A DNA stretch of 64,000 nt from Serinibacter salmoneus (GTDB lineage Bacteria > Actinomycetota > Actinomycetes > Actinomycetales > Beutenbergiaceae), in assembly GCF_002563925.1 (NCBI RefSeq), contig NZ_PDJD01000001.1, positions 2,858,973 to 2,922,972 of the forward strand, written 5' to 3'. The notes beneath the pieces are model-generated. The model saw only the letters and a list, made by a program, of their open reading frames with translations. It had not been told where the DNA came from and ran no database searches. Shown piece by piece: positions 1 to 64,000 of the stretch. The translations under genes were made by a program, and so were the position numbers. The number at the start of each line of letters is the position of its first letter. Positions within the stretch are counted from its first letter, which is position 1.

Positions 1-3000
1 CAGGAACGGCAGCACCGCATTGGCCTCGGCGTAGGTGATCACACCGTCCTGGTCGTAGTACAGCTCCGCGCGCAACCCACCCGGGTTGACCACACCGATA
101 TCCGCACCACCACGCAACTCATCCGACAGGGACGCCAACAGCGCATCACCCACCAACGCGCCCAGCGTGGACTCACTGGCCCGGTCATCACCCTTGGTCG
201 GCAACGCACCCTCCACCAGGTCCCACTCATAGAACCCATCCACGAACGACCCCGCAGCATTCGCCGTGGTGATGTCCGCCGTCACCTCACCGATCGGCTC
301 ATCACCGATCTCCGCAGCAACCTCCAACGCGGCCTGCACGATCTCATCGACCTCAGCCACCATCGGGAACTCGGCGATCAACTCCGCATCCGGCGTGGTG
401 GAACGCGCAATGTTCTCCGCACTGGCCGAGACCACCTCACCCGTGGCCGGATCGAACTCCAACAGCACCTTCCCCAGGAACTCCCCATAGGAACCGGTCT
501 GCACAATCGGACGCTCCCGACCCGGCTCACCAGGCACCGGAGCCATCCACGCATACTCCTTGTGCGTGTGACCCGTGAAGATCGCATCCACCACCGGGGA
601 GGTCTCCTCCACGATCTGCGCGAACACACCACCCGCAGCAACCTCCTGCTCCAAGGTGGAACCATCCGGAGTCCCCGCACCAGCACCCTCGTGGAACTCC
701 GCCACGATGATGTCCGCCTCACCATTGCCCTCATCACCATCAGAGAGCTGCGCCGCCACACGGTTGGTCGCCTCCACCGGATCACCGAAGGTCAACCCCT
801 CGATCCCACCCGGGGACACCAACGCCGGAGTCTCCTCCGTCACCGTCCCGATCACCGCCACCGAGACCCCACCAGCATCCAAGATCTCGTACTCCGGCAA
901 CACCGGAACACCAGCAGCGTCATACACATTCGCACCCAGATACGGCCAGGCAGCGTTCGCGCCACCCTCCATCACCCGATCGATCAGATCATCCAACCCC
1001 TGATCGAACTCATGATTCCCCACCGCCGACGCAGCAAGGCCCAGCGCGTTCAACACATCAATCGTGGGCTGATCACCCTGCGAAGACGACGCGAACACCG
1101 ACGCACCAATGTTGTCACCCGCCGACAAGAACAAGAACGACCCACCAGCATCGGAGATCAACTTCTCCTGCTCAGCAACCGTCCCCGCAAACGCCACCGT
1201 ATTCCCATCAATACGACCATGGAAATCATTGATGTTCAACAGACCCACCAACTCGGTCTCGCTCTCCTCGCCTGCGGTCAGGCCGACCACGATCGGGTCG
1301 TGGTCGCTGGAACGGTAGGCGGAGTCGTCGTAGAACAGCGTGCCGTGGTTGTTGTACCGGCTGTACTCCAGCGCCACGGACTCCGGGGCGTTGATGTTCC
1401 AGATGTCGGCACCGGTGGCGCGGTCCATTGCTGCCTCGTTCAGCAGCACGTGGTCGAGCGAACCCGACAGACCCGAGAAGCTGTAGCTGTAGGACTCGGG
1501 GTCCAGTTCGGCGCCCGCGTTGTGGAAGCCCTCCGCGTAGAAGACCTGCAGCGGGTCCTCCATCGTGTAGGAGTTGAAGTCACCGATCAGGGCGACGGCG
1601 TCGCCGTCCTCGGTCACCTCGGGCAGCCAGTCGCGCAGGGCCTCGGCCTGGGCCACGCGGGAGGCGTTGGAGCTGCCCTGGCCGTCACCGGCGTCCTCGT
1701 CGCCGGGCAGCGGCCCGGCCGAACCCTTGGACTTGAAGTGGTTCACGACCACGAACACGCTCTCGCCGCCGTCGGCAGGCTCGAAAGCCTGACCGATCGG
1801 CTCACGGGCGTTCACGAACGGCTCACCGGATCCGCTCTGGTCGCCCAGAGCGCGCGACTCACCGACCGGGGTCGCCTCGGCGACCTGGTAGATGATCGCG
1901 TTCGTGATCACGTCCTGCTCATCGAGCGGGGGCAGGTCCGCGGAACTGGGCACGTAGGCCCACACGTCGGAGCCCTCGGCCGCGTTCAGTGCGTCCACCA
2001 GCGTGGCGGTCGCCTCGTCCGCGGTCTCGCCGAGCACGGCGGAGTTCTCGATCTCCATCAGGCCGACCACGCTGGCATCGGTGGCGGTGATCGCGGAGAC
2101 CAGCTTGTCCTGCTGACGCTGCAGGTCGGCCTCGCCCCACGCGCCGCGCGGGTCGCAGCCGGTGCGCACCGTCACGGGGTTGCCGTCGCGGTCGGTGTAG
2201 GCCTGGCATCCCGCGGTGTCCGCGCCCAGCGTGGTGAAGTAGTTCAGCACGTTGAAGGACGCGACGGTCAGGTCCCCGCCGACCTCCTCCGGCGCCGCGG
2301 TGCGGGTGTCGGCGAAGGTGGCCGGCGCGTCCGCGTCCGCGAGCAGCGGGCTGGTCGGGTTGAACGTCCAGGCGCCGAAGCGGTAGTCGACCACCAGCGG
2401 CTCGGTGAACGTCACCGGCGTCCCGACCCGCACCGGCTCGGTGAGCGAGACGTAGGGCGGCGTGAGGTCACCGTTGCTGAGGTAGTTGGTGGTGGTGGCG
2501 TCATCCAGGACCACGCCACGTGCCTCGTTGTCGGCCTCCACCGCGTCGGCCTCGGGGCTGCCCGGGAGCGCGACCTCGGTCGGCTGCAGCAGCGGGCCGG
2601 TGCCGGCCGCGAGCCCGACGGAGCCGTACTGGTTGGTGGCGTAGGTGTTGGAGACGGTGAAGTCGCCCTCGGGGGCGATGAGCATCGACTCGATGACCTC
2701 GCGCTCGGCCTCGGTCTCCGGCCAGGTCATGGCCAGCGGCACGATCGGGTCGGCGGCCTCCTCCAGCACGGTCACGCCGCCGGAGGCCACGGAGATCTGC
2801 GTGAGGCCGGAGTACTCCCCGGCGTTCCCGGTGACCTCCACGAAGTCGCCGATCTCCACCTCGCCGACGGTGGCGGAGGAGTAGATGAAGATGCCGTCCG
2901 ACGCGGTGCGCGACTCGGTCTCGCCGCCGGTTCCGGCGGTCTGCAGCACGTAGCCGTTCATGCCACCGCTCGGGTAGGCGGCGGTGACGATCCCGCGGGT

Positions 3001-3717
3001 GGTGACGGCCTCGCCGTCGTACGGGGTCATGTCACCGGTGCCCTGGATCTCGGCGATGGTGAGCTCGATGGGCTCCGTGGGCTCCGCGTCGTCGGCGAGC
3101 GCCCCCGGGGTGGGCGTTCCCGCGGTGAAGTCGTCGCCGTTGTTCGCGGTGTTGGTGCCCTCGGCGTCCCGGGCGACCGAGGTCGTGTTGTTACCCGCGG
3201 GTGCCTGCGAGCCCGCGTAGGCCGCCCCGGTGCCGAAACCCACGAGGTCGACCACGGCCGCGTCGGAGGCGCACGCGGTGGTCTGGCAGCTGAGCGCTCC
3301 CGCCTGCGAGGCGAGGGCGACATTGCCGTTGCTCGCGGACATGTTGAATCTCCCGGTGGCATCCGGGGTGGGCAGCGGATCGCCATTGGCTCCGCCGTCC
3401 AGCTCGACGAGGTAGAGCTCGCCTGCCGGGATCTCGCCGCTGAGACCGGCCACGCCGCTCCAGTTCGTACCGGCGGACGATGCGTACTGCACCGACCAGC
3501 CGTCCACGCTCACCGCGGCATCGCTGGTGTTGCGCAGTTCGATGTAGTCATGGGTGTACGTGGCGCCGGTGTTGCCGCCACCGCCGTAGACCTCGTTGAT
3601 GACAACCGCGGCGGCGGGATCGACCGCCGCCCACGCCGAGGCGGGAACCATCACGGTTCCCGCTCCCGCAATCGCTGCGGACCCGATCAGGGCCGCCGTT
3701 CGCTTGAGTCTGTGCAC
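1..3717 (-). CDS. ExeM/NucH-type extracellular nuclease fused to 5'-nucleotidase-like phosphatase (3' end outside window)
   Basis: Secreted enzyme expected to degrade extracellular DNA and strip phosphate from nucleotides. At least 1239 codons lie in the window and the stop codon is beyond base 1. From the GTG at 3717: Sec-type signal peptide ending near ASAWA (residue 30); lamin-tail domain about 38-140 (VINEVYGGGGN); endonuclease/exonuclease/phosphatase domain about 520-812 with NHFKSKG (~654), DFNSY (~714), SLDH (~754) and SDHDP (~803); calcineurin-like metallophosphatase from ~816 (NINDFHGRID, later GNHEFD and GHTHKEY); 5'-nucleotidase C-terminal domain to the edge (NPGGLRAEL). An in-frame ATG at 3744 is an alternative start. 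Codon choice changes abruptly at the nuclease/phosphatase junction near base 1280: the phosphatase part uses many GGT, GAT and ACG codons, the nuclease part GGC, GAC and ACC. Confidence 0.9.
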   Translation of the reverse strand, partial: MHRLKRTAALIGSAAIAGAGTVMVPASAWAAVDPAAAVVINEVYGGGGNTGATYTHDYIELRNTSDAAVSVDGWSVQYASSAGTNWSGVAGLSGEIPAGELYLVELDGGANGDPLPTPDATGRFNMSASNGNVALASQAGALSCQTTACASDAAVVDLVGFGTGAAYAGSQAPAGNNTTSVARDAEGTNTANNGDDFTAGTPTPGALADDAEPTEPIELTIAEIQGTGDMTPYDGEAVTTRGIVTAAYPSGGMNGYVLQTAGTGGETESRTASDGIFIYSSATVGEVEIGDFVEVTGNAGEYSGLTQISVASGGVTVLEEAADPIVPLAMTWPETEAEREVIESMLIAPEGDFTVSNTYATNQYGSVGLAAGTGPLLQPTEVALPGSPEADAVEADNEARGVVLDDATTTNYLSNGDLTPPYVSLTEPVRVGTPVTFTEPLVVDYRFGAWTFNPTSPLLADADAPATFADTRTAAPEEVGGDLTVASFNVLNYFTTLGADTAGCQAYTDRDGNPVTVRTGCDPRGAWGEADLQRQQDKLVSAITATDASVVGLMEIENSAVLGETADEATATLVDALNAAEGSDVWAYVPSSADLPPLDEQDVITNAIIYQVAEATPVGESRALGDQSGSGEPFVNAREPIGQAFEPADGGESVFVVVNHFKSKGSAGPLPGDEDAGDGQGSSNASRVAQAEALRDWLPEVTEDGDAVALIGDFNSYTMEDPLQVFYAEGFHNAGAELDPESYSYSFSGLSGSLDHVLLNEAAMDRATGADIWNINAPESVALEYSRYNNHGTLFYDDSAYRSSDHDPIVVGLTAGEESETELVGLLNINDFHGRIDGNTVAFAGTVAEQEKLISDAGGSFLFLSAGDNIGASVFASSSQGDQPTIDVLNALGLAASAVGNHEFDQGLDDLIDRVMEGGANAAWPYLGANVYDAAGVPVLPEYEILDAGGVSVAVIGTVTEETPALVSPGGIEGLTFGDPVEATNRVAAQLSDGDEGNGEADIIVAEFHEGAGAGTPDGSTLEQEVAAGGVFAQIVEETSPVVDAIFTGHTHKEYAWMAPVPGEPGRERPIVQTGSYGEFLGKVLLEFDPATGEVVSASAENIARSTTPDAELIAEFPMVAEVDEIVQAALEVAAEIGDEPIGEVTADITTANAAGSFVDGFYEWDLVEGALPTKGDDRASESTLGALVGDALLASLSDELRGGADIGVVNPGGLRAELYYDQDGVITYAEANAVLPFL

Positions 3718-3802
3718 AGATCCATCTCTCTGTCGGTGAACCATCAAGCCGTCAGATTAAGGAGGCCGTGCGACGCCGCCGTGATACGTGCGTGTCCAGG
3801 GC

Positions 3803-3844
3803 ATGAACGTTGCGGGCCCCCTCACCTGCGTGCTCGATGAACGT
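3803..3844. repeat. Pair of 8-bp direct repeats upstream of the nuclease gene
   Basis: ATGAACGT occurs at 3803-3810 and 3837-3844 in the 284-bp gap between the divergent starts at 3717 and 4002. Paired direct repeats in such a gap could bind a response regulator, but the 34-bp spacing matches no consensus I know. Nothing else is obvious in this gap. Confidence 0.25.
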
Positions 3845-4001
3845 ATCGGGGGACACCGACATCCGGTATCCCCAGAGGCGGACCTTTACCGTTTCGTAAC
3901 CTGCGGGGCGGTGGGTGGCGTCGCGGGACGTTCGGCCTCTCCTCTCGCGGTCGGGCGCGCGCAGGAGCACAATGGTGCGCACTCGTTCCCGGTAGGACGC
4001 C

Positions 4002-4694
4002 ATGACCTCGCACCTGCATCCTCCCCTCGACGGGCGGCGACACCTCCTGCGCCGCGACCGCGCCACCTTCCTCGAGGCTGTGACCGTGCTGGCCGGGGAG
4101 CGGTGGAGTGACAGCCCGAGCGGGACCGACCCCGTGATCGCGGCACTCGCCCGGTCGGTCAACGCCCTCGTGAGCAACCCAGCGCGTGAGCGCCTGACCC
4201 CGTTGGTCCCCCTCGCCGTCGGGCTGCGCTCGGATGAGCCGCACTGGAATGCGTGGCTGAGCCTGCGCGTGATCGGTGAGGTACTGCCCACCGCGCCCGA
4301 GGTGCGGCAGCGTTCGCTCGCCGTCGGCGTGCTCGCCGCCGCCCGCACCCTGCGAGGATCCGAGCACGACGGCGCCGCTCACCGCGGCCCGGTGGTGGAC
4401 TCCCAGGGGCTCACCCCGGGCGCGCGCGCCGCGGCGGAGCAGGTGCCGGCGGCGCTGCGGTGGGCCCGGGAGTTCATCTCCTCGAACGCGGATGGGCACG
4501 CCTCGGGCTCCGAGCCCTACGGGACGGATGCCGCCTCGAGGGTGATGGAGAACGCCGCTCACGCCATCGTGGAGTCGACGGCGCACGATCCGGACGGGGA
4601 ACTCATCCGGTTGCTCGCCGGCACCCTGGTGGCGGCGCGCGCGTGGGCCGGGCTGCCCGAGGACGCGGCAGACCTCCTGGACTACACCTGGTAA
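4002..4694 (+). CDS. Hypothetical protein, 230 aa
   Basis: Not recognised. The protein is predicted soluble and mostly helical, rich in Ala, Leu, Arg and Glu, with no signal peptide, no long hydrophobic segment and no metal-binding or nucleotide-binding motif. It reads like a helical-repeat or HEAT-like fold (runs such as VIAALARSVNALVSN and LAVGVLAAARTL). The start is the ATG at 4002, preceded by GGTAGGA. Strong GC3 bias through the frame supports coding. It is divergent from the nuclease gene and followed by a short tandem repeat. No function is proposed. Confidence 0.7.
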   Translation: MTSHLHPPLDGRRHLLRRDRATFLEAVTVLAGERWSDSPSGTDPVIAALARSVNALVSNPARERLTPLVPLAVGLRSDEPHWNAWLSLRVIGEVLPTAPEVRQRSLAVGVLAAARTLRGSEHDGAAHRGPVVDSQGLTPGARAAAEQVPAALRWAREFISSNADGHASGSEPYGTDAASRVMENAAHAIVESTAHDPDGELIRLLAGTLVAARAWAGLPEDAADLLDYTW

Positions 4695-4710
4695 CGGGCC
4701 CCGGTCGCTC

Positions 4711-4755
4711 CCGGCTGCACGAGACCCGGCTGCACGAGACCCGACTGCACGAGAC
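4711..4755. repeat. Three 15-bp tandem repeats
   Basis: CCGGCTGCACGAGAC at 4711-4725 and 4726-4740, with a one-base variant at 4741-4755. The repeats sit between the hypothetical gene and the promoter of the transferase gene, outside coding sequence. Confidence 0.8.
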
Positions 4756-4792
4756 GCCGAGGTTGCGCGACACCGCCCGAGAATGACGTGAA

Positions 4793-4815
4793 TACCAAGA
4801 GAATCTTGGTACGGT
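4793..4815 (+). promoter_or_regulatory. Palindromic operator overlapping a -10 box of the transferase gene
   Basis: TACCAAGA-GAA-TCTTGGTA (4793-4811) is a perfect palindrome. Its right end overlaps TACGGT (4810-4815), a good actinobacterial -10 hexamer. Transcription would begin near 4822, leaving about 23 nt before the GTG at 4845, with AAGGAAG as ribosome-binding site. A repressor bound here would block the promoter. Confidence 0.55.
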
Positions 4816-4844
4816 CGAAAGCCCACAGAGCAAGGAAGCCGAGC

Positions 4845-6293
4845 GTGAGAACACCTGCGCATCTCCTGCGAACACTGCGTGCGCTCGCCCGGCGCGTGGT
4901 GACCATCGACGAGCAGGTCTCCGCGCTGCGCCACGAGCAGCAGGACGCCCGATCGGACGCCGCGGCGCGGGCTCTCGCCGCGCAGGAGCACCGCGATGCG
5001 CTCGCCGGGCGCGCCACCGAGGAGAACGCCCGCATCGCGGCGGACCTCACCGCGCTTCGCGCCCAGGTGGGGCAGGCTCAGCGCGACGCCCGCCTGGCGG
5101 CGCGTCGTGCCTCGCTCCGCGGCCCCACGCTGCGGGTGGTGATGCTCGTCCACAACCCCAGTGCGTGGGGATCCCTGGATGCTGTGCACACCCTGATGAG
5201 CGCCGCCGAGGACATCGACGTCACGATCGTCACGATCGGGAGTCATCAGGGCGGCCTGGGTGACCTGCGGGGCGAGGACGCCGCCCACGAGGCGATGGTC
5301 GCGCGCGGCGTGCCGCACCTGCGCTGCCCCGAGGATCGCGACCCCATCGACCTCCTGCACGTCCTGGACCCCGACATCGTGTTCCGACAGTCCCAGTGGG
5401 ACGCCGACATCGACCCACGTCTCGGTTCCGAGGAGCTCGGGGCCTTCCGCACCTGTCTGGTGCCGTACGAACCGCTGAACACCATCCATAATCCCGACGC
5501 CGGGGACACCCTGGACACAGGAGTGGACTCGGAGTTCCACCACCGCGCGTGGCTCGTGTTCACGCCGCGCTTCGCCTACGAGCGTGCGGTTGCCGTGGGG
5601 CGCCGGGCTGGGGCGCAGTACCGCGCCGTGGGGCACCCGAAGGCCGATGCCCTCCGCGCCGCTGTGCCCGCGTGGCCGCTCGCCGGCGACGCGCCGCGCA
5701 TCGTCGTCAGCACGCACCACTCGCTCTCGGACACCTGGAACAACTTCGGCCTGCTGGATCGGGTACGAGATGACCTGCTGGCGTGGGCGCGTTCGGGGGA
5801 CCAGGAGTTCGTCTGGTCGCCCCACCCCTACCTGCTGCCGTTCGTGCACTCAGGGCGGGCGAAGATCTCGCAGGAGGACCTGCGCGCGTGGCGGGCCCAG
5901 TGGGACGCGCTAGGGAACACCGCCTCGGCGTTGAGCTCGGACTACCCCGCGCTGCTGGCCGCCTGCGATGTGGTGGTCACCGACGGCATCAGCATGCTGC
6001 TGGAGGCCCAGGTCGTCGGGAAGCCGGTGGTCTTCCTCGAACGCGACGAGCACGTCCCCTTCAACGAGGCGGGCCGGCGAATGCTGGCGGGAGTGCACAC
6101 AGCCCGAGGCGTCCCGGAGGCGCAGGCTCTCGTGACCGCACTGGTGCGGGACGGCGATCCGTTGCGCGAGGTGCAGCAGCAGGTCGTCACGGACCTGTTC
6201 GGCCCCCCGGGCGCGGCCGAACGCATCGTGGCCGCCATCCGCGAGCAGGCCCGGCGCGACGGCTGGCGCCCTCAGCCTGGCTCGCACTCCTGA
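4845..6293 (+). CDS. CDP-glycerol glycerophosphotransferase-like GT-B transferase
   Basis: Likely transfers a polyol-phosphate or sugar unit in cell-wall teichoic-acid-type polymer assembly. The 482-aa protein has an Arg/Ala-rich N-terminal coiled coil (roughly residues 10-85) followed by a GT-B catalytic part. The C-terminal half carries the hallmarks of the CDP-glycerol family: VVSTHHSLSD, WSPHPYLLP, then CDVVVTDGISMLLEAQVVGKPVVFLERD, here cited by its key residues D, S and E. No signal peptide or membrane span is seen, so it acts at the inner face of the membrane. A GTG at 4788 also opens the frame but lies before the operator palindrome and probable promoter; GTG 4845 has the AAGGAAG site and is preferred. 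The exact acceptor is unknown. Confidence 0.75.
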   Translation: MRTPAHLLRTLRALARRVVTIDEQVSALRHEQQDARSDAAARALAAQEHRDALAGRATEENARIAADLTALRAQVGQAQRDARLAARRASLRGPTLRVVMLVHNPSAWGSLDAVHTLMSAAEDIDVTIVTIGSHQGGLGDLRGEDAAHEAMVARGVPHLRCPEDRDPIDLLHVLDPDIVFRQSQWDADIDPRLGSEELGAFRTCLVPYEPLNTIHNPDAGDTLDTGVDSEFHHRAWLVFTPRFAYERAVAVGRRAGAQYRAVGHPKADALRAAVPAWPLAGDAPRIVVSTHHSLSDTWNNFGLLDRVRDDLLAWARSGDQEFVWSPHPYLLPFVHSGRAKISQEDLRAWRAQWDALGNTASALSSDYPALLAACDVVVTDGISMLLEAQVVGKPVVFLERDEHVPFNEAGRRMLAGVHTARGVPEAQALVTALVRDGDPLREVQQQVVTDLFGPPGAAERIVAAIREQARRDGWRPQPGSHS

Positions 6294-6315
6294 CGCCGGT
6301 CAGGCACCCAACCGG

Positions 6316-6822
6316 TCAGGAACCGATCGCGCGGCGGTAGTGCTCCTGCGCGTCCTCGTGGCTGCCGGTTCCGTACACCAGGAGGACCTCCGCGAGCGCG
6401 GGGTGCTCCTGCTGGAGCAGGCCGGCCGCGTGGCGCAGTTCACGCCCGGCGGCGACCTCTCGCAGCAGCCTGCGGACGGCGGAGGCGGCATCGGGCGGGG
6501 ATATGGTCGCCGCCTGTGTGGTCCATCCGGTGGTGCGGACGGACTCCAACCGAGCCGTGAGCTGGGGAAGGGTGAGGGGGGTCACCTCACCCTCCAGCGA
6601 CTCCAGCACGCGGATCCTCTCGAGCACCACCGGGTTGCCGATCTTGACCCGGTGACCCGCCATGAGTTGGGAGAGCATGGGCGCCGAGAGTCCGAGAAGT
6701 CCGGCGAGTTGGGACTGGTTGAGTTGGAAGGTCACCAACATGCGCCGGAAGATGTCCCCCAGGGACTCCCCGTACAGCTCTCGTTGCGCCTGAAGGTTGC
6801 GCCCTGTTGCCTCGTCGCCCAC
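6316..6822 (-). CDS. XRE-type helix-turn-helix regulator
   Basis: DNA-binding regulator of 168 aa. The N-terminal third holds a Cro/CI-type helix-turn-helix (QLNQSQLAGLLGLSAPMLSQ, about residues 30-50), followed by a helical C-terminal region. The start chosen is the GTG at 6822 with TGGAG about 8 nt upstream; the frame stays open upstream into the kinase but that part is not protein-like. It lies 67 bp downstream of the kinase gene on the same strand and has its own candidate promoter (TACAGT at 6855-6850 read on the minus strand). It may be a phosphorylation target of the kinase or control the divergent vWA gene; both are inference from neighbourhood. Confidence 0.8.
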   Translation of the reverse strand: MGDEATGRNLQAQRELYGESLGDIFRRMLVTFQLNQSQLAGLLGLSAPMLSQLMAGHRVKIGNPVVLERIRVLESLEGEVTPLTLPQLTARLESVRTTGWTTQAATISPPDAASAVRRLLREVAAGRELRHAAGLLQQEHPALAEVLLVYGTGSHEDAQEHYRRAIGS

Positions 6823-6841
6823 GATGCTCCATTCTTCGCTA

Positions 6842-6857
6842 TCGCAAACACTGTACG
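6842..6857. promoter_or_regulatory. Candidate operator/promoter of the XRE gene
   Basis: TCGCAAACACTGTACG matches 13 of 16 bases of the motif at 8186-8201 upstream of the vWA gene. Read on the minus strand it contains TACAGT, a plausible -10 box placing the transcript start about 21 nt before the XRE GTG. Confidence 0.35.
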
Positions 6858-6889
6858 CGAGGCGACCCCGACCCGCACGGGTCCAGCGC

Positions 6890-8119
6890 TCACCCCAGTC
6901 CGAGAACGACCGCGAGGACGAGCAGGGCCGCGCCCGTCGCCACCGCGACGAGGGGGAGTGCGATCCCGCGCCGTGCACTCTCGCCGTCGCCCGCCACACC
7001 CGGGGGCCGCTCATCCTCCGACGAACTCGGCGACCCAGTGGGTTCCGGCGCCCCGGCCGGCTCCGCGACCTCCGTCGTCTCCGCGTCCCCGGTTGCGCCC
7101 TGCGCCAGGGTCGGCAGGGTCGGCGGCGAGAGGAGCGCGGACGGTGGCGGCGAGACGGGCGCGGGAGGCACCCCGGCCCGGCCGTCGAGGGAGTCCGACC
7201 CGTTCGGTGAATCCGGCAGCGGCCCACACGGACCCCACCCCTGCGGGTAGGGCGGGAGGTGCTCGAACACCTCGACAGGGTCCGCGCCCCCCGGGGACTC
7301 CAGCACCCGGACTGTACGCAGCGCGTCGGCAGCCGCCGCTGCGTCGGGACGTCGCGCGGCATCCGAGGCCAGCAGGTCGGCAATCACATCGCGCACCAGC
7401 CACCGCCCGGAGGCATCGACGAAGTCGTCGCTCTCGAGAAGGGCCGCTGCGGCAGCGGCGGTGAGCTCACTACCCGAGGCACCGACCACAGGAGCCTGCC
7501 CGGTGAGCATCTCGACCGCGCAGACCCCCGCGGAGTACTGATCTGCAGCAGGCGAGGGCACCCACCCCTCACGCAGACACTCCGGAGCCACGTAGCCGGG
7601 GGTGCCCGAGGCATACGGGCCGTGGGTGAGTCGTGGGGCGCCCAGCGCGGAGGCGATACCGAAGTCCGCCAGCCACAGGTGAGGCGCGCCTCGGCCCGTG
7701 GCGTCCAGGAGGAGGTTGGCCGGCTTCACGTCTCGGTGCACCACACCCTCGGCGTGGATGGCCGCGAGGGCATCGAGCATCTGGATCACCATGGGCACCA
7801 CCCAGGCGATCGGCAGCGCCCCGTGGTCGCCGATCAGTGCGGCGACCGACCCGCCGCGCACCAACGGCATCGACAGGAGTACCCGGTCATCCGAGCCGGC
7901 CCACCCCGTGGGCGCGAGCACGTGATCGTGGTCGATGCGCACCGCCTGCTCCCGGACGAAGCGCACCAGGGACGCCGCATCGACCTGCCGAAGCACCTTC
8001 GCCGCGACATAACAGTCCGCCGCCTGATCCCAGGCGCGCCAGACCACGCCCGACCCTCCGCTTCCCAGCGGATCGACGAGCTCGTACCGACCCGCGAACA
8101 CATCCCCCACGTCGCCCAT
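6890..8119 (-). CDS. Membrane-anchored serine/threonine protein kinase
   Basis: PknB-type kinase of 409 aa. The catalytic domain (about residues 10-270) has the glycine loop GSGGSGVV, the lysine in AAKVL, the catalytic loop HRDVKPANLLLD, the metal-binding DFG, and GTPGYVAPE. A Pro/Ser/Gly-rich linker follows, then one C-terminal membrane span (about 386-407, LPLVAVATGAALLVLAVVLG) with almost nothing outside, so it has no PASTA-type sensor. It is divergent from the vWA surface protein and followed by the XRE regulator. The ATG at 8119 is the first good start in the frame. Active-site residues are intact, so it should be catalytically competent; substrate unknown. Confidence 0.93.
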   Translation of the reverse strand: MGDVGDVFAGRYELVDPLGSGGSGVVWRAWDQAADCYVAAKVLRQVDAASLVRFVREQAVRIDHDHVLAPTGWAGSDDRVLLSMPLVRGGSVAALIGDHGALPIAWVVPMVIQMLDALAAIHAEGVVHRDVKPANLLLDATGRGAPHLWLADFGIASALGAPRLTHGPYASGTPGYVAPECLREGWVPSPAADQYSAGVCAVEMLTGQAPVVGASGSELTAAAAAALLESDDFVDASGRWLVRDVIADLLASDAARRPDAAAAADALRTVRVLESPGGADPVEVFEHLPPYPQGWGPCGPLPDSPNGSDSLDGRAGVPPAPVSPPPSALLSPPTLPTLAQGATGDAETTEVAEPAGAPEPTGSPSSSEDERPPGVAGDGESARRGIALPLVAVATGAALLVLAVVLGLG

Positions 8120-8165
8120 GGTAGAGAGGTCACCGCCGTCCCATCCAGATCACTTTGTTCCCGAT

Positions 8166-8203
8166 CGCAACTCTTGCGTTTGCGGTTGCAAATACTCTAC
8201 GGT
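8166..8203 (+). promoter_or_regulatory. Operator-like palindromes and leaderless promoter between kinase and vWA genes
   Basis: Two palindromes built from TTGC/GCAA half-sites lie side by side: CGCAA-CTC-TTGCG (8166-8178) and TTTGC-N4-GCAAA (8179-8192). They abut TACGGT (8198-8203), a -10 hexamer placed exactly 6 nt before the vWA ATG, so that mRNA is probably leaderless. The gap serves both divergent genes. The neighbouring XRE protein is the obvious candidate binder. Confidence 0.5.
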
Positions 8204-8209
8204 CTCGAC

Positions 8210-10093
8210 ATGCGCACTCGACGACGCTCACTTATCATCGCCACCCTCCTGGGGCTGGCGTTCCCGACCTCCCTCCTGGCACCCGCCCTCGCCGACGCCG
8301 AGGCCACGGATGCCGACTCGCAGTTGATGATCGTGCTGGACTCCTCGGGGTCGATGCTGGAGGAGACCGCCGACGGGAACACCCGCGCGGATGCCGCCAC
8401 GGCGGCGCTCCTGGATGTGGTGGATGCCCTCGGGAACTCCGCGCAGGTGGGCCTGCGGCAGTTCGGCGCCACTGCCACAGGCATGGACAACCCCGAGTCC
8501 TGCACCGACTCCCAACTCACGGTTCCCCTCGGCACCGACAACCGAGATGCCCTACGAGCGGCCGCACGCGCCTACGAACCCTACGGCGAGACGCCGCTGG
8601 GCCACGCCCTCTCCGAGGCCGGTGGCGACCTCGGGGAATCCGGCCAGCGGTCCATCCTGGTGATCTCCGACGGCGAGGCCAACTGCGAGCCCGACCCGTG
8701 CGAGGTCGCACAGGACCTCGCCGCCCAGGACATCGAGACCCAGATCCACGCCATCGGCTTCCAGGTCACCGGCGAGGCGCGGGACGCCCTGCTGTGCATC
8801 GCCGACGCCGGCGGTGGCCAGTACTACGACGCCTCCGACACCGACAGCCTGACGGCGGCCCTCCAGCGCGTGACATTCCGCGCCATGCGTTCGTTCGAGG
8901 TCAGCGGCGAGGAGATCGAGGGGACGCCCGACACCTCCGTGGCCCCGACCCTCACCGCGGGCACGCGCTACCTCACGCCGATCCCCGCCGAGGGCGATGT
9001 GCGTCACTTCCGCATCGAGCGGGAGATCCCCGGATCGCAGTTGTGGGCGTCCCTGAGCAGCGAACGCGAATCCATCGGCATACCCGCGAGCATCGAGTTC
9101 CTCGGTGGCGCGGCCGGGGACTGGGAGCGGTGCGGGAACGACCTCTCGACGTCCAGCAACGTCTCCAGTTCCCTGCAGGTCCACACCGCGATCGCCTCCA
9201 GTGACCCCGAGCCGGAGTGCTCCACCACGGACAGCCTGATCCTGAAGTTGGAGAACTTCTTCGGTGCCGAGGGAGCCGAGGGCCTCCTGTCCGAACTCAC
9301 GATCATCGAGGAGCCTCCCGTGGCCAACCTCGCCGTGCTCCCGGGCGCGGTCGAGGAGCCGGAGGCGTGGGTGGATGTCGCCAGCGCCGACGCCACGCAG
9401 ATCCTCGGGGGCGTCAGCCTCGCGGAGAACCCTGAGGTGACCACCGGCACCTACGCCTTCGATCTCCTGCCCGGCGAGAGCGCCCTGTTCCACTCGATGC
9501 TCGACTGGGGTCAGAGCCTGCAGGTGCGCACCTCGCTGAACGACTACTCCGACCTCACCCTCTTCTCCCCCACCGGCGACTCCGTGACAGGGCACTCGAT
9601 CGACGTCAACGGCGTGGACACCTCGAGCCAGGACCCCCGGATCGAGGGGTACCGCACCGCGCCGGTGAACTACCGCAACCGCGAGTCCAACGCCACCGGC
9701 GTGAAGGAGCTCGCCCTCCCGGGCGCCTACACCTTCGCCATCGCCCGCAACGAGTGCATCGGCTCGTGCAGCGAGCCCGGACCGATCACGGTCACCATGG
9801 ACGTCCTGGTGGACGGCGAGGTCGCCGAGGGACCGGGCTACCTGCTGCCGGAAGGTGTGGAGACCAGCGAGGCGCTCGCACCCGAGGACCCCGAGAACCC
9901 CGAGGCCGGCGACGGCGATGGGGTCTCCGACGGCGACGCCGCCGCCGCCGAGGAGCAGGGAGACGTCTCCTCCTCCGGCACCACAGGCGGCGGCAGTGGC
10001 TCCGCCGTTCTCCCGGTCGCGCTCGGCGTGGTCGGCGCAGGCGTCCTGCTCGCCGGGATCTGGGCGCTCCTGCGCCGTCGTCCCACCGCCTGA
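8210..10093 (+). CDS. Secreted, membrane-anchored von Willebrand factor A domain protein
   Basis: Extracytoplasmic protein of 627 aa. Signal peptide about 1-28 (ends ALA-DAEA); vWA domain about 36-215 with a MIDAS metal site (DSSGSM, then the acidic SDGEAN); a beta-rich region to about 560; an Asp/Glu/Gly-rich linker; one C-terminal membrane span (about 600-622) followed by the cytosolic RRRPTA. Paired cysteines in the outer part suggest disulfides. vWA proteins of this shape act in adhesion or protein assembly. The ATG at 8210 sits 6 nt after a -10 box and no ribosome-binding site is seen, consistent with a leaderless message. The LppM-like lipoprotein gene starts 41 bp downstream and is probably co-transcribed. 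Confidence 0.85.
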   Translation: MRTRRRSLIIATLLGLAFPTSLLAPALADAEATDADSQLMIVLDSSGSMLEETADGNTRADAATAALLDVVDALGNSAQVGLRQFGATATGMDNPESCTDSQLTVPLGTDNRDALRAAARAYEPYGETPLGHALSEAGGDLGESGQRSILVISDGEANCEPDPCEVAQDLAAQDIETQIHAIGFQVTGEARDALLCIADAGGGQYYDASDTDSLTAALQRVTFRAMRSFEVSGEEIEGTPDTSVAPTLTAGTRYLTPIPAEGDVRHFRIEREIPGSQLWASLSSERESIGIPASIEFLGGAAGDWERCGNDLSTSSNVSSSLQVHTAIASSDPEPECSTTDSLILKLENFFGAEGAEGLLSELTIIEEPPVANLAVLPGAVEEPEAWVDVASADATQILGGVSLAENPEVTTGTYAFDLLPGESALFHSMLDWGQSLQVRTSLNDYSDLTLFSPTGDSVTGHSIDVNGVDTSSQDPRIEGYRTAPVNYRNRESNATGVKELALPGAYTFAIARNECIGSCSEPGPITVTMDVLVDGEVAEGPGYLLPEGVETSEALAPEDPENPEAGDGDGVSDGDAAAAEEQGDVSSSGTTGGGSGSAVLPVALGVVGAGVLLAGIWALLRRRPTA

Positions 10094-10134
10094 CCCGCAC
10101 CACGACTCACCGCTCGTCCGACCCTGGGGGAACC

Positions 10135-11013
10135 ATGACCACGCATCCGCGCACTCACCCGATCCACACCACCGCCACCGCCACCGGGCACCCGACCACC
10201 CCGGGGCGCCGCTTGCGCAGCGGTGGGATCGCCGTCGCCCTCCTGGCCACGGCCACCCTCCTGACCGGCTGTATGCGCGCCACCTACGACCTGGAGGTGG
10301 ACGGCGACCTGAATGTCTCCGGGGAGATGCTCGTCGCCATCCAGGCGAGCGCCCTGGAACGCTTCGGATCCAGCGACCAGGACATCTGGCAGAACACCCC
10401 CGAGGTCATCCCGCCGGGCGCCACCGTCGAGGTGTACGACGAGGACGGCTACGCGGGCTTCACCGTCCGGCTGCAGGACGTGCCGGCAGCGGAGTTCCTC
10501 GACGGCGGTGATCTCGCCACCGACGGGGAGACGTTCTTCGTCCTCGAGCGCGAGGACGACGTGATCTCCTTCGACATGGAACAGCCCATCACCCATGAGC
10601 TGGAGAGTGACGCGAGCCTTCCCGGACTCGACTCCACTTCGATGATCGACGAGGCGTGGGTGGAGATCACCTTCCCCGGGCCGGTCATCGAGGCCGAGGG
10701 CGCCGAGATCGACGGCAACACCGCGCGGTGGGACCTGGCCGAGCACCTCGGCCCGCTCGCTGCCACCGCCGAGGTGGACGCGGGCTTCCCATGGCCGATG
10801 ATGCTCGGCGTCATGGGCGGACTCACCGGGGTGGGAACAGCCGCACTCCTCCTCGCCCGCCGCGGCGGGACGCGCGCGCAGACCCGAGCGGAACAGATGC
10901 CGCCGGCCTACCTGCCCGGCGGGCACGGCAGGCAGCGTTGGGAGCAGCACGGCGTGGGGTCGGAGCCGACGAGCGGCCGGCCCCACACGTCACCGCCGGA
11001 CACGGAGCACTGA
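10135..11013 (+). CDS. LppM-family lipoprotein
   Basis: Surface lipoprotein of 292 aa. Lipobox LLTGC lies near residue 45 after a positively charged stretch and a hydrophobic run. The LppM domain follows (YDLEVDGDLNVSGEM at its start, ITFPGPVIEAEGAEIDGNTA near its end), then a membrane span (about 224-245) and a polar tail of about 45 residues. GGGGGAACC before the ATG at 10135 is a good ribosome-binding site. A shorter paralogue is encoded at 12929-13687, on the other side of pgi. In mycobacteria LppM affects phagosome maturation; the role in a free-living relative is unknown. Confidence 0.8.
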   Translation: MTTHPRTHPIHTTATATGHPTTPGRRLRSGGIAVALLATATLLTGCMRATYDLEVDGDLNVSGEMLVAIQASALERFGSSDQDIWQNTPEVIPPGATVEVYDEDGYAGFTVRLQDVPAAEFLDGGDLATDGETFFVLEREDDVISFDMEQPITHELESDASLPGLDSTSMIDEAWVEITFPGPVIEAEGAEIDGNTARWDLAEHLGPLAATAEVDAGFPWPMMLGVMGGLTGVGTAALLLARRGGTRAQTRAEQMPPAYLPGGHGRQRWEQHGVGSEPTSGRPHTSPPDTEH

Positions 11014-11052
11014 CCGTACGGCCACCGACCGCATCCACACCCGGAGGAACGA

Positions 11053-11084
11053 GATGAGGCCCGACGACGTCGTCGGGCCTCATC
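11053..11084. terminator. Bidirectional terminator between LppM gene and pgi
   Basis: A perfect 32-bp palindrome (16-bp arms, GATGAGGCCCGACGAC and its complement) lies between two convergent genes. Little T-run follows, as is usual in GC-rich actinobacteria. Confidence 0.85.
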
Positions 11085-11106
11085 CCTCACCGTAGGGGAG
11101 GAGTGC

Positions 11107-12786
11107 CTACTTGCGGTGATCGGAGTAGTAGGCGAGCAGCGCCTGGGTGGAGGCGTCCTGCGCGGCCAGGGCTGCGGCATCGCCCTCGATCGCCGGGGCG
11201 ATCTCCAGCGCCAACTTCTTGCCGAGCTCCACGCCCCACTGGTCGAAGGAGTTGATCCCCCAGATCGCGCCCTGCGTGAAGGTGATGTGCTCGTACAGCG
11301 CGATCAGTTCGCCCAGCACCCGCGGGGTGAGCGCGGGGGCGAAGATCGACGTGGTCGGCCGGTTGCCGGGGAAGGTGCGGGCCGCGACCAGGGCGCCCGT
11401 GGTGCCCTCGGCCTCCACCTCCTCGGCGGTCTTGCCGAACGCGAGGGCCTTGGTCTGGGCCAGGAAGTTGGCCAGGAACAGGCCGTGCACGTCCCGCTCG
11501 CCGTCCTTCAGCGGGTAGGACGGGTTGACCATGGCGATGAAGTCGGCCGGGATCAGCCGGGTGCCCTGGTGGATCAACTGGTAGAAGGCGTGCTGGCCGT
11601 TCGTGCCGGGCTCGCCCCAGAACACCTCGCCGGTGTCGGTCACCACGTCGGAGCCGTCCCAGCGCACCCGCTTGCCGTTGGACTCCATCGTCAACTGCTG
11701 CAGGTAGGCGGGGAAACGGTGCAGGAGCTGGGCGTAGGGCAGCACCGCGTGGGTCTGCGCACCGAGGAAGTTGGTGTACCAGACGTTCAGCAGGCCCATG
11801 AGGACCGGCACGTTCTCCGCCAACGGCGTGGTGGCCACGTGCTGGTCGACGGCATGGAAGCCCGCCAGGAACTCGCGGAAGACGTCCGGGCCCAGCGCGA
11901 TCGCCAGGCTCGTGCCGATCGCGGAGTCCACGGAGTAGCGGCCGCCGACCCAGTCCCAGAACCCGAACGCGTTGTCGGTGTCGATGCCGAACTCGGCCAC
12001 CTTCTCCAGGGCCGTGGACACGGCGATGAAGTGATGGGCGACGGCGCCCGTGCGGGAGGCGTCGTCGTCGCCGATGGCCCCGGCCCCGGCCAGGCCCTCC
12101 CACAGCCACTCCCGCGCGAGGCGGGCGTTGGTGAGGGTCTCCAGCGTGGTGAAGGTCTTGGAGGCGACGATGAACAGGGTGGTCTCGGGGTCCAGGTCGC
12201 CGGTCTTCTGGGCGATGTCCGTGGGGTCGATGTTGGAGACGAACCTGGCCTCGATGCCGGCGGTGGCGTACGGCTTCAGCGCCTCGAAGACCATGACCGG
12301 GCCGAGGTCGGAGCCGCCGATGCCGATGTTGACGAGGTGGGTGATCTTCTTGCCGGTGACACCGGTGAACTCGCCGCTGCGAACGCGCTCGGCGAACGCG
12401 GCGATGCGGTCCAGCACCTCGTGGACGTCGGCGTCCACCTGCTGGTCGTCCACCACGAGCGGCGGGTTGGCCCCCACCGGACGGCGCAGCGCGGTGTGCA
12501 GCACCGCGCGGTCCTCGGTGGTGTTGATGTGCTCGCCGCGCAGCATCGCCTCATAGCGGCCGGCCACGCCGGTCTGCTCGGCCAGGCGCACCAGGGCGGC
12601 GAGGATCTCGTCGGTCACGAGGTTCTTGGACAGGTCCACGTGGAGCTCGGCCAGGGGCTTGCTCAGCTTGCCGACGCGGGCCGGGTCTCCAGCGAACCAG
12701 CCGCGCAGGTCGGGGGTGAAGTCGGCGTGCAGGGCGGTCAACTCCGCCCAGGCGTCAGTGGTGGTGGGGTCGATCGGAGCGCTCAT
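11107..12786 (-). CDS. pgi: Glucose-6-phosphate isomerase
   Basis: Interconverts glucose-6-phosphate and fructose-6-phosphate in glycolysis and gluconeogenesis; cytosolic. At 559 aa it has the normal length for the long bacterial form. Signatures: [12 protein letters not shown] (phosphate site), [13 protein letters not shown], the [18 protein letters not shown] block, [18 protein letters not shown] (catalytic region) and [13 protein letters not shown] near the C-terminus. The start is the ATG at 12786. TACGGT ends 6 nt upstream, so the transcript is probably leaderless. The frame remains open upstream to 13191 but that extension is antisense to the second LppM gene and is not real. Confidence 0.97.
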
Positions 12787-12928
12787 GCCCCAACCGTAGT
12801 CCGCGCGAGTGCCGCGCGCGCGGGCCGAGTGGTGGAGCCGGTCGGCCCGCCTCCCGGGCGCCGGGACTGGCAGGGCGAGCACGGCCTCGGTAGCGTGCGC
12901 CCAAGCCGTCACGACCACCGAGAGGCCC

Positions 12929-13687
12929 ATGATGTCCGCAGCCACGACGACCGCTCCGCGCCGCACCCACCGATCGGGGAGGTCACGCGGTCTCCTTGCC
13001 GTGGTGGCGATCGCCCTGATGGGCCTGCTGACCGGGTGCATGAAGTTCACGACCGACCTGACGATCGACGCCGACCTGAACGTGTCCGGGGAGATCGTGT
13101 TCGGGATCGAGACCCAGGCCCTGGAGACCATGGGGGCGACTCCGGAGGACGTGGTCGGGGAGGCGCCCGAGGACCTACCCGAGGGGGCCACCTACGAACC
13201 TCTGGACGACGGCACCTACTCCGGGTTCGTCTTCGGCCTGGAGGGGGTGTCAGCCTCGGAGTTCACCTCGGGTGAGGGGGTGTCGGAGGCCGCGCCCGGC
13301 CTGTCCATCAGCGAGCAGGACGGCGTGATCACCTTTGCGATGGACTCACCGCTGGCGGAGCTCGAGGAGGAGTCCGCGGGCTCCGAGATGCCGTTCGATG
13401 CCACGAGCATGGTCGATGAGGCCTGGGTGCAGATCACCTTCCCGGGGCCGGTGACCGAGGCCGAGGGCGCCGAGATCTCCGGCAACACCGCGCGGTGGGA
13501 CCTGACCGAGTACAGCGCCGCCGAGTTGACCGCGACCGCCGAGAGCGGCGACGCGGGCGGCCTGTGGCTCACCCTGGCGCTCATCATCGTGGTGGTCCTG
13601 CTCGCCGTGGCGGTGGTCGCCGTGATCATCCGCCGCCGTGGTGCGGCGCGCCGGCAAGGCACCTCGGGCCCGACATCCACGCCCTGA
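12929..13687 (+). CDS. LppM-family lipoprotein (second paralogue)
   Basis: Lipoprotein of 252 aa with lipobox LLTGC (cysteine near residue 37), the LppM domain ([35 protein letters not shown]) and a strong C-terminal membrane span (about 212-236) ending in RRRGAARR. It resembles the protein at 10135-11013 over the domain but lacks the long C-terminal tail. Promoter: TAGCGT upstream (near 12888), then GAGAGG just before the tandem ATG-ATG at 12929/12932. It is divergent from pgi. Confidence 0.8.
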
Positions 13688-13732
13688 GCCCGACCGCCTG
13701 ACCCGGACCCCCTGAGCGGGCGCGGCGAACAC

Positions 13733-13767
13733 TAGGCTGGGCGCGGTTCCCCCATCCGCGCCCAGCC
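13733..13767 (+). promoter_or_regulatory. Hairpin and promoter-like box before the permease gene
   Basis: A perfect 12-bp stem (13735-13746 with 13756-13767, loop TTCCCCCAT) lies 17 nt upstream of the GTG start, immediately before the AAGG site. TAGGCT (13733-13738) overlaps its left arm and could be a -10 box. The hairpin may terminate LppM transcription or act in the permease leader; sequence alone does not decide. Confidence 0.5.
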
Positions 13768-13784
13768 CGAACGAAGGTCTCGTC

Positions 13785-15107
13785 GTGCCCACTGCAGGCT
13801 CCCCCGCCACCGGTTCCCGCAATCCCTTCTCCTGGCGGGTCCACGGGGACGGTCGGACCGTCGCGCCCGGGACGGTGGTCACGCCGTCGGAGCGGCTGAG
13901 TTGGCCGCGCACCATCGGCATCGGCATGCAGCACGTGGTTGCCATGTTCGGCGCCACGTTCCTGGTACCGCTGATCACCGGGCTCCCGCCCGCGACCACC
14001 CTGTTCTTCTCCGGGGTCGGCACGTTCCTGTTCCTGCTCATCACGCGCGGGAAGGTGCCCAGCTACCTCGGTTCGAGTTTCGCCTTCATCGCCCCGATCG
14101 CGGCGGCTGAGGCCTCCGGCGGGATGGCGAGCGCGCTGGGAGGCGTGGTGATCGCGGGGGTGACCCTCGCCGTCGTCGGCCTCATCGTGAACTGGGCGGG
14201 GCACCGCTGGATCGACGTGGTGATGCCACCCGTGGTCACCGGCACCATCGTGGCGCTCATCGGCTTCAACCTGGCACCCGCGGCCTGGGGCAACGTGCAG
14301 CAGGCTCCGGTCACCGCCGTGGTGACAATCCTCGCCGTGGTGCTGGCGACCGTGCTCTTCCGCGGCATCCTGGGCCGGTTGGCGATCCTGGTCGGCGTGC
14401 TCGTGGGATACGTCGTGGCCCTCGTTCTCGGCGAGGTCACCTTCGAGGCCGTGCGTGAGGCAGCGTGGATCGGCCTCCCGGAGTTCACCGCCCCCACCTT
14501 CTCCATCTCCGTGCTGGGCCTGTTCGTGCCGGTGGTGCTGGTGCTGATCGCGGAGAACATCGGGCACGTGAAGTCGGTGGCGGCCATGACCGGGGAGAAC
14601 CTGGACCCGATGGCCGGGCGCGCGCTGTTCGCCGACGGACTGGCCACCACGCTCGCCGGATTCGGAGGCGGCTCGGGGACCACCACCTACGCGGAGAACA
14701 TCGGCGTGATGGCCGCGACCCGGGTCTACTCCACGGCGGCCTACTACGTGGCGGCCGCCACGGCGTTCCTGCTCTCCCTGTCCCCCAAGTTCGGTGCGCT
14801 CATCGCCACGATCCCGGTGGGTGTGCTCGGCGGGGCCGGCACCGTGCTGTACGGCATGATCGGCGTGCTCGGCGCCAGGATCTGGGTGCAGAACAAGGTG
14901 AACTTCGCCGACCCCGTGAACCTGACCACCGCCGCGATCGCCCTGATCATCGGCATCGCGAACTACACCTGGGTGGCCGGGGACCTCACCTTCGAGGGCA
15001 TCGCGCTCGGCTCGGTGGCGGCCCTGGTGATCTACCACGTGATGCGTGCGATCGCGCGGTGGCGCGGCACCCACGCCGAGGCGGCCTCACCGGCCTCCCA
15101 GGTCTAG
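13785..15107 (+). CDS. uraA: Uracil/xanthine permease, NCS2 family
   Basis: Inner-membrane nucleobase:cation symporter of 440 aa with about 14 hydrophobic segments. Family marks are QHVVAMFGATFLVPLITG at the N-terminus, GSSFAFIAPI in TM3, and the substrate-site segment ENIGHVKSV plus GGSGTTTYAENIGVMAATRV in the second repeat. This arrangement is that of uracil permeases (UraA/RutG type) rather than xanthine permeases. The start GTG at 13785 is preceded by ACGAAGG. No pyrimidine pathway gene is adjacent, so uracil is the best but not the only substrate guess. Confidence 0.9.
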   Translation: MPTAGSPATGSRNPFSWRVHGDGRTVAPGTVVTPSERLSWPRTIGIGMQHVVAMFGATFLVPLITGLPPATTLFFSGVGTFLFLLITRGKVPSYLGSSFAFIAPIAAAEASGGMASALGGVVIAGVTLAVVGLIVNWAGHRWIDVVMPPVVTGTIVALIGFNLAPAAWGNVQQAPVTAVVTILAVVLATVLFRGILGRLAILVGVLVGYVVALVLGEVTFEAVREAAWIGLPEFTAPTFSISVLGLFVPVVLVLIAENIGHVKSVAAMTGENLDPMAGRALFADGLATTLAGFGGGSGTTTYAENIGVMAATRVYSTAAYYVAAATAFLLSLSPKFGALIATIPVGVLGGAGTVLYGMIGVLGARIWVQNKVNFADPVNLTTAAIALIIGIANYTWVAGDLTFEGIALGSVAALVIYHVMRAIARWRGTHAEAASPASQV

Positions 15108-15123
15108 CGACCGCCTCCCGCGA

Positions 15124-15169
15124 GCACGGTGCGGGGCGTGCGCCGATCGGCGCACGCCCCGCACCGTGC
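15124..15169. terminator. Strong terminator after the permease gene
   Basis: A perfect 46-bp palindrome (23-bp arms beginning GCACGGTGCGGGGCG) starts 16 bp after the permease stop and 150 bp before the LacI-family gene. It is the longest perfect palindrome noticed in the window. Confidence 0.85.
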
Positions 15170-15319
15170 CACCCGGTGGGCCGGGACGGCACGAGCGTCT
15201 GCGCCTGGCTCCTCCTCGTCGCTCAGGACGGAACACCAGGGAGCACCTGGATAGGCTTGCCGCGACGCACACCACGCCGCGGAACGGAGCCCCGCGGCTG
15301 ACGACGACGGAGACGGACA

Positions 15320-16381
15320 GTGACGCAGGAGCACGGGGGCATCGGCGCGACCTCACCCCGCTCGCGGCCGCGCCTGATCGACGTCGCCGAGCGCAGCGGC
15401 GTGACCAAGTCCGTCGTCTCGCGCATCATGAACGCCGATCCCACGCTGCGCACCCGCCCGGAGACCCGCGAACGCGTGCTCGAGATCGCCCGAGAGCTCG
15501 GGTACCGACCCCACGCCGGCGCCCGCGCCCTCTCGGTGGCCCGCACCGGCACGCTGGCCTTCCTCATCCCGGACCTGACGAACACCGTCTACTCCACGAT
15601 CCTGCGGGGAGCGATCCGCCGCGCGAGTGAACTCAGCTACGTCGTGCTGATCGCCGAGGATGCGGCGGAGTCCCCCGCCGGCGCCAACGAGTACGCCGAC
15701 CTGGTGAGCACCGGGCGCGTGGACGGGCTCCTGGTCGGATCGGCGCGGCCCGACTCCCCCCTGCTGGCCAGCCTCGCGGGCGACTCGCGCTCCATCGCTC
15801 ATGTCTTCGTCAACCGCGAGGTCCCCGGGTCGGGGCGCAATGTGGGGCTCGACATCGCCGGCGCCGCAGCCTTGGTGGTGGACTACCTGCACGCCCAGGG
15901 CCACACCGAGATCGGCCTCGTCTCCGGCCCGCTGGAGCTCCAACCCGCCCGCTCACGCATCGCGGGCTTCCAGGCCCGCATGGAGGCGCTCGGCCTGGAC
16001 GGCAGCCGGGTCCGCACCGGACCGTTCAACGAGACCGGGGGCCACGGGGCCGCCACGGAACTCCTGGGCGCGCACCCGGAACTGACCGCCGTGTTCGGCT
16101 CCACCTTCGGCCAGTCGCTCGGCTGCCTGAAGGCGGTCACGCGCCTCGGCCTGAGCGTGCCAGGGGACGTCTCGGTCATCGGCTACGACGACCTCCCCGC
16201 CGCGGACTTCCTCATTCCCAGCCTCACGACCGTGGCGATGCCCCTGGACCAGCTCGGGGTCGCCGCCGTCGACGCCCTCGTGGCGCAGATCGAGGGTGCG
16301 GACCCGGCCGACGTCACCGTCACGGGCGGGAGTCACGTCGTCGAGCGCAACTCCGTCGGGCCGGCGCGCGCCCGGGCCTGA
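15320..16381 (+). CDS. LacI-family transcriptional regulator
   Basis: Repressor-type regulator of 353 aa. The N-terminal LacI helix-turn-helix spans about residues 19-45 (LIDVAERSGVTKSVVSRIMN) with the hinge helix ARALSVARTGTLAF; the remainder is a periplasmic-binding-protein-like effector domain (LIPDLTNTVYSTILRGAIR, VSVIGYDDLPAADFLIPSLTTV). It starts at GTG 15320. Such proteins usually sense a sugar. No sugar genes adjoin, but a sugar ABC transporter with LacI-like operators lies at 26.5-30.1 kb. A link is possible but unproven. Confidence 0.9.
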   Translation: MTQEHGGIGATSPRSRPRLIDVAERSGVTKSVVSRIMNADPTLRTRPETRERVLEIARELGYRPHAGARALSVARTGTLAFLIPDLTNTVYSTILRGAIRRASELSYVVLIAEDAAESPAGANEYADLVSTGRVDGLLVGSARPDSPLLASLAGDSRSIAHVFVNREVPGSGRNVGLDIAGAAALVVDYLHAQGHTEIGLVSGPLELQPARSRIAGFQARMEALGLDGSRVRTGPFNETGGHGAATELLGAHPELTAVFGSTFGQSLGCLKAVTRLGLSVPGDVSVIGYDDLPAADFLIPSLTTVAMPLDQLGVAAVDALVAQIEGADPADVTVTGGSHVVERNSVGPARARA

Positions 16382-16476
16382 CGGCGCCCCGATTCCGCCA
16401 CACCCTCACTCCCCGTTCCGGCCCTCCAGGCGCGAGCACGGGCCACCTCCGCGCGCGCCCACACACTGCCGTTCGC

Positions 16477-16497
16477 CTTGAGTGAACTCCGCTCAAC
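16477..16497 (+). promoter_or_regulatory. HAIR-type HspR operator upstream of hsp20
   Basis: CTTGAGT-N7-GCTCAAC matches the HspR-associated inverted repeat CTTGAGT-N7-ACTCAAG at 12 of 14 positions. It lies 118 bp before the hsp20 ATG and 5 bp from the CIRCE element. Confidence 0.75.
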
Positions 16498-16502
16498 TTT
16501 GG

Positions 16503-16529
16503 CTGGCACTCTCGGTTGCGGAGTGCTAA
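16503..16529 (+). promoter_or_regulatory. CIRCE-type HrcA operator upstream of hsp20
   Basis: CTGGCACTC-N9-GAGTGCTAA matches CIRCE (TTAGCACTC-N9-GAGTGCTAA) with 7 of 9 bases in the left arm, 9 of 9 in the right arm and the exact 9-bp spacing. With the adjoining HAIR it implies double repression by HrcA and HspR. Confidence 0.85.
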
Positions 16530-16614
16530 AACAGTGGTGTACCGCCGACGGGAAACCCCGCCGACCAACCACACCGGGTCCGATGAGGACCCCGACACCG
16601 GAGGTGAGAAGGAC

Positions 16615-17046
16615 ATGGCCAACCGCTACGACCCCTTCCAGGAGCTGGACCGCCTCTTCGGCCAGATGGTCTCCTCGCAGCGCGCATCCGCGCAGATGCC
16701 GATGGACCTCTACCGCAGCGGCGACCACTACGTGCTGCGCACCGACCTGCCGGGCGCTGACCCCGGCTCGATCGACGTGAACGTCGAGGACCGCACCCTG
16801 ACGATCCGCGCCGAGCGCAGCGCCGCCGAGGACAACGACGTGCAGTGGCTCGCCAAGGAGCGCCCGGTCGGCACCTACGCCCGGCAGCTCACCGTGGGCC
16901 GCGGCCTCGCGCTGGACAAGATCGAGGCGACCTACGCCGACGGCGTCCTCACGCTGACCATCCCGGTCGCCGAGGAGGCCAAGCCGCGCCGCATCGAGGT
17001 GCAGCACAGCGCGCAGAACGCGCAGCTGACCGACGCGGCGAGCTGA
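16615..17046 (+). CDS. Hsp20 / alpha-crystallin small heat-shock protein
   Basis: ATP-independent holdase chaperone of 143 aa in the cytosol. The alpha-crystallin domain covers about residues 32-130 (YVLRTDLPGADPGSIDV through YADGVLTLTIPVAEE), with a short N-terminal arm (YDPFQELDRLF) and the IEV motif in the tail. The ATG at 16615 is preceded by GAGGTGAGAAGGAC. HAIR and CIRCE operators upstream make it a heat-shock gene, and a terminator follows. Confidence 0.95.
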   Translation: MANRYDPFQELDRLFGQMVSSQRASAQMPMDLYRSGDHYVLRTDLPGADPGSIDVNVEDRTLTIRAERSAAEDNDVQWLAKERPVGTYARQLTVGRGLALDKIEATYADGVLTLTIPVAEEAKPRRIEVQHSAQNAQLTDAAS

Positions 17047-17073
17047 ACGCGCAGCAGCGCCGCATCGCACAAC

Positions 17074-17114
17074 AGCGAGGGCGCGGTGGGCCAGGTGCCC
17101 GCCGCGCCCTCGCT
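17074..17114 (+). terminator. Terminator after hsp20
   Basis: A 13-bp perfect stem, AGCGAGGGCGCGG (17074-17086) with its complement at 17102-17114 and a 15-nt loop, begins 28 bp after the hsp20 stop. Confidence 0.75.
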
Positions 17115-17150
17115 GCGTGTGCCGCCGCACTGTCCTCGCTGCCTGCGCCG

Positions 17151-17225
17151 CCGCGAGATGGTCCGAAGCCCGCGAGCGACGACGCCCGGCGGACCATCTC
17201 GCGGGCATCGTCGTCGCTCGCGGGC
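17151..17225. repeat. Interlocked pair of perfect inverted repeats (A-B-A'-B' order)
   Basis: Arm A (17151-17165, CCGCGAGATGGTCCG) pairs with A' (17190-17204), 15 bp, no mismatch. Arm B (17168-17184, GCCCGCGAGCGACGACG) pairs with B' (17209-17225), 17 bp, no mismatch. Because B begins before A' the two stems cannot nest: as RNA they form either of two exclusive hairpins or an H-type pseudoknot. The element lies in the 457-bp gap between hsp20 and the small gene at 17504. No coding sequence was found in that gap. Confidence 0.9.
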
Positions 17226-17235
17226 CGGAGGCGGC

Positions 17236-17262
17236 GGAATGAAGTGGACGACGGCGCGGTTG
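17236..17262 (+). promoter_or_regulatory. Candidate SigR/SigH-type ECF promoter
   Basis: GGAAT (17236-17240), 18 bp, then GTTG (17259-17262) fits the actinobacterial thiol-oxidative-stress sigma consensus GGAAT-N18-GTT. It begins 11 bp after the interlocked repeats and would give a leader of about 230 nt for the gene at 17504. A chance match is possible. Confidence 0.35.
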
Positions 17263-17503
17263 TCACCTACAGTGAAGGCTTCGTCCGCGACTTCGACGTC
17301 GCGACGAGATCGGCGGCGTAAGCCGCCAATCGCAGGGCCACCGGCCCCGCGAGGGCCACGAGGCCCCACCCGACCGTTCGGCCGACGCGGTGAGAACCCC
17401 CGCGGCCCCGGCACGCACCGCAGGTCTGGCAGCACTCATCACGCGCCGACCGCGAGCGAGTCGATCCCGGCGATCGGGCCGCACAGCACAAGGAGCAGGA
17501 CCC

Positions 17504-17851
17504 ATGACCACCATTCACCCCGATCTGACCACCACCCGCCCCGGCACCCTGGCGGGCGAGATCACGCTGGCAGCCGAGGCCGCGGCCCACGGCGTGCGCA
17601 CCATGCTCGCGGAGCGCCGCGAACCCCGCCGGCCCCAGCCGCTCGCCTTCCTGGACGACGGCCGTCGCGTCTTCCTCATCGTCGACGCGGGCCGCGGCCG
17701 CCCGGTCGACCAGCCCCGCTCCTGGGGCATCGAGGTCACCCGTGACGGCGACCTCGTGGGCGACGGCGGAACCCACCTGGCCTTCCGCAGCACCCAGCCC
17801 CCGACGGCGCGCGCCGCCGAGCGCGCCACGCGCTTCCTCCTGGAGGGCTGA
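17504..17851 (+). CDS. Small hypothetical protein, 115 aa
   Basis: Not recognised. A soluble protein, Arg/Ala/Pro-rich, with a central predicted beta-hairpin (PLAFLDDGRRVFLIVDAG) and a second (WGIEVTRDGDLVGDGG). No signal peptide or membrane span. AAGGAGCAGGACCC before the ATG at 17504 is a strong ribosome-binding site, so translation here is likely. A terminator hairpin follows the stop. It may be stress-induced if the SigR-like box upstream is real. Confidence 0.65.
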   Translation: MTTIHPDLTTTRPGTLAGEITLAAEAAAHGVRTMLAERREPRRPQPLAFLDDGRRVFLIVDAGRGRPVDQPRSWGIEVTRDGDLVGDGGTHLAFRSTQPPTARAAERATRFLLEG

Positions 17852-17898
17852 GACCGAGCCCGGCACCCCCGCTCGGGGGCGCCGGACCCCGGCAGCAC

Positions 17899-17940
17899 GA
17901 GACGGCCCCCGGACCGCACACGCGGTCCGGGGGCCGTCTC
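17899..17940. terminator. Terminator between convergent genes
   Basis: A 19-bp perfect stem (17899-17917 with 17922-17940, loop ACAC) lies between the small gene and the convergent CotH-like gene, ending 37 bp from the CotH stop. Confidence 0.9.
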
Positions 17941-17977
17941 GTCCCGGGCGGGAGGGGCCACCCCGGGACGCCTCATC

Positions 17978-19501
17978 TCACGCTGTCGCGCCGGGGTCGG
18001 CGGCGCCGGTCTCCTCGCGGGTCTCACTGGTGCGGGCCTGGACCTCGCTGGTCGCGTAGCCGAGGATCGACTCGGACTCGCTCTGCAGCGTGGTGGTGTC
18101 GATCAGGTCGGAGGCGCCGGCGGTCAGGACGTCGACCCAGGAGTCGACGGTCTCCTCCAGGAGCCCGGAGTCGTAGAGCTCCGCCTGCAGATCGGCGAGC
18201 GCCTCCTCGTACAGGGCGGCGAACTCCTCGTTCTCCAGGAAGCGGGTGGTGAGCTGGTTGTTCCCGCTCTGGGCGCCACCGCCGAAGCCACCGCCAGCGG
18301 CGTCGCCGGGCACACCACCCGGTGCGCCGCCCGGCCTCGCCGGCAGCTCACCCTCGGCCACACCCTCCGGCAGTTCACCCTCGGCCACACCCTCCGGCAG
18401 TTCACCCTCGGCCACACCCTCCGGCAACTCACCGGCGGCGCCGGGAGCAGCGCCGCGGCCACCGGGCACGCCGCCCCTCTCGCCGGGTGCGCCGCCCATC
18501 TCACCGGGCTGGCCGCCGCCGTTCTGCACCCCGAAGGCGAGGTTGTGGTCCCACGCCACCACGGTCATCTGACCGGAGGCGGGGTCGTAGTAGAGGTAGG
18601 AGTTGTTCCCCGGGCCGTCGATGTCATCGAAGTTGTCGATGAGGTCCTCCAGCGCGAGGTAGCGCGCGAAGGAATCGACGTCGAGCACCTCGGGGAGCTG
18701 CTCGGCGAACTCCTCGTCGGTGGTGTTGTTGACCACGTCCAGGAAGTCCACCAGCGGTTGGTAGTCCTCCTCGCCCTCCTCCAGGTCGAAGGCTTCGGTG
18801 TAGAGGTCGCCGTCCTCCCCCAACCAGGAGTAGTCGTACCCGCTCTCGGCCTTGTACAGGATGCCGTCGGAGGAGGGCAGCAGACCCGCCTCGGCGTTGC
18901 GCTCCAGCCAGGAGTCGTTGGGCACCGCGACCGTCAGCCGCAGGTCCTCCTCGCTCCCATTGATCGAGAACCGGGTGGCGCTGGACTCCTCGGTGGCCAG
19001 GCCCGCGTAGCTGAGCATCTCCAGGGCCACCGCCTCGTTCAGGGAGCTCTCGGTGTTGTTGGAACGCACCACGATGTCGGTGACGCCCTCGATGCTCTGG
19101 TCATCCACGTACTTGTCAGTCCGGATCCGCCACGGCAGGTCAGTGATCGGGGTGTCCAGCGTCACGCCCTGCAGGCTGGAGTTGCCCTTGAGCTTGATGC
19201 CCACGCTCTCGTAGGTCACGCCGTCGATCACCACATCGGCCTCGAGCCACTCCTTCTCGCCGGTGTCGAGGTAGGTCTGGATCATGGCCTCGACCTCGGC
19301 CTCGTCCACCAGGATCTCGATGGAGTGGACGGTGGAGGAGTCGAAGAACGATCCGTCGTCGGCCGCGAGGCTGACGCTGGTGACGCTCGTGGTGCCCGAG
19401 GCGGTGGTGGAACCGGTGGCCGCCGTGGAGCAGCCCGCCAGGACGAGGGCGATGGCTGCCGCAGTTGCGCTGATCGTGGTGAGGGAGGCTCGCTTCTTCA
19501 T
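17978..19501 (-). CDS. CotH-like protein kinase domain lipoprotein
   Basis: Surface lipoprotein of 507 aa. Signal peptide with lipobox LAGC (cysteine near residue 24). The CotH domain follows: VHSIEILVDEAEVEAMI, KLKGNSSLQG, WRIRTDKYVDDQSIEG, and near residue 310 the NSYLYYDPASGQMTVVAWDHNLAFG segment holding the family's metal-binding DHN. CotH relatives are secreted atypical kinases, including spore coat CotH. A low-complexity Gly/Pro insert (about 325-410) carries a 9-residue tandem repeat, then a helical C-terminus. The start is the ATG at 19501, since the upstream open frame is not protein-like. Confidence 0.85.
   Translation of the reverse strand: MKKRASLTTISATAAAIALVLAGCSTAATGSTTASGTTSVTSVSLAADDGSFFDSSTVHSIEILVDEAEVEAMIQTYLDTGEKEWLEADVVIDGVTYESVGIKLKGNSSLQGVTLDTPITDLPWRIRTDKYVDDQSIEGVTDIVVRSNNTESSLNEAVALEMLSYAGLATEESSATRFSINGSEEDLRLTVAVPNDSWLERNAEAGLLPSSDGILYKAESGYDYSWLGEDGDLYTEAFDLEEGEEDYQPLVDFLDVVNNTTDEEFAEQLPEVLDVDSFARYLALEDLIDNFDDIDGPGNNSYLYYDPASGQMTVVAWDHNLAFGVQNGGGQPGEMGGAPGERGGVPGGRGAAPGAAGELPEGVAEGELPEGVAEGELPEGVAEGELPARPGGAPGGVPGDAAGGGFGGGAQSGNNQLTTRFLENEEFAALYEEALADLQAELYDSGLLEETVDSWVDVLTAGASDLIDTTTLQSESESILGYATSEVQARTSETREETGAADPGATA
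18344..18424 (-). repeat. 27-bp tandem repeat inside the CotH-like gene
   Basis: Three full 27-bp units (18344-18370, 18371-18397, 18398-18424), the second and third identical, plus a partial fourth. Each encodes the nonapeptide ELPEGVAEG. Multiples of 9 codons keep the frame, so copy number can vary without breaking the protein. Confidence 0.95.
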
Positions 19502-19597
19502 GGGGGTAGACAACCAGGCCGATATGGGACGGTTCTGGGGCGGCGCTGGGGGCTTCCTGGGAGTCGGGGGGGCGGCAGGACCTGTCAGGCTGGGTCC

Positions 19598-20221
19598 ATG
19601 ACCCTGCGCCTGGACCGTCACGTGAGCACCGCCCCCGCCGGCTCCCGCCGCCCCGGGCACGAGACCAACGTCCTCGTGGTGGGCGACGCACAGGAGTGCC
19701 TGGTGGTGGATCCCGGCCACCCGGACGAGGCCCTGCTGCCCCTGATCGACGGCCGCGACGTCGTCGCGATCCTTCTCACCCACGGTCACTGGGATCACGT
19801 GGGCGGTGCGCCGTGGCTGGCGGGGGAGACCGGCGCCCCGGTGCTGCTGCACCCCGCTGACCTGCCGCTGTGGCGGGAGACCCACGCCCAGGCCGTGCCC
19901 GACGGCGAGGCGAGCGATGGTCTGCGGCTCGCCGTGGGCTCCGGGGTACTCCAGGTGCGTCACACCCCCGGCCACACGCCCGGCTCGAGCATCCTCGTCG
20001 CGACCGATCTGGGACTCGCCCTAACGGGCGACACCCTGTTCCGGGGCGGCCCGGGCGCCACCCGTTGGGAGTACTCCAGCTTCCCCACGATCCTGGAGTC
20101 GATCGCCGCGACGATCCTCACCCTGCCGCCCACGACCGTGCTGGTGCCGGGGCACGGGCCGGACACCAGCGTGGCCGCGGAGGCGGGTGCGCTGGAGGAG
20201 TGGCGGGCGCGCGGCTGGTAG
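19598..20221 (+). CDS. Metallo-beta-lactamase-fold hydrolase (glyoxalase II-like)
   Basis: Cytosolic MBL-fold hydrolase of 207 aa with a full metal set: THGHWDHVGG (HxHxDH), HTPGHTPGS, the bridging aspartate in LTGDTLFRGGPGATRW, and PGHGPDT at the end. This set is typical of hydroxyacylglutathione-hydrolase-like proteins. An actinobacterium lacks glutathione, so the thioester substrate would differ, perhaps a mycothiol conjugate (inference). The ATG at 19598 has CAGGCT ending 6 nt upstream, a weak leaderless promoter. It is divergent from the CotH-like gene. Confidence 0.88.
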   Translation: MTLRLDRHVSTAPAGSRRPGHETNVLVVGDAQECLVVDPGHPDEALLPLIDGRDVVAILLTHGHWDHVGGAPWLAGETGAPVLLHPADLPLWRETHAQAVPDGEASDGLRLAVGSGVLQVRHTPGHTPGSSILVATDLGLALTGDTLFRGGPGATRWEYSSFPTILESIAATILTLPPTTVLVPGHGPDTSVAAEAGALEEWRARGW

Positions 20222-20254
20222 GGCGCGTCAGATCCGCCGCCGAATCAGGGCGCG

Positions 20255-20680
20255 CTAGTCGCCGAGCAGGTCCTCGATGAGCGCCTCGGCGTCGTCCAAC
20301 GCGGAGAGTTCCACCACGGCCAACGGGTGGGCGTCCTCGTCCTCGGGAAGGTGCACGGTCGCGAGGTCCACCTCGGCGAGCACCTCCTCGGCCACGTCCA
20401 CGCCCGCCGCGAGATCGCCGTCGACGTCCCCCACGCTCTCCAGGTCCACATCGGCGCGGACCACGCGCGGCAGCTGCGCGAGCGCCGCCTCGAGTTCCAT
20501 CGGGCCGTCGCTGGCCTTGAGGTAGGCGAGCTCACCAGCGTCGTCCAGGCCGGAGAGGAACACCTGCCACACCCCCGCGGTGTCCTCCCCCTCCGCGAGC
20601 GCCTCGCGCACGTCGTCGAGCACCGCCGGGTCCTCGGCCACCAGGCCGCACAGCCGCTCCCAGGTCTGCTCCCTCGTCAT
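20255..20680 (-). CDS. DUF6630-like protein, 141 aa
   Basis: Small acidic cytosolic protein. The segment VFLSGLDDAGELAYLKASDG resembles DUF6630 proteins, which carry a similar aromatic/Gly-Ala-Tyr-Leu block. The function of the family is unknown. Unusually acidic (Asp+Glu near one quarter of residues). TAGGCT ends 6 nt before the ATG at 20680, so the message is probably leaderless. It is convergent with the MBL hydrolase, 33 bp away. Confidence 0.65.
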   Translation of the reverse strand: MTREQTWERLCGLVAEDPAVLDDVREALAEGEDTAGVWQVFLSGLDDAGELAYLKASDGPMELEAALAQLPRVVRADVDLESVGDVDGDLAAGVDVAEEVLAEVDLATVHLPEDEDAHPLAVVELSALDDAEALIEDLLGD

Positions 20681-20703
20681 GCCACCAGCCTAGCCACGCC
20701 CCC

Positions 20704-21771
20704 TCACGCCAGGGTGGTGCCGAACGCCAGGCCCAGCAGATAGGTGACGGCGGCCGCTCCCCAGCCGATGGCGAGCTGGCGCATCGCGCGGCGCAGCGGG
20801 GGTCCGCCGGAGATGATGCCGACGACGGCGCCGGTCACCAAGAGCGCCAGGCCCACCAGGGCGGCGGAGGTGATGACGGCCGTCAGCCCGGTCAGCCCCA
20901 CCAGGTAGGGCAGCACCGGGATGATCGCACCGGCCGCGAACAGGCCGAAGCTGGCGGCCGCCGCGGACCAGGCGGAGCCGATCTCCTCGTACTCCGCGTG
21001 GGCTCGCCGCGGCTGCACCTCGTTCGGGCGGTAGGAGGCGATGGAGCGGCGGGCGTGCGCCTGCGCGTCCTCGATGCTCTCCCCGCGCGCTCGGTAGACC
21101 AGGGCGAGTTCGTTCGCCTCCAGGTCCAGGTGCGGGTAGGCGGTGCGGGAGAGCGGGTCGGGGGTAGAGGCCTCCAGGAGCTCGCGCTGACTGCGGACGG
21201 AGACGTACTCCCCCGCGGCCATCGACAGGGCGCCGGCGAGCAGACCGGCCAGGCCGGTGGCCAGCACGATCCCGGGGGCCACACCGGTGGCGCCGATGCC
21301 CAGCACGAGCGCGAGGTTGGAGACCAGGCCGTCGTTCATCCCGAACACCGCGGCACGGAAGGAGCCGGAGAGCCGGGCGCGACCCCGGGCGGCCAGGGAG
21401 CGCACCACCTCCTCGTGGATGCGCTCGTCGGCGACCATCTGCGGGGTGGCGTCCCGCTCGTCCTCGTACACGGCGCGGGCCTCGGCGCGCTGCGCCAGGG
21501 CGAGCACGAACACCGACCCGAACCGGCGCGCGAGGAAGCCGAGCCAGCGGGTGCGCAGCGCGCCCTTGCGGGGCTTGCCCACCTGGTCCCCGAGCAGGTG
21601 GAGCCAGTGCTGCTCGTGCCGGCCCTCCGCCTCGGCGAGGTCCAGCAGGATGGCGCGTTCCTCGCCGTCGCGGCGGCTCGCGAGGTCGCGGTAGACCGCG
21701 GCCTCGGCCCGCTCGTCGGCGAGGTAGCGCCGCCATCGGCGAAGGTCGGAGGGCGTCGGTGGGGCGCTCAC
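20704..21771 (-). CDS. Ferritin-like/VIT1-CCC1 fusion, probable iron or manganese transporter (MbfA-like)
   Basis: Membrane protein of 355 aa. The N-terminal ~140 residues form a helical rubrerythrin/ferritin-like domain (RAEAAVYRDLA, LAEAEGRHEQHW, EERIHEEVV-type acidic/His motifs). The C-terminal half is a VIT1/CCC1 domain with five hydrophobic segments and the conserved FGMNDGLVSNLALVLG, SMAAGEYVSVRSQ and HAEYEEIGSAWSAA segments. In MbfA the ferritin part binds iron and the VIT part exports it, protecting from peroxide. GTG 21771 follows GACAGG. The frame runs further upstream only as antisense to the helicase gene. Confidence 0.85.
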   Translation of the reverse strand: MSAPPTPSDLRRWRRYLADERAEAAVYRDLASRRDGEERAILLDLAEAEGRHEQHWLHLLGDQVGKPRKGALRTRWLGFLARRFGSVFVLALAQRAEARAVYEDERDATPQMVADERIHEEVVRSLAARGRARLSGSFRAAVFGMNDGLVSNLALVLGIGATGVAPGIVLATGLAGLLAGALSMAAGEYVSVRSQRELLEASTPDPLSRTAYPHLDLEANELALVYRARGESIEDAQAHARRSIASYRPNEVQPRRAHAEYEEIGSAWSAAAASFGLFAAGAIIPVLPYLVGLTGLTAVITSAALVGLALLVTGAVVGIISGGPPLRRAMRQLAIGWGAAAVTYLLGLAFGTTLA

Positions 21772-21906
21772 CCTGTCATCATTCCGGCGGCGGGCGTCTC
21801 GGTGCAACGATTCGGTCGCCCGAATCGGGCGGTGCGGGTACCCGCGATGGATCGGTTCGGCGTGCGCCCGAGTGCGATGTCGGCCCCCGGGGATAGCGTG
21901 CACAGC

Positions 21907-24900
21907 ATGTTCCTGCTCGACGGCGTCGTGGTCTACTCCCCGACCGACATCACCCGCGCGGCCTGTCCCTTCGACCTGCTCTGGGCACTGGACGAGAAGC
22001 TGGGGCGCCGCCCGGAGCTGGAGGTGCCGGAGGACCCGATGCTGCGCCGCGCTGCCCTGATGGGGGACGCGCACGAGGAGCGGGTGCTGCAGTCCTACCG
22101 GGACCGGTTCGGCCCGCACACGCCGGGCACACCCGGGGGTGTGGCGGAGGTCCGGGACGAGGGGGAGTTCCGCGCCTCCCTCGTGCCCGCACGCGAGGCG
22201 ACGATGCGGGCACTGGCGGACGGCGCCGATGTGGTCTTCCAGGCCACGTTCTTCGACGGCAGGTTCTACGGCCGGGCGGACTTCCTGCTGCGAGAGGACA
22301 GCGGGGCCGGCGGCGAGTCCGCTCTCGAGGCTGGCTCTCGCGGCGTCTACCGCTGGGCGGTGGTCGACACGAAGCTGACGAACAAGGTGCGCTCCACCGC
22401 GCTGATGCAGATGGCCGCCTACGCCGATCAGCTCATCGCGGCCGGCGTCCCGGTGGCCGATCGCGTGACCGTGCACCACGGCAACGGGGAGCGCAGCGCG
22501 CAGAAGCTGGCGGATCTGCTCGAGGTGTACCGCACGGAGCGTGCTGTGGTGCAGTCGCTGCTGGATGCTCACGCCGCCACCGGCGCACCGGTGGACTGGG
22601 AGGAGTGGCGCGATCCGCTGGGTGAGCCGGCGATCCTGGCGTCCCTGCCCGCGGGGCTCGGGCTCACGCGACGCGCATGCGGACGGTGCGATGCGTGCAC
22701 CGTGGAGGTCGAGCGCACCCGTGATGTGCAGCTGGTGCACGGGATCCGCAGCGTGCAGCGCACCCGGCTGTACGGCGAGGGAGTGCGCGGCCTGGTGGAC
22801 CTGGCGCAGTTGTCGCATCCGGTGCCCCGGATGACCCCGGTGGTGCAGGAGCGGCTCGTGCGCCAGGCGGGCATGCAGGTGGCTCAGCTGGCACGGGTGG
22901 ACGAGGCGGCCTCCCGGGGCCTGGTGGTGGGCCCGGGGATGCGGCTCACGCTGCCCGACGGCGCGGCGCCGCCCCCGAGCCTGGTGGCGGACCTCGAGCC
23001 GGTGGTGCGGGCCCGTGTGGTGGCGCCCCAGGTGCTACGCGCCCTGCCCGAGCCCTCCCCCGGGGACCTCTACTTCGACTTCGAGGGCGACCCGATGTGG
23101 TCGGTCTCCGGGGCCATGGAGGGCGGGCTGGAGTACCTCTTCGGACTCGTCCAGGAGGGCCCCGCGGAGGAGTACGTGGCCTTCTGGGCACACGACCGGG
23201 GCCAGGAGAAGGTGGCCCTGCGGGAGTTCCTCGCCTACGTGCGGGAGCGACGCCGTCGCTACCCGGACCTGCACATCTACCACTACGCCTCCTACGAACG
23301 CACCGCACTGGAGCGCCTGGCCGAACGCCACGGCGAGGGCCTGGAGGCGGTGCTGACGCTGGCGCGGGAGGGCGTGCTGGTCGACCTGTTCCCCGTGGTG
23401 CGCAGCGGTGTGGCGGTGGGCCAGGAGAGTTACTCGATCAAGAAGCTCGAGCCGCTGTACATGGGGGAGGAACTACGCGAGGCGGAGGTGACCACGGGCG
23501 GGGACTCCGTGGCGCAGTACGCCGCCGCGTGTGCGGCACGCCGCGCCGGGGACGAGGAGGAGTTCGAGCGGGTCATGGCCGAACTCGCGGACTACAACCG
23601 GTACGACTGTGTCTCCACCCGGCGCCTGGTGCAGTGGCTGCGGTCGCTGGTGGCGGACGACGACGGGCTCGACCGCGGCCGGCCGGACCCGGCACTCGAC
23701 ACCGTCGGTGCGGGGCGGCAGGTCCGCCTGCCCGCCGGGGCCCTACCGGGTGGCGCGCGGGTGCCGCTCCGCGCGGGGACGCCCGGCGAGGGCGGGCAGG
23801 ACCTCGAGGACGGGCAGCACGACGAGGCCGATGGGTTCGCCCCGACCTCCGAGCAGGTGCTGCAGCGGCTCCTGGCCGAGGCGGCCGGCGACCATCCGTA
23901 TCTCAGCGCGGACCACGCGGCGCTGGCGATGCTGGCCGCCTCGCTGGACTACCACCGGCGCGAGAACGCCCCGGTCTGGCGCGCCCACTTCGAGCGCCTG
24001 GGCCACCCGGTGGACTGGTGGGCGGACGTGCGGGACGTGCTCGTGATCGATCCCGACCCCAGCGGCTGCGAGGTGCTCGAGGACTGGGCCGGTGGCCCGC
24101 GGTCGGAGCGGCGGGCACTGCGGCTGACGGGGACCCTCGGCAGCGGTAGCACCCCGGAGAATCTCACCGAGGTGTTCTGCGTGTACCCGATCGCCGAGTC
24201 CGCCGGACTCCCGCGCATCCCCGGTGCCGCGTATGCGACCACGCGGGCGAAGGTCACCGACGCCACGGTCTCCCCAGACGGGACGCGCGCGAGCCTGTCC
24301 CTCACCGAGAGCGCCGCGCCGGAGTTCGCCAGCGGACCTGGTGCCGCCGCCTCGCCGATCGCGCTCGTGCCCGGGGCACCGATCGAGGCCAGATCCGTCC
24401 ACACGGCCCTGGTCGAGCTCGCGCAGGAGGTGGCGGGCCGCACGCTGGCGGACATCGAGGCCGGCTTCACCAGCGCACTGGACGGGCAGCGCATGCTGGG
24501 GCGCCTGCGCACCTCCCCCAGCCCGGGGCTGGCCGTGCTGCGGCGGCAACGCCCCGCCGGCCTGGTGCCCGCACGCGACGCCGACTCCGCAGCGGCCATC
24601 CTCACCTCGCTGACGGCCTCGCCCTCGGCAGCGATCGGGGTGCAGGGCCCGCCCGGCACGGGCAAGACGTTCGTGGGATCGCACGTGATCGCGCGTCTCG
24701 TGACGGATCACGGGTGGCGGGTCGGCGTGGTGGCGCAGTCGCACGCCGTGGTGGAGCACCTTCTCGACCGGGTCGTGGACGCGGGGCTCACGGGTGACCT
24801 CGTCGGCAAGCGGCCCAAGGAACCCACCCGTGAGGGCGAGCAGTCCACCCGGTCCTGGACTGAGCTGGGGACCAAGGACCACGCCGACTTCCTCGCCCGC

Positions 24901-25806
24901 CACCGCGAGACGGGCTGCGTGGTGGGTGGCACCGCGTGGGACCTCACGAACCGCAATCGCATCGGCGAGGCCGAACTGGACCTGGTCGTCATCGACGAGG
25001 CGGGGCAGTTCTCGCTCGCCAACACGCTCGCGGTCGCCTCCGCCGGGCAGCGACTCCTGCTGCTGGGCGACCCTCAGCAACTCCCGCAGGTGACCCAGGG
25101 CTCCCACAGTGAGCCCGTGGACACCTCCGCCCTCGCCTGGCTGACGCAGGGTTCGGCCACCATGCCGCCGGACCGCGGCTACTTCCTCGCGCGCAGCTGG
25201 CGGATGCACCCGGACCTGTGTGCGGTGGTCAGCGACCTCAGCTACGACGGCCGCCTGTCCGCCCAGGAGACGGTCACGCGCGGACGGGCGCTCGCCGGTC
25301 AGGCGCCAGGGCTGCACGCGCATCCGGTGACGCACAGCGGGAATTCCTCAGCGAGCCGGGAGGAGGCGCAGGAGGTCGTGCGCATCGTCCGCGACGCCCT
25401 GGGTCGGGCCTGGAACCCGGGGGGTTCCGCCGTCGCTCGGCCCCTCGAGCAGCGCGACATCATCGTGGTGGCCGGGTACAACGCCCAGGTCACCGCGGTG
25501 CGCAGCGCCCTGGACAGCGCGGGGCTCACGGAGATCCGGGTCGGGACAGTGGACAAGTTCCAGGGGCAGGAGGGCGCAATCGCCATCGTCACTCTCGCAG
25601 CCTCCAGCGCCCGCGACGCTCCGCGCGGCGCCGACTTCCTGTTGAACCGCAACCGGCTGAACGTCGCGCTCTCGCGCGCCCAGTGGGCGGCGCACCTGGT
25701 CTACTCCCCGGGGCTGACGGACGCGCTCCCGCACGGCGGGGACGCGCTCGCCGACCTGGGTGCGTTCCTGCGCCTCATCGCCCGGGCCACTCCGCGCATG
25801 CCCTGA
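21907..25806 (+). CDS. TM0106-type RecB-like nuclease fused to DEDD exonuclease and SF1B helicase
   Basis: Large cytosolic DNA-processing enzyme of 1299 aa. Module 1: PD-(D/E)XK nuclease about 1-270 with GRAD (~122), VDTK (~153) and four cysteines (residue ~19 and CGRCDAC ~258-264) placed like the iron-sulfur cluster of Cas4/AddB. Module 2: RNase H-fold exonuclease about 385-575 (YFDFEGDP ~389, YNRYDC ~565). Module 3: UPF1/Dna2-like helicase with GPPGTGKT (~915), VVIDEAGQF (~1030), GDPQQLP, SWRMHP, VDKFQGQE and RLNVALSRA. TAGCGT ends 7 nt before the ATG at 21907, suggesting a leaderless start; GTG 21898 or ATG 21877 are alternatives. The architecture suggests DNA repair or defence, and no substrate is known to me. 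Confidence 0.9.
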   Translation: MFLLDGVVVYSPTDITRAACPFDLLWALDEKLGRRPELEVPEDPMLRRAALMGDAHEERVLQSYRDRFGPHTPGTPGGVAEVRDEGEFRASLVPAREATMRALADGADVVFQATFFDGRFYGRADFLLREDSGAGGESALEAGSRGVYRWAVVDTKLTNKVRSTALMQMAAYADQLIAAGVPVADRVTVHHGNGERSAQKLADLLEVYRTERAVVQSLLDAHAATGAPVDWEEWRDPLGEPAILASLPAGLGLTRRACGRCDACTVEVERTRDVQLVHGIRSVQRTRLYGEGVRGLVDLAQLSHPVPRMTPVVQERLVRQAGMQVAQLARVDEAASRGLVVGPGMRLTLPDGAAPPPSLVADLEPVVRARVVAPQVLRALPEPSPGDLYFDFEGDPMWSVSGAMEGGLEYLFGLVQEGPAEEYVAFWAHDRGQEKVALREFLAYVRERRRRYPDLHIYHYASYERTALERLAERHGEGLEAVLTLAREGVLVDLFPVVRSGVAVGQESYSIKKLEPLYMGEELREAEVTTGGDSVAQYAAACAARRAGDEEEFERVMAELADYNRYDCVSTRRLVQWLRSLVADDDGLDRGRPDPALDTVGAGRQVRLPAGALPGGARVPLRAGTPGEGGQDLEDGQHDEADGFAPTSEQVLQRLLAEAAGDHPYLSADHAALAMLAASLDYHRRENAPVWRAHFERLGHPVDWWADVRDVLVIDPDPSGCEVLEDWAGGPRSERRALRLTGTLGSGSTPENLTEVFCVYPIAESAGLPRIPGAAYATTRAKVTDATVSPDGTRASLSLTESAAPEFASGPGAAASPIALVPGAPIEARSVHTALVELAQEVAGRTLADIEAGFTSALDGQRMLGRLRTSPSPGLAVLRRQRPAGLVPARDADSAAAILTSLTASPSAAIGVQGPPGTGKTFVGSHVIARLVTDHGWRVGVVAQSHAVVEHLLDRVVDAGLTGDLVGKRPKEPTREGEQSTRSWTELGTKDHADFLARHRETGCVVGGTAWDLTNRNRIGEAELDLVVIDEAGQFSLANTLAVASAGQRLLLLGDPQQLPQVTQGSHSEPVDTSALAWLTQGSATMPPDRGYFLARSWRMHPDLCAVVSDLSYDGRLSAQETVTRGRALAGQAPGLHAHPVTHSGNSSASREEAQEVVRIVRDALGRAWNPGGSAVARPLEQRDIIVVAGYNAQVTAVRSALDSAGLTEIRVGTVDKFQGQEGAIAIVTLAASSARDAPRGADFLLNRNRLNVALSRAQWAAHLVYSPGLTDALPHGGDALADLGAFLRLIARATPRMP

Positions 25807-25825
25807 GCCGCCCGCCACCCCACCG

Positions 25826-26279
25826 CCGAACGATGACTTGCGCAGGGTGGGAGCGCGCCCAGCCTGCACAACCACACGCTCGACGAGGCCCACCACCGCC
25901 GAACGATGGATTGCGCACGATGCGAGCGCGCCCAGCCTGCACAACCACACGCTCGACGAGCCGGACAACAGCGCCACCCGCCGAACGATGGCCTGCGCAC
26001 GGTGGGAGCGCGCCCAGCCTGCACAACCACACGCTCGACGAGCCGGACAACAGCGCCACCCGCCGAACGATGGCCTGCGCACGGTGGGAGCGCGCCCAGC
26101 CTGCACAACCACACGCTCGACGAGCCGGACAACAGCGCCACCCGCCGAACGATGGCCTGCGCACGGTGGGAGCGCGCCCAGCCTGCACAACCACACGCTC
26201 GACGAGCCGGACAACAGCGCAACCACACGCTCGACGAGCGGGACATCAGCGCAACCACACGCTCGGCGAGCGGGGCGGT
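25826..26279. repeat. Non-coding tandem repeat block, 82-bp units
   Basis: Units begin with CCGAACGATG at 25826, 25899, 25981, 26063 and 26145; the last three are exactly 82 bp apart and almost identical, the first is 73 bp. Two shortened copies follow at 26220 and 26252 (32-bp step) that keep only the end of the unit. All seven share CAACCACACGCTCG, inside which GCTCG-A-CGAGC forms a small palindrome (G for A in the last). Start-to-stop frames exist on both strands but only as repeats of the same peptide. The rest of the 720-bp gap holds a terminator and no gene. Confidence 0.9.
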
Positions 26280-26293
26280 GGCCCAGAGAACGG

Positions 26294-26328
26294 GAAGGAC
26301 CCCCGCCCGATACGGGCGAGGGTCCTTC
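26294..26328. terminator. Terminator at the end of the repeat block
   Basis: GAAGGACCC (26294-26302) pairs with 26320-26328, with an inner CGCCCG/CGGGCG stem. It lies 200 bp downstream of the stop of the convergent transporter operon, so it may serve either side. Nothing was seen in 26330-26528. Confidence 0.75.
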
Positions 26329-26528
26329 GGACGCAGCCGCACAGCCCCCCGACCATGCGTGCATCCCCGATGCCGACGTTACTCACTCCAGCCCCCCGAC
26401 CAGGCGAGCCAGGCCGACATCGTCACTCCGGGAGAAGGTGCGAGACGAGGGATCTCGACTCGACTTCCCCCCTCCTTCGAGTGTATCCCCGCAGACGTTT
26501 CCCGTGGGGATCCATACCGCTGGCAGGC

Positions 26529-27452
26529 TCAGCCCTTGACCGAACCCGCCAGGAGACCGCGCACGAAGTAACGCTGGAGGGACAGGAACACGATCACGGG
26601 CACGATCATCGAGATGAACGCACCTGCCGAGAGCAGGTACCAGGCCCCACCACGCGTACCGGCCAGTTCCGCAATGGCCACGGTCAGCGGACGGTTCTCG
26701 GGGCTGGCGAATGTCAACCCGACGAGCAGGTCGTTCCAGACCCACAGGAACTGGAAGATCGCGAACGAGGCGATCGCCGGGACCAGCAGGGGCAGCAGCA
26801 CCTGGAAGAAGATCTTCACATGCCCGGCACCGTCAACCCGTGCGGCCTCGACCAGCGCCGGTGGGATGTCCTTCATGAAGTTGTGCAGCAGGAAGATGGC
26901 CAGCGGCAGGGCGAAGATCGAGTGGGAGAGCCACACCGACCAGAACGAGCCCTGGATCCCCACGGCCAGGTAGATCTGCTGCAGCGGGACGAGCGCCACC
27001 TGCAGCGGCACCACCTGCAGCGCAAAGACCGCCACGAACAGGAAGTTCCGACCCGGGAAGTCCACCCACGCGAACGCGTACGCGGCCAGCAGGGCGATCG
27101 AGATCGGGATCAGCGCCGCCGGGATGGTCAGCACGAAGGAGTTCAGGAACCCGTCGCCCAGGCCGCGGGAGAGCGCCTCCTCGTAGTTGGCGGTGGTGAG
27201 TTGGAAGTCCGAGAAGATCGTCCACCAACCGGAGTTGGAGATGTCCTGCTGCGGACGGAAGGAGGTGACCAGGAGCCCGAAGGACGGGACGGTCCACAGG
27301 ATCGCGATGAGGATCGCGACCCCCGAGGCCCACGGCGAGGAGAGCTTGGTCTTCGCGTCGGCCGCTCGCTCCGCGAGCTTCTCGTTGCGGCGCTGCTGCC
27401 GCTTGGTGAGTTCGGGTGCAGCAGCACCGGTGGGGGTGGGCGTCGACGTCAT
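26529..27452 (-). CDS. Sugar ABC transporter permease, MalG type
   Basis: Inner-membrane permease of 307 aa, last gene of a carbohydrate importer operon. A charged cytosolic N-terminus (~45 aa) precedes six membrane spans. The ABC-importer EAA loop is clear: LVEAARVDGAGHVKIFFQVLLPLL. The C-terminus RYFVRGLLAGSVKG is typical of MalG/LacG-type proteins. The ATG at 27452 overlaps the stop of the partner permease by 4 bp (ATGA), indicating translational coupling. No ATP-binding gene lies in the operon, so a shared MsmK/MsmX-type ATPase is expected elsewhere. Confidence 0.92.
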   Translation of the reverse strand: MTSTPTPTGAAAPELTKRQQRRNEKLAERAADAKTKLSSPWASGVAILIAILWTVPSFGLLVTSFRPQQDISNSGWWTIFSDFQLTTANYEEALSRGLGDGFLNSFVLTIPAALIPISIALLAAYAFAWVDFPGRNFLFVAVFALQVVPLQVALVPLQQIYLAVGIQGSFWSVWLSHSIFALPLAIFLLHNFMKDIPPALVEAARVDGAGHVKIFFQVLLPLLVPAIASFAIFQFLWVWNDLLVGLTFASPENRPLTVAIAELAGTRGGAWYLLSAGAFISMIVPVIVFLSLQRYFVRGLLAGSVKG

Positions 27453-28435
27453 CGGACCTCCTCCGACTTCTTCATCTGCCGGATGTTGTAGATGATCACC
27501 GGGATCACCACGAGGAACAGGATCACCGCGAGCGCGGAGCCCAGTCCCTGGTCGTTCTGACGGAAGCTCTGGGTGTAGAACTCGTTCGCGACGATCGAGG
27601 TGTTGAACTGCCCACCGGTCATGGTGCGGACGATGTCGAACGCCTTCAACGTCGCCAACATGACGGTGGTGATCACGACCACGAGCGCCGGGCGCACGCT
27701 CGGCACCTGGATGTAGCGGAACATCCCCCAGCCCTTGAGGCCGTCGAGCTTCGCCGCCTCGATGATGTCGTCCGGGATGGCCTTGATCGATGCGGACAGC
27801 ACCGTCATCGCGAAACCGGCCTGGATCCAGATCATGACCACAATCAGGAAGAAGGTGTTCCACGGCTCGTTCACGAGGAAGTGCTGCGGTTCGCCACCGA
27901 GCCACACGATGAACTGGTTGAGCAGTCCGGTCTGCTGGATGTTCCCCTGCACCGGCTTGTACTCGTAGACGAACTTCCAGATGATCGAGGCGCCCACCAT
28001 GGAGATCGCCATCGGCAGGAACACCAGTCCCTTGGCGGCCTTCTCGAACTTGGTGCGGTCCACCAGCACGGCGTACACGAGGCCGAAAACCGTGGCCACC
28101 AGCGGCACCAGGATGACCCAGAGCACCGTGTTGCGCAGCACGATCTGGAACTGGCTCTCCGTGAACGCGGTGATGTAGTTGTCCATACCGACGAACTCGG
28201 TGCTCGTGCGGTTCTGGAAGGACTTGATGATCGTGAGGATCGCCGGGTAGATCAGGCCCCCCGCGATCATCAGGACCGCCGGGCCGGCGAACGCCAGCCC
28301 GATGACCCAGCCCGGCACGCGCTTGGGCCGGTCGACCGCGAGCAGGATCGCCCCCATGACGACCACGAAAAGAATAATGGCAAGAACCATCAGCAGGATC
28401 TTGCCGCCCGGGGTATCCGGGTTGATCAGGTCCAT
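27449..28435 (-). CDS. Sugar ABC transporter permease, MalF type
   Basis: Inner-membrane permease of 328 aa. An extra N-terminal span (about 14-35) precedes the usual MalF-type set. The EAA loop is IIEAAKLDGLKGWGMFRYIQVP. The start chosen is the ATG at 28435 because GGAGGGGAG stands 5 nt upstream; a GTG at 28456 would put that site inside the gene. It lies between the solute-binding-protein gene, from which it is separated by a hairpin, and the MalG-type gene it overlaps. Substrate unknown, probably an oligosaccharide. Confidence 0.92.
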   Translation of the reverse strand: MDLINPDTPGGKILLMVLAIILFVVVMGAILLAVDRPKRVPGWVIGLAFAGPAVLMIAGGLIYPAILTIIKSFQNRTSTEFVGMDNYITAFTESQFQIVLRNTVLWVILVPLVATVFGLVYAVLVDRTKFEKAAKGLVFLPMAISMVGASIIWKFVYEYKPVQGNIQQTGLLNQFIVWLGGEPQHFLVNEPWNTFFLIVVMIWIQAGFAMTVLSASIKAIPDDIIEAAKLDGLKGWGMFRYIQVPSVRPALVVVITTVMLATLKAFDIVRTMTGGQFNTSIVANEFYTQSFRQNDQGLGSALAVILFLVVIPVIIYNIRQMKKSEEVR

Positions 28436-28501
28436 TTCACTCCCCTCCACCTCCACGCGTCAGCACTGACGCCGCGAGGTCATGTCGATTCGAGACACCC
28501 A

Positions 28502-28533
28502 CAGGGGGCCCACCGTAGTTGGCGGGCCCCCTG
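28502..28533 (-). terminator. Intercistronic hairpin after the solute-binding-protein gene
   Basis: CAGGGGGCCC (28502-28511) pairs with 28524-28533 across a 12-nt loop, between the binding-protein gene and the permeases. Such attenuators usually raise binding-protein transcript over permease transcript. Confidence 0.7.
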
Positions 28534-28543
28534 CGCGTGGCGA

Positions 28544-29935
28544 TCAGTTCGGCCAGCCGGCCTCGATCGAGTCGGTGACCTCCTGGGAGGTGGCACCGGT
28601 GAGCCAGTCCACGACGCCCGTCCAGAACGTGCCGGCGCCCACGGCGCCGGGCATCAGGTCGGAGCCGTCGAAGACGGCGGTGTACTCATCGGAGGAGAGG
28701 GTCTCCCACACCAGACGGTCGAAGTCGGTGCCGAGATTGGCCGGGTCGAGACCCGAGTTGGCGCTCACCCAGCCGCCGCCCGGGGTGGCCTTGGCCTTGT
28801 TGTTCGCCCAGTCCGCGGAGGCGAGGTAGGTCTGGAATGCCTGCACCTCGGGACGGTCATCGAACGCGAGCACGAACTCGCCACCCACCAGCATCGGCTT
28901 GGTGTCCTCGTTCATGGCCGGCATGTAGAACGCCCACACGTCGCCGTCCTCGGCGACCGTGGTGCCCTCGGGCCACTGCGTCTGGTAGAAGTTCGCAGCG
29001 CGGTGCAGGTAGCAGTTGCCATCGAGAATCGGGTAGCCGGCGTCGGTCCAGGAGGTCGTGGCCACGGACGTCACGTCGCCAAGCCCGCCGTTGACCATCT
29101 CCGGGTTCTTCAGGATCTCACCGGCGATGTCCCAGGACTCCACGTACTCGGGAGCGTTGAACGCGGCCTCGTGCGTGTACCAGGCCTCATAGCCCTCCAC
29201 GCCGACGTGGCGCACCACGACGTCCTCGATGAAGTCGGTGCCCGGCCAGCCGGTCGCGTCGCCGGACTCCACACCCGCGCACCACGGCGGGGCGCCGGTG
29301 TCGGAGGCGATCGTCTCGGAGAGCTGCATCAACTCGTCCCAGGTGGTCGGGACCTCGTAGCCGGCGTCGGAGAAGGCCGAGGGCGAGTACCAGACGAAGG
29401 ACTTTCCGTTGGAGCCGAGCGGGGCGGCGTAGAACGTGCCGTCCACGGTGCCGAAGCCCTTCCAGGACTCGGTGAAGTACTCATCCACCATCGAGACGGT
29501 GGCGTCACCCGCGGGCACGACCTGGTCGGAGAAGTCGTGGACGATGGTGGACAGCAGACCCGGCTGCGGCATGTAGGCCACGTCGGGCGCGTTGCCGGCC
29601 TGCAGACGCACGAGGAGCTGAGCCTCGAACTCGCGCGAGCCCTCGTAGTTCACCGTGACACCGGTGCACTCCTCGAAGGGGACGTAGGACTCCTTCTGCT
29701 GGTCGGACTCGGGCTCGACGATCGAGGTGTACACGTTCACCTCGGTGCCGGACAGGTCCCCGAACTCCTCGTACACCGAGCAGTCGATCTCGCCCGAGGC
29801 GGCGGTGTCCCCACCGTCACCCGAGCCGGAGTCGGAGTCCCCGGAGTCAGAGCTGCAGGCAGAGAGCACGAGGGCCACGGCTGCGGTACCCACCACAGCG
29901 GCCATCCCGCGCCCCCGACGGATTGATGATGTCAT
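28544..29935 (-). CDS. Carbohydrate ABC transporter substrate-binding lipoprotein
   Basis: Extracellular solute-binding lipoprotein of 463 aa, cluster-1 (sugar) type. Lipobox LSAC (cysteine near residue 27) follows a signal peptide, then an Asp/Ser/Gly linker. The mature part has the expected two-lobe pattern (VNVYTSIVEPESDQQ, AGNAPDVAYMPQPGLL, VPTTWDELMQLSETI, GGGWVSANSGLDP). The ATG at 29935 is preceded by GGAGGA. The two permease genes follow in the same orientation. Palindromic operators upstream suggest LacI-type control. Confidence 0.93.
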   Translation of the reverse strand: MTSSIRRGRGMAAVVGTAAVALVLSACSSDSGDSDSGSGDGGDTAASGEIDCSVYEEFGDLSGTEVNVYTSIVEPESDQQKESYVPFEECTGVTVNYEGSREFEAQLLVRLQAGNAPDVAYMPQPGLLSTIVHDFSDQVVPAGDATVSMVDEYFTESWKGFGTVDGTFYAAPLGSNGKSFVWYSPSAFSDAGYEVPTTWDELMQLSETIASDTGAPPWCAGVESGDATGWPGTDFIEDVVVRHVGVEGYEAWYTHEAAFNAPEYVESWDIAGEILKNPEMVNGGLGDVTSVATTSWTDAGYPILDGNCYLHRAANFYQTQWPEGTTVAEDGDVWAFYMPAMNEDTKPMLVGGEFVLAFDDRPEVQAFQTYLASADWANNKAKATPGGGWVSANSGLDPANLGTDFDRLVWETLSSDEYTAVFDGSDLMPGAVGAGTFWTGVVDWLTGATSQEVTDSIEAGWPN

Positions 29936-30041
29936 TTGGCTGTTCCTCCACAGCTTCGTGGTGCAGTCGGCACACGCCGCTGCCCGCCTCGAACATGGCG
30001 ACACCTCTAGACAACTCCCACCGATGGGTCCACACAAGCGC

Positions 30042-30098
30042 CGAATCGATTCGAGCGCCATAACAGTTGCGTTACGGATTCAGGACAGTTGCAACTGT
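30042..30098 (-). promoter_or_regulatory. Two palindromic LacI-type operator candidates of the sugar transporter operon
   Basis: CGAATCGATTCG (30042-30053) and ACAGTTGCAACTGT (30085-30098) are perfect palindromes; a half-copy, ACAGTTGCGTTAC, lies at 30064-30076. Central CG or GC steps with TTGCAA are typical of LacI/GalR sites. They lie 107-163 bp before the binding-protein ATG. No other feature was seen in the 264-bp gap. Confidence 0.55.
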
Positions 30099-30199
30099 TT
30101 GCGCTTCTTTGCGGTCAGAATGGGCGATATGAGCGTCCGCCTGGGCGCCCGCCCGCACCGCAATGGTGGAAGCGGTCCCACCCCGATCGTCTCGGGCCG

Positions 30200-31099
30200 T
30201 CAGGCCTGGAGGACACCGTCGAGCAGCCGCAGCACTCCCGCGTGCTGGTTGAAGGTGTAGAGGTGGAGACCGGGGGCACCCCGGCGCAGCACACGGCGGA
30301 CCATCGCCCCGGTGACCTCCATCCCCACTCGCTCGGCAACCTCCGGAGAACCACAGGCGGCGAGCTCGCCCAGGAGCTCCCCGGGGTGCGGGATCGTGTT
30401 CATGTCGCACAATCGCCGGATGCGCGCAGGGTCGGTGAGCGGCATGACACCGGGCACCAGGGGCAGCACGATACCTGCGCCGCGAGCGGCGGCGAGCAGC
30501 GCGTCATAGGCCCCGGGATCGAAGAACAACTGCGTGATCGCGAAGTCGGCGCCGGCGTCCTGCTTCGCACGAAGGGCGGCCAACTCGTCCTGGCGGACCC
30601 GGAATCCCCCATCGGGCGTGGCGTAGCCGGGGTAGGCCGCCACCGCGATGCTCACCCGGCCGCGGCCGGCCCGATGCGCGGCCAGGCGCTCGACCGGGTC
30701 CCGCGGCGGCGCCCCGAACCGCTCGGTCTCCACCTCCCGGATCAGCGCGACCAGGTCGCTCGCCCTGGCGAAGCCGTCCGGCGCCGGGGTCCACTCGCTC
30801 TCCCCCGCCGGCGGGTCCCCGCGCAACGCCAGGAAGTCCCGCACACCGAGGTCGAGGAAAGCCTCGACAACTCCTCGCAGCTGCGACCGCGAGCGGCCCA
30901 CACAGGTCAGGTGTGCGATGACTGGGACGGAGGTCTGCGTCAGGATGCGCGAGACGAGCGCCTCGGAGCGCTCCGCCGTCGTCCCGGAGGCACCGTAGGT
31001 CACCGAGAAGTAGTCGGCTACGGGCGCCAGCCGCTGCACCGTCTCCCAGACCTGCGCCTCACCCTTGGGTGTGCGAGGTGGGTAGAGCTCGAAGCTCAC
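30200..31099 (-). CDS. metF: Methylenetetrahydrofolate reductase
   Basis: Reduces 5,10-methylene-THF to 5-methyl-THF for methionine synthesis; cytosolic flavoprotein. About 300 aa as expected: SFELYPPRTPKGE (active-site Glu), SVTYGASG, HLTCVGRSRSQL, FLALRGDPPAG, QDAGADFAITQLFFDP and PLVPGVMPLTDPARI. GTG 31099 is the nearest standard start but begins directly at the first conserved strand and has no good ribosome-binding site. An in-frame CTG at 31138 has GGGAGG 5 nt upstream and would add 13 residues ending RPT before VSFELYPP, which looks closer to homologues. Confidence 0.93.
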   Translation of the reverse strand: MSFELYPPRTPKGEAQVWETVQRLAPVADYFSVTYGASGTTAERSEALVSRILTQTSVPVIAHLTCVGRSRSQLRGVVEAFLDLGVRDFLALRGDPPAGESEWTPAPDGFARASDLVALIREVETERFGAPPRDPVERLAAHRAGRGRVSIAVAAYPGYATPDGGFRVRQDELAALRAKQDAGADFAITQLFFDPGAYDALLAAARGAGIVLPLVPGVMPLTDPARIRRLCDMNTIPHPGELLGELAACGSPEVAERVGMEVTGAMVRRVLRRGAPGLHLYTFNQHAGVLRLLDGVLQA

Positions 31100-31317
31100 G
31101 GTGGGACGTGACGCGCTGTACAGGTCGGACGTGCTCAGAGTGCCTCCCGGATCCGGACGCGACGGGGGATCGCGTGTGCCGATCGACGCCGTAGCGTCGA
31201 GTCCCGCGGGAGGCCTCCGTGGCGGGGTGCCGCCGAGTGACGACGTGGATCACGTTACCGGGCACCCGCCGCCATCGGCCCACGTGCTGGCACAGGTGTC
31301 CACATCGCGGACGCCCG

Positions 31318-31800
31318 TCAGCGCGCGAATCCGGCCTCGCCCCGCTCCGTGAGCGCCGCCGACACCCTGCTGCGCATGTGCTCGCTCATCTCGGGGAGCG
31401 CCTCCAGCGGGAACCAGCGGGCTTGGGTGTTCTCGCCGTCGGCCGGGTGCGGCTCACCCGAGACCCAGGCGAAGCGGAAGGTCAGGTCGAGGTACTGCGA
31501 GCGGTCCCCGTTGCCGTACACGACCTCGTCGGTCACGCCCACGCGCGCCAGTCGGGTGGCCTGCGCCACCACCCCCGCCTCCTCGAGGACCTCGCGGGCC
31601 CCCGCGGCGGCCGGCTGCTCGCCCGGGTCGATGATGCCGGTGACCGGGGTCCAGGCCCCGGTGTCGGCGCGCTGCACCAGCAGCACCTCCCGCGGCTCGC
31701 CCGCAGCGGGCCGCACCACCACGGCGGTCACGCCGCTCAACCACAGGGGCGCCGTCCCGATATGGCGGCGCAGGGCGAGGACGAACTCGGGTGTCGGCAT
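31318..31800 (-). CDS. NUDIX hydrolase
   Basis: Hydrolase of 160 aa acting on nucleoside-diphosphate-linked compounds. The Nudix box GIIDPGEQPAAAGAREVLEE (then AGV) fits G-x5-E-x7-REU-x-EE-x-GU exactly. Substrate not predictable. TAGGCT ends 6 nt before the ATG at 31800, so the message is probably leaderless. The 218-bp gap upstream, toward metF, has a small hairpin (CGACGC-CGTA-GCGTCG) and no recognised riboswitch. Confidence 0.9.
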   Translation of the reverse strand: MPTPEFVLALRRHIGTAPLWLSGVTAVVVRPAAGEPREVLLVQRADTGAWTPVTGIIDPGEQPAAAGAREVLEEAGVVAQATRLARVGVTDEVVYGNGDRSQYLDLTFRFAWVSGEPHPADGENTQARWFPLEALPEMSEHMRSRVSAALTERGEAGFAR

Positions 31801-31861
31801 GGCCCCAGCCTAGGAGCGAAGGCCCAGGCGACCACGCCAAGCCCCTCACCCGGTCAGCAGG

Positions 31862-32026
31862 TCAGCCGATCAGCCCGCGCTGCACGGCCCGCGCCAGCCG
31901 GCGCGGCACCCGCAGGATCTCTCCCTGCGGGGTGCGCACGGGCACGAGGTCGACCGTGGTGGCCTTCCACTGCGACCGGCGGGCGCGGGTGTTGGATCGA
32001 GACATCTTGCGCTTGGGGACTGCCAT
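31862..32026 (-). CDS. rpmF: Ribosomal protein L32, zinc-independent form
   Basis: Large-subunit protein of 54 aa ([20 protein letters not shown] at the start). The usual pair of CxxC motifs is absent; there is no cysteine at all, marking the C-minus paralogue used when zinc is scarce. Last gene of the six-gene operon; its ATG shares one base with the L36 stop (TGATG). Confidence 0.9.
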
Positions 32027-32148
32027 CAGCCCTGCCTCCCCTTGAATCGTGGGTTCTGCTTGTTGATCACGTAGATCTTGCCGCGGCGGCGGACCACCTG
32101 GGCGCCCGGCTGGCGCACCAGCGAACGCAGCGAGGAGCGGACCTTCAT
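32026..32148 (-). CDS. rpmJ: Ribosomal protein L36, zinc-independent form
   Basis: A 40-aa protein: [20 protein letters not shown], then [20 protein letters not shown]. Normal L36 holds zinc through three Cys and one His; all are missing here, as in the YkgO-type paralogue. Its ATG overlaps the end of the L31 gene by 4 bp and its stop overlaps the L32 start. Confidence 0.93.
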
Positions 32149-32471
32149 CGCGCACCACCCTCGGGTGCGGCGGGCTCAGCCGCACCGCGCGCACCGTAGC
32201 GGCGGCGGAACTTCTCCACGCGCCCGGCCGTGTCGACGATCTTCTGCTTGCCCGTGTAGAACGGGTGGCTCACCGAGGAGACCTGCACCTCGATGACCGG
32301 ATAGGTGTTCCCGTCCTCCCACACCGTGGTGGGTGCCTGACCGCCGGCACCGCCGGGGGCCGCGGCCACCAGGGTGCTGCTCGTCAGGAACTCCCGCCCC
32401 GGGGTGCCCTCGGGCACCGAGACGTCGCGGAACACGACCGGCCCGTAGGCCGGGTGGATGTTCTTCTTCAT
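32145..32471 (-). CDS. rpmE2: Ribosomal protein L31 type B, zinc-independent
   Basis: Large-subunit protein of 108 aa ([19 protein letters not shown], then [21 protein letters not shown]). It lacks the CxxC motif of type A L31. Type B copies replace the zinc-bearing form on the ribosome during zinc limitation. A roughly 10-residue Ala/Gly-rich insert (about 37-47) and an Ala/Glu-rich tail make it longer than usual. The ribosome-binding site is GAGGAA. Confidence 0.93.
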
Positions 32472-32478
32472 GGGTTCC

Positions 32479-32784
32479 TCACCAACTCGACTTCGTCACG
32501 CCGGGCAGTTCCCCGCGCAGCGCGCGTTCGCGCATCTGCACGCGGGAGAGCCCGAACTTCCTCAGGTATCCCCGGGACCGGCCGTCCGATACGTCGCGGT
32601 TGCGCACCCGGGTGGGGCTGGCGTCGCGCGGCAGGCGGTGCAGTGCCCGCATGGCGGCCTCCCGCTCGGCGTCCGAGCGCGCCGGGTCCACCGAGGCATT
32701 CTTCAGCTCGCGGCGCACCTCGGCGTAGCGGGCCACGACCTCGCGGCGCTGGGCGTCGCGGGCGATCTTGGACTTCTTGGCCAT
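32479..32784 (-). CDS. rpsN: Ribosomal protein S14, zinc-independent (101-aa form)
   Basis: Small-subunit protein of 101 aa ([20 protein letters not shown] to [11 protein letters not shown]). It is the long S14 form without CxxC, in contrast to the 61-aa zinc form normally in the ribosomal S10-spc operon. The ATG overlaps the L33 stop (TGATG). Confidence 0.95.
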
Positions 32785-32954
32785 CAGCGCTCCTCGCGGA
32801 AGTCGACGTGCTGCCGGATGACCGGGTCGTACTTGCGCAGGACCATGCGGTCGGTGTTGTTGCGGCGGTTCTTCTTCGTCACGTACGTGACGCCGGTGCC
32901 CGCGGTGGAGCGCAGCTTGATGATGGGGCGGATGTCGCGCGATGTGGCGGCCAT
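32784..32954 (-). CDS. rpmG: Ribosomal protein L33, zinc-independent form
   Basis: A 56-aa protein starting [20 protein letters not shown] with [20 protein letters not shown] at the centre. No cysteine, so it cannot bind zinc. The ATG overlaps the L28 stop and the TGA overlaps the S14 start, so the run L28-L33-S14 is translationally coupled. Confidence 0.95.
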
Positions 32955-33190
32955 CAGACCTTCTCTCCTCGTGCCTGGATGCGCGCCACGGCGGCCTCGA
33001 TCCCGATCCGGTCGATGAGGTGGATGCCTCGGACCGACAGGCGCAGCCGCACGGAGCGGCCGAGGGAGGGGACGAAGTAGCGCTTGTTCTGGATGTTGGG
33101 GTCCCAGCGCCGCGAGGTGCGGCGGTGGGAGTGGGAGACCTTCTTGCCGAACGACGGCGAGGCCCCGGTGAGCTGACAGTGTGCGGACAT
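32954..33190 (-). CDS. rpmB: Ribosomal protein L28, zinc-independent form
   Basis: First gene of the operon, 78 aa ([20 protein letters not shown], then [17 protein letters not shown]). It carries one cysteine only, so the four-cysteine zinc site of some L28 forms is absent. It diverges from the COG0523-like gene across a Zur-like site. Confidence 0.95.
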
Positions 33191-33208
33191 GGAGGACAAC
33201 ACTAGAAC

Positions 33209-33224
33209 TTGATAATCATTCCTG
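33209..33224. promoter_or_regulatory. Zur-box-like site in the divergent promoter region
   Basis: TTGATAATCATTCCTG: the first half matches the Zur consensus TGATAATNATTATCA over 11 bases, the last four deviate. It lies between rpmB (minus) and the COG0523-like gene (plus), 19-34 bp from the former and 22-37 bp from the latter, where one repressor would silence both. TAGGCT (33233-33238) is the -10 box of the plus-strand gene. Confidence 0.65.
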
Positions 33225-33245
33225 TCTAGTCCTAGGCTCGGGTCC

Positions 33246-34463
33246 ATGCACGATGGATTCCCCGAGCACAGCGACCACCTCGACCCGACCCGGGCCGGCA
33301 CACCGGTGATCGTGCTCGCCAGCACCGACCCGCTGCTGCGGGACCTCGCAATCGGTGCCGCGCTGTTGGAGGTGCCCGGTCTGGTCGCCGTCACCCACGA
33401 GCTGACCCGTGACGGCGGCGACCGGACCGGCAACCCCGCGTACCCCGGCACCGGCGACGGCGGCGCCGGGGATGCCGACGGCGCGGATGCCGAGGTCGTC
33501 CTGATCCGCCGCGTCAGCGATCTGACCGGTCTGCGCGAGCGCTCCCACGTGGAGATGGAGCACGCGTGCGCGGGGTGCGCCATGCGCGAGGATGCGGTCC
33601 CCACGATCGCCCGGCTCCTGGACGAGCGCCCGCCGGCGATCCTGCTCGCGCTCCCGTTGGACGCCGAGATCCTGCCCGCCACCCGCACCCTGAGTTCGGC
33701 CATGGCGCCCGGAGGCCCGCTCTTCGGCGCGCGCCTGGGTAGCACGGTCGCGGTGGCGGGGGCCGACGGCGTGCTGGCGCAGTTGGCCGAGGGCCGCGAC
33801 TCGGTCCCCGCCCAGGTCTCGGGTGCGGACCTCGTACTGGCACCCGGCCAGGACGAGCGGGGACGGGACGTGATCGATGCGCTGCGCTGGCGCCACTCCC
33901 GCATGATCGACGACGCCTGGGAGGCGTGGGCGGCCGCCGCCGCCGCGGGCAGTCACGACGACGACGGCCTGGAGATGCGCTGCGACCCCACGGCCGACCC
34001 GTGCTGCTACGGCCTGCGGCGCGCCACCGAGGTGGAGGGTGCCCACGTGTCCGACTCCGGCGTGTGGACCCTCGAGCTCACCAGTGAGCGCCCGTTCCAC
34101 CCCGGCCGGATGCTGAGCCTGATCCCCCAGCTCGCCCCGGCGGGCGTGACCAGCCGCGGTGTGTTCTGGGTGCCGAACCGCCCCGACTCTGCCTGCGGCA
34201 TCGAGGCCGTGGACGGCTCCGTGATCGTCGGTGTGGCCGGCCCCTGGGAGGAGGCCGAGCAGCGCACCCACCTGCACGTCGTCGGCTACGGCGATGCCTC
34301 GCGTGCGCCCTGGCGCGCGGTGCGCCGCGCGTTCGAGCAGGCGCTCCTGGACGACGACGAAGCCCGGGCCGGCCTCTCGGCCTGGCTCGGGCGACCCGAC
34401 CCCCTGGCGCAGTACCTCGGCGATCCCGCCGATCTGTACCGCACCGCTCCCCCCGCGGCCTGA
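33246..34463 (+). CDS. COG0523/CobW-like zinc metallochaperone without a P-loop
   Basis: 405 aa. The C-terminal half is a CobW_C domain ([32 protein letters not shown]), and the N-terminal half keeps the G3E-family layout including [12 protein letters not shown], equivalent to the CxCC metal site. The Walker A loop GxxGxGKT is missing: the equivalent strand reads [14 protein letters not shown] second Cys cluster ([12 protein letters not shown]) follows. GTP hydrolysis is therefore unlikely and it may act as a metal carrier or allosteric partner. Position in a Zur-like regulon supports zinc. TAGGCT ends 7 nt before the ATG, so it is probably leaderless. Confidence 0.8.
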
Positions 34464-34523
34464 GCGCCGCGCCACGAACCAGTACCCGATAGAAAGGATG
34501 GCCCCACCCGGGGCCAACACGAG

Positions 34524-35855
34524 ATGACCCAGACCACCGCCCGCCGCCGCACCCTGAGCGTGCTCGGCACCGCCACCGCCCTGGCTCTCACGCTCGCCGC
34601 GTGCAGCACCGGTACCGACTCCGCCGACACCGAGACCTCCGCCGAGGAGACCTCCGAGGAGGACCACGACCACGAGGGCGAGGAGCACGAGGAGGAGACG
34701 GACGCGGCCGCCGGCGCGACCGAGCAGTCCGCCCCCACGCCCCGCCTCGTCGTCACCTACGACGGCGGTGTCCAGGTGCTGGACGCCAACAGCCTCGAGG
34801 TGATCGAGGACTTCCCGCTGGACGGCTTCAACCGCGTCAACCCGGTCGGGGACGGTCGCCACGTGGCGCTGTCCACCCAGGGTGGCTTCGCCGTCGTGGA
34901 CGCCGGGACCTGGAGCCAGGCCCACGGGGACCACTTCCACTACTACACCGCCGACCCGGCGCTGAGCGACGTGATCATCGAGGCCGAGACGCCCGGCCAC
35001 GTGGTGCCCCACGACGACCTCACCGCGATCTGGGACGACGCAACCGGCCACGTGACCGTGGTGGAGACCGGCGAGTGGACCGAGATGGTCGAGCACGAGC
35101 ACGTCCACGCGATCCGCGAGTGGACCGCCCCCGAGGCGCACCACGGCGTGGCCGTGGCCACCGAGGAGGGCAACCTCCTGGTCACCATCGGCGACTCCGA
35201 GTCCCGCACCGGCGCCATGATCCTGGACGAGAACGACGAGGTCATCGTCTCCTCCGAGGAGTGCCCCGGGGTGCACGGCGAGACCGCGTTCGAGAACGCC
35301 GGCGGCGAGGTGCTCTTCGCCGTCGGGTGCGACGACGGCGTGCTGGTCTTCCACGGCGACCACGTCCACAAGCTGACCGCCGAGCAGACGGCCCGCACCG
35401 GCAACCTGTTCTCCGCCGAGGGCAGCGACGTGGTCCTGGGCGACTTCCGGGTGGACCCCGAGGGCGGCCTGGGCATGGGGGAGGTCGCGGTGATCAACAC
35501 CAGCGAGGAGACCATCACCGCCGTGGACCCGTTCGACGGCAGCGGCGCGCTGTACACCTTCCGCGACCTGGCGCGCGGCGACGACGGCGAGCTGCTGGTG
35601 CTGGGCACCGACGGCACGCTGCGCGTGCTGGACGAGTCCGGCGCCCTGACCACCACCATCGACGTGGTCGGTGAGTGGGACATCCCCGAGGAGTGGCAGA
35701 CCGCTCACCCGGCGGTGAAGGTCCTGAACGGCATGGCCTACGTCACCGAGCCCGCCACGGGCACCATCCACATCGTCGACTACGTCGGCGGCGAGGTGTG
35801 GAAGTCGGTCGAGGTCGGCACCGCGGTCAACGAGCTCGCCGGCGTCACCGGCTGA
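34524..35855 (+). CDS. AztD-like zinc-binding lipoprotein
   Basis: Surface lipoprotein of 443 aa. Lipobox LAAC (cysteine near residue 27) precedes an acidic, His-containing linker (EEDHDHEGEEHEEE) that should bind zinc. The rest is a beta-propeller-like repeat protein with His clusters (HGDHFHYY, EHEHVHAIREW, HGDHVHKL). This is the pattern of AztD, the periplasmic zinc chaperone that loads AztC of a zinc ABC transporter. The transporter genes are not adjacent. It follows the COG0523-like gene by 60 bp on the same strand and is probably co-induced by zinc starvation. Confidence 0.82.
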   Translation: MTQTTARRRTLSVLGTATALALTLAACSTGTDSADTETSAEETSEEDHDHEGEEHEEETDAAAGATEQSAPTPRLVVTYDGGVQVLDANSLEVIEDFPLDGFNRVNPVGDGRHVALSTQGGFAVVDAGTWSQAHGDHFHYYTADPALSDVIIEAETPGHVVPHDDLTAIWDDATGHVTVVETGEWTEMVEHEHVHAIREWTAPEAHHGVAVATEEGNLLVTIGDSESRTGAMILDENDEVIVSSEECPGVHGETAFENAGGEVLFAVGCDDGVLVFHGDHVHKLTAEQTARTGNLFSAEGSDVVLGDFRVDPEGGLGMGEVAVINTSEETITAVDPFDGSGALYTFRDLARGDDGELLVLGTDGTLRVLDESGALTTTIDVVGEWDIPEEWQTAHPAVKVLNGMAYVTEPATGTIHIVDYVGGEVWKSVEVGTAVNELAGVTG

Positions 35856-35879
35856 TCACAGCACCACACTGACAGCAAG

Positions 35880-35921
35880 CGGCCGTGGGCCCGGGCGGGA
35901 CTCCGCCCGGGCCCACGGCCG
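35880..35921. terminator. Bidirectional terminator
   Basis: A 19-bp perfect stem (35880-35898 with 35903-35921, loop GACT) lies between the AztD-like gene and the convergent end of the toxin/immunity operon. The rest of the 140-bp gap shows nothing. Confidence 0.9.
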
Positions 35922-35995
35922 TTCTCGGTGGTGCAGTCCTGGCGCCGAGGTCCCCGGGGCCGGACTCCTGCAGGCCGTTCCCGATCGTGCCGGGG

Positions 35996-36613
35996 TCAGG
36001 CGGCGGTGGCGCTGGCGCTCATCAGCGCGGCGTGGATGACATCGGGGTGGGTGTCCAGAGCCCCGACCGGGTAGTTGCGGTACTGCTGCATCGGCAGGCC
36101 GTCGAACACGAGCCGGTCCAGCGCCACCGGGTAGGGCGCGTACTGCTGCAGTCCTCGGGAGCCGGGACCCTCCACGCCGATCGGCTCGCGCAGGGAGATG
36201 CTCAGGCCGGCGGCGGGATGGCTCGACTGCGGCCGGTAGTGGCTGGCCAGGAGGAAGACGTTGGCCGCCTCACTGGCGAACGTCACCGTGTCCCCCTCGA
36301 TCCGTACCGCCCACGTGCTGGGCGTGCGGGCCGGCCGTGCGAGCAGCCAGATCCCGAGCACCAGTACCGCCAGGCCGACCGCTACCGTCAGGCCCGCGCC
36401 GACCATCACGCCAGCGCCAGCGGCGGGGAGACCACCGGTGCCGTATCCGATGAGGGCGAAGATCCCGAAGAAGAGCACGCTCCCTGCGCTGAACATGGCA
36501 CCGAGGACGGTGGCGAGGACACCCCAGAGCTTGCGGTTCTGCTTCGCCTTCGCCTGGCGCCAGCGTTGCGCCTCCGGCGTGTACCCGACCACGAGCGCGC
36601 CGTCTCCGGTCAC
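35996..36613 (-). CDS. Small membrane protein at the end of the toxin/immunity operon
   Basis: 205 aa, function unknown. Two adjacent hydrophobic segments (about 28-52 and 62-85) are followed by a soluble C-terminal domain of about 115 aa containing TWAVRIEGDTVTFASEAANVF, which recalls a PH-like or YcxB-like fold. GTG 36613 overlaps the stop of the upstream immunity-like gene (GTGA), so the two are coupled. Membrane proteins of this kind end several polymorphic-toxin operons; whether it protects the cell is not known. Confidence 0.7.
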   Translation of the reverse strand: MTGDGALVVGYTPEAQRWRQAKAKQNRKLWGVLATVLGAMFSAGSVLFFGIFALIGYGTGGLPAAGAGVMVGAGLTVAVGLAVLVLGIWLLARPARTPSTWAVRIEGDTVTFASEAANVFLLASHYRPQSSHPAAGLSISLREPIGVEGPGSRGLQQYAPYPVALDRLVFDGLPMQQYRNYPVGALDTHPDVIHAALMSASATAA

Positions 36614-37278
36614 AGGAACGTCCCGGCGAGTTCGTTCAGGTCCAGGAACTCGTGAAGGGCCACCGCTTGGCGCTCCACGTCCCAGTCCGCGGGGAGTGCC
36701 ACGCTCGTGCCGCCGGCGACCTGGCTGAGGGTCACGTGAGCGGGGGCCTTCGTCGGCTCGGCGACCTCCTGGGCGTACCAGGTGTACTGACCCACGGGGA
36801 GGCTCCGGTAGCGGCGAGCGAGTCGTGCGTCGAGCTCCCGTGTGGTGACCACAGTGATGAGCGGTTCCCAGACCTCGCGCAACGAGTCGACGACGGCGCC
36901 CAGCAGGCCTGGCGCCACCGGTTTCCCGGGCCGGGGCATAAGCGTCATCTCGACGCATTGATTCACCGGGTACTCGGGCGGATCAGCTCGTCCGCCGAGC
37001 ACCATCACGTGCGCGCGCAGGTTCTCACTGCCGCCGGAGACGTTGAGGGTACGGGCCTCATCCATGGGCTGTTCGCCACCGGGCCCGAGCTCCGGCTTGC
37101 TGAACATCGAGGCTTTGTGCTCGAGCGACCCCTCCCACACTGGCCCCGCAGGTACCTTCCACCGCTCCACCGGGAGCACCTCTCGCCACCGTGCGAGCAG
37201 CGCGTCAGCAGCGTCAGCAAGATCGGGCTCCGCCAGTGGATTCCGGTTCCACCATGCACGAACACTCAACTCACTCAT
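36610..37278 (-). CDS. Imm52-like immunity protein, diverged copy
   Basis: 222 aa. It shows the same order of landmarks as the three tandem copies upstream: VVDSLREVWEP matching VVGAVVRAWGP, and GGTSVALPADWDVERQAVA matching GGVLLSVPDEWHHEQVAAA. An N-terminal Trp-rich helix (AWWNRNPLAEP) is different. Imm52 proteins neutralise Tox-REase-5 nuclease toxins, and such a toxin is encoded at 39446-41521. GAGAGGG stands 9 nt before the ATG at 37278; ATG 37284 or GTG 37296 are alternatives. Codon use here follows the host, unlike the three tandem copies. Confidence 0.6.
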   Translation of the reverse strand: MSELSVRAWWNRNPLAEPDLADAADALLARWREVLPVERWKVPAGPVWEGSLEHKASMFSKPELGPGGEQPMDEARTLNVSGGSENLRAHVMVLGGRADPPEYPVNQCVEMTLMPRPGKPVAPGLLGAVVDSLREVWEPLITVVTTRELDARLARRYRSLPVGQYTWYAQEVAEPTKAPAHVTLSQVAGGTSVALPADWDVERQAVALHEFLDLNELAGTFL

Positions 37279-37310
37279 CGTCATCGTCCCTCTCACGTCC
37301 CATCACCTTC

Positions 37311-38003
37311 TCAGTGCGGGAGTTCATCCCACCCGTTCAACTCACGCGTGCGAGCCATCGCCGCCGCCACCTGCTCGTGATGCCACTCATCCGGCACCGA
37401 CAACAACACACCACCCCACACACGCGAGACACCAACACCACGCGCCACCTCACCCACCGACACCACACCATCGGCCAACCACAACCGATACCCACCCACC
37501 ACCTGCCAATTGCCCCGCTGTTCAGCAAGCGCAACCGGCAACGTGGAAGCCGACACCATCGCCGGCCCCCACGCCCTCACAACCGCCCCCACCACACCAT
37601 CCACCCCACCCGAGGACACATCCCCCACCCGACGCTGGCGCACACTCAACGACACCACGTGCTCCGGCAACCGCACCCCGACATCATCCGACCCAGCGGC
37701 CACAGACAAATGCACCGAAAAGCGGTCCCCCTTCGCCGCCACACCGAAGGTAAAACCCTCCGCCCACAACGGCACACCCCGATCCGCCGCGACATGAGAC
37801 CGCACCAGATCCTCACGCTCATCCGCATCACCCGGCCACGCCACCCCGGCCCCCAGGTCACGCCACCCGCTCACGCCCAGGGCCTCACCCACACCCCGCG
37901 CACAAGCATCCGTCGCCTCAGCAACCCACCCCGCAGACTCCCCCACCCGCACACACACCACATTCACGTCGATCTCGGATTCAGTGAACACATTGCTCAC
38001 CAC
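37311..38003 (-). CDS. Tandem immunity-like protein, copy 1
   Basis: 230 aa. Shares long identical stretches with copies 2 and 3 (CVRVGESAGWVAEATDAC near the start; SVPDEWHHEQVAAAMARTRE near the end). It is the most divergent of the three in the middle: residues about 41-90 differ (GWRDLGAGVAWPGDADERED) and SVRQRRVG replaces TVWPGRVG. The landmark VVRAWGPAMV and overall order fit Imm52-type immunity proteins. No signal peptide or membrane span. Codons often end in T or G (GGT, GTG), unlike most of the window. Confidence 0.65.
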   Translation of the reverse strand: MVSNVFTESEIDVNVVCVRVGESAGWVAEATDACARGVGEALGVSGWRDLGAGVAWPGDADEREDLVRSHVAADRGVPLWAEGFTFGVAAKGDRFSVHLSVAAGSDDVGVRLPEHVVSLSVRQRRVGDVSSGGVDGVVGAVVRAWGPAMVSASTLPVALAEQRGNWQVVGGYRLWLADGVVSVGEVARGVGVSRVWGGVLLSVPDEWHHEQVAAAMARTRELNGWDELPH

Positions 38004-38027
38004 GCACCCCCTGCCCCAGCCACGACC

Positions 38028-38720
38028 TCAATGCGGGAGTTCATCCCACCCGTTCAACTCACGCGTGCGAGCCATCGCCGCCGCCACCTGCTCGTGATGC
38101 CACTCATCCGGCACCGACAACAACACACCACCCCACACACGCGAGACACCAACACCACGCGCCACCTCACCCACCGACACCACACCATCGGCCAACCACA
38201 ACCGATACCCCGCCGAGATCTTCCAGTTTCCACGCCGAGCAACCTGACTCACCTCAACGGTGCCCACCCGAACCATCGCCGGCCCCCACGCCCTCACAAC
38301 CGCCCCCACCACACCATCCACCTCACCCGAGGACACATCCCCCACCCGCCCCGGCCACACCGTCAACGACACCCGATGCTCCGGCAACCGCACCCCGACA
38401 TCATCCGACCCAGCGGCCACAGACAGTTCCACAATGAAACGGTCACCCTTCGCCATCAGGCTGAGGCTGTATCCCGCTACCCACAACGGCTCACCCTGAT
38501 CCGTCACCACCTCGGAGCGCACCAGATCCCCACGCTCATCCGCATCACCAGGCCACGGTGAATCCGAACCCGAATGCACCCACCCGCCCACGCCCAGGGC
38601 CTCACCCACACCCCGCGCACAAGCATCCGTCGCCTCAGCAACCCACCCCGCAGACTCCCCCACCCGCACACACACCACATTCACGTCGATCTCGGATTCA
38701 GTGAACACATTGCTCACCAC
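38028..38720 (-). CDS. Tandem immunity-like protein, copy 2
   Basis: 230 aa. Its first ~40 residues equal copy 1, while residues about 41-145 equal copy 3 with very few changes, so it is a mosaic of its neighbours. The short segment after VVRAWGPAM (VRVGTVEVSQVARRGNW) is unique. The C-terminal ~60 residues are shared by all three. Start codon, 24-bp spacer and flanks are the same as for copy 1. Confidence 0.65.
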   Translation of the reverse strand: MVSNVFTESEIDVNVVCVRVGESAGWVAEATDACARGVGEALGVGGWVHSGSDSPWPGDADERGDLVRSEVVTDQGEPLWVAGYSLSLMAKGDRFIVELSVAAGSDDVGVRLPEHRVSLTVWPGRVGDVSSGEVDGVVGAVVRAWGPAMVRVGTVEVSQVARRGNWKISAGYRLWLADGVVSVGEVARGVGVSRVWGGVLLSVPDEWHHEQVAAAMARTRELNGWDELPH

Positions 38721-38744
38721 GCACCCCCTGCCCCAGCCACGACC

Positions 38745-39434
38745 TCAATGCGGGAGTTCATCCCACCCGTTCAACTCACGCGTGCGAGCCATCGCCGCCG
38801 CCACCTGCTCGTGATGCCACTCATCCGGCACCGACAACAACACCCCACCCCACACACGCGAGACACCAACACCACGCGCCACCTCACCCACCGACACCAC
38901 ACCATCGGCCAACCACAACCGATACCCACCCACCACCTGCCAACCACCCCGACGCTCCATACGCTTCACCGGCGACGTGGAAGCCGACACCATCGCCGGC
39001 CCCCACGCCCTCACAACCGCCCCCACCACACCATCCACCTCACCCGAGGACACATCCCCCACCCGCCCCGGCCACACCGTCAACGACACCCGATGCTCCG
39101 GCAACCGCACCCCGACATCATCCGACCCAGCGGCCACAGACAGTTCCACAATGAAACGGTCACCCTTCGCCATCAGGCTGAGGCTGTATCCCGCTGCCCA
39201 CAACGGCTCACCCTGATCCGTCACCACCTCGGAGCGCACCAGATCCCCACGCTCATCCGCATCACCAGGCCACGGTGAATCCGAACCCGAATGCACCCAC
39301 CCGCCCACGCCCAGGGCCTCACCCACACCCCGCGCACAAGCATCCGTCGCCTCAGCAACCCACCCCGCAGACTCCCCCACCCGCACGCACACCGCATTCA
39401 CAATGAACTTGGACTCAGTCAACACAGATGTCAC
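38745..39434 (-). CDS. Tandem immunity-like protein, copy 3
   Basis: 229 aa, first of the array and 11 bp after the toxin gene, so the likely cognate antidote. The N-terminus differs from the other copies (TSVLTESKFIVNAV); residues 41-145 match copy 2; the variable patch after AWGPAMV is its own (STSPVKRMERRGGW). The N-terminal change may have arisen when the gene joined the toxin. Confidence 0.7.
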   Translation of the reverse strand: MTSVLTESKFIVNAVCVRVGESAGWVAEATDACARGVGEALGVGGWVHSGSDSPWPGDADERGDLVRSEVVTDQGEPLWAAGYSLSLMAKGDRFIVELSVAAGSDDVGVRLPEHRVSLTVWPGRVGDVSSGEVDGVVGAVVRAWGPAMVSASTSPVKRMERRGGWQVVGGYRLWLADGVVSVGEVARGVGVSRVWGGVLLSVPDEWHHEQVAAAMARTRELNGWDELPH

Positions 39435-39445
39435 AGCACTATCCC

Positions 39446-41521
39446 CTAGTCCTCTGGCGTCCAGATCACGTCAATTCCAGGCACGTCTCGGTCTTCGAGC
39501 AGCGCACGAATTGCCTGCGCACCGCCGGGAGTCGAGACGTGCCACTCCAGCCTCGCACCCGGCGGCAGTGCGGCCAACTGTCGCCACGCTTCGTCCACGA
39601 GCTCTTTGCGACGTGTGGATGCCCACGTCGAGTGTGGGCTCACCAGGTCGGCGTGGTTGCGCTTCGCATCCATGAACACCTCCACCGGGGGGTGCCCACG
39701 CCAGACATGTCCATCGAAGTTGACGGCGCCTCGGTGCCCCACGACCCGGTACTCCGGGAGGGCACCGTCCGGGGTGCGTGCCCACCCGGACACCTGCGAC
39801 TGGTACTCCATCCACGCCGAGGACCGCGAGTGGTTGACGTGCACGATGCCCGCCGAGTCGCCCTTGGCGAACGAGACCGGCGGCGTGTGAGGCGGATGAT
39901 CCCCGGGCAATGACACATCCCCCGAGGCATACTCCGCCACCCGTTGGTCACCCACCTGCCGTTGGAAGGCCACTTCGTGCGCCTCGGCACGCTGACGGTC
40001 CGTGAGCTCGAACCCCGACCCCGGGTTGCGCGCCACGAAGACCTCATCGACCGAGTCCCACTTGAGTACCCACCCGCCCGAGACGCTCATCCCCCGCAGC
40101 GGCTCACCGGTCCGCGGGTCGATCGGCACGCCGTCCATGTTGCGCGGCGCATTCGCCCACACCTCAGCCCGAAGACCCGACCGCGCGGCCCCGGTCGGCG
40201 GGTTCGGCGCGCTCGAGGAGTTGCTGATCCGGCCGGGTGGGTCCGGCCTCGGCTCAACACCTCCTAGGCGCACCACGCTCGGCGAGTCCGCGCGCCCCGG
40301 TACGTCAGCCAGCCGCACCACGTTGCGCAGGTCGAGCGTTCCCTGCACCTGCCTCAACCGCGCCATGCTGGGCAGCTCGCGGACGGCCCGGGCGTCCCAC
40401 GTCCCCCGCCCACCTACCGGTCCGGGGCTCCCGGGCACCGCAGCGCCCCGCAAACTGGGCGCACGCCCCAGCGTTGCGACCCTACCGCCCGCCGTGAGGC
40501 TCAGCGCCAAGCCCAGGCCGATCTCGGTCCCGGCGATGAGCGGATCCTCCCGCCACGTGTACCAGCCGTCCCCGCCGGCCACATGCTCCTGATAGTCGAA
40601 TCCGACGGCGGACGTGACACTGGAGACCGCCAGCACCCGTTGCTGTTCGCGCCAGTCCCGAAAGCCCTGCGTCCCGACCTGTGGCACCACCGCCAGAGCC
40701 GCGGTGGACGCCCTTGCCACCGCGCCGTCCCAGAGCCACTTCCAGGCTGCGCCGGCGCTGCTCCCACTGCCCCACTGACCGGTCACCGGGTCGAAGCCGA
40801 GAAGCATCGCTGCGCCGGAGACCCGATTGTTCACGGCAGTGTCGAGCCGCTCGCCGACGTCGAGGTCCTCCGCCACGGGGTTTCCCCACGGCTGCGCTTG
40901 CGACAGGATCGAGGCCGCACCCTCACCCACGGCCCAGGGTGATCCCAGACCCGGCAATGCCGAATCCGGTCGCAGCGCTCTTCCCAGGACATTGGCACAC
41001 GCGGCAGCGGCCTCACTCAGGCGGGAGATGATCGTGGCATAGGCGCCGAGCAGTTCCTGATTCCGCTCCACAGCGGGCCCGTACTGGTACCACGGGACGT
41101 CCGGGCCTCGGGTGTGCGACCCGGCCGAGATCCCTTGCATCTCGAAGGTGTCCTCGTACCCCTGGAGCGCGCGGTGCCGGAACAGCGCCGCACTGAGCTC
41201 CACCACCGAGAGCCGCACCGCGCAGTCCCTCATCACCTCGGCGTACTCCTCGAGAGCCGCTGCTGCCAGCCCGAGGCCGGTGCCGGCGATCTCGGCGCGC
41301 TCGACCGCGGGCGCCATCGCCGTGTACACGGACTCCTGCTCGGGAGCACGGTAGTGCGCGCTCAACCCACGCCAGCGCGAGGCCACGTCGTCGACACCAT
41401 CCCGCAGGCCCACCGCGATCGAGGCCAACTGAGTCGCGGACTCCTCCACCTCGTTCGGCCTGAGGTCACCGCTGCGTACCACGAAGGCCGACGGGTCGAT
41501 CAGGTCGGCATCCGTTCCCAT
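39446..41521 (-). CDS. Type VII-secreted polymorphic toxin with Tox-REase-5-type nuclease tip
   Basis: 691 aa. The N-terminal ~200 residues are helical and WXG/LXG-like (SRWRGLSAHYRAPEQESVYT), a secretion-recognition module. The middle is Gly/Pro-rich. The last ~110 residues form a PD-(D/E)XK nuclease: YQSQVSGW, VNFDGHVW (~603), VEVFMDAKRN (~615), then helices to the end. This order fits Tox-REase-5. It probably kills competing cells by cutting nucleic acid. Its ATG shares a base with the stop of the DUF6507-like gene (TGATG). The immunity array follows directly. Confidence 0.8.
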   Translation of the reverse strand: MGTDADLIDPSAFVVRSGDLRPNEVEESATQLASIAVGLRDGVDDVASRWRGLSAHYRAPEQESVYTAMAPAVERAEIAGTGLGLAAAALEEYAEVMRDCAVRLSVVELSAALFRHRALQGYEDTFEMQGISAGSHTRGPDVPWYQYGPAVERNQELLGAYATIISRLSEAAAACANVLGRALRPDSALPGLGSPWAVGEGAASILSQAQPWGNPVAEDLDVGERLDTAVNNRVSGAAMLLGFDPVTGQWGSGSSAGAAWKWLWDGAVARASTAALAVVPQVGTQGFRDWREQQRVLAVSSVTSAVGFDYQEHVAGGDGWYTWREDPLIAGTEIGLGLALSLTAGGRVATLGRAPSLRGAAVPGSPGPVGGRGTWDARAVRELPSMARLRQVQGTLDLRNVVRLADVPGRADSPSVVRLGGVEPRPDPPGRISNSSSAPNPPTGAARSGLRAEVWANAPRNMDGVPIDPRTGEPLRGMSVSGGWVLKWDSVDEVFVARNPGSGFELTDRQRAEAHEVAFQRQVGDQRVAEYASGDVSLPGDHPPHTPPVSFAKGDSAGIVHVNHSRSSAWMEYQSQVSGWARTPDGALPEYRVVGHRGAVNFDGHVWRGHPPVEVFMDAKRNHADLVSPHSTWASTRRKELVDEAWRQLAALPPGARLEWHVSTPGGAQAIRALLEDRDVPGIDVIWTPED

Positions 41522-41892
41522 CAGCCCGCCTCGATGTACCCGCGGGTGAGGAAGTAGCTCAAGTCACCGGAGTCCGCCGCGCGGCTCATCTCTCCCTGGC
41601 ACTCAGCCGCCATATCGAGCTGACCCTGCTGATAGGCGGTGGTCGCGGAGTACACACCCACTCTGCCGGCGTTGATGCGCCCCATCACGGCGAGCACCGT
41701 GTCCTCGAGGTCGAGCAGCAAGGACCCCATCGCGTCATGCACGGCCTGCGTCACCGGTGCACCGGACTGCACGCCCGCATGCACTGCCACCAGCCGCTCT
41801 GGGGTGGCGTGGCCGGTGAGGTCCTCCTGCGCCGCACCCACCGACTCGAGCACTGCCTGCACGCCCTCGGGCGCGATCTGCCAACTCGTCAC
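41521..41892 (-). CDS. DUF6507-like, ESX-associated helical protein
   Basis: 123 aa. Opens with TSWQIAPEGVQAVLESVGAA, the signature of DUF6507 proteins, then helices (LDLEDTVLAVMGRINAGRVG). Proteins of this size and fold accompany actinobacterial LXG/WXG toxins and may pair with them for secretion. GTG 41892 follows GAGAGAGG. Coupled to the toxin gene by TGATG. Confidence 0.72.
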   Translation of the reverse strand: MTSWQIAPEGVQAVLESVGAAQEDLTGHATPERLVAVHAGVQSGAPVTQAVHDAMGSLLLDLEDTVLAVMGRINAGRVGVYSATTAYQQGQLDMAAECQGEMSRAADSGDLSYFLTRGYIEAG

Positions 41893-41893
41893 G

Positions 41894-42232
41894 TCACAAC
41901 CTCTCTCGTACGTCTCCGCCGGCGGCTCGCGCCACCCGCTGGGCGCAGGCACGCCCCGCGTCCAGCCGCGACCAGGGAACGGTGGCCTCCGTCCATACCG
42001 ATCCCGATTCCGGAGCGACGGCCAGCGCCCGCTCCGCCTGGTCCACATCCCGCAGCACCCGACCCGTGAAGAGGCGCAGCACCACCACCCCGAGCGTGTC
42101 GACCACCGCGAGGGAGCGATCCGGCATCCTGTGCACGGCGTTGGCCGCGATCGGATTCCACTCCCGCACCACCCGTTCGACCACGCCGAGCGCGATCGGC
42201 TCCCGCGTGAGGATCACCAGCTCGTGCGGCAT
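41894..42232 (-). CDS. Small protein of the secretion/toxin operon, 112 aa
   Basis: Not recognised. Soluble alpha/beta protein (HELVILTREPIALGVVERVV, SLAVVDTLGVVVLRLFTGRV). The ATG at 42232 has GAGGAG upstream and lies 19 bp inside the end of the DUF6177-like gene, so the two are coupled. It may be a chaperone for the toxin, given its place between an ESX-associated gene and the DUF6507-like gene; this is inference. Confidence 0.7.
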   Translation of the reverse strand: MPHELVILTREPIALGVVERVVREWNPIAANAVHRMPDRSLAVVDTLGVVVLRLFTGRVLRDVDQAERALAVAPESGSVWTEATVPWSRLDAGRACAQRVARAAGGDVRERL

Positions 42233-43362
42233 CGCAACTCCTCGAGAGTGAGATCGAGCTCCCCGCCCCACACATCTGGCGCGTCCATGCCCGGCGGCAC
42301 ATGGGCCGGGCCCGTGGTCACAGCAGAGGCAGCGCCAGGTTCAGGGGCAGGCCCGGTCTCCTGCCGCCGGAGCCATCGCCTCAGGAGCGAGGGTGCGCGC
42401 CGTCGTCCCAGCACCGTGACCTCCGGCTGCGCCGCTGCGGCCTGAGGATCCAGGCCCCCGTCGCTGACGGCCGTGGGTCCGAGCAGCGAGCCGAGCATCG
42501 CCTCACGCGGTTGGTACCCGGCGAAGCGGCCGATGGAACCGCACCGTTCATCCAGGCGTCCCAACGCCACCGATGCCGACACCACCCGGTGCGATGCCGT
42601 GAGAGCGGTGAGCACCTCCGCCACGTGGGGATCGGCGGCCAGGACCTCAGGCCCCTGACGGGCGAGCGCCACACGTGCCTCGTCCCGGATCGGGATCCAC
42701 GCCTCCGCGTACTCCGCGACCCCCGTCGCCGTGCGCGCCCCCATGACCTGTGCGGCGCTCTGCCCCTCCCCCAGGATCAGATGCGGGCGCGCGATGGGCA
42801 TCTGTTCCCGGATGGAGGCCGTGAGCGCGGGGGCGCTCCACGGCTGGGCGACGGGCTCGGTGACATCCCACAGCAGAGGTCGCCCGGCACCGAACAACCG
42901 CAGGAGATCCTCGACCACCGCACCGAGCACTGTGCCGGCCTCCGCGCGGTGCTCCAGGTGGACCCGCACCAGGTAGGCGGGCATCCGCTGAGCGAACAAC
43001 GGCGGATCCACCAGGTCCGGATGCGACTCGATCGCCTCATCTGGCTCCAGGTGGTCGAACACACTCCCCAGCACGTCATCGACAGTGTCCAGGAGGGTGC
43101 ACTGGAGGGCGTCCCACTGCGCGATCCCCACGGCCACCCATCGGCCACCAGCGGCACGCAGGGCCGCGACCACGAAGGCGGAGACGTGGGCACCGACCTC
43201 CGTCAGGAGAATCGGACGGACCCCGTGCGCCACGGACTGTGCGATGAAGCTCTGCAGCGGCGCCGTGAGGGTCACGCGCCAGGAGGTGGTGCGGTACTCA
43301 CTGAAGGGCACGCCGCGGGGCGTGGCACCTCCGTGCTCTTCGCCGAACTCTGGTATGTGCAC
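42214..43362 (-). CDS. DUF6177-like type VII secretion-associated protein
   Basis: 382 aa, soluble. The N-terminal half (LQSFIAQSVAHGVRPILLTE, GGRWVAVGIAQWDALQ) and the layout match DUF6177 proteins that accompany actinobacterial ESX clusters. A role in handling substrates or in membrane recruitment is suspected but not shown. First gene of the toxin operon; an 18-bp palindrome shared with the core ESX operon lies 71 bp before its ATG. Confidence 0.65.
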   Translation of the reverse strand: MHIPEFGEEHGGATPRGVPFSEYRTTSWRVTLTAPLQSFIAQSVAHGVRPILLTEVGAHVSAFVVAALRAAGGRWVAVGIAQWDALQCTLLDTVDDVLGSVFDHLEPDEAIESHPDLVDPPLFAQRMPAYLVRVHLEHRAEAGTVLGAVVEDLLRLFGAGRPLLWDVTEPVAQPWSAPALTASIREQMPIARPHLILGEGQSAAQVMGARTATGVAEYAEAWIPIRDEARVALARQGPEVLAADPHVAEVLTALTASHRVVSASVALGRLDERCGSIGRFAGYQPREAMLGSLLGPTAVSDGGLDPQAAAAQPEVTVLGRRRAPSLLRRWLRRQETGPAPEPGAASAVTTGPAHVPPGMDAPDVWGGELDLTLEELRCRTSW

Positions 43363-43432
43363 CCGCCGCCGTCCCCCCGTTGCTCCGCACCCCGCGCCTC
43401 AGGACGCTAACCCGGGGGTGCCGCCTCGGGCG

Positions 43433-43450
43433 ATGGGGAGAACTCCCCAC
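43433..43450 (-). promoter_or_regulatory. Palindrome shared by both type VII operons, copy at the toxin operon
   Basis: ATGGGGAGAACTCCCCAC lies in the 91-bp gap between the end of eccC and the DUF6177-like gene. It equals the site at 50829-50846 read on the minus strand except for the last base. GGGGAG-NN-CTCCCC is the symmetric core. Confidence 0.75.
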
Positions 43451-43453
43451 TTC

Positions 43454-46400
43454 TCACGGGGCATCGTTCACCCCACCGGGAGCCGGTTCGTGGTAAGCCA
43501 CCTGCACCACCACCGGTGCTGCGCCGCGCTGCAGGAAACGGCCCCGCCCCGGGGGCATCGACTCGGCGTACAACCGCGGTGCGATCTGGCCCTCCCCACG
43601 CTCACCGGAGAGGAGGAGCAGGGCACCTCCCGTCTCCCGGGCCGATTGAAGGAACGGCGCATACATCGCCCGGGTCGAGCCGGCCACGGGACGCGCGACC
43701 ACCACGTGCAGGCGCAGGTCGCGGGCCATCGGGAGGTGCGGCACGAGCGCACCCAGTGGATCGGCGCCGCCCGCCGCCACGATGTCGTAGTCGTCCACGA
43801 GCACGACGATCCTGGGGGCGTGTGAGCCCTCAGGTCGCTCCGGCCGCTGCGTCATCTCGGCCGCGATCGAAGCGGCGAGCCCCGCCACCTGCGCGCCGGA
43901 GCGGGCATGCGCCGCGAGGTAGGGCTCAGGGATGGCGGGGGCCAGGGTGCTGCGCGGGTCCACGACGGCGATGGCCAACTCCTCCGAGGTGAACCGCTCG
44001 ACCAGGCCCCGGGCGAGGAAACGGAGCGTGCTGGACTTCCCACTGCGGGCGTCTCCGAGCACCACCAGGTGCTGTTCGCCGTCCTCGAACTCCCAGAAGA
44101 ACGGGTCCATCGTGTCCTGCCGGAGGCCGAGCGGCACGGCGTCCGGCTCCTGGGTGACGGAGGGCAGCAGGGCCGGATCCACCCGCTCCGGGAGCAATCG
44201 GATGGGGGCAGCCCCCGGACCTCGCCATGACGCCGCGACGCGCTCGGCGAGCCGGGTGAGCTCTTCTCCGACATCCAGGGACTCGGTGACCTCGAGCACG
44301 GGCAGCGCCACCTGTGCGAGGGTCTTGGCATCGGTCAGCGCACGTCCGTGTGAGTCCGGGGGCACCGTCGCCGCCAGTTTGCGATCGATCGTGGAGTCCG
44401 CCGGTTCATTCAGCCGCAACTCGATGCGGGTACCGAACACCGACTGATGGGCCATGCGCAACTCACTCCACCGGCCCAGGGTCAACACCAGGTGGATTCC
44501 GTAACTCGAGGCCTGCACCATCAGTCTCGTGAACACGGGGTCCAGGTGCTCGAAGTCCTGGCGCAAGGCACCGTAGCCGTCCACGAGCAGGACGATGTCG
44601 GCCGTGGGCAGGTCCGGCAGTGCTCCCTGGGCGTGCCGCGCACGCACCTGCGCCATCGAGTCCAGTTGCTCCCTCTTGAACACCTCCTCGCGCAGCGTGA
44701 GCATCGCGGTGATCTCCTCCATCAGGCGAGACAGACGGCCCGCGTCACCGCGCGTGGCCACACCACCCACGTGCGGGAACGCCTCGATGCGCCGCAGGCC
44801 GCCGCCGGTGAGGTCCATGCCGTAGACGCCCACCTGCTGCGGTGTGCTCGAGAGCGCGAGCGAGGCAGCGATGGTGCGCAGCGTCGTCGAACGACCCGAC
44901 TGGGGCCCACCGATGATGGCCACGTGCCCACCCGACCGGGTGAGATCCAGGACCCAGGGCTCCTGCCGCTGCCCGGTCGGGTCGTCCTCCCGGCCGATCA
45001 CCACCTGCAACGGATCGCCCGACCCCTGCGGGTCGAGCACCTCACCGAGCGCGATGCGTTCACCCAGCGGCGGTAGCCACACCGGGGCCACGGGATCCCC
45101 CCGCAGGCCATCGACGACCTCCTCCACCACGGTCCGACCGACGTCGGGAGCATGCAGCTCCGGGGTCGACTGCCCTTCCGCGCGGCTGCGGATCGTGTTG
45201 TAGGTCGGCACCTCGATGACCCCGGCGGTGCCCTCCTCGGCGACGGGCAACACCGGCGCCGGCTCGTGCGACGGCCCGGAGACGTACCCGGCGTGGAAAC
45301 GCTCGTACACGCTGGTGTCCACCTTGAGGTAGCCGTAGCCGGGGAGCGGGGGCAGGCGGAAGGCATCCGCCGTCCCGAGGACCACCTGCGACTCCGCCTC
45401 GCTGAACGTGCGCAGCCCCAGACGATAGGAGAGGTAGGTGTCCAGTCCCCGCAGCTTCCCGCCCTCGATGCGCTGGCTGGACAGCAGCAGGTGCACGCCG
45501 ATCGACCGGCCGATCCGGCCGATCTGCAGGAACAGGTCGATGAAGTCCGGCTCAGCAGTGAGCAACTCGCCGAACTCATCCACGACGACGAACAGATGCG
45601 GCAGTGGTGGCAGGTCCCCTCGGGTGCGGCGCACCTCGCGATAGTGCGTGATCGAGGGCGCTGAGTCCGCCTCCTTGAGCAGCCGTTGACGGCGGACCAC
45701 CTCACCCTGGATGGAGGCGCGCGCCCGCTCGGTCAACTGGGGGTCATCGGCCAGGTTGTCGATCAGGCCCGCGAGGTGCGGAAGGCCGGCGAACGGAGCG
45801 AACGCCGCACCTCCCTTGTAATCCACGAGCACCATGGCCAGGTCCTCGGGAGGATGCGCGATCGCCAGCGAGAGAATGAGGGTGCGCAGCATCTCGGACT
45901 TGCCCGATCCCGTGGCCCCGATGCAGATCCCGTGCGGCCCCATGCCCTGCTGCGCGCTCTCCTTCAGGTCGAGGTGGACCGGCTGGCCATGGTCGTTCAC
46001 GCCGAACGCCACCCGCAGGAACTCCCCGGGAGGCCGCGGTTGCCACACCTGCTGCGGATCGATGCCGTGCAGACTCTCGACCCCCAGGATGTCGGCGAGG
46101 TCGGCCGCCGGGGCGTCGTCCGGCGATGTGGCTGCCGCGAACGTGCGCTGCGCAGCGAGGCCACGCGCAAGCCCCTCGAACGCGGGAGCGGTCATCCCAT
46201 CGGGCTCGAAGGTCAGGTGCGCAGCCTGCGGCGAGTCTGCGGCATGGGTGAGCCTTGGCTGCGGGTCGACCACGATCCGCACGTCCACATCGTCCGGCTC
46301 GTCGAGCCGGTCCGCCACCAGATGGATCACGGTGATACCCAGCGCCAGCGGCCGCAGCGCCGCATCCGGTAGCGGCAGCGAACCGGCCGGGTGGCCGTAT

Positions 46401-47380
46401 GCGTCGTCCACCACGATCAGGCGCGGGAGGTCAGCCGCGGGTGCCCCGCGGCGCCGTGCCTGGATCGCAGCCTGGGTCCGGTCCACCAATTCGGCGCCGA
46501 GCACCTGCGCCAGTTGGCGCAGATCAGGGGCAACACGACGGGCCGGGACGGGCCCATCGAACAACTGGGGGTTGTGCACGTGGGGCAGCAGGTCGAACCC
46601 GCGCCAGTCCGCGGCCCGGTCGTGCGGGTAGGCCGCGGCCAGAGCGAGGTCCTCCGGGACCTGATGGCTCGCCACCTGCGCGAGCATCGCCCGGACCAGG
46701 GGAAGTGTCTCCTCCCGCGGCCCGATGACCGCCACGGTCCCGGCCGAGCGCAGATCCACCAGGGCGGGCATTCCCGGGACCTCCCGATGGGCCTCGACCA
46801 GGAGTTCGGCCTCACGCAGCAGAATCGGATCCAGGGGTTCGGTCGGGGACTCCTCGGAATCCACCGAGAGGTCGAACCAGGGCACCGTGGCGGTCCCGAT
46901 CCGCGCGAGCAGATGATCCTCATCGCGGGGCCGGCGGTGCCAGAGCCGAGCGGGGTCGCGGACCACCGACAGCAACGCGGGCGGTGCCGGGTGCAGTTCG
47001 CGTTGGGCGGCCGCTGTGCCGAGCGCCTGCTCCCGAAGACGGATGCGGGTGCGCTCCAGGTAGTCCAGGTACCGGCTGCGTCGAAGGCGCAGGGCCCGGC
47101 CCGCGCGTCCCCGTGCGGACACCGCGAACCCGACCCCCGAGACCACGGCGACGAGGAACACGATCCCCGCGATCAGCATGAACAGTGGTTGCCCGTTGCG
47201 CAGGACCACCATCATCGTGACGGAGGTCAGCGCGCCCACCACGGGGAGCAGGAACTGGAACGGGGTCCCGGTGGCGTCATCGCTCAGCACCGGCGGTGTG
47301 GCCACCTGCAGGGCAGGTGGCCTCGGCGCGCTGAACAGGGTCCGGGTGGGCCGGTGCCTGTGGTGCGGGTCGATGCTCAT
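43454..47380 (-). CDS. eccC: Type VII secretion ATPase EccC
   Basis: Motor of the ESX secretion system, 1308 aa in one chain. Two membrane spans (about 42-65 and 67-90) near the N-terminus, a DUF domain, then three FtsK/SpoIIIE ATPase domains with Walker A loops GATGSGKS (~490), GGPQSGRST (~828) and GDARSGKSS (~1110). Domain 1 has a full Walker B (LFVVVDEFGEL) and should be active; domains 2 and 3 have LLVDGYGAL and VVLVDDYDI. GGAGGGGAG precedes the ATG at 47380, which overlaps the upstream ATPase gene by 4 bp. Confidence 0.95.
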   Translation of the reverse strand: MSIDPHHRHRPTRTLFSAPRPPALQVATPPVLSDDATGTPFQFLLPVVGALTSVTMMVVLRNGQPLFMLIAGIVFLVAVVSGVGFAVSARGRAGRALRLRRSRYLDYLERTRIRLREQALGTAAAQRELHPAPPALLSVVRDPARLWHRRPRDEDHLLARIGTATVPWFDLSVDSEESPTEPLDPILLREAELLVEAHREVPGMPALVDLRSAGTVAVIGPREETLPLVRAMLAQVASHQVPEDLALAAAYPHDRAADWRGFDLLPHVHNPQLFDGPVPARRVAPDLRQLAQVLGAELVDRTQAAIQARRRGAPAADLPRLIVVDDAYGHPAGSLPLPDAALRPLALGITVIHLVADRLDEPDDVDVRIVVDPQPRLTHAADSPQAAHLTFEPDGMTAPAFEGLARGLAAQRTFAAATSPDDAPAADLADILGVESLHGIDPQQVWQPRPPGEFLRVAFGVNDHGQPVHLDLKESAQQGMGPHGICIGATGSGKSEMLRTLILSLAIAHPPEDLAMVLVDYKGGAAFAPFAGLPHLAGLIDNLADDPQLTERARASIQGEVVRRQRLLKEADSAPSITHYREVRRTRGDLPPLPHLFVVVDEFGELLTAEPDFIDLFLQIGRIGRSIGVHLLLSSQRIEGGKLRGLDTYLSYRLGLRTFSEAESQVVLGTADAFRLPPLPGYGYLKVDTSVYERFHAGYVSGPSHEPAPVLPVAEEGTAGVIEVPTYNTIRSRAEGQSTPELHAPDVGRTVVEEVVDGLRGDPVAPVWLPPLGERIALGEVLDPQGSGDPLQVVIGREDDPTGQRQEPWVLDLTRSGGHVAIIGGPQSGRSTTLRTIAASLALSSTPQQVGVYGMDLTGGGLRRIEAFPHVGGVATRGDAGRLSRLMEEITAMLTLREEVFKREQLDSMAQVRARHAQGALPDLPTADIVLLVDGYGALRQDFEHLDPVFTRLMVQASSYGIHLVLTLGRWSELRMAHQSVFGTRIELRLNEPADSTIDRKLAATVPPDSHGRALTDAKTLAQVALPVLEVTESLDVGEELTRLAERVAASWRGPGAAPIRLLPERVDPALLPSVTQEPDAVPLGLRQDTMDPFFWEFEDGEQHLVVLGDARSGKSSTLRFLARGLVERFTSEELAIAVVDPRSTLAPAIPEPYLAAHARSGAQVAGLAASIAAEMTQRPERPEGSHAPRIVVLVDDYDIVAAGGADPLGALVPHLPMARDLRLHVVVARPVAGSTRAMYAPFLQSARETGGALLLLSGERGEGQIAPRLYAESMPPGRGRFLQRGAAPVVVQVAYHEPAPGGVNDAP

Positions 47381-48246
47381 CTCCCCTCCTCGGGCTCGCC
47401 GTCCCCGGCCTGGAAGTCCCCGGCCCTGCCGGTGGTACGTGCCCGGCGCCGGCGGCGGGTCGGGAGGGTCTCGGTGGCACCGGCCGCGGGCGTGGTCTCG
47501 TGGGTCCCGGGTGCGGGGGTGACCGCGTGGGCCGCCGGCGTGGTCTCGGTCGGTGCGGCGAGGGCCTCGATGACGGTGGCCGCAGCGCGGTAGAGCGAGG
47601 GAGCGGCCAGCGCACGGTCCACGCCGCGGGCGCGCACCCGGTCGTGCTCGATGAGCACCGCCGGGAGCGGCAGTGCCTCGAGCACGAAGCGCGTGGCACG
47701 CCCGGCGCTCCCGGCACGGTCGACGGCGATGAGCACGATCCGCACCCGAACGGCCAGCGCCGTCGCCACGTCGAACGCCTCCTGGATGCTCGCGCGGTCC
47801 GCCTTCGTCACCACGCACATCGCGTGCGAGTGGTCGGCGAGGTCCCGCAGACGGTTCGCGGGTGTGGCACCCCAGTCGGTGATCGTCAGGTCCACCGGTG
47901 GCGCGAGTCGATCCTGGGCGGCCCGCCACGCCGCGGTATCGGCGGGCCACGCCTCACGAGCAAGAGTGACGACCTCGAGCCCGGGTGTCTCCAGGCGGGC
48001 GGAGCGCGGCGTCCCCGGTCCCTGCGCCAGGACGAGTCGCGCCCCGCCGGCGCGACGGGTCGCGAACAGCGTGGCGAGTTCGAGGGCGACCGTGGTGCAC
48101 CCGGCGCCCGCCGCCAGTGCCGTCACGCCGACGCGTCGCTTCACCGCTAGCGGCGCGACCGCCCCGCTGTGCCACGCGCGCAGGTCCCGACCGGACGCCG
48201 GCCCGGCGGAGCGCAGCAGTGTTCCGAGTGCGCCCGCGGCCCTCAT
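47377..48246 (-). CDS. MinD/ParA-like protein of the ESX cluster
   Basis: 289 aa. A RecA/ParA-like N-terminal part starts VGVTALAAGAGCTTVALELA, equivalent to the deviant Walker A KGGxGKT but with the signature lysines replaced, so ATP hydrolysis is doubtful. Later landmarks are VDLTITDWGATP and RIVLIAVDRAGSAGRATRF. A Pro/Thr-rich, then basic C-terminal tail follows. Similar ATPase-like proteins occur between EccD and EccC in non-mycobacterial ESX clusters. Overlaps both neighbours by 4 bp. Confidence 0.8.
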   Translation of the reverse strand: MRAAGALGTLLRSAGPASGRDLRAWHSGAVAPLAVKRRVGVTALAAGAGCTTVALELATLFATRRAGGARLVLAQGPGTPRSARLETPGLEVVTLAREAWPADTAAWRAAQDRLAPPVDLTITDWGATPANRLRDLADHSHAMCVVTKADRASIQEAFDVATALAVRVRIVLIAVDRAGSAGRATRFVLEALPLPAVLIEHDRVRARGVDRALAAPSLYRAAATVIEALAAPTETTPAAHAVTPAPGTHETTPAAGATETLPTRRRRRARTTGRAGDFQAGDGEPEEGR

Positions 48247-49565
48247 GCGAACACCTGCAGCAGGTCGCTGAACACTCCCAGTGCGGCGAGCGCCAGGGGC
48301 ACGGTCGCGAGCATCGCAAGGAGTTCCGCCACATCGCCCAGGCGGCGCAGCCGCGCCTGCACCACGTCACTCGGACGCGCCGCGGACCACACGAGGAGGA
48401 GCAGCACCGCCAGCCCGGCAGCGATCATCCGCTCGGTGACGCCCGCGGAGGAGGCGGCCACCCACGCGATCACCGGCGCCGCCGTCGCGGCCAGCAGCGC
48501 CGCCCGCGAGGCTGCCAGCGCGAAGGTGCGGGCGCGCAGCGCCGTGACCACGGCCAGCGCCACCGCGAGCCCCATATGCCACCCTCGGCCCGTGAGGACG
48601 AGCACCACCATGGCCTCGGCAGCGACGAGTGCCACCGCCACGGTGGTCCAGGTGAGCGTGGCGAACGCCGAGCCCACGCTGCGAACCACGTCGGCTCCTG
48701 GCACCACGGCACCCCCCATGGCACGCTCGTCGTAGCCGGTCAGGCCGCTGAGGGCCAGGGCGATTCCCGGCAGCAGGCCGAGGGCCCCGATCGCCAGGAT
48801 CCCCCCGATCACGGCGATCGTGGCCGGCTGCACTCCGCAGGCGAGGGCGACCAGCAGCAGCGCGGAGACGGCGGTGCCCAGCCCGCCGCCGATCAGGGCG
48901 GAGGTGCTCCCCCTGCCCAGGCCGAGTCCGACGGCCAGAACGAGCCAGCCGAGCGCCGCCGCCCACACGCTCACGCTGACCAGGTCACCTCCTCCGAGCA
49001 GTCCCGCGAGCGGCAGCGAGGCACCGAACCCGAGCGCGATCAGGGCGCCACCGGGCCCGGGGAGTCCACGCCGGTTCACCACCGCGCCGAGCACCACGCC
49101 GCCCCCGGCCAGGAGAGACACGATCGTCCACGCACTCGGCGCTCCCGACGCTCCCGCCAGCAGCTCCGGTCGACTCGTGAGGAGTCGGGCGATGAGGAAG
49201 CCCATCACCGCGACCCCGAGCCGGATGCCCGCCGCGGTGTACCCGGGGTTCCAGGCATCCCGACGGTGGGCGAGGCGATCGGCGAGCACGTCCGTCACAG
49301 CGATCACCTCGGGCGCCTGAGGTGCGTCGTCGACCGTTGTCACCTGTAGCAGGGCGCCGGGTCGGATGCCCTGCTCCTGCCAGGTCAGGTCAGGGTCCAG
49401 TGCCGACCCCGCGAGGTCGCTGATCACCATGGCCTCGCCACCGCGTGAGGGCTCCTGGAGCAGGTCCAGCAGTGCTGGCATGAGGGTGCCCACGGATTCC
49501 TCACTCGGGACCGTGACGTCTGCCTTCCGCCGGCTCCCTCGGATCGTCACGCGGGTGTAGGTCAC
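48243..49565 (-). CDS. eccD: Type VII secretion membrane protein EccD
   Basis: 440 aa. A cytosolic ubiquitin-like YukD domain (about 1-80: VTIRGSRRKADVTVPSEES, LTWQEQGIRPGALLQV) precedes eleven or so membrane spans from about 110 to the end. This is the fold and length of EccD, the pore-lining component of the ESX membrane complex. Overlaps the downstream MinD-like gene and the upstream gene by 4 bp each. EccB, EccE and mycosin are not in the window. Confidence 0.92.
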   Translation of the reverse strand: MTYTRVTIRGSRRKADVTVPSEESVGTLMPALLDLLQEPSRGGEAMVISDLAGSALDPDLTWQEQGIRPGALLQVTTVDDAPQAPEVIAVTDVLADRLAHRRDAWNPGYTAAGIRLGVAVMGFLIARLLTSRPELLAGASGAPSAWTIVSLLAGGGVVLGAVVNRRGLPGPGGALIALGFGASLPLAGLLGGGDLVSVSVWAAALGWLVLAVGLGLGRGSTSALIGGGLGTAVSALLLVALACGVQPATIAVIGGILAIGALGLLPGIALALSGLTGYDERAMGGAVVPGADVVRSVGSAFATLTWTTVAVALVAAEAMVVLVLTGRGWHMGLAVALAVVTALRARTFALAASRAALLAATAAPVIAWVAASSAGVTERMIAAGLAVLLLLVWSAARPSDVVQARLRRLGDVAELLAMLATVPLALAALGVFSDLLQVFA

Positions 49566-50068
49566 GGGTCCTCCACAACGGTGAGGGTCTGCGGGTCAAG
49601 GGTCACGCCGCTGGTGGGGTCGGTGTACCAGCCGGTCAACGGATCGACGTACCAGCCCAGACGCGTGTCCAGGAGACGCCCCTGGGGATCGGTGGCGTAC
49701 CCGGTCTCGGGATCGACCGGGAACCCCGTGCGGGGGTCGATGTACTCGCCGGAGTCCTCATCGAGGAGGAAGGCGGTGCCCTCCTCCTCGAGGAGCCCGT
49801 CTCCTGGCTGGATCGGGTTGGCAGCGAGCGCGGCCTGGAAGGCCGCCACCGCCTCGGTGTGTCGCTGCCGCTCCAGGAGGCCGAGGACGAAGCCCGTTCC
49901 CAGACACGCACAGCAGATCACGGCCGCGAGGACGACCGACCCCATCAGCCTGCCGACGTTGGAGCGGAAGCGGCGACGAGGTCCCCGGGGCGGTCGCGTC
50001 AGCACCCTGACCATGCGTTCACGATGGGCGGCCGTCGTCTCCACCAGCGTGCGGTCGGCGTCGATCAT
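49562..50068 (-). CDS. Single-span protein with DP-x-TG repeats
   Basis: 168 aa, family not recognised. A basic N-terminus, one membrane span (about 40-66, VVLAAVICCACLGTGFVLGL) and a C-terminal region of six short repeats of the form DP-x-TG-x3 (YIDPRTGFPVDPETGYATDP, WYVDPLTGWYTDPTSG). If the N-terminus is cytosolic the repeats face outward. Embedded by 4-bp overlaps between the RDD-FHA gene and eccD, so it is a core member of this cluster rather than cargo. Confidence 0.75.
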   Translation of the reverse strand: MIDADRTLVETTAAHRERMVRVLTRPPRGPRRRFRSNVGRLMGSVVLAAVICCACLGTGFVLGLLERQRHTEAVAAFQAALAANPIQPGDGLLEEEGTAFLLDEDSGEYIDPRTGFPVDPETGYATDPQGRLLDTRLGWYVDPLTGWYTDPTSGVTLDPQTLTVVEDP

Positions 50069-50763
50069 TCGCGTGCCTCGATCGGGTCGCGCCGTTCCAG
50101 GAGGGCGGAGCGCTCACCCAGGGTGAGGGTGGAGTTCCACGGCACGTGCGTCGGAAGATGTGGCTGCAGGGCTCGGCGGCCGGCCGCGTCCACCACGATG
50201 GTGCCGTGGGCGCTCCCGAGGTCGGTGACGGTGACACCGCGACCGTCCACCCGCAGCACGGCGTGGGACGGCGCAAGGCTGCGCGTGAGATCCGGCACCG
50301 CCATCGTGGCGTCACCGTGGCGCTGCGGCTTGGGTGCGCGCCCGAGCACGAAAGTGCCCCGACCCTCCACGCGGGTCCCATCCTCGAAGACCAGACGCAC
50401 CTCCGCCCGGTCGCTGCGCCGCTGCCGCCGGGCGGGCGGATCCAGGTGGATCGGCCGGGCCCGGAGCCGCAGCGGGTCGGCACCCGTCCCGATGTCCAGG
50501 GTGAGTCGCTGCCCGCGCAGGGGGTGGGAGGGCATGCGGTCGGCGGCCGCCACAGTGCGCAGGCCGAGGGCGGCGTGCCCCGGACTCGTTCCCATCGTCG
50601 CCCGGTCCCACCACCATGCCCCCAGGCAGCTCGCGGCGATCGCGCACGCGCTGACCCAGGCTGCGCGGGGTCCGTAGCCGCTCGCAGCGAGCAGGCCGGC
50701 GCCCGCAGCGAGGCCGAGCACGAGGGCAGCGTCGATCACCACCGAGGCGGCCACTCTGGGCAC
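50065..50763 (-). CDS. RDD-FHA protein of the ESX cluster
   Basis: 232 aa. An RDD-type membrane part with two or three spans (about 6-52; PRVAASVVIDAALVL) is followed by a cytosolic FHA domain (about 145-225: TFVLGRAPKP, SHAVLRVDG, VTDLGSAHGT). FHA binds phosphothreonine, so the protein can connect Ser/Thr kinase signalling to secretion. In GSAHGT the usual Asn is His. GTG 50763 has GGGGAG 12 nt upstream; GTG 50793 would add ten residues. First gene of the core operon. Confidence 0.82.
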   Translation of the reverse strand: MPRVAASVVIDAALVLGLAAGAGLLAASGYGPRAAWVSACAIAASCLGAWWWDRATMGTSPGHAALGLRTVAAADRMPSHPLRGQRLTLDIGTGADPLRLRARPIHLDPPARRQRRSDRAEVRLVFEDGTRVEGRGTFVLGRAPKPQRHGDATMAVPDLTRSLAPSHAVLRVDGRGVTVTDLGSAHGTIVVDAAGRRALQPHLPTHVPWNSTLTLGERSALLERRDPIEARE

Positions 50764-50828
50764 GCTCGCCGGAATCTCCCCACGTCCCCACACTTGCTGG
50801 AGGCTAGCGAGGCACGAGGAGATCTTCG

Positions 50829-50846
50829 ATGGGGAGTTCTCCCCAT
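50829..50846 (-). promoter_or_regulatory. Palindrome shared by both type VII operons, copy at the core operon
   Basis: ATGGGGAGTTCTCCCCAT, perfectly symmetric, lies in the 212-bp gap between the RDD-FHA gene (minus) and the WXG100 pair (plus). A near-identical site is found at 43433-43450. Distance to the RDD-FHA start is 66 bp, to the esx start 130 bp. Confidence 0.75.
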
Positions 50847-50975
50847 GCGCGGCCCTGGACGCCACCGCCGTGGCCGTGTCAGCCTGGCCGCGCCGATATC
50901 GCGGCCAAGACAACGGGCACGACGGCCCTCACCGCTGCGCCGACAGCGGCCGCCGGGCCCGGAGGGGATGACTCG

Positions 50976-51323
50976 ATGAAGTTCTCGATGGAAGCACAGA
51001 CGCTCGTCACGCTGGGGCAGCGTTCCCAGACGGAATCCGATGACCTTGCCGAGCTCGTGCGGCAGTTGGGTGATGCCGCGGAGCCTCTGGCCACCACGTT
51101 CAACGGCCCAGCGAAGGCCGCGTTCAACACCTTCAAGGCGAAGACGGATGCGATCTCGCACTCCCTCAACGGGGCGCTGGCGGGCATCGTCACCTCGATC
51201 GGTGGTCAGAACCTCGCCTTCACCACCGCCGCCGAGGAGGGCGCCGCCACGCACGAATCGACGGCGGGTGCCACGGACTTCAGCGCCGAGGCGTTCCTCA
51301 ACCGCATCGGCCCGCAGGCCTGA
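50976..51323 (+). CDS. WXG100-type ESX protein A
   Basis: Secreted helical-hairpin protein of 115 aa. Two helices (QTLVTLGQRSQTESDDLAEL and AKAAFNTFKAKTDAISHSLN) flank the turn, where WXG is replaced by FNG (TTFNGPAKA). GGAGGGG stands 8 nt before the ATG at 50976. Probably forms a heterodimer with the product of the next gene and is exported by EccC/EccD. Divergent from the core operon. Confidence 0.85.
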   Translation: MKFSMEAQTLVTLGQRSQTESDDLAELVRQLGDAAEPLATTFNGPAKAAFNTFKAKTDAISHSLNGALAGIVTSIGGQNLAFTTAAEEGAATHESTAGATDFSAEAFLNRIGPQA

Positions 51324-51351
51324 GGCCGCACCCCGACTGAAGGAGACCACC

Positions 51352-51660
51352 GTGTCCATGAACATCGCCGACCGCAACGACTACAACATCTCCTCCTCCG
51401 AGTCCGCCCAGGCGAACTTCGAGGCGGTGGCCGCCCGCCTGGAGGCCGCGCTCGATCGCCGCGACAGCGACGTGAAGCAGGCCATGGCCGACTACCAGGC
51501 CGACGGCGTCTCCGCGGAGTACGCGGCGCTCGAGCAGCAGTGGAACACCGCCGGCCAGCAGGTGCGGGACGTCATCGCGGCCATCCGTACCTCGCTCTCG
51601 GAGAACGACGACGTGGCGCGCCGAGCGCTGCAACAGGCGCGCGCCGCCATTCCGGGCTGA
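51352..51660 (+). CDS. WXG100-type ESX protein B
   Basis: Secreted helical-hairpin protein of 102 aa and likely partner of the preceding one. Helix 1 is ESAQANFEAVAARLEAALDR; the tryptophan in EQQWNTAGQQV marks the turn region near residue 64, later than usual. AGGAG stands 6 nt before the GTG at 51352; ATG 51358 is an alternative. 28 bp separate it from the first esx gene. Confidence 0.82.
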   Translation: MSMNIADRNDYNISSSESAQANFEAVAARLEAALDRRDSDVKQAMADYQADGVSAEYAALEQQWNTAGQQVRDVIAAIRTSLSENDDVARRALQQARAAIPG

Positions 51661-51680
51661 GACAGGCACCACCCGAGCCA

Positions 51681-51723
51681 TGGCCGGGGTTCGCGGCGAC
51701 ACCGTCGGCGTGGACCCCGGCCA
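51681..51723. terminator. Hairpin between the esx pair and the TetR gene
   Basis: TGGCCGGGGT (51681-51690) pairs with 51714-51723 across a 23-nt loop, between two convergent genes. The right arm ends next to the TetR stop codon. Confidence 0.6.
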
Positions 51724-51724
51724 C

Positions 51725-52546
51725 TCAGTCCGGTTCGACCACCAACTCGATCAGCGCGGTGAACCAGGTCCGGGTCGGCTCGGCCGCCCCGGTCGACCCA
51801 GCCGCACCCACCCCCGAGCGCTCGCCATCGCCGGCGATGTAGACCTCGCGCGTCGCGGCCACGTACCCCGCGATGAGGATCTGGGCCGCGGCGACCGGCG
51901 CGGTCCGCAACCGCAGTCGCAGCCGGGCCAGGATCCGCTCCAGCACGTCCGCCACACGCGCCAGGTATGCCTGGCGCAGGGCGGCGAACGCCTGGGCAAC
52001 CTGCGCATCGCGCAGCGCGAGGAGCTCGAACTCCAGGTTCATCTGGTGCCACTGGCGCTCGCCGTGCACATCCGCCAACACCTCGGCCAGGATCGCCTGG
52101 ACGATCGGGCGCTCCAGAGCACTCCCCGGCTCCACTCCAGGCCCGGGCACCGCAGGGCGCGGCGCACCCGCTTCTCGCGCCTCTCGCGCCTCTCGCGCCT
52201 CTCGCGCCTCTCGCGCCTCTCGCGCCTCTCGCGCCTGCCGCGCCTCCCGATTGGCCAGTCCCTGCGCGAGCAGCGCGGGATCGCGCGTCACCCGCTCCAC
52301 CACGTCCTCCAGGGCGTCGATGCGGGCATGGATCTCCCGGTCCGCGAGCGCCAGGAACAACTCCTCCTTGCTGGAGAAGTTGGAGTAGAACGCCCCCCGG
52401 GTGAACCCGGCCGCCTCACAGATCGCCTCGATGGAGGACTGCGCCACCCCCGCCTGCGCGAAGGTCGCGTAGGCGGCGTCCAGCAGGCGCTCGCGGGTCG
52501 CGCCTCGGCGGCGGCTCGGGCGGTCATGGGGCGGTGTGGCGGTCAT
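51725..52546 (-). CDS. TetR-family regulator with an REA repeat insert
   Basis: 273 aa. N-terminal TetR helix-turn-helix (about 18-65: RERLLDAAYATFAQAGV, AICEAAGFTRGAFYSNF). Between the DNA-binding and ligand-binding parts lies an unusual run of seven Arg-Glu-Ala triplets (about 103-124), probably an extended charged helix. The C-terminal domain is all helical. Divergent from the MMPL exporter gene, whose promoter region carries two overlapping operators; it is therefore the likely repressor of the exporter. Confidence 0.92.
   Translation of the reverse strand: MTATPPHDRPSRRRGATRERLLDAAYATFAQAGVAQSSIEAICEAAGFTRGAFYSNFSSKEELFLALADREIHARIDALEDVVERVTRDPALLAQGLANREARQAREAREAREAREAREAREAREAGAPRPAVPGPGVEPGSALERPIVQAILAEVLADVHGERQWHQMNLEFELLALRDAQVAQAFAALRQAYLARVADVLERILARLRLRLRTAPVAAAQILIAGYVAATREVYIAGDGERSGVGAAGSTGAAEPTRTWFTALIELVVEPD
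52174..52236 (-). repeat. 9-bp microsatellite in the TetR gene
   Basis: CTCGCGCCT repeated seven times without a mismatch, encoding REA on the minus strand. Loss or gain of units keeps the frame and changes only helix length. Confidence 0.97.
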
Positions 52547-52578
52547 GCGTCCTCAGGGTGCTCACAGGTAGGACATGT

Positions 52579-52613
52579 CGATACAGCAGCGTATTCGATA
52601 CAGTCGTGTATCG
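52579..52613. promoter_or_regulatory. Two overlapping TetR-type operators
   Basis: CGATAC-N6-GTATTC (52579-52596) and CGATAC-N6-GTATCG (52596-52613) follow each other with a 17-bp step, sharing the half-site boundary. The second is perfectly symmetric. They lie in the gap between the TetR gene and the exporter gene. Confidence 0.75.
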
Positions 52614-52666
52614 GATTCAACGGCGAGTCCGGCCCGCACCCGAACCGGCGCACCACGGAGGACTCG

Positions 52667-55426
52667 TTGTCGTCACTGCTCTTCGCCCTGACCCGATGGG
52701 TGATCCACGCCAGGCGCCTGGTGATCTCCCTGTGGCTTGTGGCCTTCGTCGCCATCTCCGGCGGCGCCGTCGCCATCAATCAGGGCTTCGACAGCGCCAT
52801 CTCCATCCCGGGCACCGAGTCCCAGGACGCACTGGAGAGCCTCAGCGCCGTCTTCCCCGAGATCGTGGGTGCCAGTGCGCAGGTCATCGTGGTCGCGCCC
52901 GAAGGCACATCCGTGCTGGACCCGAGCATCACCGAACCGGTGGACCAGGCCGTGGAGGACTTCCAGGCCGTGGACCACGTGGTCGCCGTCTCGGAGATCG
53001 ACGGCGACCTGCTGGCGGCCGACATCAGCGACGACGAGCAGGCCGCCCTGTTGACCATCCAACTCGACCAGGGCGAACCCTCGGTCACGGACGAGACCAA
53101 GGACGAACTCCGCGACGTGGCCGAGGACCTCGCGGCCGCGCTGCCCGAGGGGACGCAGTCCGAGATCGGCGGCTCGCTGTTCGCCGTGGAGATCCCCGGC
53201 TTCACGGCCACCGAGGCGCTCGGCGTGATCGTCGCCTTCTTCGTGCTGGTGCTGGCGCTCGGCACCGTGGTCGCCGCGAGCCTCCCGCTGGTCAACGCCA
53301 TCCTCGGCGTGGCGCTCACCACCGTGCTGATGCTCGGGGCCACCTCCGTGGCCTCGATCAACACCACCACACCGCTGCTCTCGGTCATGCTCGGCCTGGC
53401 CGTGGGCATCGACTACGCCCTGTTCATCGTCTCGCGTCACCGCGACCAACTGCGCGAGGGCATCGACGTACACGAGTCGATCGCGCGCGCCGTGGCCACG
53501 GCGGGATCCGCCGTCATCTTCGCCGGCCTGACCGTGATGATCGCGCTGGTGGGACTCAGCGTGGCCGGGATCCCGTTCCTGACCACCATGGGGATCGCGG
53601 CGGCCGCCGGGGTGGGCGTGGCCGTCCTGGTCTCCCTCACCTTCCTCCCGGCGCTGCTGGCCGTGGTCGGTCCCCGCCTGCTCAGCCGCCGCGCCCGCCG
53701 CAGCCTGAACCAGGGGACGGCCGGCGGGGAGCAGTCCCGCAAGCCCGCCGGGTTCTTCGCCGGATGGGTCCGCGTGGTCACGGCCAAGCCCGTGCTCACC
53801 CTGGTCACGCTCGTCGTGGCCGTCGGCGCCCTGGCCCTGCCGGCGCAGAACCTCAAACTGGCCCTGCCCGGCGCCGGCAGCCTCCCCCAGGACAACAGCG
53901 CCCGGATCACCTACGACCTGGTCTCCGAGCACTTCGGTGAGGGCTACAACGGCATGCTGCTGCTGACCACGCCGATCGTCACCAGCACCGACCCGGTCGG
54001 CCTCATGGAGGATCTCGCCGAGGAGATCTCCGCGCTCCCCGGGGTCGTGGACGTGCCGCTGGCCACGCCCAACCAGGACGCCACGGTCGGGGTCATCACG
54101 GTGATCCCGCAGGACGGTCCGACCACTCAGGAGACGGCCGACCTGGTGCACCAGCTGCGCGAGGACCGTGAGGTCCTGAACGAGACCTACGGTGTGGACC
54201 TCCAGGTCACCGGGTTCACCGCCGCGGGCATCGACGTCTCGGAGAAGCTCGGCGCCGCGCTCCTGCCGTTCGGGGTGGTGGTGGTGGGTCTCTCCCTCAT
54301 CCTGCTCGCGATGGTGTTCCGCTCCGTCTGGGTGCCGATCACCGCCACGCTGGGCTACATCCTGTCCGTGGCCGCCGCGTTCGGGGCGTCCACGCTGGTG
54401 TTCGAGTACGGCTGGTTCGGGGGGCTGCTGAACGTCACCGACACCGGCCCCATCATCAGTTTCATGCCGATCCTGCTGATGGGCGTGCTGTTCGGACTCG
54501 CGATGGACTACGAGGTCTTCCTGGTCTCCCGGATGCGGGAGGAGTACGTGCACGGGAAGGACGCACGCGCCGCCATCCACGCCGGGTTCCGGGGCTCGGC
54601 CTCGGTGGTGACCGCCGCCGCGATCATCATGATCGCCGTGTTCGTGGCCTTCGTGCCGCACGGTGATCAGAACATCAAGCCGATCGCGCTGGGGCTCGCG
54701 ATCGGTGTGGCCGTGGACGCGTTCGTGGTCCGCATGGCCCTCATCCCCGCGATCATGACCCTGCTGGGTGATCGTGCCTGGTGGATCCCGCGCTGGCTGG
54801 ACCGCCTGCTGCCCACATTCGACGTGGAGGGCGAGGGGCTGGTGCGCGAGCTGGATCTGGCGCAGTGGCCCGATCAGGGGGTGGTGGTCGCCGCCCGCAA
54901 CCTGCGGGTGACCGACGCCCACTCCGAGGTGCTCCCCGCCACCAGCCTGGAGGTGCCCGACGGCGCAGCCCAGGTCGTGACGGCCACCTCACCCCGCCAG
55001 GTACAGGCGTTCCTGCTCAGCGTGGCCGGGCGCCTGAAGGTCACCGAGGGCGATGTGAAGGTCGACGGTTTCCTCCTGCCGGATCGCGGCGCCCGCGTGC
55101 GCCGACTGGTCGCGGTGCTACACGCCCAGGACGTCGCCGGACCGCAGGCCGCCGCCGTAGCCCTGAACGCCGCTCGGCGCGACGGCGCCCGCGTGGCCGT
55201 GGTCGACCTGACCGCCGCCGCGGACCTGCCGCGCGACCTCGCGGCGCTCGCCGAGGCGGCCCCCTCGGGGCTGGCCGTGATCGCCGGGGCCCTCACCTCC
55301 GCCGTCGAGCACGCCGGGGTGCGTGACCTGCCGGTGCACGACCTCGACACGCCCACCCCCGACACCACCCCCGACATCGACACCGCCCACACGGCATCGC
55401 ACGCGACCGAGGAGATCCACGCATGA
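52667..55426 (+). CDS. MMPL-family exporter with ABC-like C-terminal domain
   Basis: RND-type membrane exporter of 919 aa. Two MMPL repeats, each one span plus an outer domain and a five-span bundle, with the proton-relay type segments LGLAVGIDYALFIVSRHRDQ and GVLFGLAMDYEVFLVSRMRE. The last ~180 residues are cytosolic and read like an ABC ATPase fold (SLEVPDGAAQVVTATSPRQV, AGRLKVTEGDVKVDGFLLP) but with no Walker A lysine and no LSGGQ, so probably inactive. TTG 52667 is the start, 4 nt after GGAGGA. Overlaps the next gene by 4 bp. Confidence 0.93.
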   Translation: MSSLLFALTRWVIHARRLVISLWLVAFVAISGGAVAINQGFDSAISIPGTESQDALESLSAVFPEIVGASAQVIVVAPEGTSVLDPSITEPVDQAVEDFQAVDHVVAVSEIDGDLLAADISDDEQAALLTIQLDQGEPSVTDETKDELRDVAEDLAAALPEGTQSEIGGSLFAVEIPGFTATEALGVIVAFFVLVLALGTVVAASLPLVNAILGVALTTVLMLGATSVASINTTTPLLSVMLGLAVGIDYALFIVSRHRDQLREGIDVHESIARAVATAGSAVIFAGLTVMIALVGLSVAGIPFLTTMGIAAAAGVGVAVLVSLTFLPALLAVVGPRLLSRRARRSLNQGTAGGEQSRKPAGFFAGWVRVVTAKPVLTLVTLVVAVGALALPAQNLKLALPGAGSLPQDNSARITYDLVSEHFGEGYNGMLLLTTPIVTSTDPVGLMEDLAEEISALPGVVDVPLATPNQDATVGVITVIPQDGPTTQETADLVHQLREDREVLNETYGVDLQVTGFTAAGIDVSEKLGAALLPFGVVVVGLSLILLAMVFRSVWVPITATLGYILSVAAAFGASTLVFEYGWFGGLLNVTDTGPIISFMPILLMGVLFGLAMDYEVFLVSRMREEYVHGKDARAAIHAGFRGSASVVTAAAIIMIAVFVAFVPHGDQNIKPIALGLAIGVAVDAFVVRMALIPAIMTLLGDRAWWIPRWLDRLLPTFDVEGEGLVRELDLAQWPDQGVVVAARNLRVTDAHSEVLPATSLEVPDGAAQVVTATSPRQVQAFLLSVAGRLKVTEGDVKVDGFLLPDRGARVRRLVAVLHAQDVAGPQAAAVALNAARRDGARVAVVDLTAAADLPRDLAALAEAAPSGLAVIAGALTSAVEHAGVRDLPVHDLDTPTPDTTPDIDTAHTASHATEEIHA

Positions 55427-57978
55427 GGACCGCACGCGCACCCCTGGGAACCGTCCTGGCGGCCGCGGTGATCGGGCTACTCGCCCTCGTGGTGGTGCTC
55501 TCCGCGATCGGGCGCCCCGCCTCCGGCGACAGCATCTCCACCTCGCGCAGCACCATGTCGGGGGCGATCGTCAACCTGGACGAGCCGACCGAGATCGACG
55601 GGCAGCTGGTGCCGCTCGGCCGGCAGCTGGCGGCGGAGATCGTGGCGAACCCGGGCCCCTACGACTGGACGGTGACCGGGGAGCCGGAGGCCGCCGACGG
55701 TCTCGCGGACGGCACCTTCGACGTGGTGGTGACCATCCCGGAGACCTTCTCCGCTGCCGCGATGTCCTTCGCCGACGAGCCGGGCCTGGCCACCTCGGCC
55801 ACGATCGACGTCGCCACCCGGCCGGGGACCTCGGCCGATGCCGACGCGGTGGCGCAGCTCATCACCTCCTCCGCCGCAGCAACGCTCGGCACCGACCTGA
55901 CCGAGAACTACCTGCAGAACGTGCTCATCGGGTTCACCACCACGGGCGAGCAGCTCGGGGAGGCCGCCGACGGCGCCAGCGACCTGGCCGACGGCGCCAC
56001 CCAGTCCGCGGACGGCGCCGCCCAACTCGCCGACGGATTGGGGCAGAGCGCCGACGGCGCCACCCAACTGGCCGACGGCACCCTCGCGCTGGCTGACGGC
56101 GCCTCGGCCGCCGCCTCCGGGGCCGGGGAGTTCGCCGCCGGCGCCGCGCAGCTGGCCGACGGGGCCGACCAGGCCGCCTCCGGTGTGCGGGAGCTCGCCA
56201 CCGGCACCGGCGCGCTGGCCGACGGTGCCGCGCAGTCCGCGGACGGCGCCGCCCAGCTCGCCGACGGCGCCGACCAGGCCGCCACCGGGATGGACGCACT
56301 CGCCACCGGGGGCGCGCAGCTCGCGACCGGGGCCGACGACCTCGCCGGCGGCGCGGAGGAGCTCGCGGCGGGTGTGGCCGCTTCCGCAGACGGCGCCTCA
56401 CAGTTGGCCGACGGCGTCGGGCAGCTCGCCGAGAACACCGGCGAGCTCACCGCGGGCGCCACGGGTGTGGCGGACGGCGCCGCCGGCCTCGCGACCGGGC
56501 TCGGGGACCTCGCCACCCAGCTGGACGGCCAGCTCCCGCAGCTCGAGGAGCTCGACGCCGGGGCGCAGGGGGTGGCCACCGGCCTGGCCGGCTACCTCGC
56601 CTTCCTGCAGGCCTCCTGCGACGCCGGCGAGACGATGGGTGCCGCGTGCGCGAGCCTCGGCGACCTCGGCGCGCTGGTCACCGGGGCGCAGGGCGTGAGC
56701 GCCGGCACCGCGGCACTCGTGGACCCGGCCACCGGGCTGCCGGCCGCGGCCGCCGGCGTGGACGCGCTCGCGACCGGGGCGGACGAACTCGCGACCGGGG
56801 CCCAGGGGCTCGCCGACGGCGTGGGCCAGCTCGCCGGCGGCATCACCGCCCTGAACGATCCCGCGCAGGGCGCACCCGCGCTCGCCGCCGGACTCGGTCA
56901 GCTCTCCGCTGGTGCCTCCGAGCTCGCGACCGGCGCCGATGGCCTGGCCACCGGGGTGACCGGCCTCAGCGGCGGCATCCAGGAGGCCAGCACGGGGATC
57001 TCGGGCCTCGCCGACGGCGCCGGGGCGCTGGCCGGCGGGGCGGCTGAGCTCTCCGCCGGGACCGGGGCACTGGCCGCGGGCGCCGACCAGGCCGCCGGCG
57101 GGGTGGAGCAGGTCGCCTCCGGCACGGGCGACCTCGCCGTGGGCGCCGGAGACCTGGCCTCAGGCGTGGGTGACCTCGCCGCCGGGACCGGGGAACTGGC
57201 CGCGGGCGCCGTGGGCCTCGCGGACGGCACCGGTCAGCTCGCCGAGGGCGCCGATGGCCTGGCCGATGGCACCTCCCAGATCGCCGAGGGGGCCGGTGAG
57301 CTCGCCGGCGGTCTCCAGACCGCCGTCTCGGAACTGCCGAGCTACACCGACTCCGAGGTGGACTCCCTCAGTGCCGCGATCGCCACACCCGTGACCGCCC
57401 CCTCGGTGGAGACCGGGGTGCCCGCCACCGGGATGGCAGCGGTCACGCTCATGCTGTGGCTCGGTGCCTTTGCCCTCCTGCTGACCTTCCCCGCCCTGCT
57501 CCCGACGGCGTTCGGTTCCGTGCGCTCCTCGCTGAGGCTGGCGCTCTCGGCACTGGCGCGCCCGGCCCTGTGGTCGCTGGCGCTGGGCGCCCTCGCCGGC
57601 GCGATCGTGGCCGGGTGGGCGCGCGCGGACGCCGGTGACTACCCGGCCGCGGTGCTGATCGGCGCGGTGAGCTCCCTGGCGTTCCTGCTGCTGCAGGCGG
57701 CGTTCGTCGTCGCGGCTCCCGTGCTCGGCCGGCTCCTGGCGCTGCTGCTCGCGGGCGTGGCGGTGGCCGCCGTCATCACACCGCTCGCCTGGGACTCCGC
57801 GCTGCCGACCGGCGCCGCGGCCGAGGCGCTCGCGGGGCTCCTGGTGCCGGGTGCGCCGAGCGGCACCGGGGCGCTGGTGATCGTGATCCTCTGGGGCGTG
57901 GCGGGCCTGGTGCTGACGTGGATGGCGACGGCGGCCCGCCGCACCACCCGTGTGGGGGCCCTGGAGCGCGCCGCCTGA
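55423..57978 (+). CDS. YhgE/Pip-type membrane protein with long heptad repeats
   Basis: 851 aa. N-terminal span (about 11-27), an extracytoplasmic YhgE/Pip domain (about 45-170), then about 430 residues of seven-residue repeats of the kind LADGAxQ or LATGAxx, predicted to form a long helical or beta-solenoid stalk, then five or six C-terminal spans (about 665-835). Relatives include the phage infection protein and putative exporters. The ATG overlaps the MMPL stop (ATGA), so both are made together, and TetR control should apply to both. Confidence 0.9.
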   Translation: MRTARAPLGTVLAAAVIGLLALVVVLSAIGRPASGDSISTSRSTMSGAIVNLDEPTEIDGQLVPLGRQLAAEIVANPGPYDWTVTGEPEAADGLADGTFDVVVTIPETFSAAAMSFADEPGLATSATIDVATRPGTSADADAVAQLITSSAAATLGTDLTENYLQNVLIGFTTTGEQLGEAADGASDLADGATQSADGAAQLADGLGQSADGATQLADGTLALADGASAAASGAGEFAAGAAQLADGADQAASGVRELATGTGALADGAAQSADGAAQLADGADQAATGMDALATGGAQLATGADDLAGGAEELAAGVAASADGASQLADGVGQLAENTGELTAGATGVADGAAGLATGLGDLATQLDGQLPQLEELDAGAQGVATGLAGYLAFLQASCDAGETMGAACASLGDLGALVTGAQGVSAGTAALVDPATGLPAAAAGVDALATGADELATGAQGLADGVGQLAGGITALNDPAQGAPALAAGLGQLSAGASELATGADGLATGVTGLSGGIQEASTGISGLADGAGALAGGAAELSAGTGALAAGADQAAGGVEQVASGTGDLAVGAGDLASGVGDLAAGTGELAAGAVGLADGTGQLAEGADGLADGTSQIAEGAGELAGGLQTAVSELPSYTDSEVDSLSAAIATPVTAPSVETGVPATGMAAVTLMLWLGAFALLLTFPALLPTAFGSVRSSLRLALSALARPALWSLALGALAGAIVAGWARADAGDYPAAVLIGAVSSLAFLLLQAAFVVAAPVLGRLLALLLAGVAVAAVITPLAWDSALPTGAAAEALAGLLVPGAPSGTGALVIVILWGVAGLVLTWMATAARRTTRVGALERAA

Positions 57979-58031
57979 GTCCGCTCCGCGCGATCGACGA
58001 GACGTCTCCGCCGGCGCGGTCGGCCCGAGGA

Positions 58032-58060
58032 CCCGGCCGCGCGAGGCGGCCGGGTAGATT
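58032..58060 (+). promoter_or_regulatory. Hairpin followed by a leaderless promoter
   Basis: CCCGGCCGC (58032-58040) pairs with 58046-58054 and may end the exporter transcript. TAGATT (58055-58060) is a -10 box ending 6 nt before GTG 58067. Confidence 0.6.
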
Positions 58061-58066
58061 CGCACG

Positions 58067-58699
58067 GTGAACTCCGCCGCGCTGTACGCCGCCACCGTGG
58101 ACCGGGTGGCCGCCCTCGCCGAGACCCTGAGCCCCGCGCAGTGGGGCACGATCGTGCCCGCGACACCGATGTGGAGCGTGCGCGACGTGCTTGCGCACCA
58201 GGCCGGGACCGCGCGCAACATCGTGGAGGGGGACATGGCCGACGCGCCGAGCCCGGCCTGGACCAACCGTCAGGTCGTGGCGCGTCGCCACACCGAGGCC
58301 GCGGACATGATCGCGGAGTGGCGGGAGTACGCCGCGCAGATCCCGGCCGAGGCGTTCGCGGGCGGCGGGGTGACCCCGGCGTGGGACGCGATCGTGCACG
58401 AGGCGGACATCCGCGAGGCCCTGGACCTACCGCGCGCCCCGGAGGAGACCTGGCGCTCGCTGCTGCCCTCCGTCGTAGCGGCGTTGAGCGCGAAGGTCGC
58501 GGTCAACGGGTTCGTGGTCACCACCCGCGAGCACACCTGGCGGGTGGAGACCCCGATCGCGGAGTTCGACTTCGCCGGGGACGACTTCGAGCTGCTGCGG
58601 GTGCTGTTCTCCCGGCGCACTACCCTGCAGATCGCCCAACTCTCCCCCGGCGTGGCGCACCTGGAGGCGGCCGCGATGTTCGGCCCCCGCAACTCCTGA
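58067..58699 (+). CDS. Maleylpyruvate isomerase-type mycothiol-dependent protein (DinB-like)
   Basis: Cytosolic protein of 210 aa with the MDMPI N-terminal fold: LYAATVDRVAALAETLSPAQW, PMWSVRDVLAHQAG (metal His), and a later VHEADIREAL carrying the second His. A C-terminal SCP2-like part follows. Members use mycothiol or serve as stress-related DinB enzymes; the substrate is unknown. The GTG start is probably leaderless. Convergent with modC, 14 bp away. Confidence 0.85.
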   Translation: MNSAALYAATVDRVAALAETLSPAQWGTIVPATPMWSVRDVLAHQAGTARNIVEGDMADAPSPAWTNRQVVARRHTEAADMIAEWREYAAQIPAEAFAGGGVTPAWDAIVHEADIREALDLPRAPEETWRSLLPSVVAALSAKVAVNGFVVTTREHTWRVETPIAEFDFAGDDFELLRVLFSRRTTLQIAQLSPGVAHLEAAAMFGPRNS

Positions 58700-58713
58700 C
58701 CCCGGGCCGGGCC

Positions 58714-59364
58714 TCAGCGGCGGGCGCGGCCGCCCGCCACCGGCACCACGGCGTCCGCGAGGCGCGCCACCTCACCGGCGTCGTGACTGACCAGCAGGCA
58801 CGGCACCGCCAGGTCGTCCACCAGGCGGCGCACCGCCTCGGCGATCTCACCGCGCGAACCGGCGTCCAACGCCGCGAACGGCTCATCCAGCAGCAGCGCC
58901 CGGGGTCGCGCACACACCGCGCGCGCGAGCGCCACGCGCTGCGCCTGCCCCCCGGAGAGGTCCCGGGCCCGCACCCCGGCGCGATCGGCCACGCCGAGTC
59001 GCGTCAGTTCCGCGAGCGCCTCCCGGCGCGCTTGCGCGCGCCGCACCCCCCTGGCACGCAGCGCGAACGCCGCGTTCTCCAGTGCGCTCAGGTGCCCGAA
59101 CAGCACATGCTGCTGCGGCACCAGGCCCACGCCCCGCCGCTCCGGGGGCAGGCGGGTGGCCGCGCCGTCGAGCACCATCCCGCCCAGGGTGATCTCCCCG
59201 GCGGCGGGAGCGAGCAAGCCCGCGACGGCGTGCAGCAGGCTGGTCTTCCCGGCACCGTTGGCGCCCACGAGGGCCACGATCTCCCCCGGCGCGACGGCGA
59301 GGCTCGCCTCGAGGGTGAACCCACCTCGCTCCAGACGAACCCCGGCCAGGGTGAGGTCGCTCAT
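58714..59364 (-). CDS. modC: Molybdate ABC transporter ATP-binding protein
   Basis: 216 aa, an ATPase energising the ModB channel. Walker A GANGAGKTSL (~36), Q-loop VPQQ, signature DLSGGQAQR, Walker B ALLLDEPFAALD and the switch His in VSHDAG. The C-terminal MOP domain found in many ModC proteins is missing, giving a short form. The ATG at 59364 overlaps the modB stop by 4 bp. Assignment to molybdate rests on modA and modB next to it and on the cofactor genes nearby. Confidence 0.88.
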   Translation of the reverse strand: MSDLTLAGVRLERGGFTLEASLAVAPGEIVALVGANGAGKTSLLHAVAGLLAPAAGEITLGGMVLDGAATRLPPERRGVGLVPQQHVLFGHLSALENAAFALRARGVRRAQARREALAELTRLGVADRAGVRARDLSGGQAQRVALARAVCARPRALLLDEPFAALDAGSRGEIAEAVRRLVDDLAVPCLLVSHDAGEVARLADAVVPVAGGRARR

Positions 59365-60209
59365 CGCCGCCACCACCCCAGCCACCGCGAGCGCAGCGCG
59401 ATCAGCACCACGGCGCAGATCACCATGAGCAGCAGCGCCATCGCGATCGCGGCATCCTGGTCCTGCTCGAGGGCGAGGTAGATCGCGATCGGCATGGTGC
59501 GGGTGGTGCCGGGGAAGTTCCCGGCGAAGGTGATGGTGGCACCGAACTCCCCCAGGGCGCGGGCGAAGCACAGCACGGCGCCGGAGACGATCGCGGGGGC
59601 GGCCGCGGGCAGCGTGATCCGCCGTGCGGCGTAGAAGGTCGAGGCTCCCAGGGTGGCGGCGATCTGCTCGTCGCGCCGGTCCATTCCCCGCAGGGCGCCC
59701 TCCACGGAGAGAACGAGGAACGGCATCGCCACGAACGTCTGGGCGAGCACCACCGCGGCGGTGGTGAACGGCAGCGTGATCCCCAGGGCCTCCAGCGCGC
59801 CGCCGAGCAGGCCGCGGCGCCCCAGCAGGGCCAGCAGGGCGACGCCGCCGACCACGGGGGGCAGCACCATGGGGAGGGTGACGACGGCGCGCCACACCCC
59901 CGCCCCGGGCAGGTCGCCCCGGGCGAGCAGCCAGGCGAGCGGCACGCCGAGCACCACGCTGATCACGGTGGCGCTCGCGGCGGTGCGCAGCGAGAGCCCC
60001 AGGGCCTGCACCACCGGAGCGGAGGTGACCGTGCCGGCCAGGTCCGCCCACGGGGCCTGCGCGATGAGCGCGATCAGCGGCAGCGTGAGGAACGCGAAGC
60101 CGAGCGCGCCGGGGATCAGGAGTTGCCAGGGTGGCAGGCGGCGCCCTCGGCGCGCTCCTCGGCCGGAGCGGCGGGCCGGTGCCGAGCGCACCGCGTTCGT
60201 CTCCCTCAT
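59361..60209 (-). CDS. modB: Molybdate ABC transporter permease
   Basis: 282 aa, a basic N-terminus then six membrane spans. The segment RRITLPAAAPAIVSGAVLCFARALGEFGATI is the ModB/CysT-type EAA and C-terminal motif. The ATG at 60209 begins 4 bp after the modA stop; a longer start at 60239 would overlap modA. Confidence 0.9.
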   Translation of the reverse strand: MRETNAVRSAPARRSGRGARRGRRLPPWQLLIPGALGFAFLTLPLIALIAQAPWADLAGTVTSAPVVQALGLSLRTAASATVISVVLGVPLAWLLARGDLPGAGVWRAVVTLPMVLPPVVGGVALLALLGRRGLLGGALEALGITLPFTTAAVVLAQTFVAMPFLVLSVEGALRGMDRRDEQIAATLGASTFYAARRITLPAAAPAIVSGAVLCFARALGEFGATITFAGNFPGTTRTMPIAIYLALEQDQDAAIAMALLLMVICAVVLIALRSRWLGWWRR

Positions 60210-60213
60210 CCCG

Positions 60214-61002
60214 CTATTGAACGACGAAACCCGCCGCACGCAGCACCTCGGCCCCCGCCGGGGAGGTCACGAGGTCCACGAAGGCCTGCGCGGCCTCGGG
60301 GTTCCGCGCGTCCTGAAGGGCGGTGATCAGGTCCTCATTCACCGCGGCCACGGTCTGAGGGGTCGGCACCTCGGTGACCTGCCCGCCGGCGGCCGCCGCA
60401 TCGGTGGTGTACACGAGCGCGGCATCCACCTCGCCGGCTCGGGCCAGGGTCAGCGCGCCGGACACATTCGCGGCGTAGGTGTCCACGGCCGGCGTGACCC
60501 CCGCGGCGTCGAAGACCTGCATGGCGGCCGCCCCGCACGGCACCTCCACCGCGCACACCGCGATGCGCAGGTCGGGGTCGGCGAAGTCCGCCAGACCCGT
60601 GACCCCGGCCGGGTTCCCCACCGGGGTGACGATGGTCAGCGTGTTGGTCGCGAACACCACCGGGTCCGTGGCCCGGTCCCCTGCCTGGGTCATCGTGACC
60701 CGGTTCGCCGTGGCCAGCACATCGGCGGGGGCCCCGGCAACCACCTGGGCGGCGAGCGCGGAACTCGCGGCGAAGGAGAAGGTCACGGTCAGCCCCGGAT
60801 GCTCGGCCTCCAGGTGCGCCCCGAGGTCGGTGAAGACCTGCGCCAGCGAGGATGCGGCGAGCACGACCAGGTCCCCGGAGATCTCCGCATCTGCGGCCTC
60901 CTGCCCCGTCACGGAGGGCGACGGCGTGGGGGCGGGTTCAGCGCATCCCATCAGCAGCGTCACGGCCACCGCGGGCAGGAGCGCCCACCGCCTCGCCCTC
61001 AT
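60214..61002 (-). CDS. modA: Molybdate-binding lipoprotein
   Basis: 262 aa. Lipobox LLMGC (cysteine near residue 20) then a Pro/Ser linker. The mature part shows the ModA pattern: LVVLAASSLAQVFTDLG, FSFAASSALAAQVVAGAPAD, and a later VSGALTLARAGEVDAALVYTTD with the conserved YxxD. The two cysteines in AVCAVEVPCG are common in actinobacterial copies. The ATG overlaps the fdhD stop (ATGA). Confidence 0.93.
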   Translation of the reverse strand: MRARRWALLPAVAVTLLMGCAEPAPTPSPSVTGQEAADAEISGDLVVLAASSLAQVFTDLGAHLEAEHPGLTVTFSFAASSALAAQVVAGAPADVLATANRVTMTQAGDRATDPVVFATNTLTIVTPVGNPAGVTGLADFADPDLRIAVCAVEVPCGAAAMQVFDAAGVTPAVDTYAANVSGALTLARAGEVDAALVYTTDAAAAGGQVTEVPTPQTVAAVNEDLITALQDARNPEAAQAFVDLVTSPAGAEVLRAAGFVVQ

Positions 61003-61862
61003 CTGGGCCTCGCGTCGGCGCCGTCCGGCCTGAGTCGGTCGATCCGATCGGGGCGGCTGTAGAGCACGAACGAGCGCTCCCGCACGAATCCCGCCAGGGT
61101 CAGACCCACCTCCACGGCCAGGTCGACGGCGAGACTCGAGGGCGCGGAGACGGCCGCCAGGATAGGGATGCCCGCCATCGAGGCCTTCTGCACCAGTTCG
61201 AAGCTCGCCCGACCGGAGACCTGCAGCGCGGTACCGGTCAGCGGGAGCCGATCGTTCGCGAGCGCCCAGCCGATGACCTTGTCCACCGCGTTGTGCCGTC
61301 CGACGTCCTCGCGCACCACCAGGAGGTTGCCGGTGGCGGTATCGACCAGGCCGGCGGCGTGCAGGCCGCCAGTCGTCTCGAACAGGCGCTGCTGCTCGCG
61401 CAGCCTGGCCGGGAGCGCGAGGAGGGCCGAGGCGCTCAGGTGCGCGGCGTCGTCGGCCACCGGGTGGTGGGAGTGGGTGCGCACCGCGCTGATGCTGGCC
61501 TTCCCGCACAGACCGCAGGCCGAGGTGGTGGTGTGCTCCCGCGCGAGCTGCGGATCGGGTGGCGGCACATGCGGCGCGAGCGTCACGTCGAGCACGTTGT
61601 AAGTGGTGGACCCGTCGGCCGTCTCGCCCGCGCAGTACCGGGTGGTCACGATGTCCCCGCCGCGTGCCACCACACCCTCGGAGACCAGGAACCCCGCCGC
61701 GAGATCGAAGTCGTTGCCGGGCGTGCGCATTGTGACCGCGAACCGGCGCCCCGCCACCCGGATCTCCAGGGGCTCCTCCGCGGCCAGGGTGTCCGGTCGC
61801 GTCACGGGGTCGCGGTCCAGCGAGAACCGCGTGACGGGGCGGCGCTGCGTGGATCTGGTCAT
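60999..61862 (-). CDS. fdhD: Formate dehydrogenase accessory sulfurtransferase
   Basis: 287 aa. Transfers sulfur from cysteine desulfurase to the molybdenum cofactor so that formate dehydrogenase becomes active. Signatures: TPGNDFDLAAGFLVSEG, TSACGLCGKAS with the catalytic Cys pair, REDVGRHNAVDKVIGWA, SGRASFELVQKA. The ATG at 61862 is 6 nt downstream of TAGGTT, so it is probably leaderless. Head of the operon fdhD-modA-modB-modC. No formate dehydrogenase is in the window. Confidence 0.96.
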   Translation of the reverse strand: MTRSTQRRPVTRFSLDRDPVTRPDTLAAEEPLEIRVAGRRFAVTMRTPGNDFDLAAGFLVSEGVVARGGDIVTTRYCAGETADGSTTYNVLDVTLAPHVPPPDPQLAREHTTTSACGLCGKASISAVRTHSHHPVADDAAHLSASALLALPARLREQQRLFETTGGLHAAGLVDTATGNLLVVREDVGRHNAVDKVIGWALANDRLPLTGTALQVSGRASFELVQKASMAGIPILAAVSAPSSLAVDLAVEVGLTLAGFVRERSFVLYSRPDRIDRLRPDGADARPR

Positions 61863-61868
61863 GCGACC

Positions 61869-61909
61869 AACCTACGCGCCGCCGCGCGGCTGTCGGCCTG
61901 ATCTACGGT
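61869..61909. promoter_or_regulatory. Divergent leaderless promoters of fdhD and moeB
   Basis: TAGGTT (61874-61869, minus strand) and TACGGT (61904-61909, plus strand) each end 6 nt before their ATG. Only 53 bp separate the two starts. No Mo-box palindrome was seen between them. Confidence 0.7.
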
Positions 61910-61915
61910 GGGGAC

Positions 61916-63058
61916 ATGGCCCTTCCCCCGATCGTGGAACCGGCACCGTCGCTCTCGGCGGCCGAGGCGGAACGCACCGCGCGGCACACCCGGATGCCCG
62001 AGCTCGGCGAGATCGGTCAGCGACGGCTCGCCGCTGCCCGGGTCCTCGTGCTCGGCGCGGGCGGACTCGGGGCACCGGCCCTGCTCTACCTCGCCGCGGC
62101 GGGCGTCGGGGAGATCGGGGTGATCGACGACGACGACGTGGACGCCTCCAACCTGCACCGCCAGGTGATCCACGGCACGGGCGACGTCGGGGAGCCCAAG
62201 ACCGCCAGTGCCGCCCGCCGGATGCGGGAGGTCGCCCCGCAGGTGCGGGTGACCGAACTGCGCACCCGCCTCGTGCCCGAGAACGCCGCTGACCTGCTGC
62301 GCGGCTGGGACGTGGTGCTCGACGGCACCGACACCTTCGCCACCCGCTACCTGGTGGCCGACACCTGCGCGGATCTCGGCGTGCCCCTGGTGTGGGGCTC
62401 CGTGCTCCGGTTCGACGCCCAGGTCTCGGTGTTCTGGTCCACGCCGCCGGCGCCCGCGGTGCCGGTGGGGCTGCGGGACCTCTTCCCCGCGCCGCCCGCG
62501 CCCGGGACCGTGCCCTCCTGCGCCGAGGCCGGGGTGCTCGGGGCCCTGTGCGGCATGGTCGGCTCGATGATGGCGACGGAGGCGGTCAAGCTCATCACGG
62601 GAATCGGGGAGGCCCTGCTCGGGCGGGTCGCGGTGGTGGACGGGCTGGCGATGCGGGTGCACGAGGTGCCGCTCGTCCCGTCGTCTTCGTCTCCTCGTGG
62701 CTTCTCTGGGGTTGGGGGTGAGGGAGAGGCCGTCGGGCCGCCATCCGCTCAACCCTTCGACGGTGCGGGGGCGTTGGTGGATGTGCGGGAGGGTCCGGAG
62801 TTCCGGGAGGACGCCCTCGCGGGCGCCGTGCACCTCAGCGTCGCGGAGGTCGAGCAGACCGCGCGGCGGGGACCGACGGCCCTGCGTGAGTTGTTGATCA
62901 TGCGCGGAGTGGACCCGGACGCCCCCGTGCGCACCTACTGCTCGGCGGGGATCCGGGCCACCCGCGCCGCGCGGGCGCTCCAGGCCGCGGGCGTGAGAGC
63001 CGAGGCGTTGCCGCCCGCCCAGGTCGAGGCCATGCGGGCACGGGAGGTGCGAGCGTGA
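61916..63058 (+). CDS. moeB: MoeB/ThiF-like adenylyltransferase fused to a rhodanese domain
   Basis: 380 aa. Activates the C-terminus of a ubiquitin-like sulfur carrier (MoaD or ThiS) by adenylation. N-terminal E1-like domain: VLVLGAGGLGAPALLYLAAAG (nucleotide loop), SNLHRQVIH, DGTDTFATRYL, and the conserved PSCAEAGVLG. A rhodanese domain (about 280-380) has its active-site loop YCSAGIRA. This fusion (MoeZ type) performs adenylation and sulfur transfer. The paired zinc CxxC motifs of E. coli MoeB are not evident. Overlaps moeA by 4 bp. Confidence 0.93.
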   Translation: MALPPIVEPAPSLSAAEAERTARHTRMPELGEIGQRRLAAARVLVLGAGGLGAPALLYLAAAGVGEIGVIDDDDVDASNLHRQVIHGTGDVGEPKTASAARRMREVAPQVRVTELRTRLVPENAADLLRGWDVVLDGTDTFATRYLVADTCADLGVPLVWGSVLRFDAQVSVFWSTPPAPAVPVGLRDLFPAPPAPGTVPSCAEAGVLGALCGMVGSMMATEAVKLITGIGEALLGRVAVVDGLAMRVHEVPLVPSSSSPRGFSGVGGEGEAVGPPSAQPFDGAGALVDVREGPEFREDALAGAVHLSVAEVEQTARRGPTALRELLIMRGVDPDAPVRTYCSAGIRATRAARALQAAGVRAEALPPAQVEAMRAREVRA

Positions 63059-64000
63059 GCGGCCCTCCCCGCGGCGATCAGGCACCGGCCGGGGGTGCCA
63101 TGCGCTCCGTGGCGGACCAGCGCGCCCGGGTGCTCGACGCCGTCGCCCCCCTCCCCACAACGGTGCTGCCCCTGGCCGAGGCGCACGGGCTGCGCCTGGC
63201 GCAGGACATGACGGCCGCCATCGCCGTCCCCACCTGGGACAACTCCGCCATGGACGGCTACGCCGTGCGGGCGGGCGACATTGCTGCGGCCACGCACGAG
63301 CACGGCATCACCCTGCGGATCGTGGCCGACCTGCCCGCCGGGTCCGGCGACGACCCCCACCTCGCGCCGGGCGAGGCGGCCCGGATCATGACCGGGGCCG
63401 TCGTGCCCACGGCGGCCGACGCCGTCGTGCCCCTGGAGCAGACCGACCGGGACGACCCGATGGCTCCGCTCGCCGAGACCGTGACCGTGTACCGGGCTCC
63501 GGGTACCGGCCAGCACCTGCGCCGCGCCGGCGAGGACCTGGTGGCCGGCGACCCGGTCCTCGCGGCCGGGAGCCTCGCCACCGGCGCGGCGCTGTCCGCG
63601 CTGGCCGCCACCGGGCACGGCACGGTGCGCGTGCACCGGCGGGCGCGGGTCGCCGTCATCGCCACCGGCAGCGAACTCGTCCGCCCCGGCGAGCCACTGA
63701 CCCGGGGGCTGATCCCGGACTCCAACTCCCTGCTGGTGGCCGGCCTGGTGCGCGAGCACGGCGGCGAGGTGGTCGCCGTGCGGCACGTGGACGACGACGC
63801 CGCGCACCTTGCCGAGGCCCTGCGGCAGGTGAGCCAGGCGCCCGAGCCGCCGGACGTCGTCGTGCTCACCGGCGGGGTGAGCGAGGGCGCCTTCGACCCG
63901 GTCAAGCAACTGTTCACCGGGGCCGGCGGGGTGGAGTTCGCGCGCGTGCGCATGCAACCGGGCAAGCCGCAGGCGTTCGGGCGGCTCGGGGATGCGGTGC
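63055..64000 (+). CDS. moeA: Molybdopterin molybdenumtransferase (3' end outside window)
   Basis: Inserts molybdenum into adenylylated molybdopterin. About 315 codons lie in the window. Signatures: VPTWDNSAMDGYAVRAGDI near the N-terminus, GEAARIMTGAVVPTAADAVV, VAVIATGSELVRPGEPL, LIPDSNSLLVAGLVREHG, VVLTGGVSEGAFDPVK and RMQPGKP at the right end. GTG 63055 overlaps the moeB stop (GTGA), so the two are coupled. Confidence 0.95.
   Translation, partial: MSGPPRGDQAPAGGAMRSVADQRARVLDAVAPLPTTVLPLAEAHGLRLAQDMTAAIAVPTWDNSAMDGYAVRAGDIAAATHEHGITLRIVADLPAGSGDDPHLAPGEAARIMTGAVVPTAADAVVPLEQTDRDDPMAPLAETVTVYRAPGTGQHLRRAGEDLVAGDPVLAAGSLATGAALSALAATGHGTVRVHRRARVAVIATGSELVRPGEPLTRGLIPDSNSLLVAGLVREHGGEVVAVRHVDDDAAHLAEALRQVSQAPEPPDVVVLTGGVSEGAFDPVKQLFTGAGGVEFARVRMQPGKPQAFGRLGDAV

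Follow-up and report, generated by a model that had tools for sequence, protein, structure and literature searches.

The window analysed here, a stretch of 64,000 nucleotides from the genome of Serinibacter salmoneus, carries an hsp20 gene on the forward strand (16615–17046, Pfam HSP20, E = 1.3e-21), followed on the same strand by a separate GC-rich hairpin directly 3' of the gene and without a T-run (17073–17115), a palindromic element (17151–17225) and a small gene without Pfam match (17504–17851). The hairpin behind hsp20 (19 nt, 95%), which a preliminary description of this DNA had placed at 17074–17114, is real, and no terminator-like hairpin with a T-run was found within 16950–17560.

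The palindromic element consists of two perfect inverted repeats that interlock in the order A-B-A'-B', just as the preliminary description had it. The arms of one are 15 nt long (17151–17165 and 17190–17204) and those of the other 17 nt (17168–17184 and 17209–17225), both with 100% matching and 24 nt between the arms. Seven perfect inverted repeats were detected in the window (arms of at least 14, spacers of at most 60), only this element containing an interlocked pair, and 20 dinucleotide shuffles of the window gave two such repeats in total and no interlocked pair. The 67-bp core of the element (17154–17220, forward strand) matches a degenerate four-site frame with no mismatch. On the forward strand lie site 1, with a word termed X (CGCGAG-ATGGTC-CG, 17152–17165), and site 2, with a word termed Y (CGCGAG-CGACGA-CG, 17171–17184); after a central 5-bp spacer, CCCGG (17185–17189), come site 3 with the reversed word X, the complement of site 1 (17190–17203, reverse strand), and site 4 with the reversed word Y, the complement of site 2 (17209–17222, reverse strand). 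Arms A and B correspond to words X and Y, and the CCGCGAG noticed earlier as common to both arms belongs to a frame that recurs in nine copies. When the 67-mer was forced into each fold, pairing of sites 1 and 3 gave -33.6, of sites 2 and 4 -32.8 and of sites 1 and 4 -28.9 kcal/mol. The window also holds a perfect 46-bp palindrome with 23-bp arms and no spacer (15124–15169), between an ORF end at 15107 and the start of a LacI-type gene at 15320, and perfect hairpins at 11053–11084, 17897–17942 and 35880–35921 with arms of 16, 21 and 19 bp, respectively.

In a Miniimonas arenae contig, an hsp20 gene of 77% identity is likewise followed by a related small gene, and the element is absent from between the two genes of this syntenic locus. 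Two tested word patterns were also absent from the fetched stretches of 14 hsp20-relative loci. No Rfam family matched at gathering score within 16000–18500 of the window, where matches were sub-threshold only, and none matched at five other loci. No hsp20 DNA was found in plasmids.

Copies in the Serinibacter salmoneus genome

The preliminary description had reasoned that multiple genomic copies would make the element a REP rather than a riboregulator, and a blast search with the window region identified nine copies (E1 to E9, E1 being the one in the window) at scattered places in the genome, a single contig of 3,268,715 bp. A profile built from the nine elements recovers the same nine. Among 24 genomes of the family, blast gave matches in 7, those in the six genomes other than S. 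salmoneus being short, weak, coding or chance by eye. Two weaker relatives within S. salmoneus (C1:1652887, positions 1501–1571 of locus L111, E = 0.004; C1:3048524, positions 1501–1566 of L112, E = 0.014) have a similar four-site frame with a third word, AGAGTC. Nine copies and two weak relatives make a dispersed multicopy repeat, of low number for REPs.

The nine copies align without gaps over 71 bp. Each comprises four 14-bp sites separated by 5-bp linkers (a period of 19 bp), with sites 1 and 2 on the strand opposite to sites 3 and 4. The frame of a site is CGCGAG-n6-CG or a near form, where n6 is one of two word types, X (ATGGTC or ATGGTG) or Y (NGACGA with variants). The interlocked order X Y X' Y' is present in E1 and E2, whereas E3, E4, E5, E7 and E8 have the order Y Y X' Y', E6 has X Y X' X' and E9 has Y Y Y' Y', which forms a near-perfect long hairpin (-68.3 kcal/mol). 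In this way, seven of the nine copies have outer sites of one word type, able to form a nested hairpin, and the interlocked order of the other two is best seen as a word arrangement. Genome-wide, 11 of 18 exact X words and 11 of 13 exact Y words lie inside the nine elements, so exact sites are concentrated in whole elements here; by eye, none of the remaining exact words (seven X and two Y) resembles a transposon end. Near the contig ends, one stretch with word X is present in three copies (C1:11430, 3256684 and 3265881, one of them inverted), perhaps a repeated mobile gene.

The surroundings of the copies were assigned with tRNA calls and a codon-usage script that was trained on five window genes and applied also to the other genera described below. 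E1 lies between co-directional genes (hsp20 and the small gene), while E2, E4, E5 and E6 lie between convergent genes or between a gene and a tRNA, E2 overlapping the end of a called ORF. The identical copies E4 and E5 lie 153 bp apart beside tRNA-Glu (C1:1926435–1926664). E3 and E9 follow tRNA-Ser and tRNA-Leu, and E7 lies about 14 bp past a stop codon. The genes around E8 appear to be divergent, with weak support for the call on the right. Eight of the nine copies have the 3' end of a gene or tRNA on at least one side.

A second family with the same frame

The nine-copy profile was searched against 396 genomes of the order, giving matches in 55 including S. salmoneus, mostly of 20–28 bits and resembling chance similarity in GC-rich DNA. 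Among the match loci printed, most were by eye coding-like and without the frame; the exceptions were a plain hairpin (L123) and a true relative (L126) in genome G238, which is from another family and has the same four-site layout with a different word. We then used a frame-only pattern in which words and linkers were left free and at most three mismatches allowed, with the reversed pattern as control. Three of the 396 genomes matched, S. salmoneus (nine places) and two of the genus here called g84, against none with the reversed pattern. Among the 221 genomes of G238's family, the pattern matched 13 and its reversed control 1. Two of the 13 (G496 and G497, one 3-mismatch match each) were judged by eye to resemble coding sequence and dropped. 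The 11 carriers retained are six of seven g84 genomes, G541 and G132 from genus g62, G529 and G531 from g117, and G218 from g60. Four of these were kept on a single 3-mismatch match each; the element of G539 is orthologous to three others and the word of G531 is that of G529, whereas G132 and G218 are without such support. The places analysed were 39 of 43 in this second family (9 of 12 in G238 and 9 of 10 in G541). With at most two mismatches, the frame was absent from the 354 outside-order genomes among 394 genomes of the class, a draw that contained none of the 11 carriers.

The words differ by genus, being mainly GTAGAA, GTAGTG and GTAGGA in g84, ATAGAA and GTAGAA in G541, TCAGCG in g117 and of ATAG type in G218. 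Among the matches listed, GTAG words were also seen beyond the analysed g84 elements, some of them likely by chance. Opposed GTAGAA words 37 bp apart lie outside the analysed elements of G238 (C9:47278 and C9:47315), possibly as a shorter or decayed form, and two elements of G537 lie about 530 bp apart (L196, 1501–1567 and 2030–2096).

Pairing was evaluated over the 39 second-family elements from four genera. As a nested hairpin, 90.2% of cells are paired (27.5–48.1% in slid controls), and both sides are changed in 18 of 31 pairs (shuffles, 12.6) and in 118 cells (shuffles, 41.3). Outside the sites, four of the five linker pairs have 9–14 both-side changes each across the 39 elements. The interlocked pairing reaches 88.9% in the same elements; its paired cells, both-side cells (47 vs. 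19.4) and covariation score lie above all 500 shuffles, and its changed-pair and pair-type counts lie within them (112 and 117 of 500). This interlocked signal exceeds some controls as well because all four sites resemble each other. The second family therefore favours the nested fold over the interlocked one, though it is not the only fold supported. Whole elements fold with z < -2 relative to mononucleotide shuffles in 47 of 48 cases, and half-elements in 2 of 48, i.e., no better than shuffles. The ends, CGAG...CTCG or a near form, are paired in nearly all elements and lack an unpaired GTAG or CGTC tag.

In the nine S. salmoneus copies, 70.6% of cells are paired in the nested fold (31 pairs; 54 of 500 shuffles as high) and a larger share, 79.2%, in the interlocked fold (24 pairs; 79 of 500 shuffles as high). 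Across the interlocked measures, 76–96 of 500 shuffles score as high, and neither fold stands clearly above the shuffles in these copies. The pseudoknot or switch put forward in the preliminary description finds its order in two of nine copies and its measures within the shuffles, and it was rejected as a general reading, the covariation of the second family being higher for the nested fold.

In eight of the nine S. salmoneus copies, no more than one of the six inner word positions is paired. The least alike words are those of sites 2 and 3 (on average 4.0 of 6 positions in g84 and 0.9 of 6 in S. salmoneus), whereas g84 has almost identical outer words (5.6 of 6). All members of the five orthologous g84 sets have an inner mismatch; in four sets its kind is shared, and in the fifth, which has two members, its position differs between them. 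The genera g62 and g117 have mostly matching inner words. The asymmetry may plausibly be kept because bacteria maintain long perfect palindromes poorly. In g117 all four words are TCAGCG (one base off in one of 16 words) and the linkers pair at just 2–3 of 5 positions in three of four elements.

For the 36 second-family elements with two called neighbors, these genes are convergent in 17 cases, co-directional in 18 and divergent in 1; an element of G529 overlapped by a predicted gene and the second elements of L196 and L201 stood outside this count. Other gaps of at least 70 bp at the same loci comprised 3 convergent, 7 co-directional and 6 divergent cases, and all other gaps 9, 25 and 6. The deficit of divergent gaps is significant against the former (1/36 vs. 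6/16, P-value = 0.002; 1/26 and P-value = 0.008 when orthologues count once); against all other gaps it is not significant (6/40, P-value = 0.11, or 0.23 with the same counting). The convergent excess is modest (P-value = 0.07 vs. gaps of at least 70 bp and 0.03 vs. all gaps). The nearest stop codon is a median of 29 bp away (35 elements), and in co-directional cases the stop is nearer than the start for 17 of 18.

Five sets of orthologous loci are present among the analysed g84 loci. In 17 species pairs the element is 84–97% identical, and in 13 of them it is more alike than both 100-bp flanks, some of which fall below 50%; in the remaining four, one flank is equally or more conserved. Double changes are compensated in 6 of the 17 pairs and non-pairing in 9. 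The conservation can stem partly from exchange between copies, and covariation inside a palindrome can arise from arm-to-arm copying without selection. Directly beside the elements of one orthologous g84 set (L188, L193, L175 and L177), tandem GTGACC-like repeats vary between species.

Mobility and relation to known repeats

In G541, two elements with unrelated flanks share an identical 67 bp, and a pair in G529 differs at a single base. Such duplicates indicate copying with sharp ends. The Y1 transposase domain of the IS200/RAYT group (PF01797) was found in none of 21 genomes including 12 carriers, the positive controls giving matches in 5 of 14, so mobilisation by RAYT was rejected. Flanking direct repeats around 45 elements, with the tandem duplicate L005 excluded, average 2.44, against 2.48 in re-paired flanks, i.e., no excess that would indicate target duplication, and none of the 92 flanks of 46 elements contains TTTT or six T in 12 bases. 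Neither the half-element pattern nor the whole frame had an exact match in viral contigs, neither the window element nor a g84 element matched phages, and in plasmids the g84 element had no match and the window element a single weak one (55% covered, E = 4e-3, Kitasatospora, under a hypothetical gene). A phage, plasmid or viral-contig carrier was rejected for lack of a clear match.

T-tract-less terminator hairpins are strong GC hairpins past stop codons, also between convergent genes. The four-site elements resemble them as GC hairpins after stops and differ in being dispersed, related in sequence and built with direct repeats within the arms. REPs have been sorted into GTAG- and CGTC-tagged superfamilies, the latter without a dedicated transposase, and are described as mostly intergenic, chiefly in convergent and co-directional gaps near the 3' ends of upstream genes, with species-specific families (sections of PMC3733652 used here). 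The present elements share with tagged REPs, as those sections portray them, the form of short intergenic palindromes, the 3'-end bias and families that differ from genus to genus, and resemble CGTC REPs in lacking a dedicated transposase, as far as the Y1 search of 12 carriers shows. They differ in that the four-site unit is not a self-folding palindrome of 20–40 bp, that an unpaired tag is lacking (the GTAG of g84 sits inside a paired word), and that even the richest genomes have about 10 copies. Extragenic placement near 3' ends, as for REPs, was found for 35 of 36 second-family elements and eight of nine S. salmoneus copies, with a significance that depends on the control.

REPINs are REP doublets that form hairpins and are associated with RAYTs (PMC3116915, in part). 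Like them, as far as that part of the source describes them, the present elements combine two opposed halves into one long hairpin, the proposed replicating unit; unlike them, they occur in 12 carriers without a Y1/RAYT match, and their halves are tandem site pairs that do not fold by themselves. BIMEs, according to the portion of PMC2817692 considered, are mosaics of repeated units in alternating orientation, as are the four-site elements, which differ by their fixed order (two right-facing sites, then two left-facing ones) and fixed period. Untagged REP-like sequences are mentioned for M. tuberculosis, D. radiodurans, Bordetellae, Brucellae and Cyanobacteria in the same paper (PMC3733652), which raises the question whether specific binding proteins accompany such sequences and does not contain the word Actinobacteria. 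By their description, such untagged families are the best-fitting kind, and a four-site frame with exchangeable words is not among the features given for them in those sections. No description of this palindrome family was found in the open-licence literature. On these tests we do not class the elements with tagged REPs, REPINs or classical MITEs; their nearest kind is the untagged REP-like repeat. Among the three readings offered by the preliminary description, the REP-like one fits best given the nine scattered copies, the switch is not supported, and the protein site is kept as a rival.

Competing explanations and a possible role

The strongest rival is a four-site protein target, in which four 12-bp recognition sites, two facing right and two facing left, would be bound by a tetrameric or dimer-of-dimers protein (a nucleoid protein, a regulator or a transposase) and the hairpin would be incidental. 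Sites 1 and 2 are direct repeats, unneeded for a hairpin, yet most elements use one word type for both; words vary from genus to genus, and g117 keeps its words constant despite poorly pairing linkers, all of which speaks for binding sites. Yet the linkers of the second family covary as pairs although they lie outside the sites, the elements are found near stops rather than starts, and no protein was identified, so we regard this explanation on its own as rather unlikely; a protein target and a hairpin acting at 3' ends can both be true. Less probable still is a MITE made from the two joined ends of a transposon since lost, each terminal inverted repeat holding transposase sites in tandem, with a DDE-type mover. 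The opposed tandem sites, the exact duplicates at unrelated loci and the syntenic M. arenae locus lacking the element agree with such an origin, but direct repeats in the flanks do not exceed those of re-paired flanks in length, and in S. salmoneus 22 of 31 exact X and Y words lie inside the nine elements, with the other nine unlike transposon ends by eye.

A switchable RNA or pseudoknot that would regulate the hsp20 region through the interlocked order is very improbable. In its favour, all 12 positions of sites 1 and 3 pair in E1, E2 and E6, and where word X varies between C and G the two arms carry matching bases; E1 has alternative folds of similar energy, and the nine copies have more paired cells in the interlocked than in the nested fold. 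The copies, however, lie beside unrelated genes, seven of the nine have another order, shuffles readily reach the interlocked measures, no Rfam family matches at gathering score and the M. arenae locus has no element. Chance can practically be dismissed: the GC-rich sequence speaks for it, but the shuffled windows gave no interlocked pair, the reversed control matched none of 396 genomes, and nine gapless copies refute it.

On balance, we consider it somewhat probable that E1 is one copy of an undescribed family of untagged REP-like palindromes that spread by a non-RAYT route and act as bidirectional hairpins at 3' ends. The unit would measure about 67–75 bp, with two right-facing and two left-facing sites of 12–14 bp, and would fold as a whole into a long hairpin of two tiers, the outer formed by sites 1 and 4 and the inner by sites 2 and 3. 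A site-reading enzyme other than RAYT may copy the unit as a whole. In transcripts of either strand, the GC-rich hairpin could mark or protect the RNA 3' end of the upstream gene and limit read-through, as has been proposed for REPs; where the elements lie, how they pair and how they are conserved lead us to infer this role. As for E1, its interlocked order may have arisen when site 1 received word X instead of Y, perhaps by copying from arm to arm within the palindrome, and the three alternative folds of similar energy would be a by-product of this swap and not a function. Several observations speak against this REP-like reading: the nested fold is not clearly above shuffles in the S. salmoneus copies, where the interlocked fold has more paired cells, E8 lies between apparently divergent genes, the copy number is low, hsp20 has a hairpin of its own, and neither a mobilising enzyme nor target duplication was found. 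Our confidence in it was lowered slightly, and that in the protein-site and MITE rivals raised, since the location result weakens when all gaps serve as the control and non-pairing double changes are no rarer than compensated ones.

More tentatively, the elements might represent a new class of selfish or domesticated palindromes in the order, with a fixed frame of CGAG-n6-CG sites in the right-right, left-left order, whose word would be read by a co-evolving non-RAYT protein. Word and protein would change together from genus to genus, and some genera would keep the inner asymmetry since it keeps the palindrome imperfect. This possibility seems doubtful at present. Among dispersed palindromes, the mover best argued for is the RAYT system. 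Here, genomes in which no RAYT transposase was found carry a compact, sharply bounded family whose frame is clear, with exact duplicates and conservation across species, and what moves and keeps palindromes outside the RAYT system becomes a testable question. If the role at 3' ends holds, the family would provide GC-rich bacteria with a recognisable class of T-less gene-end signals.
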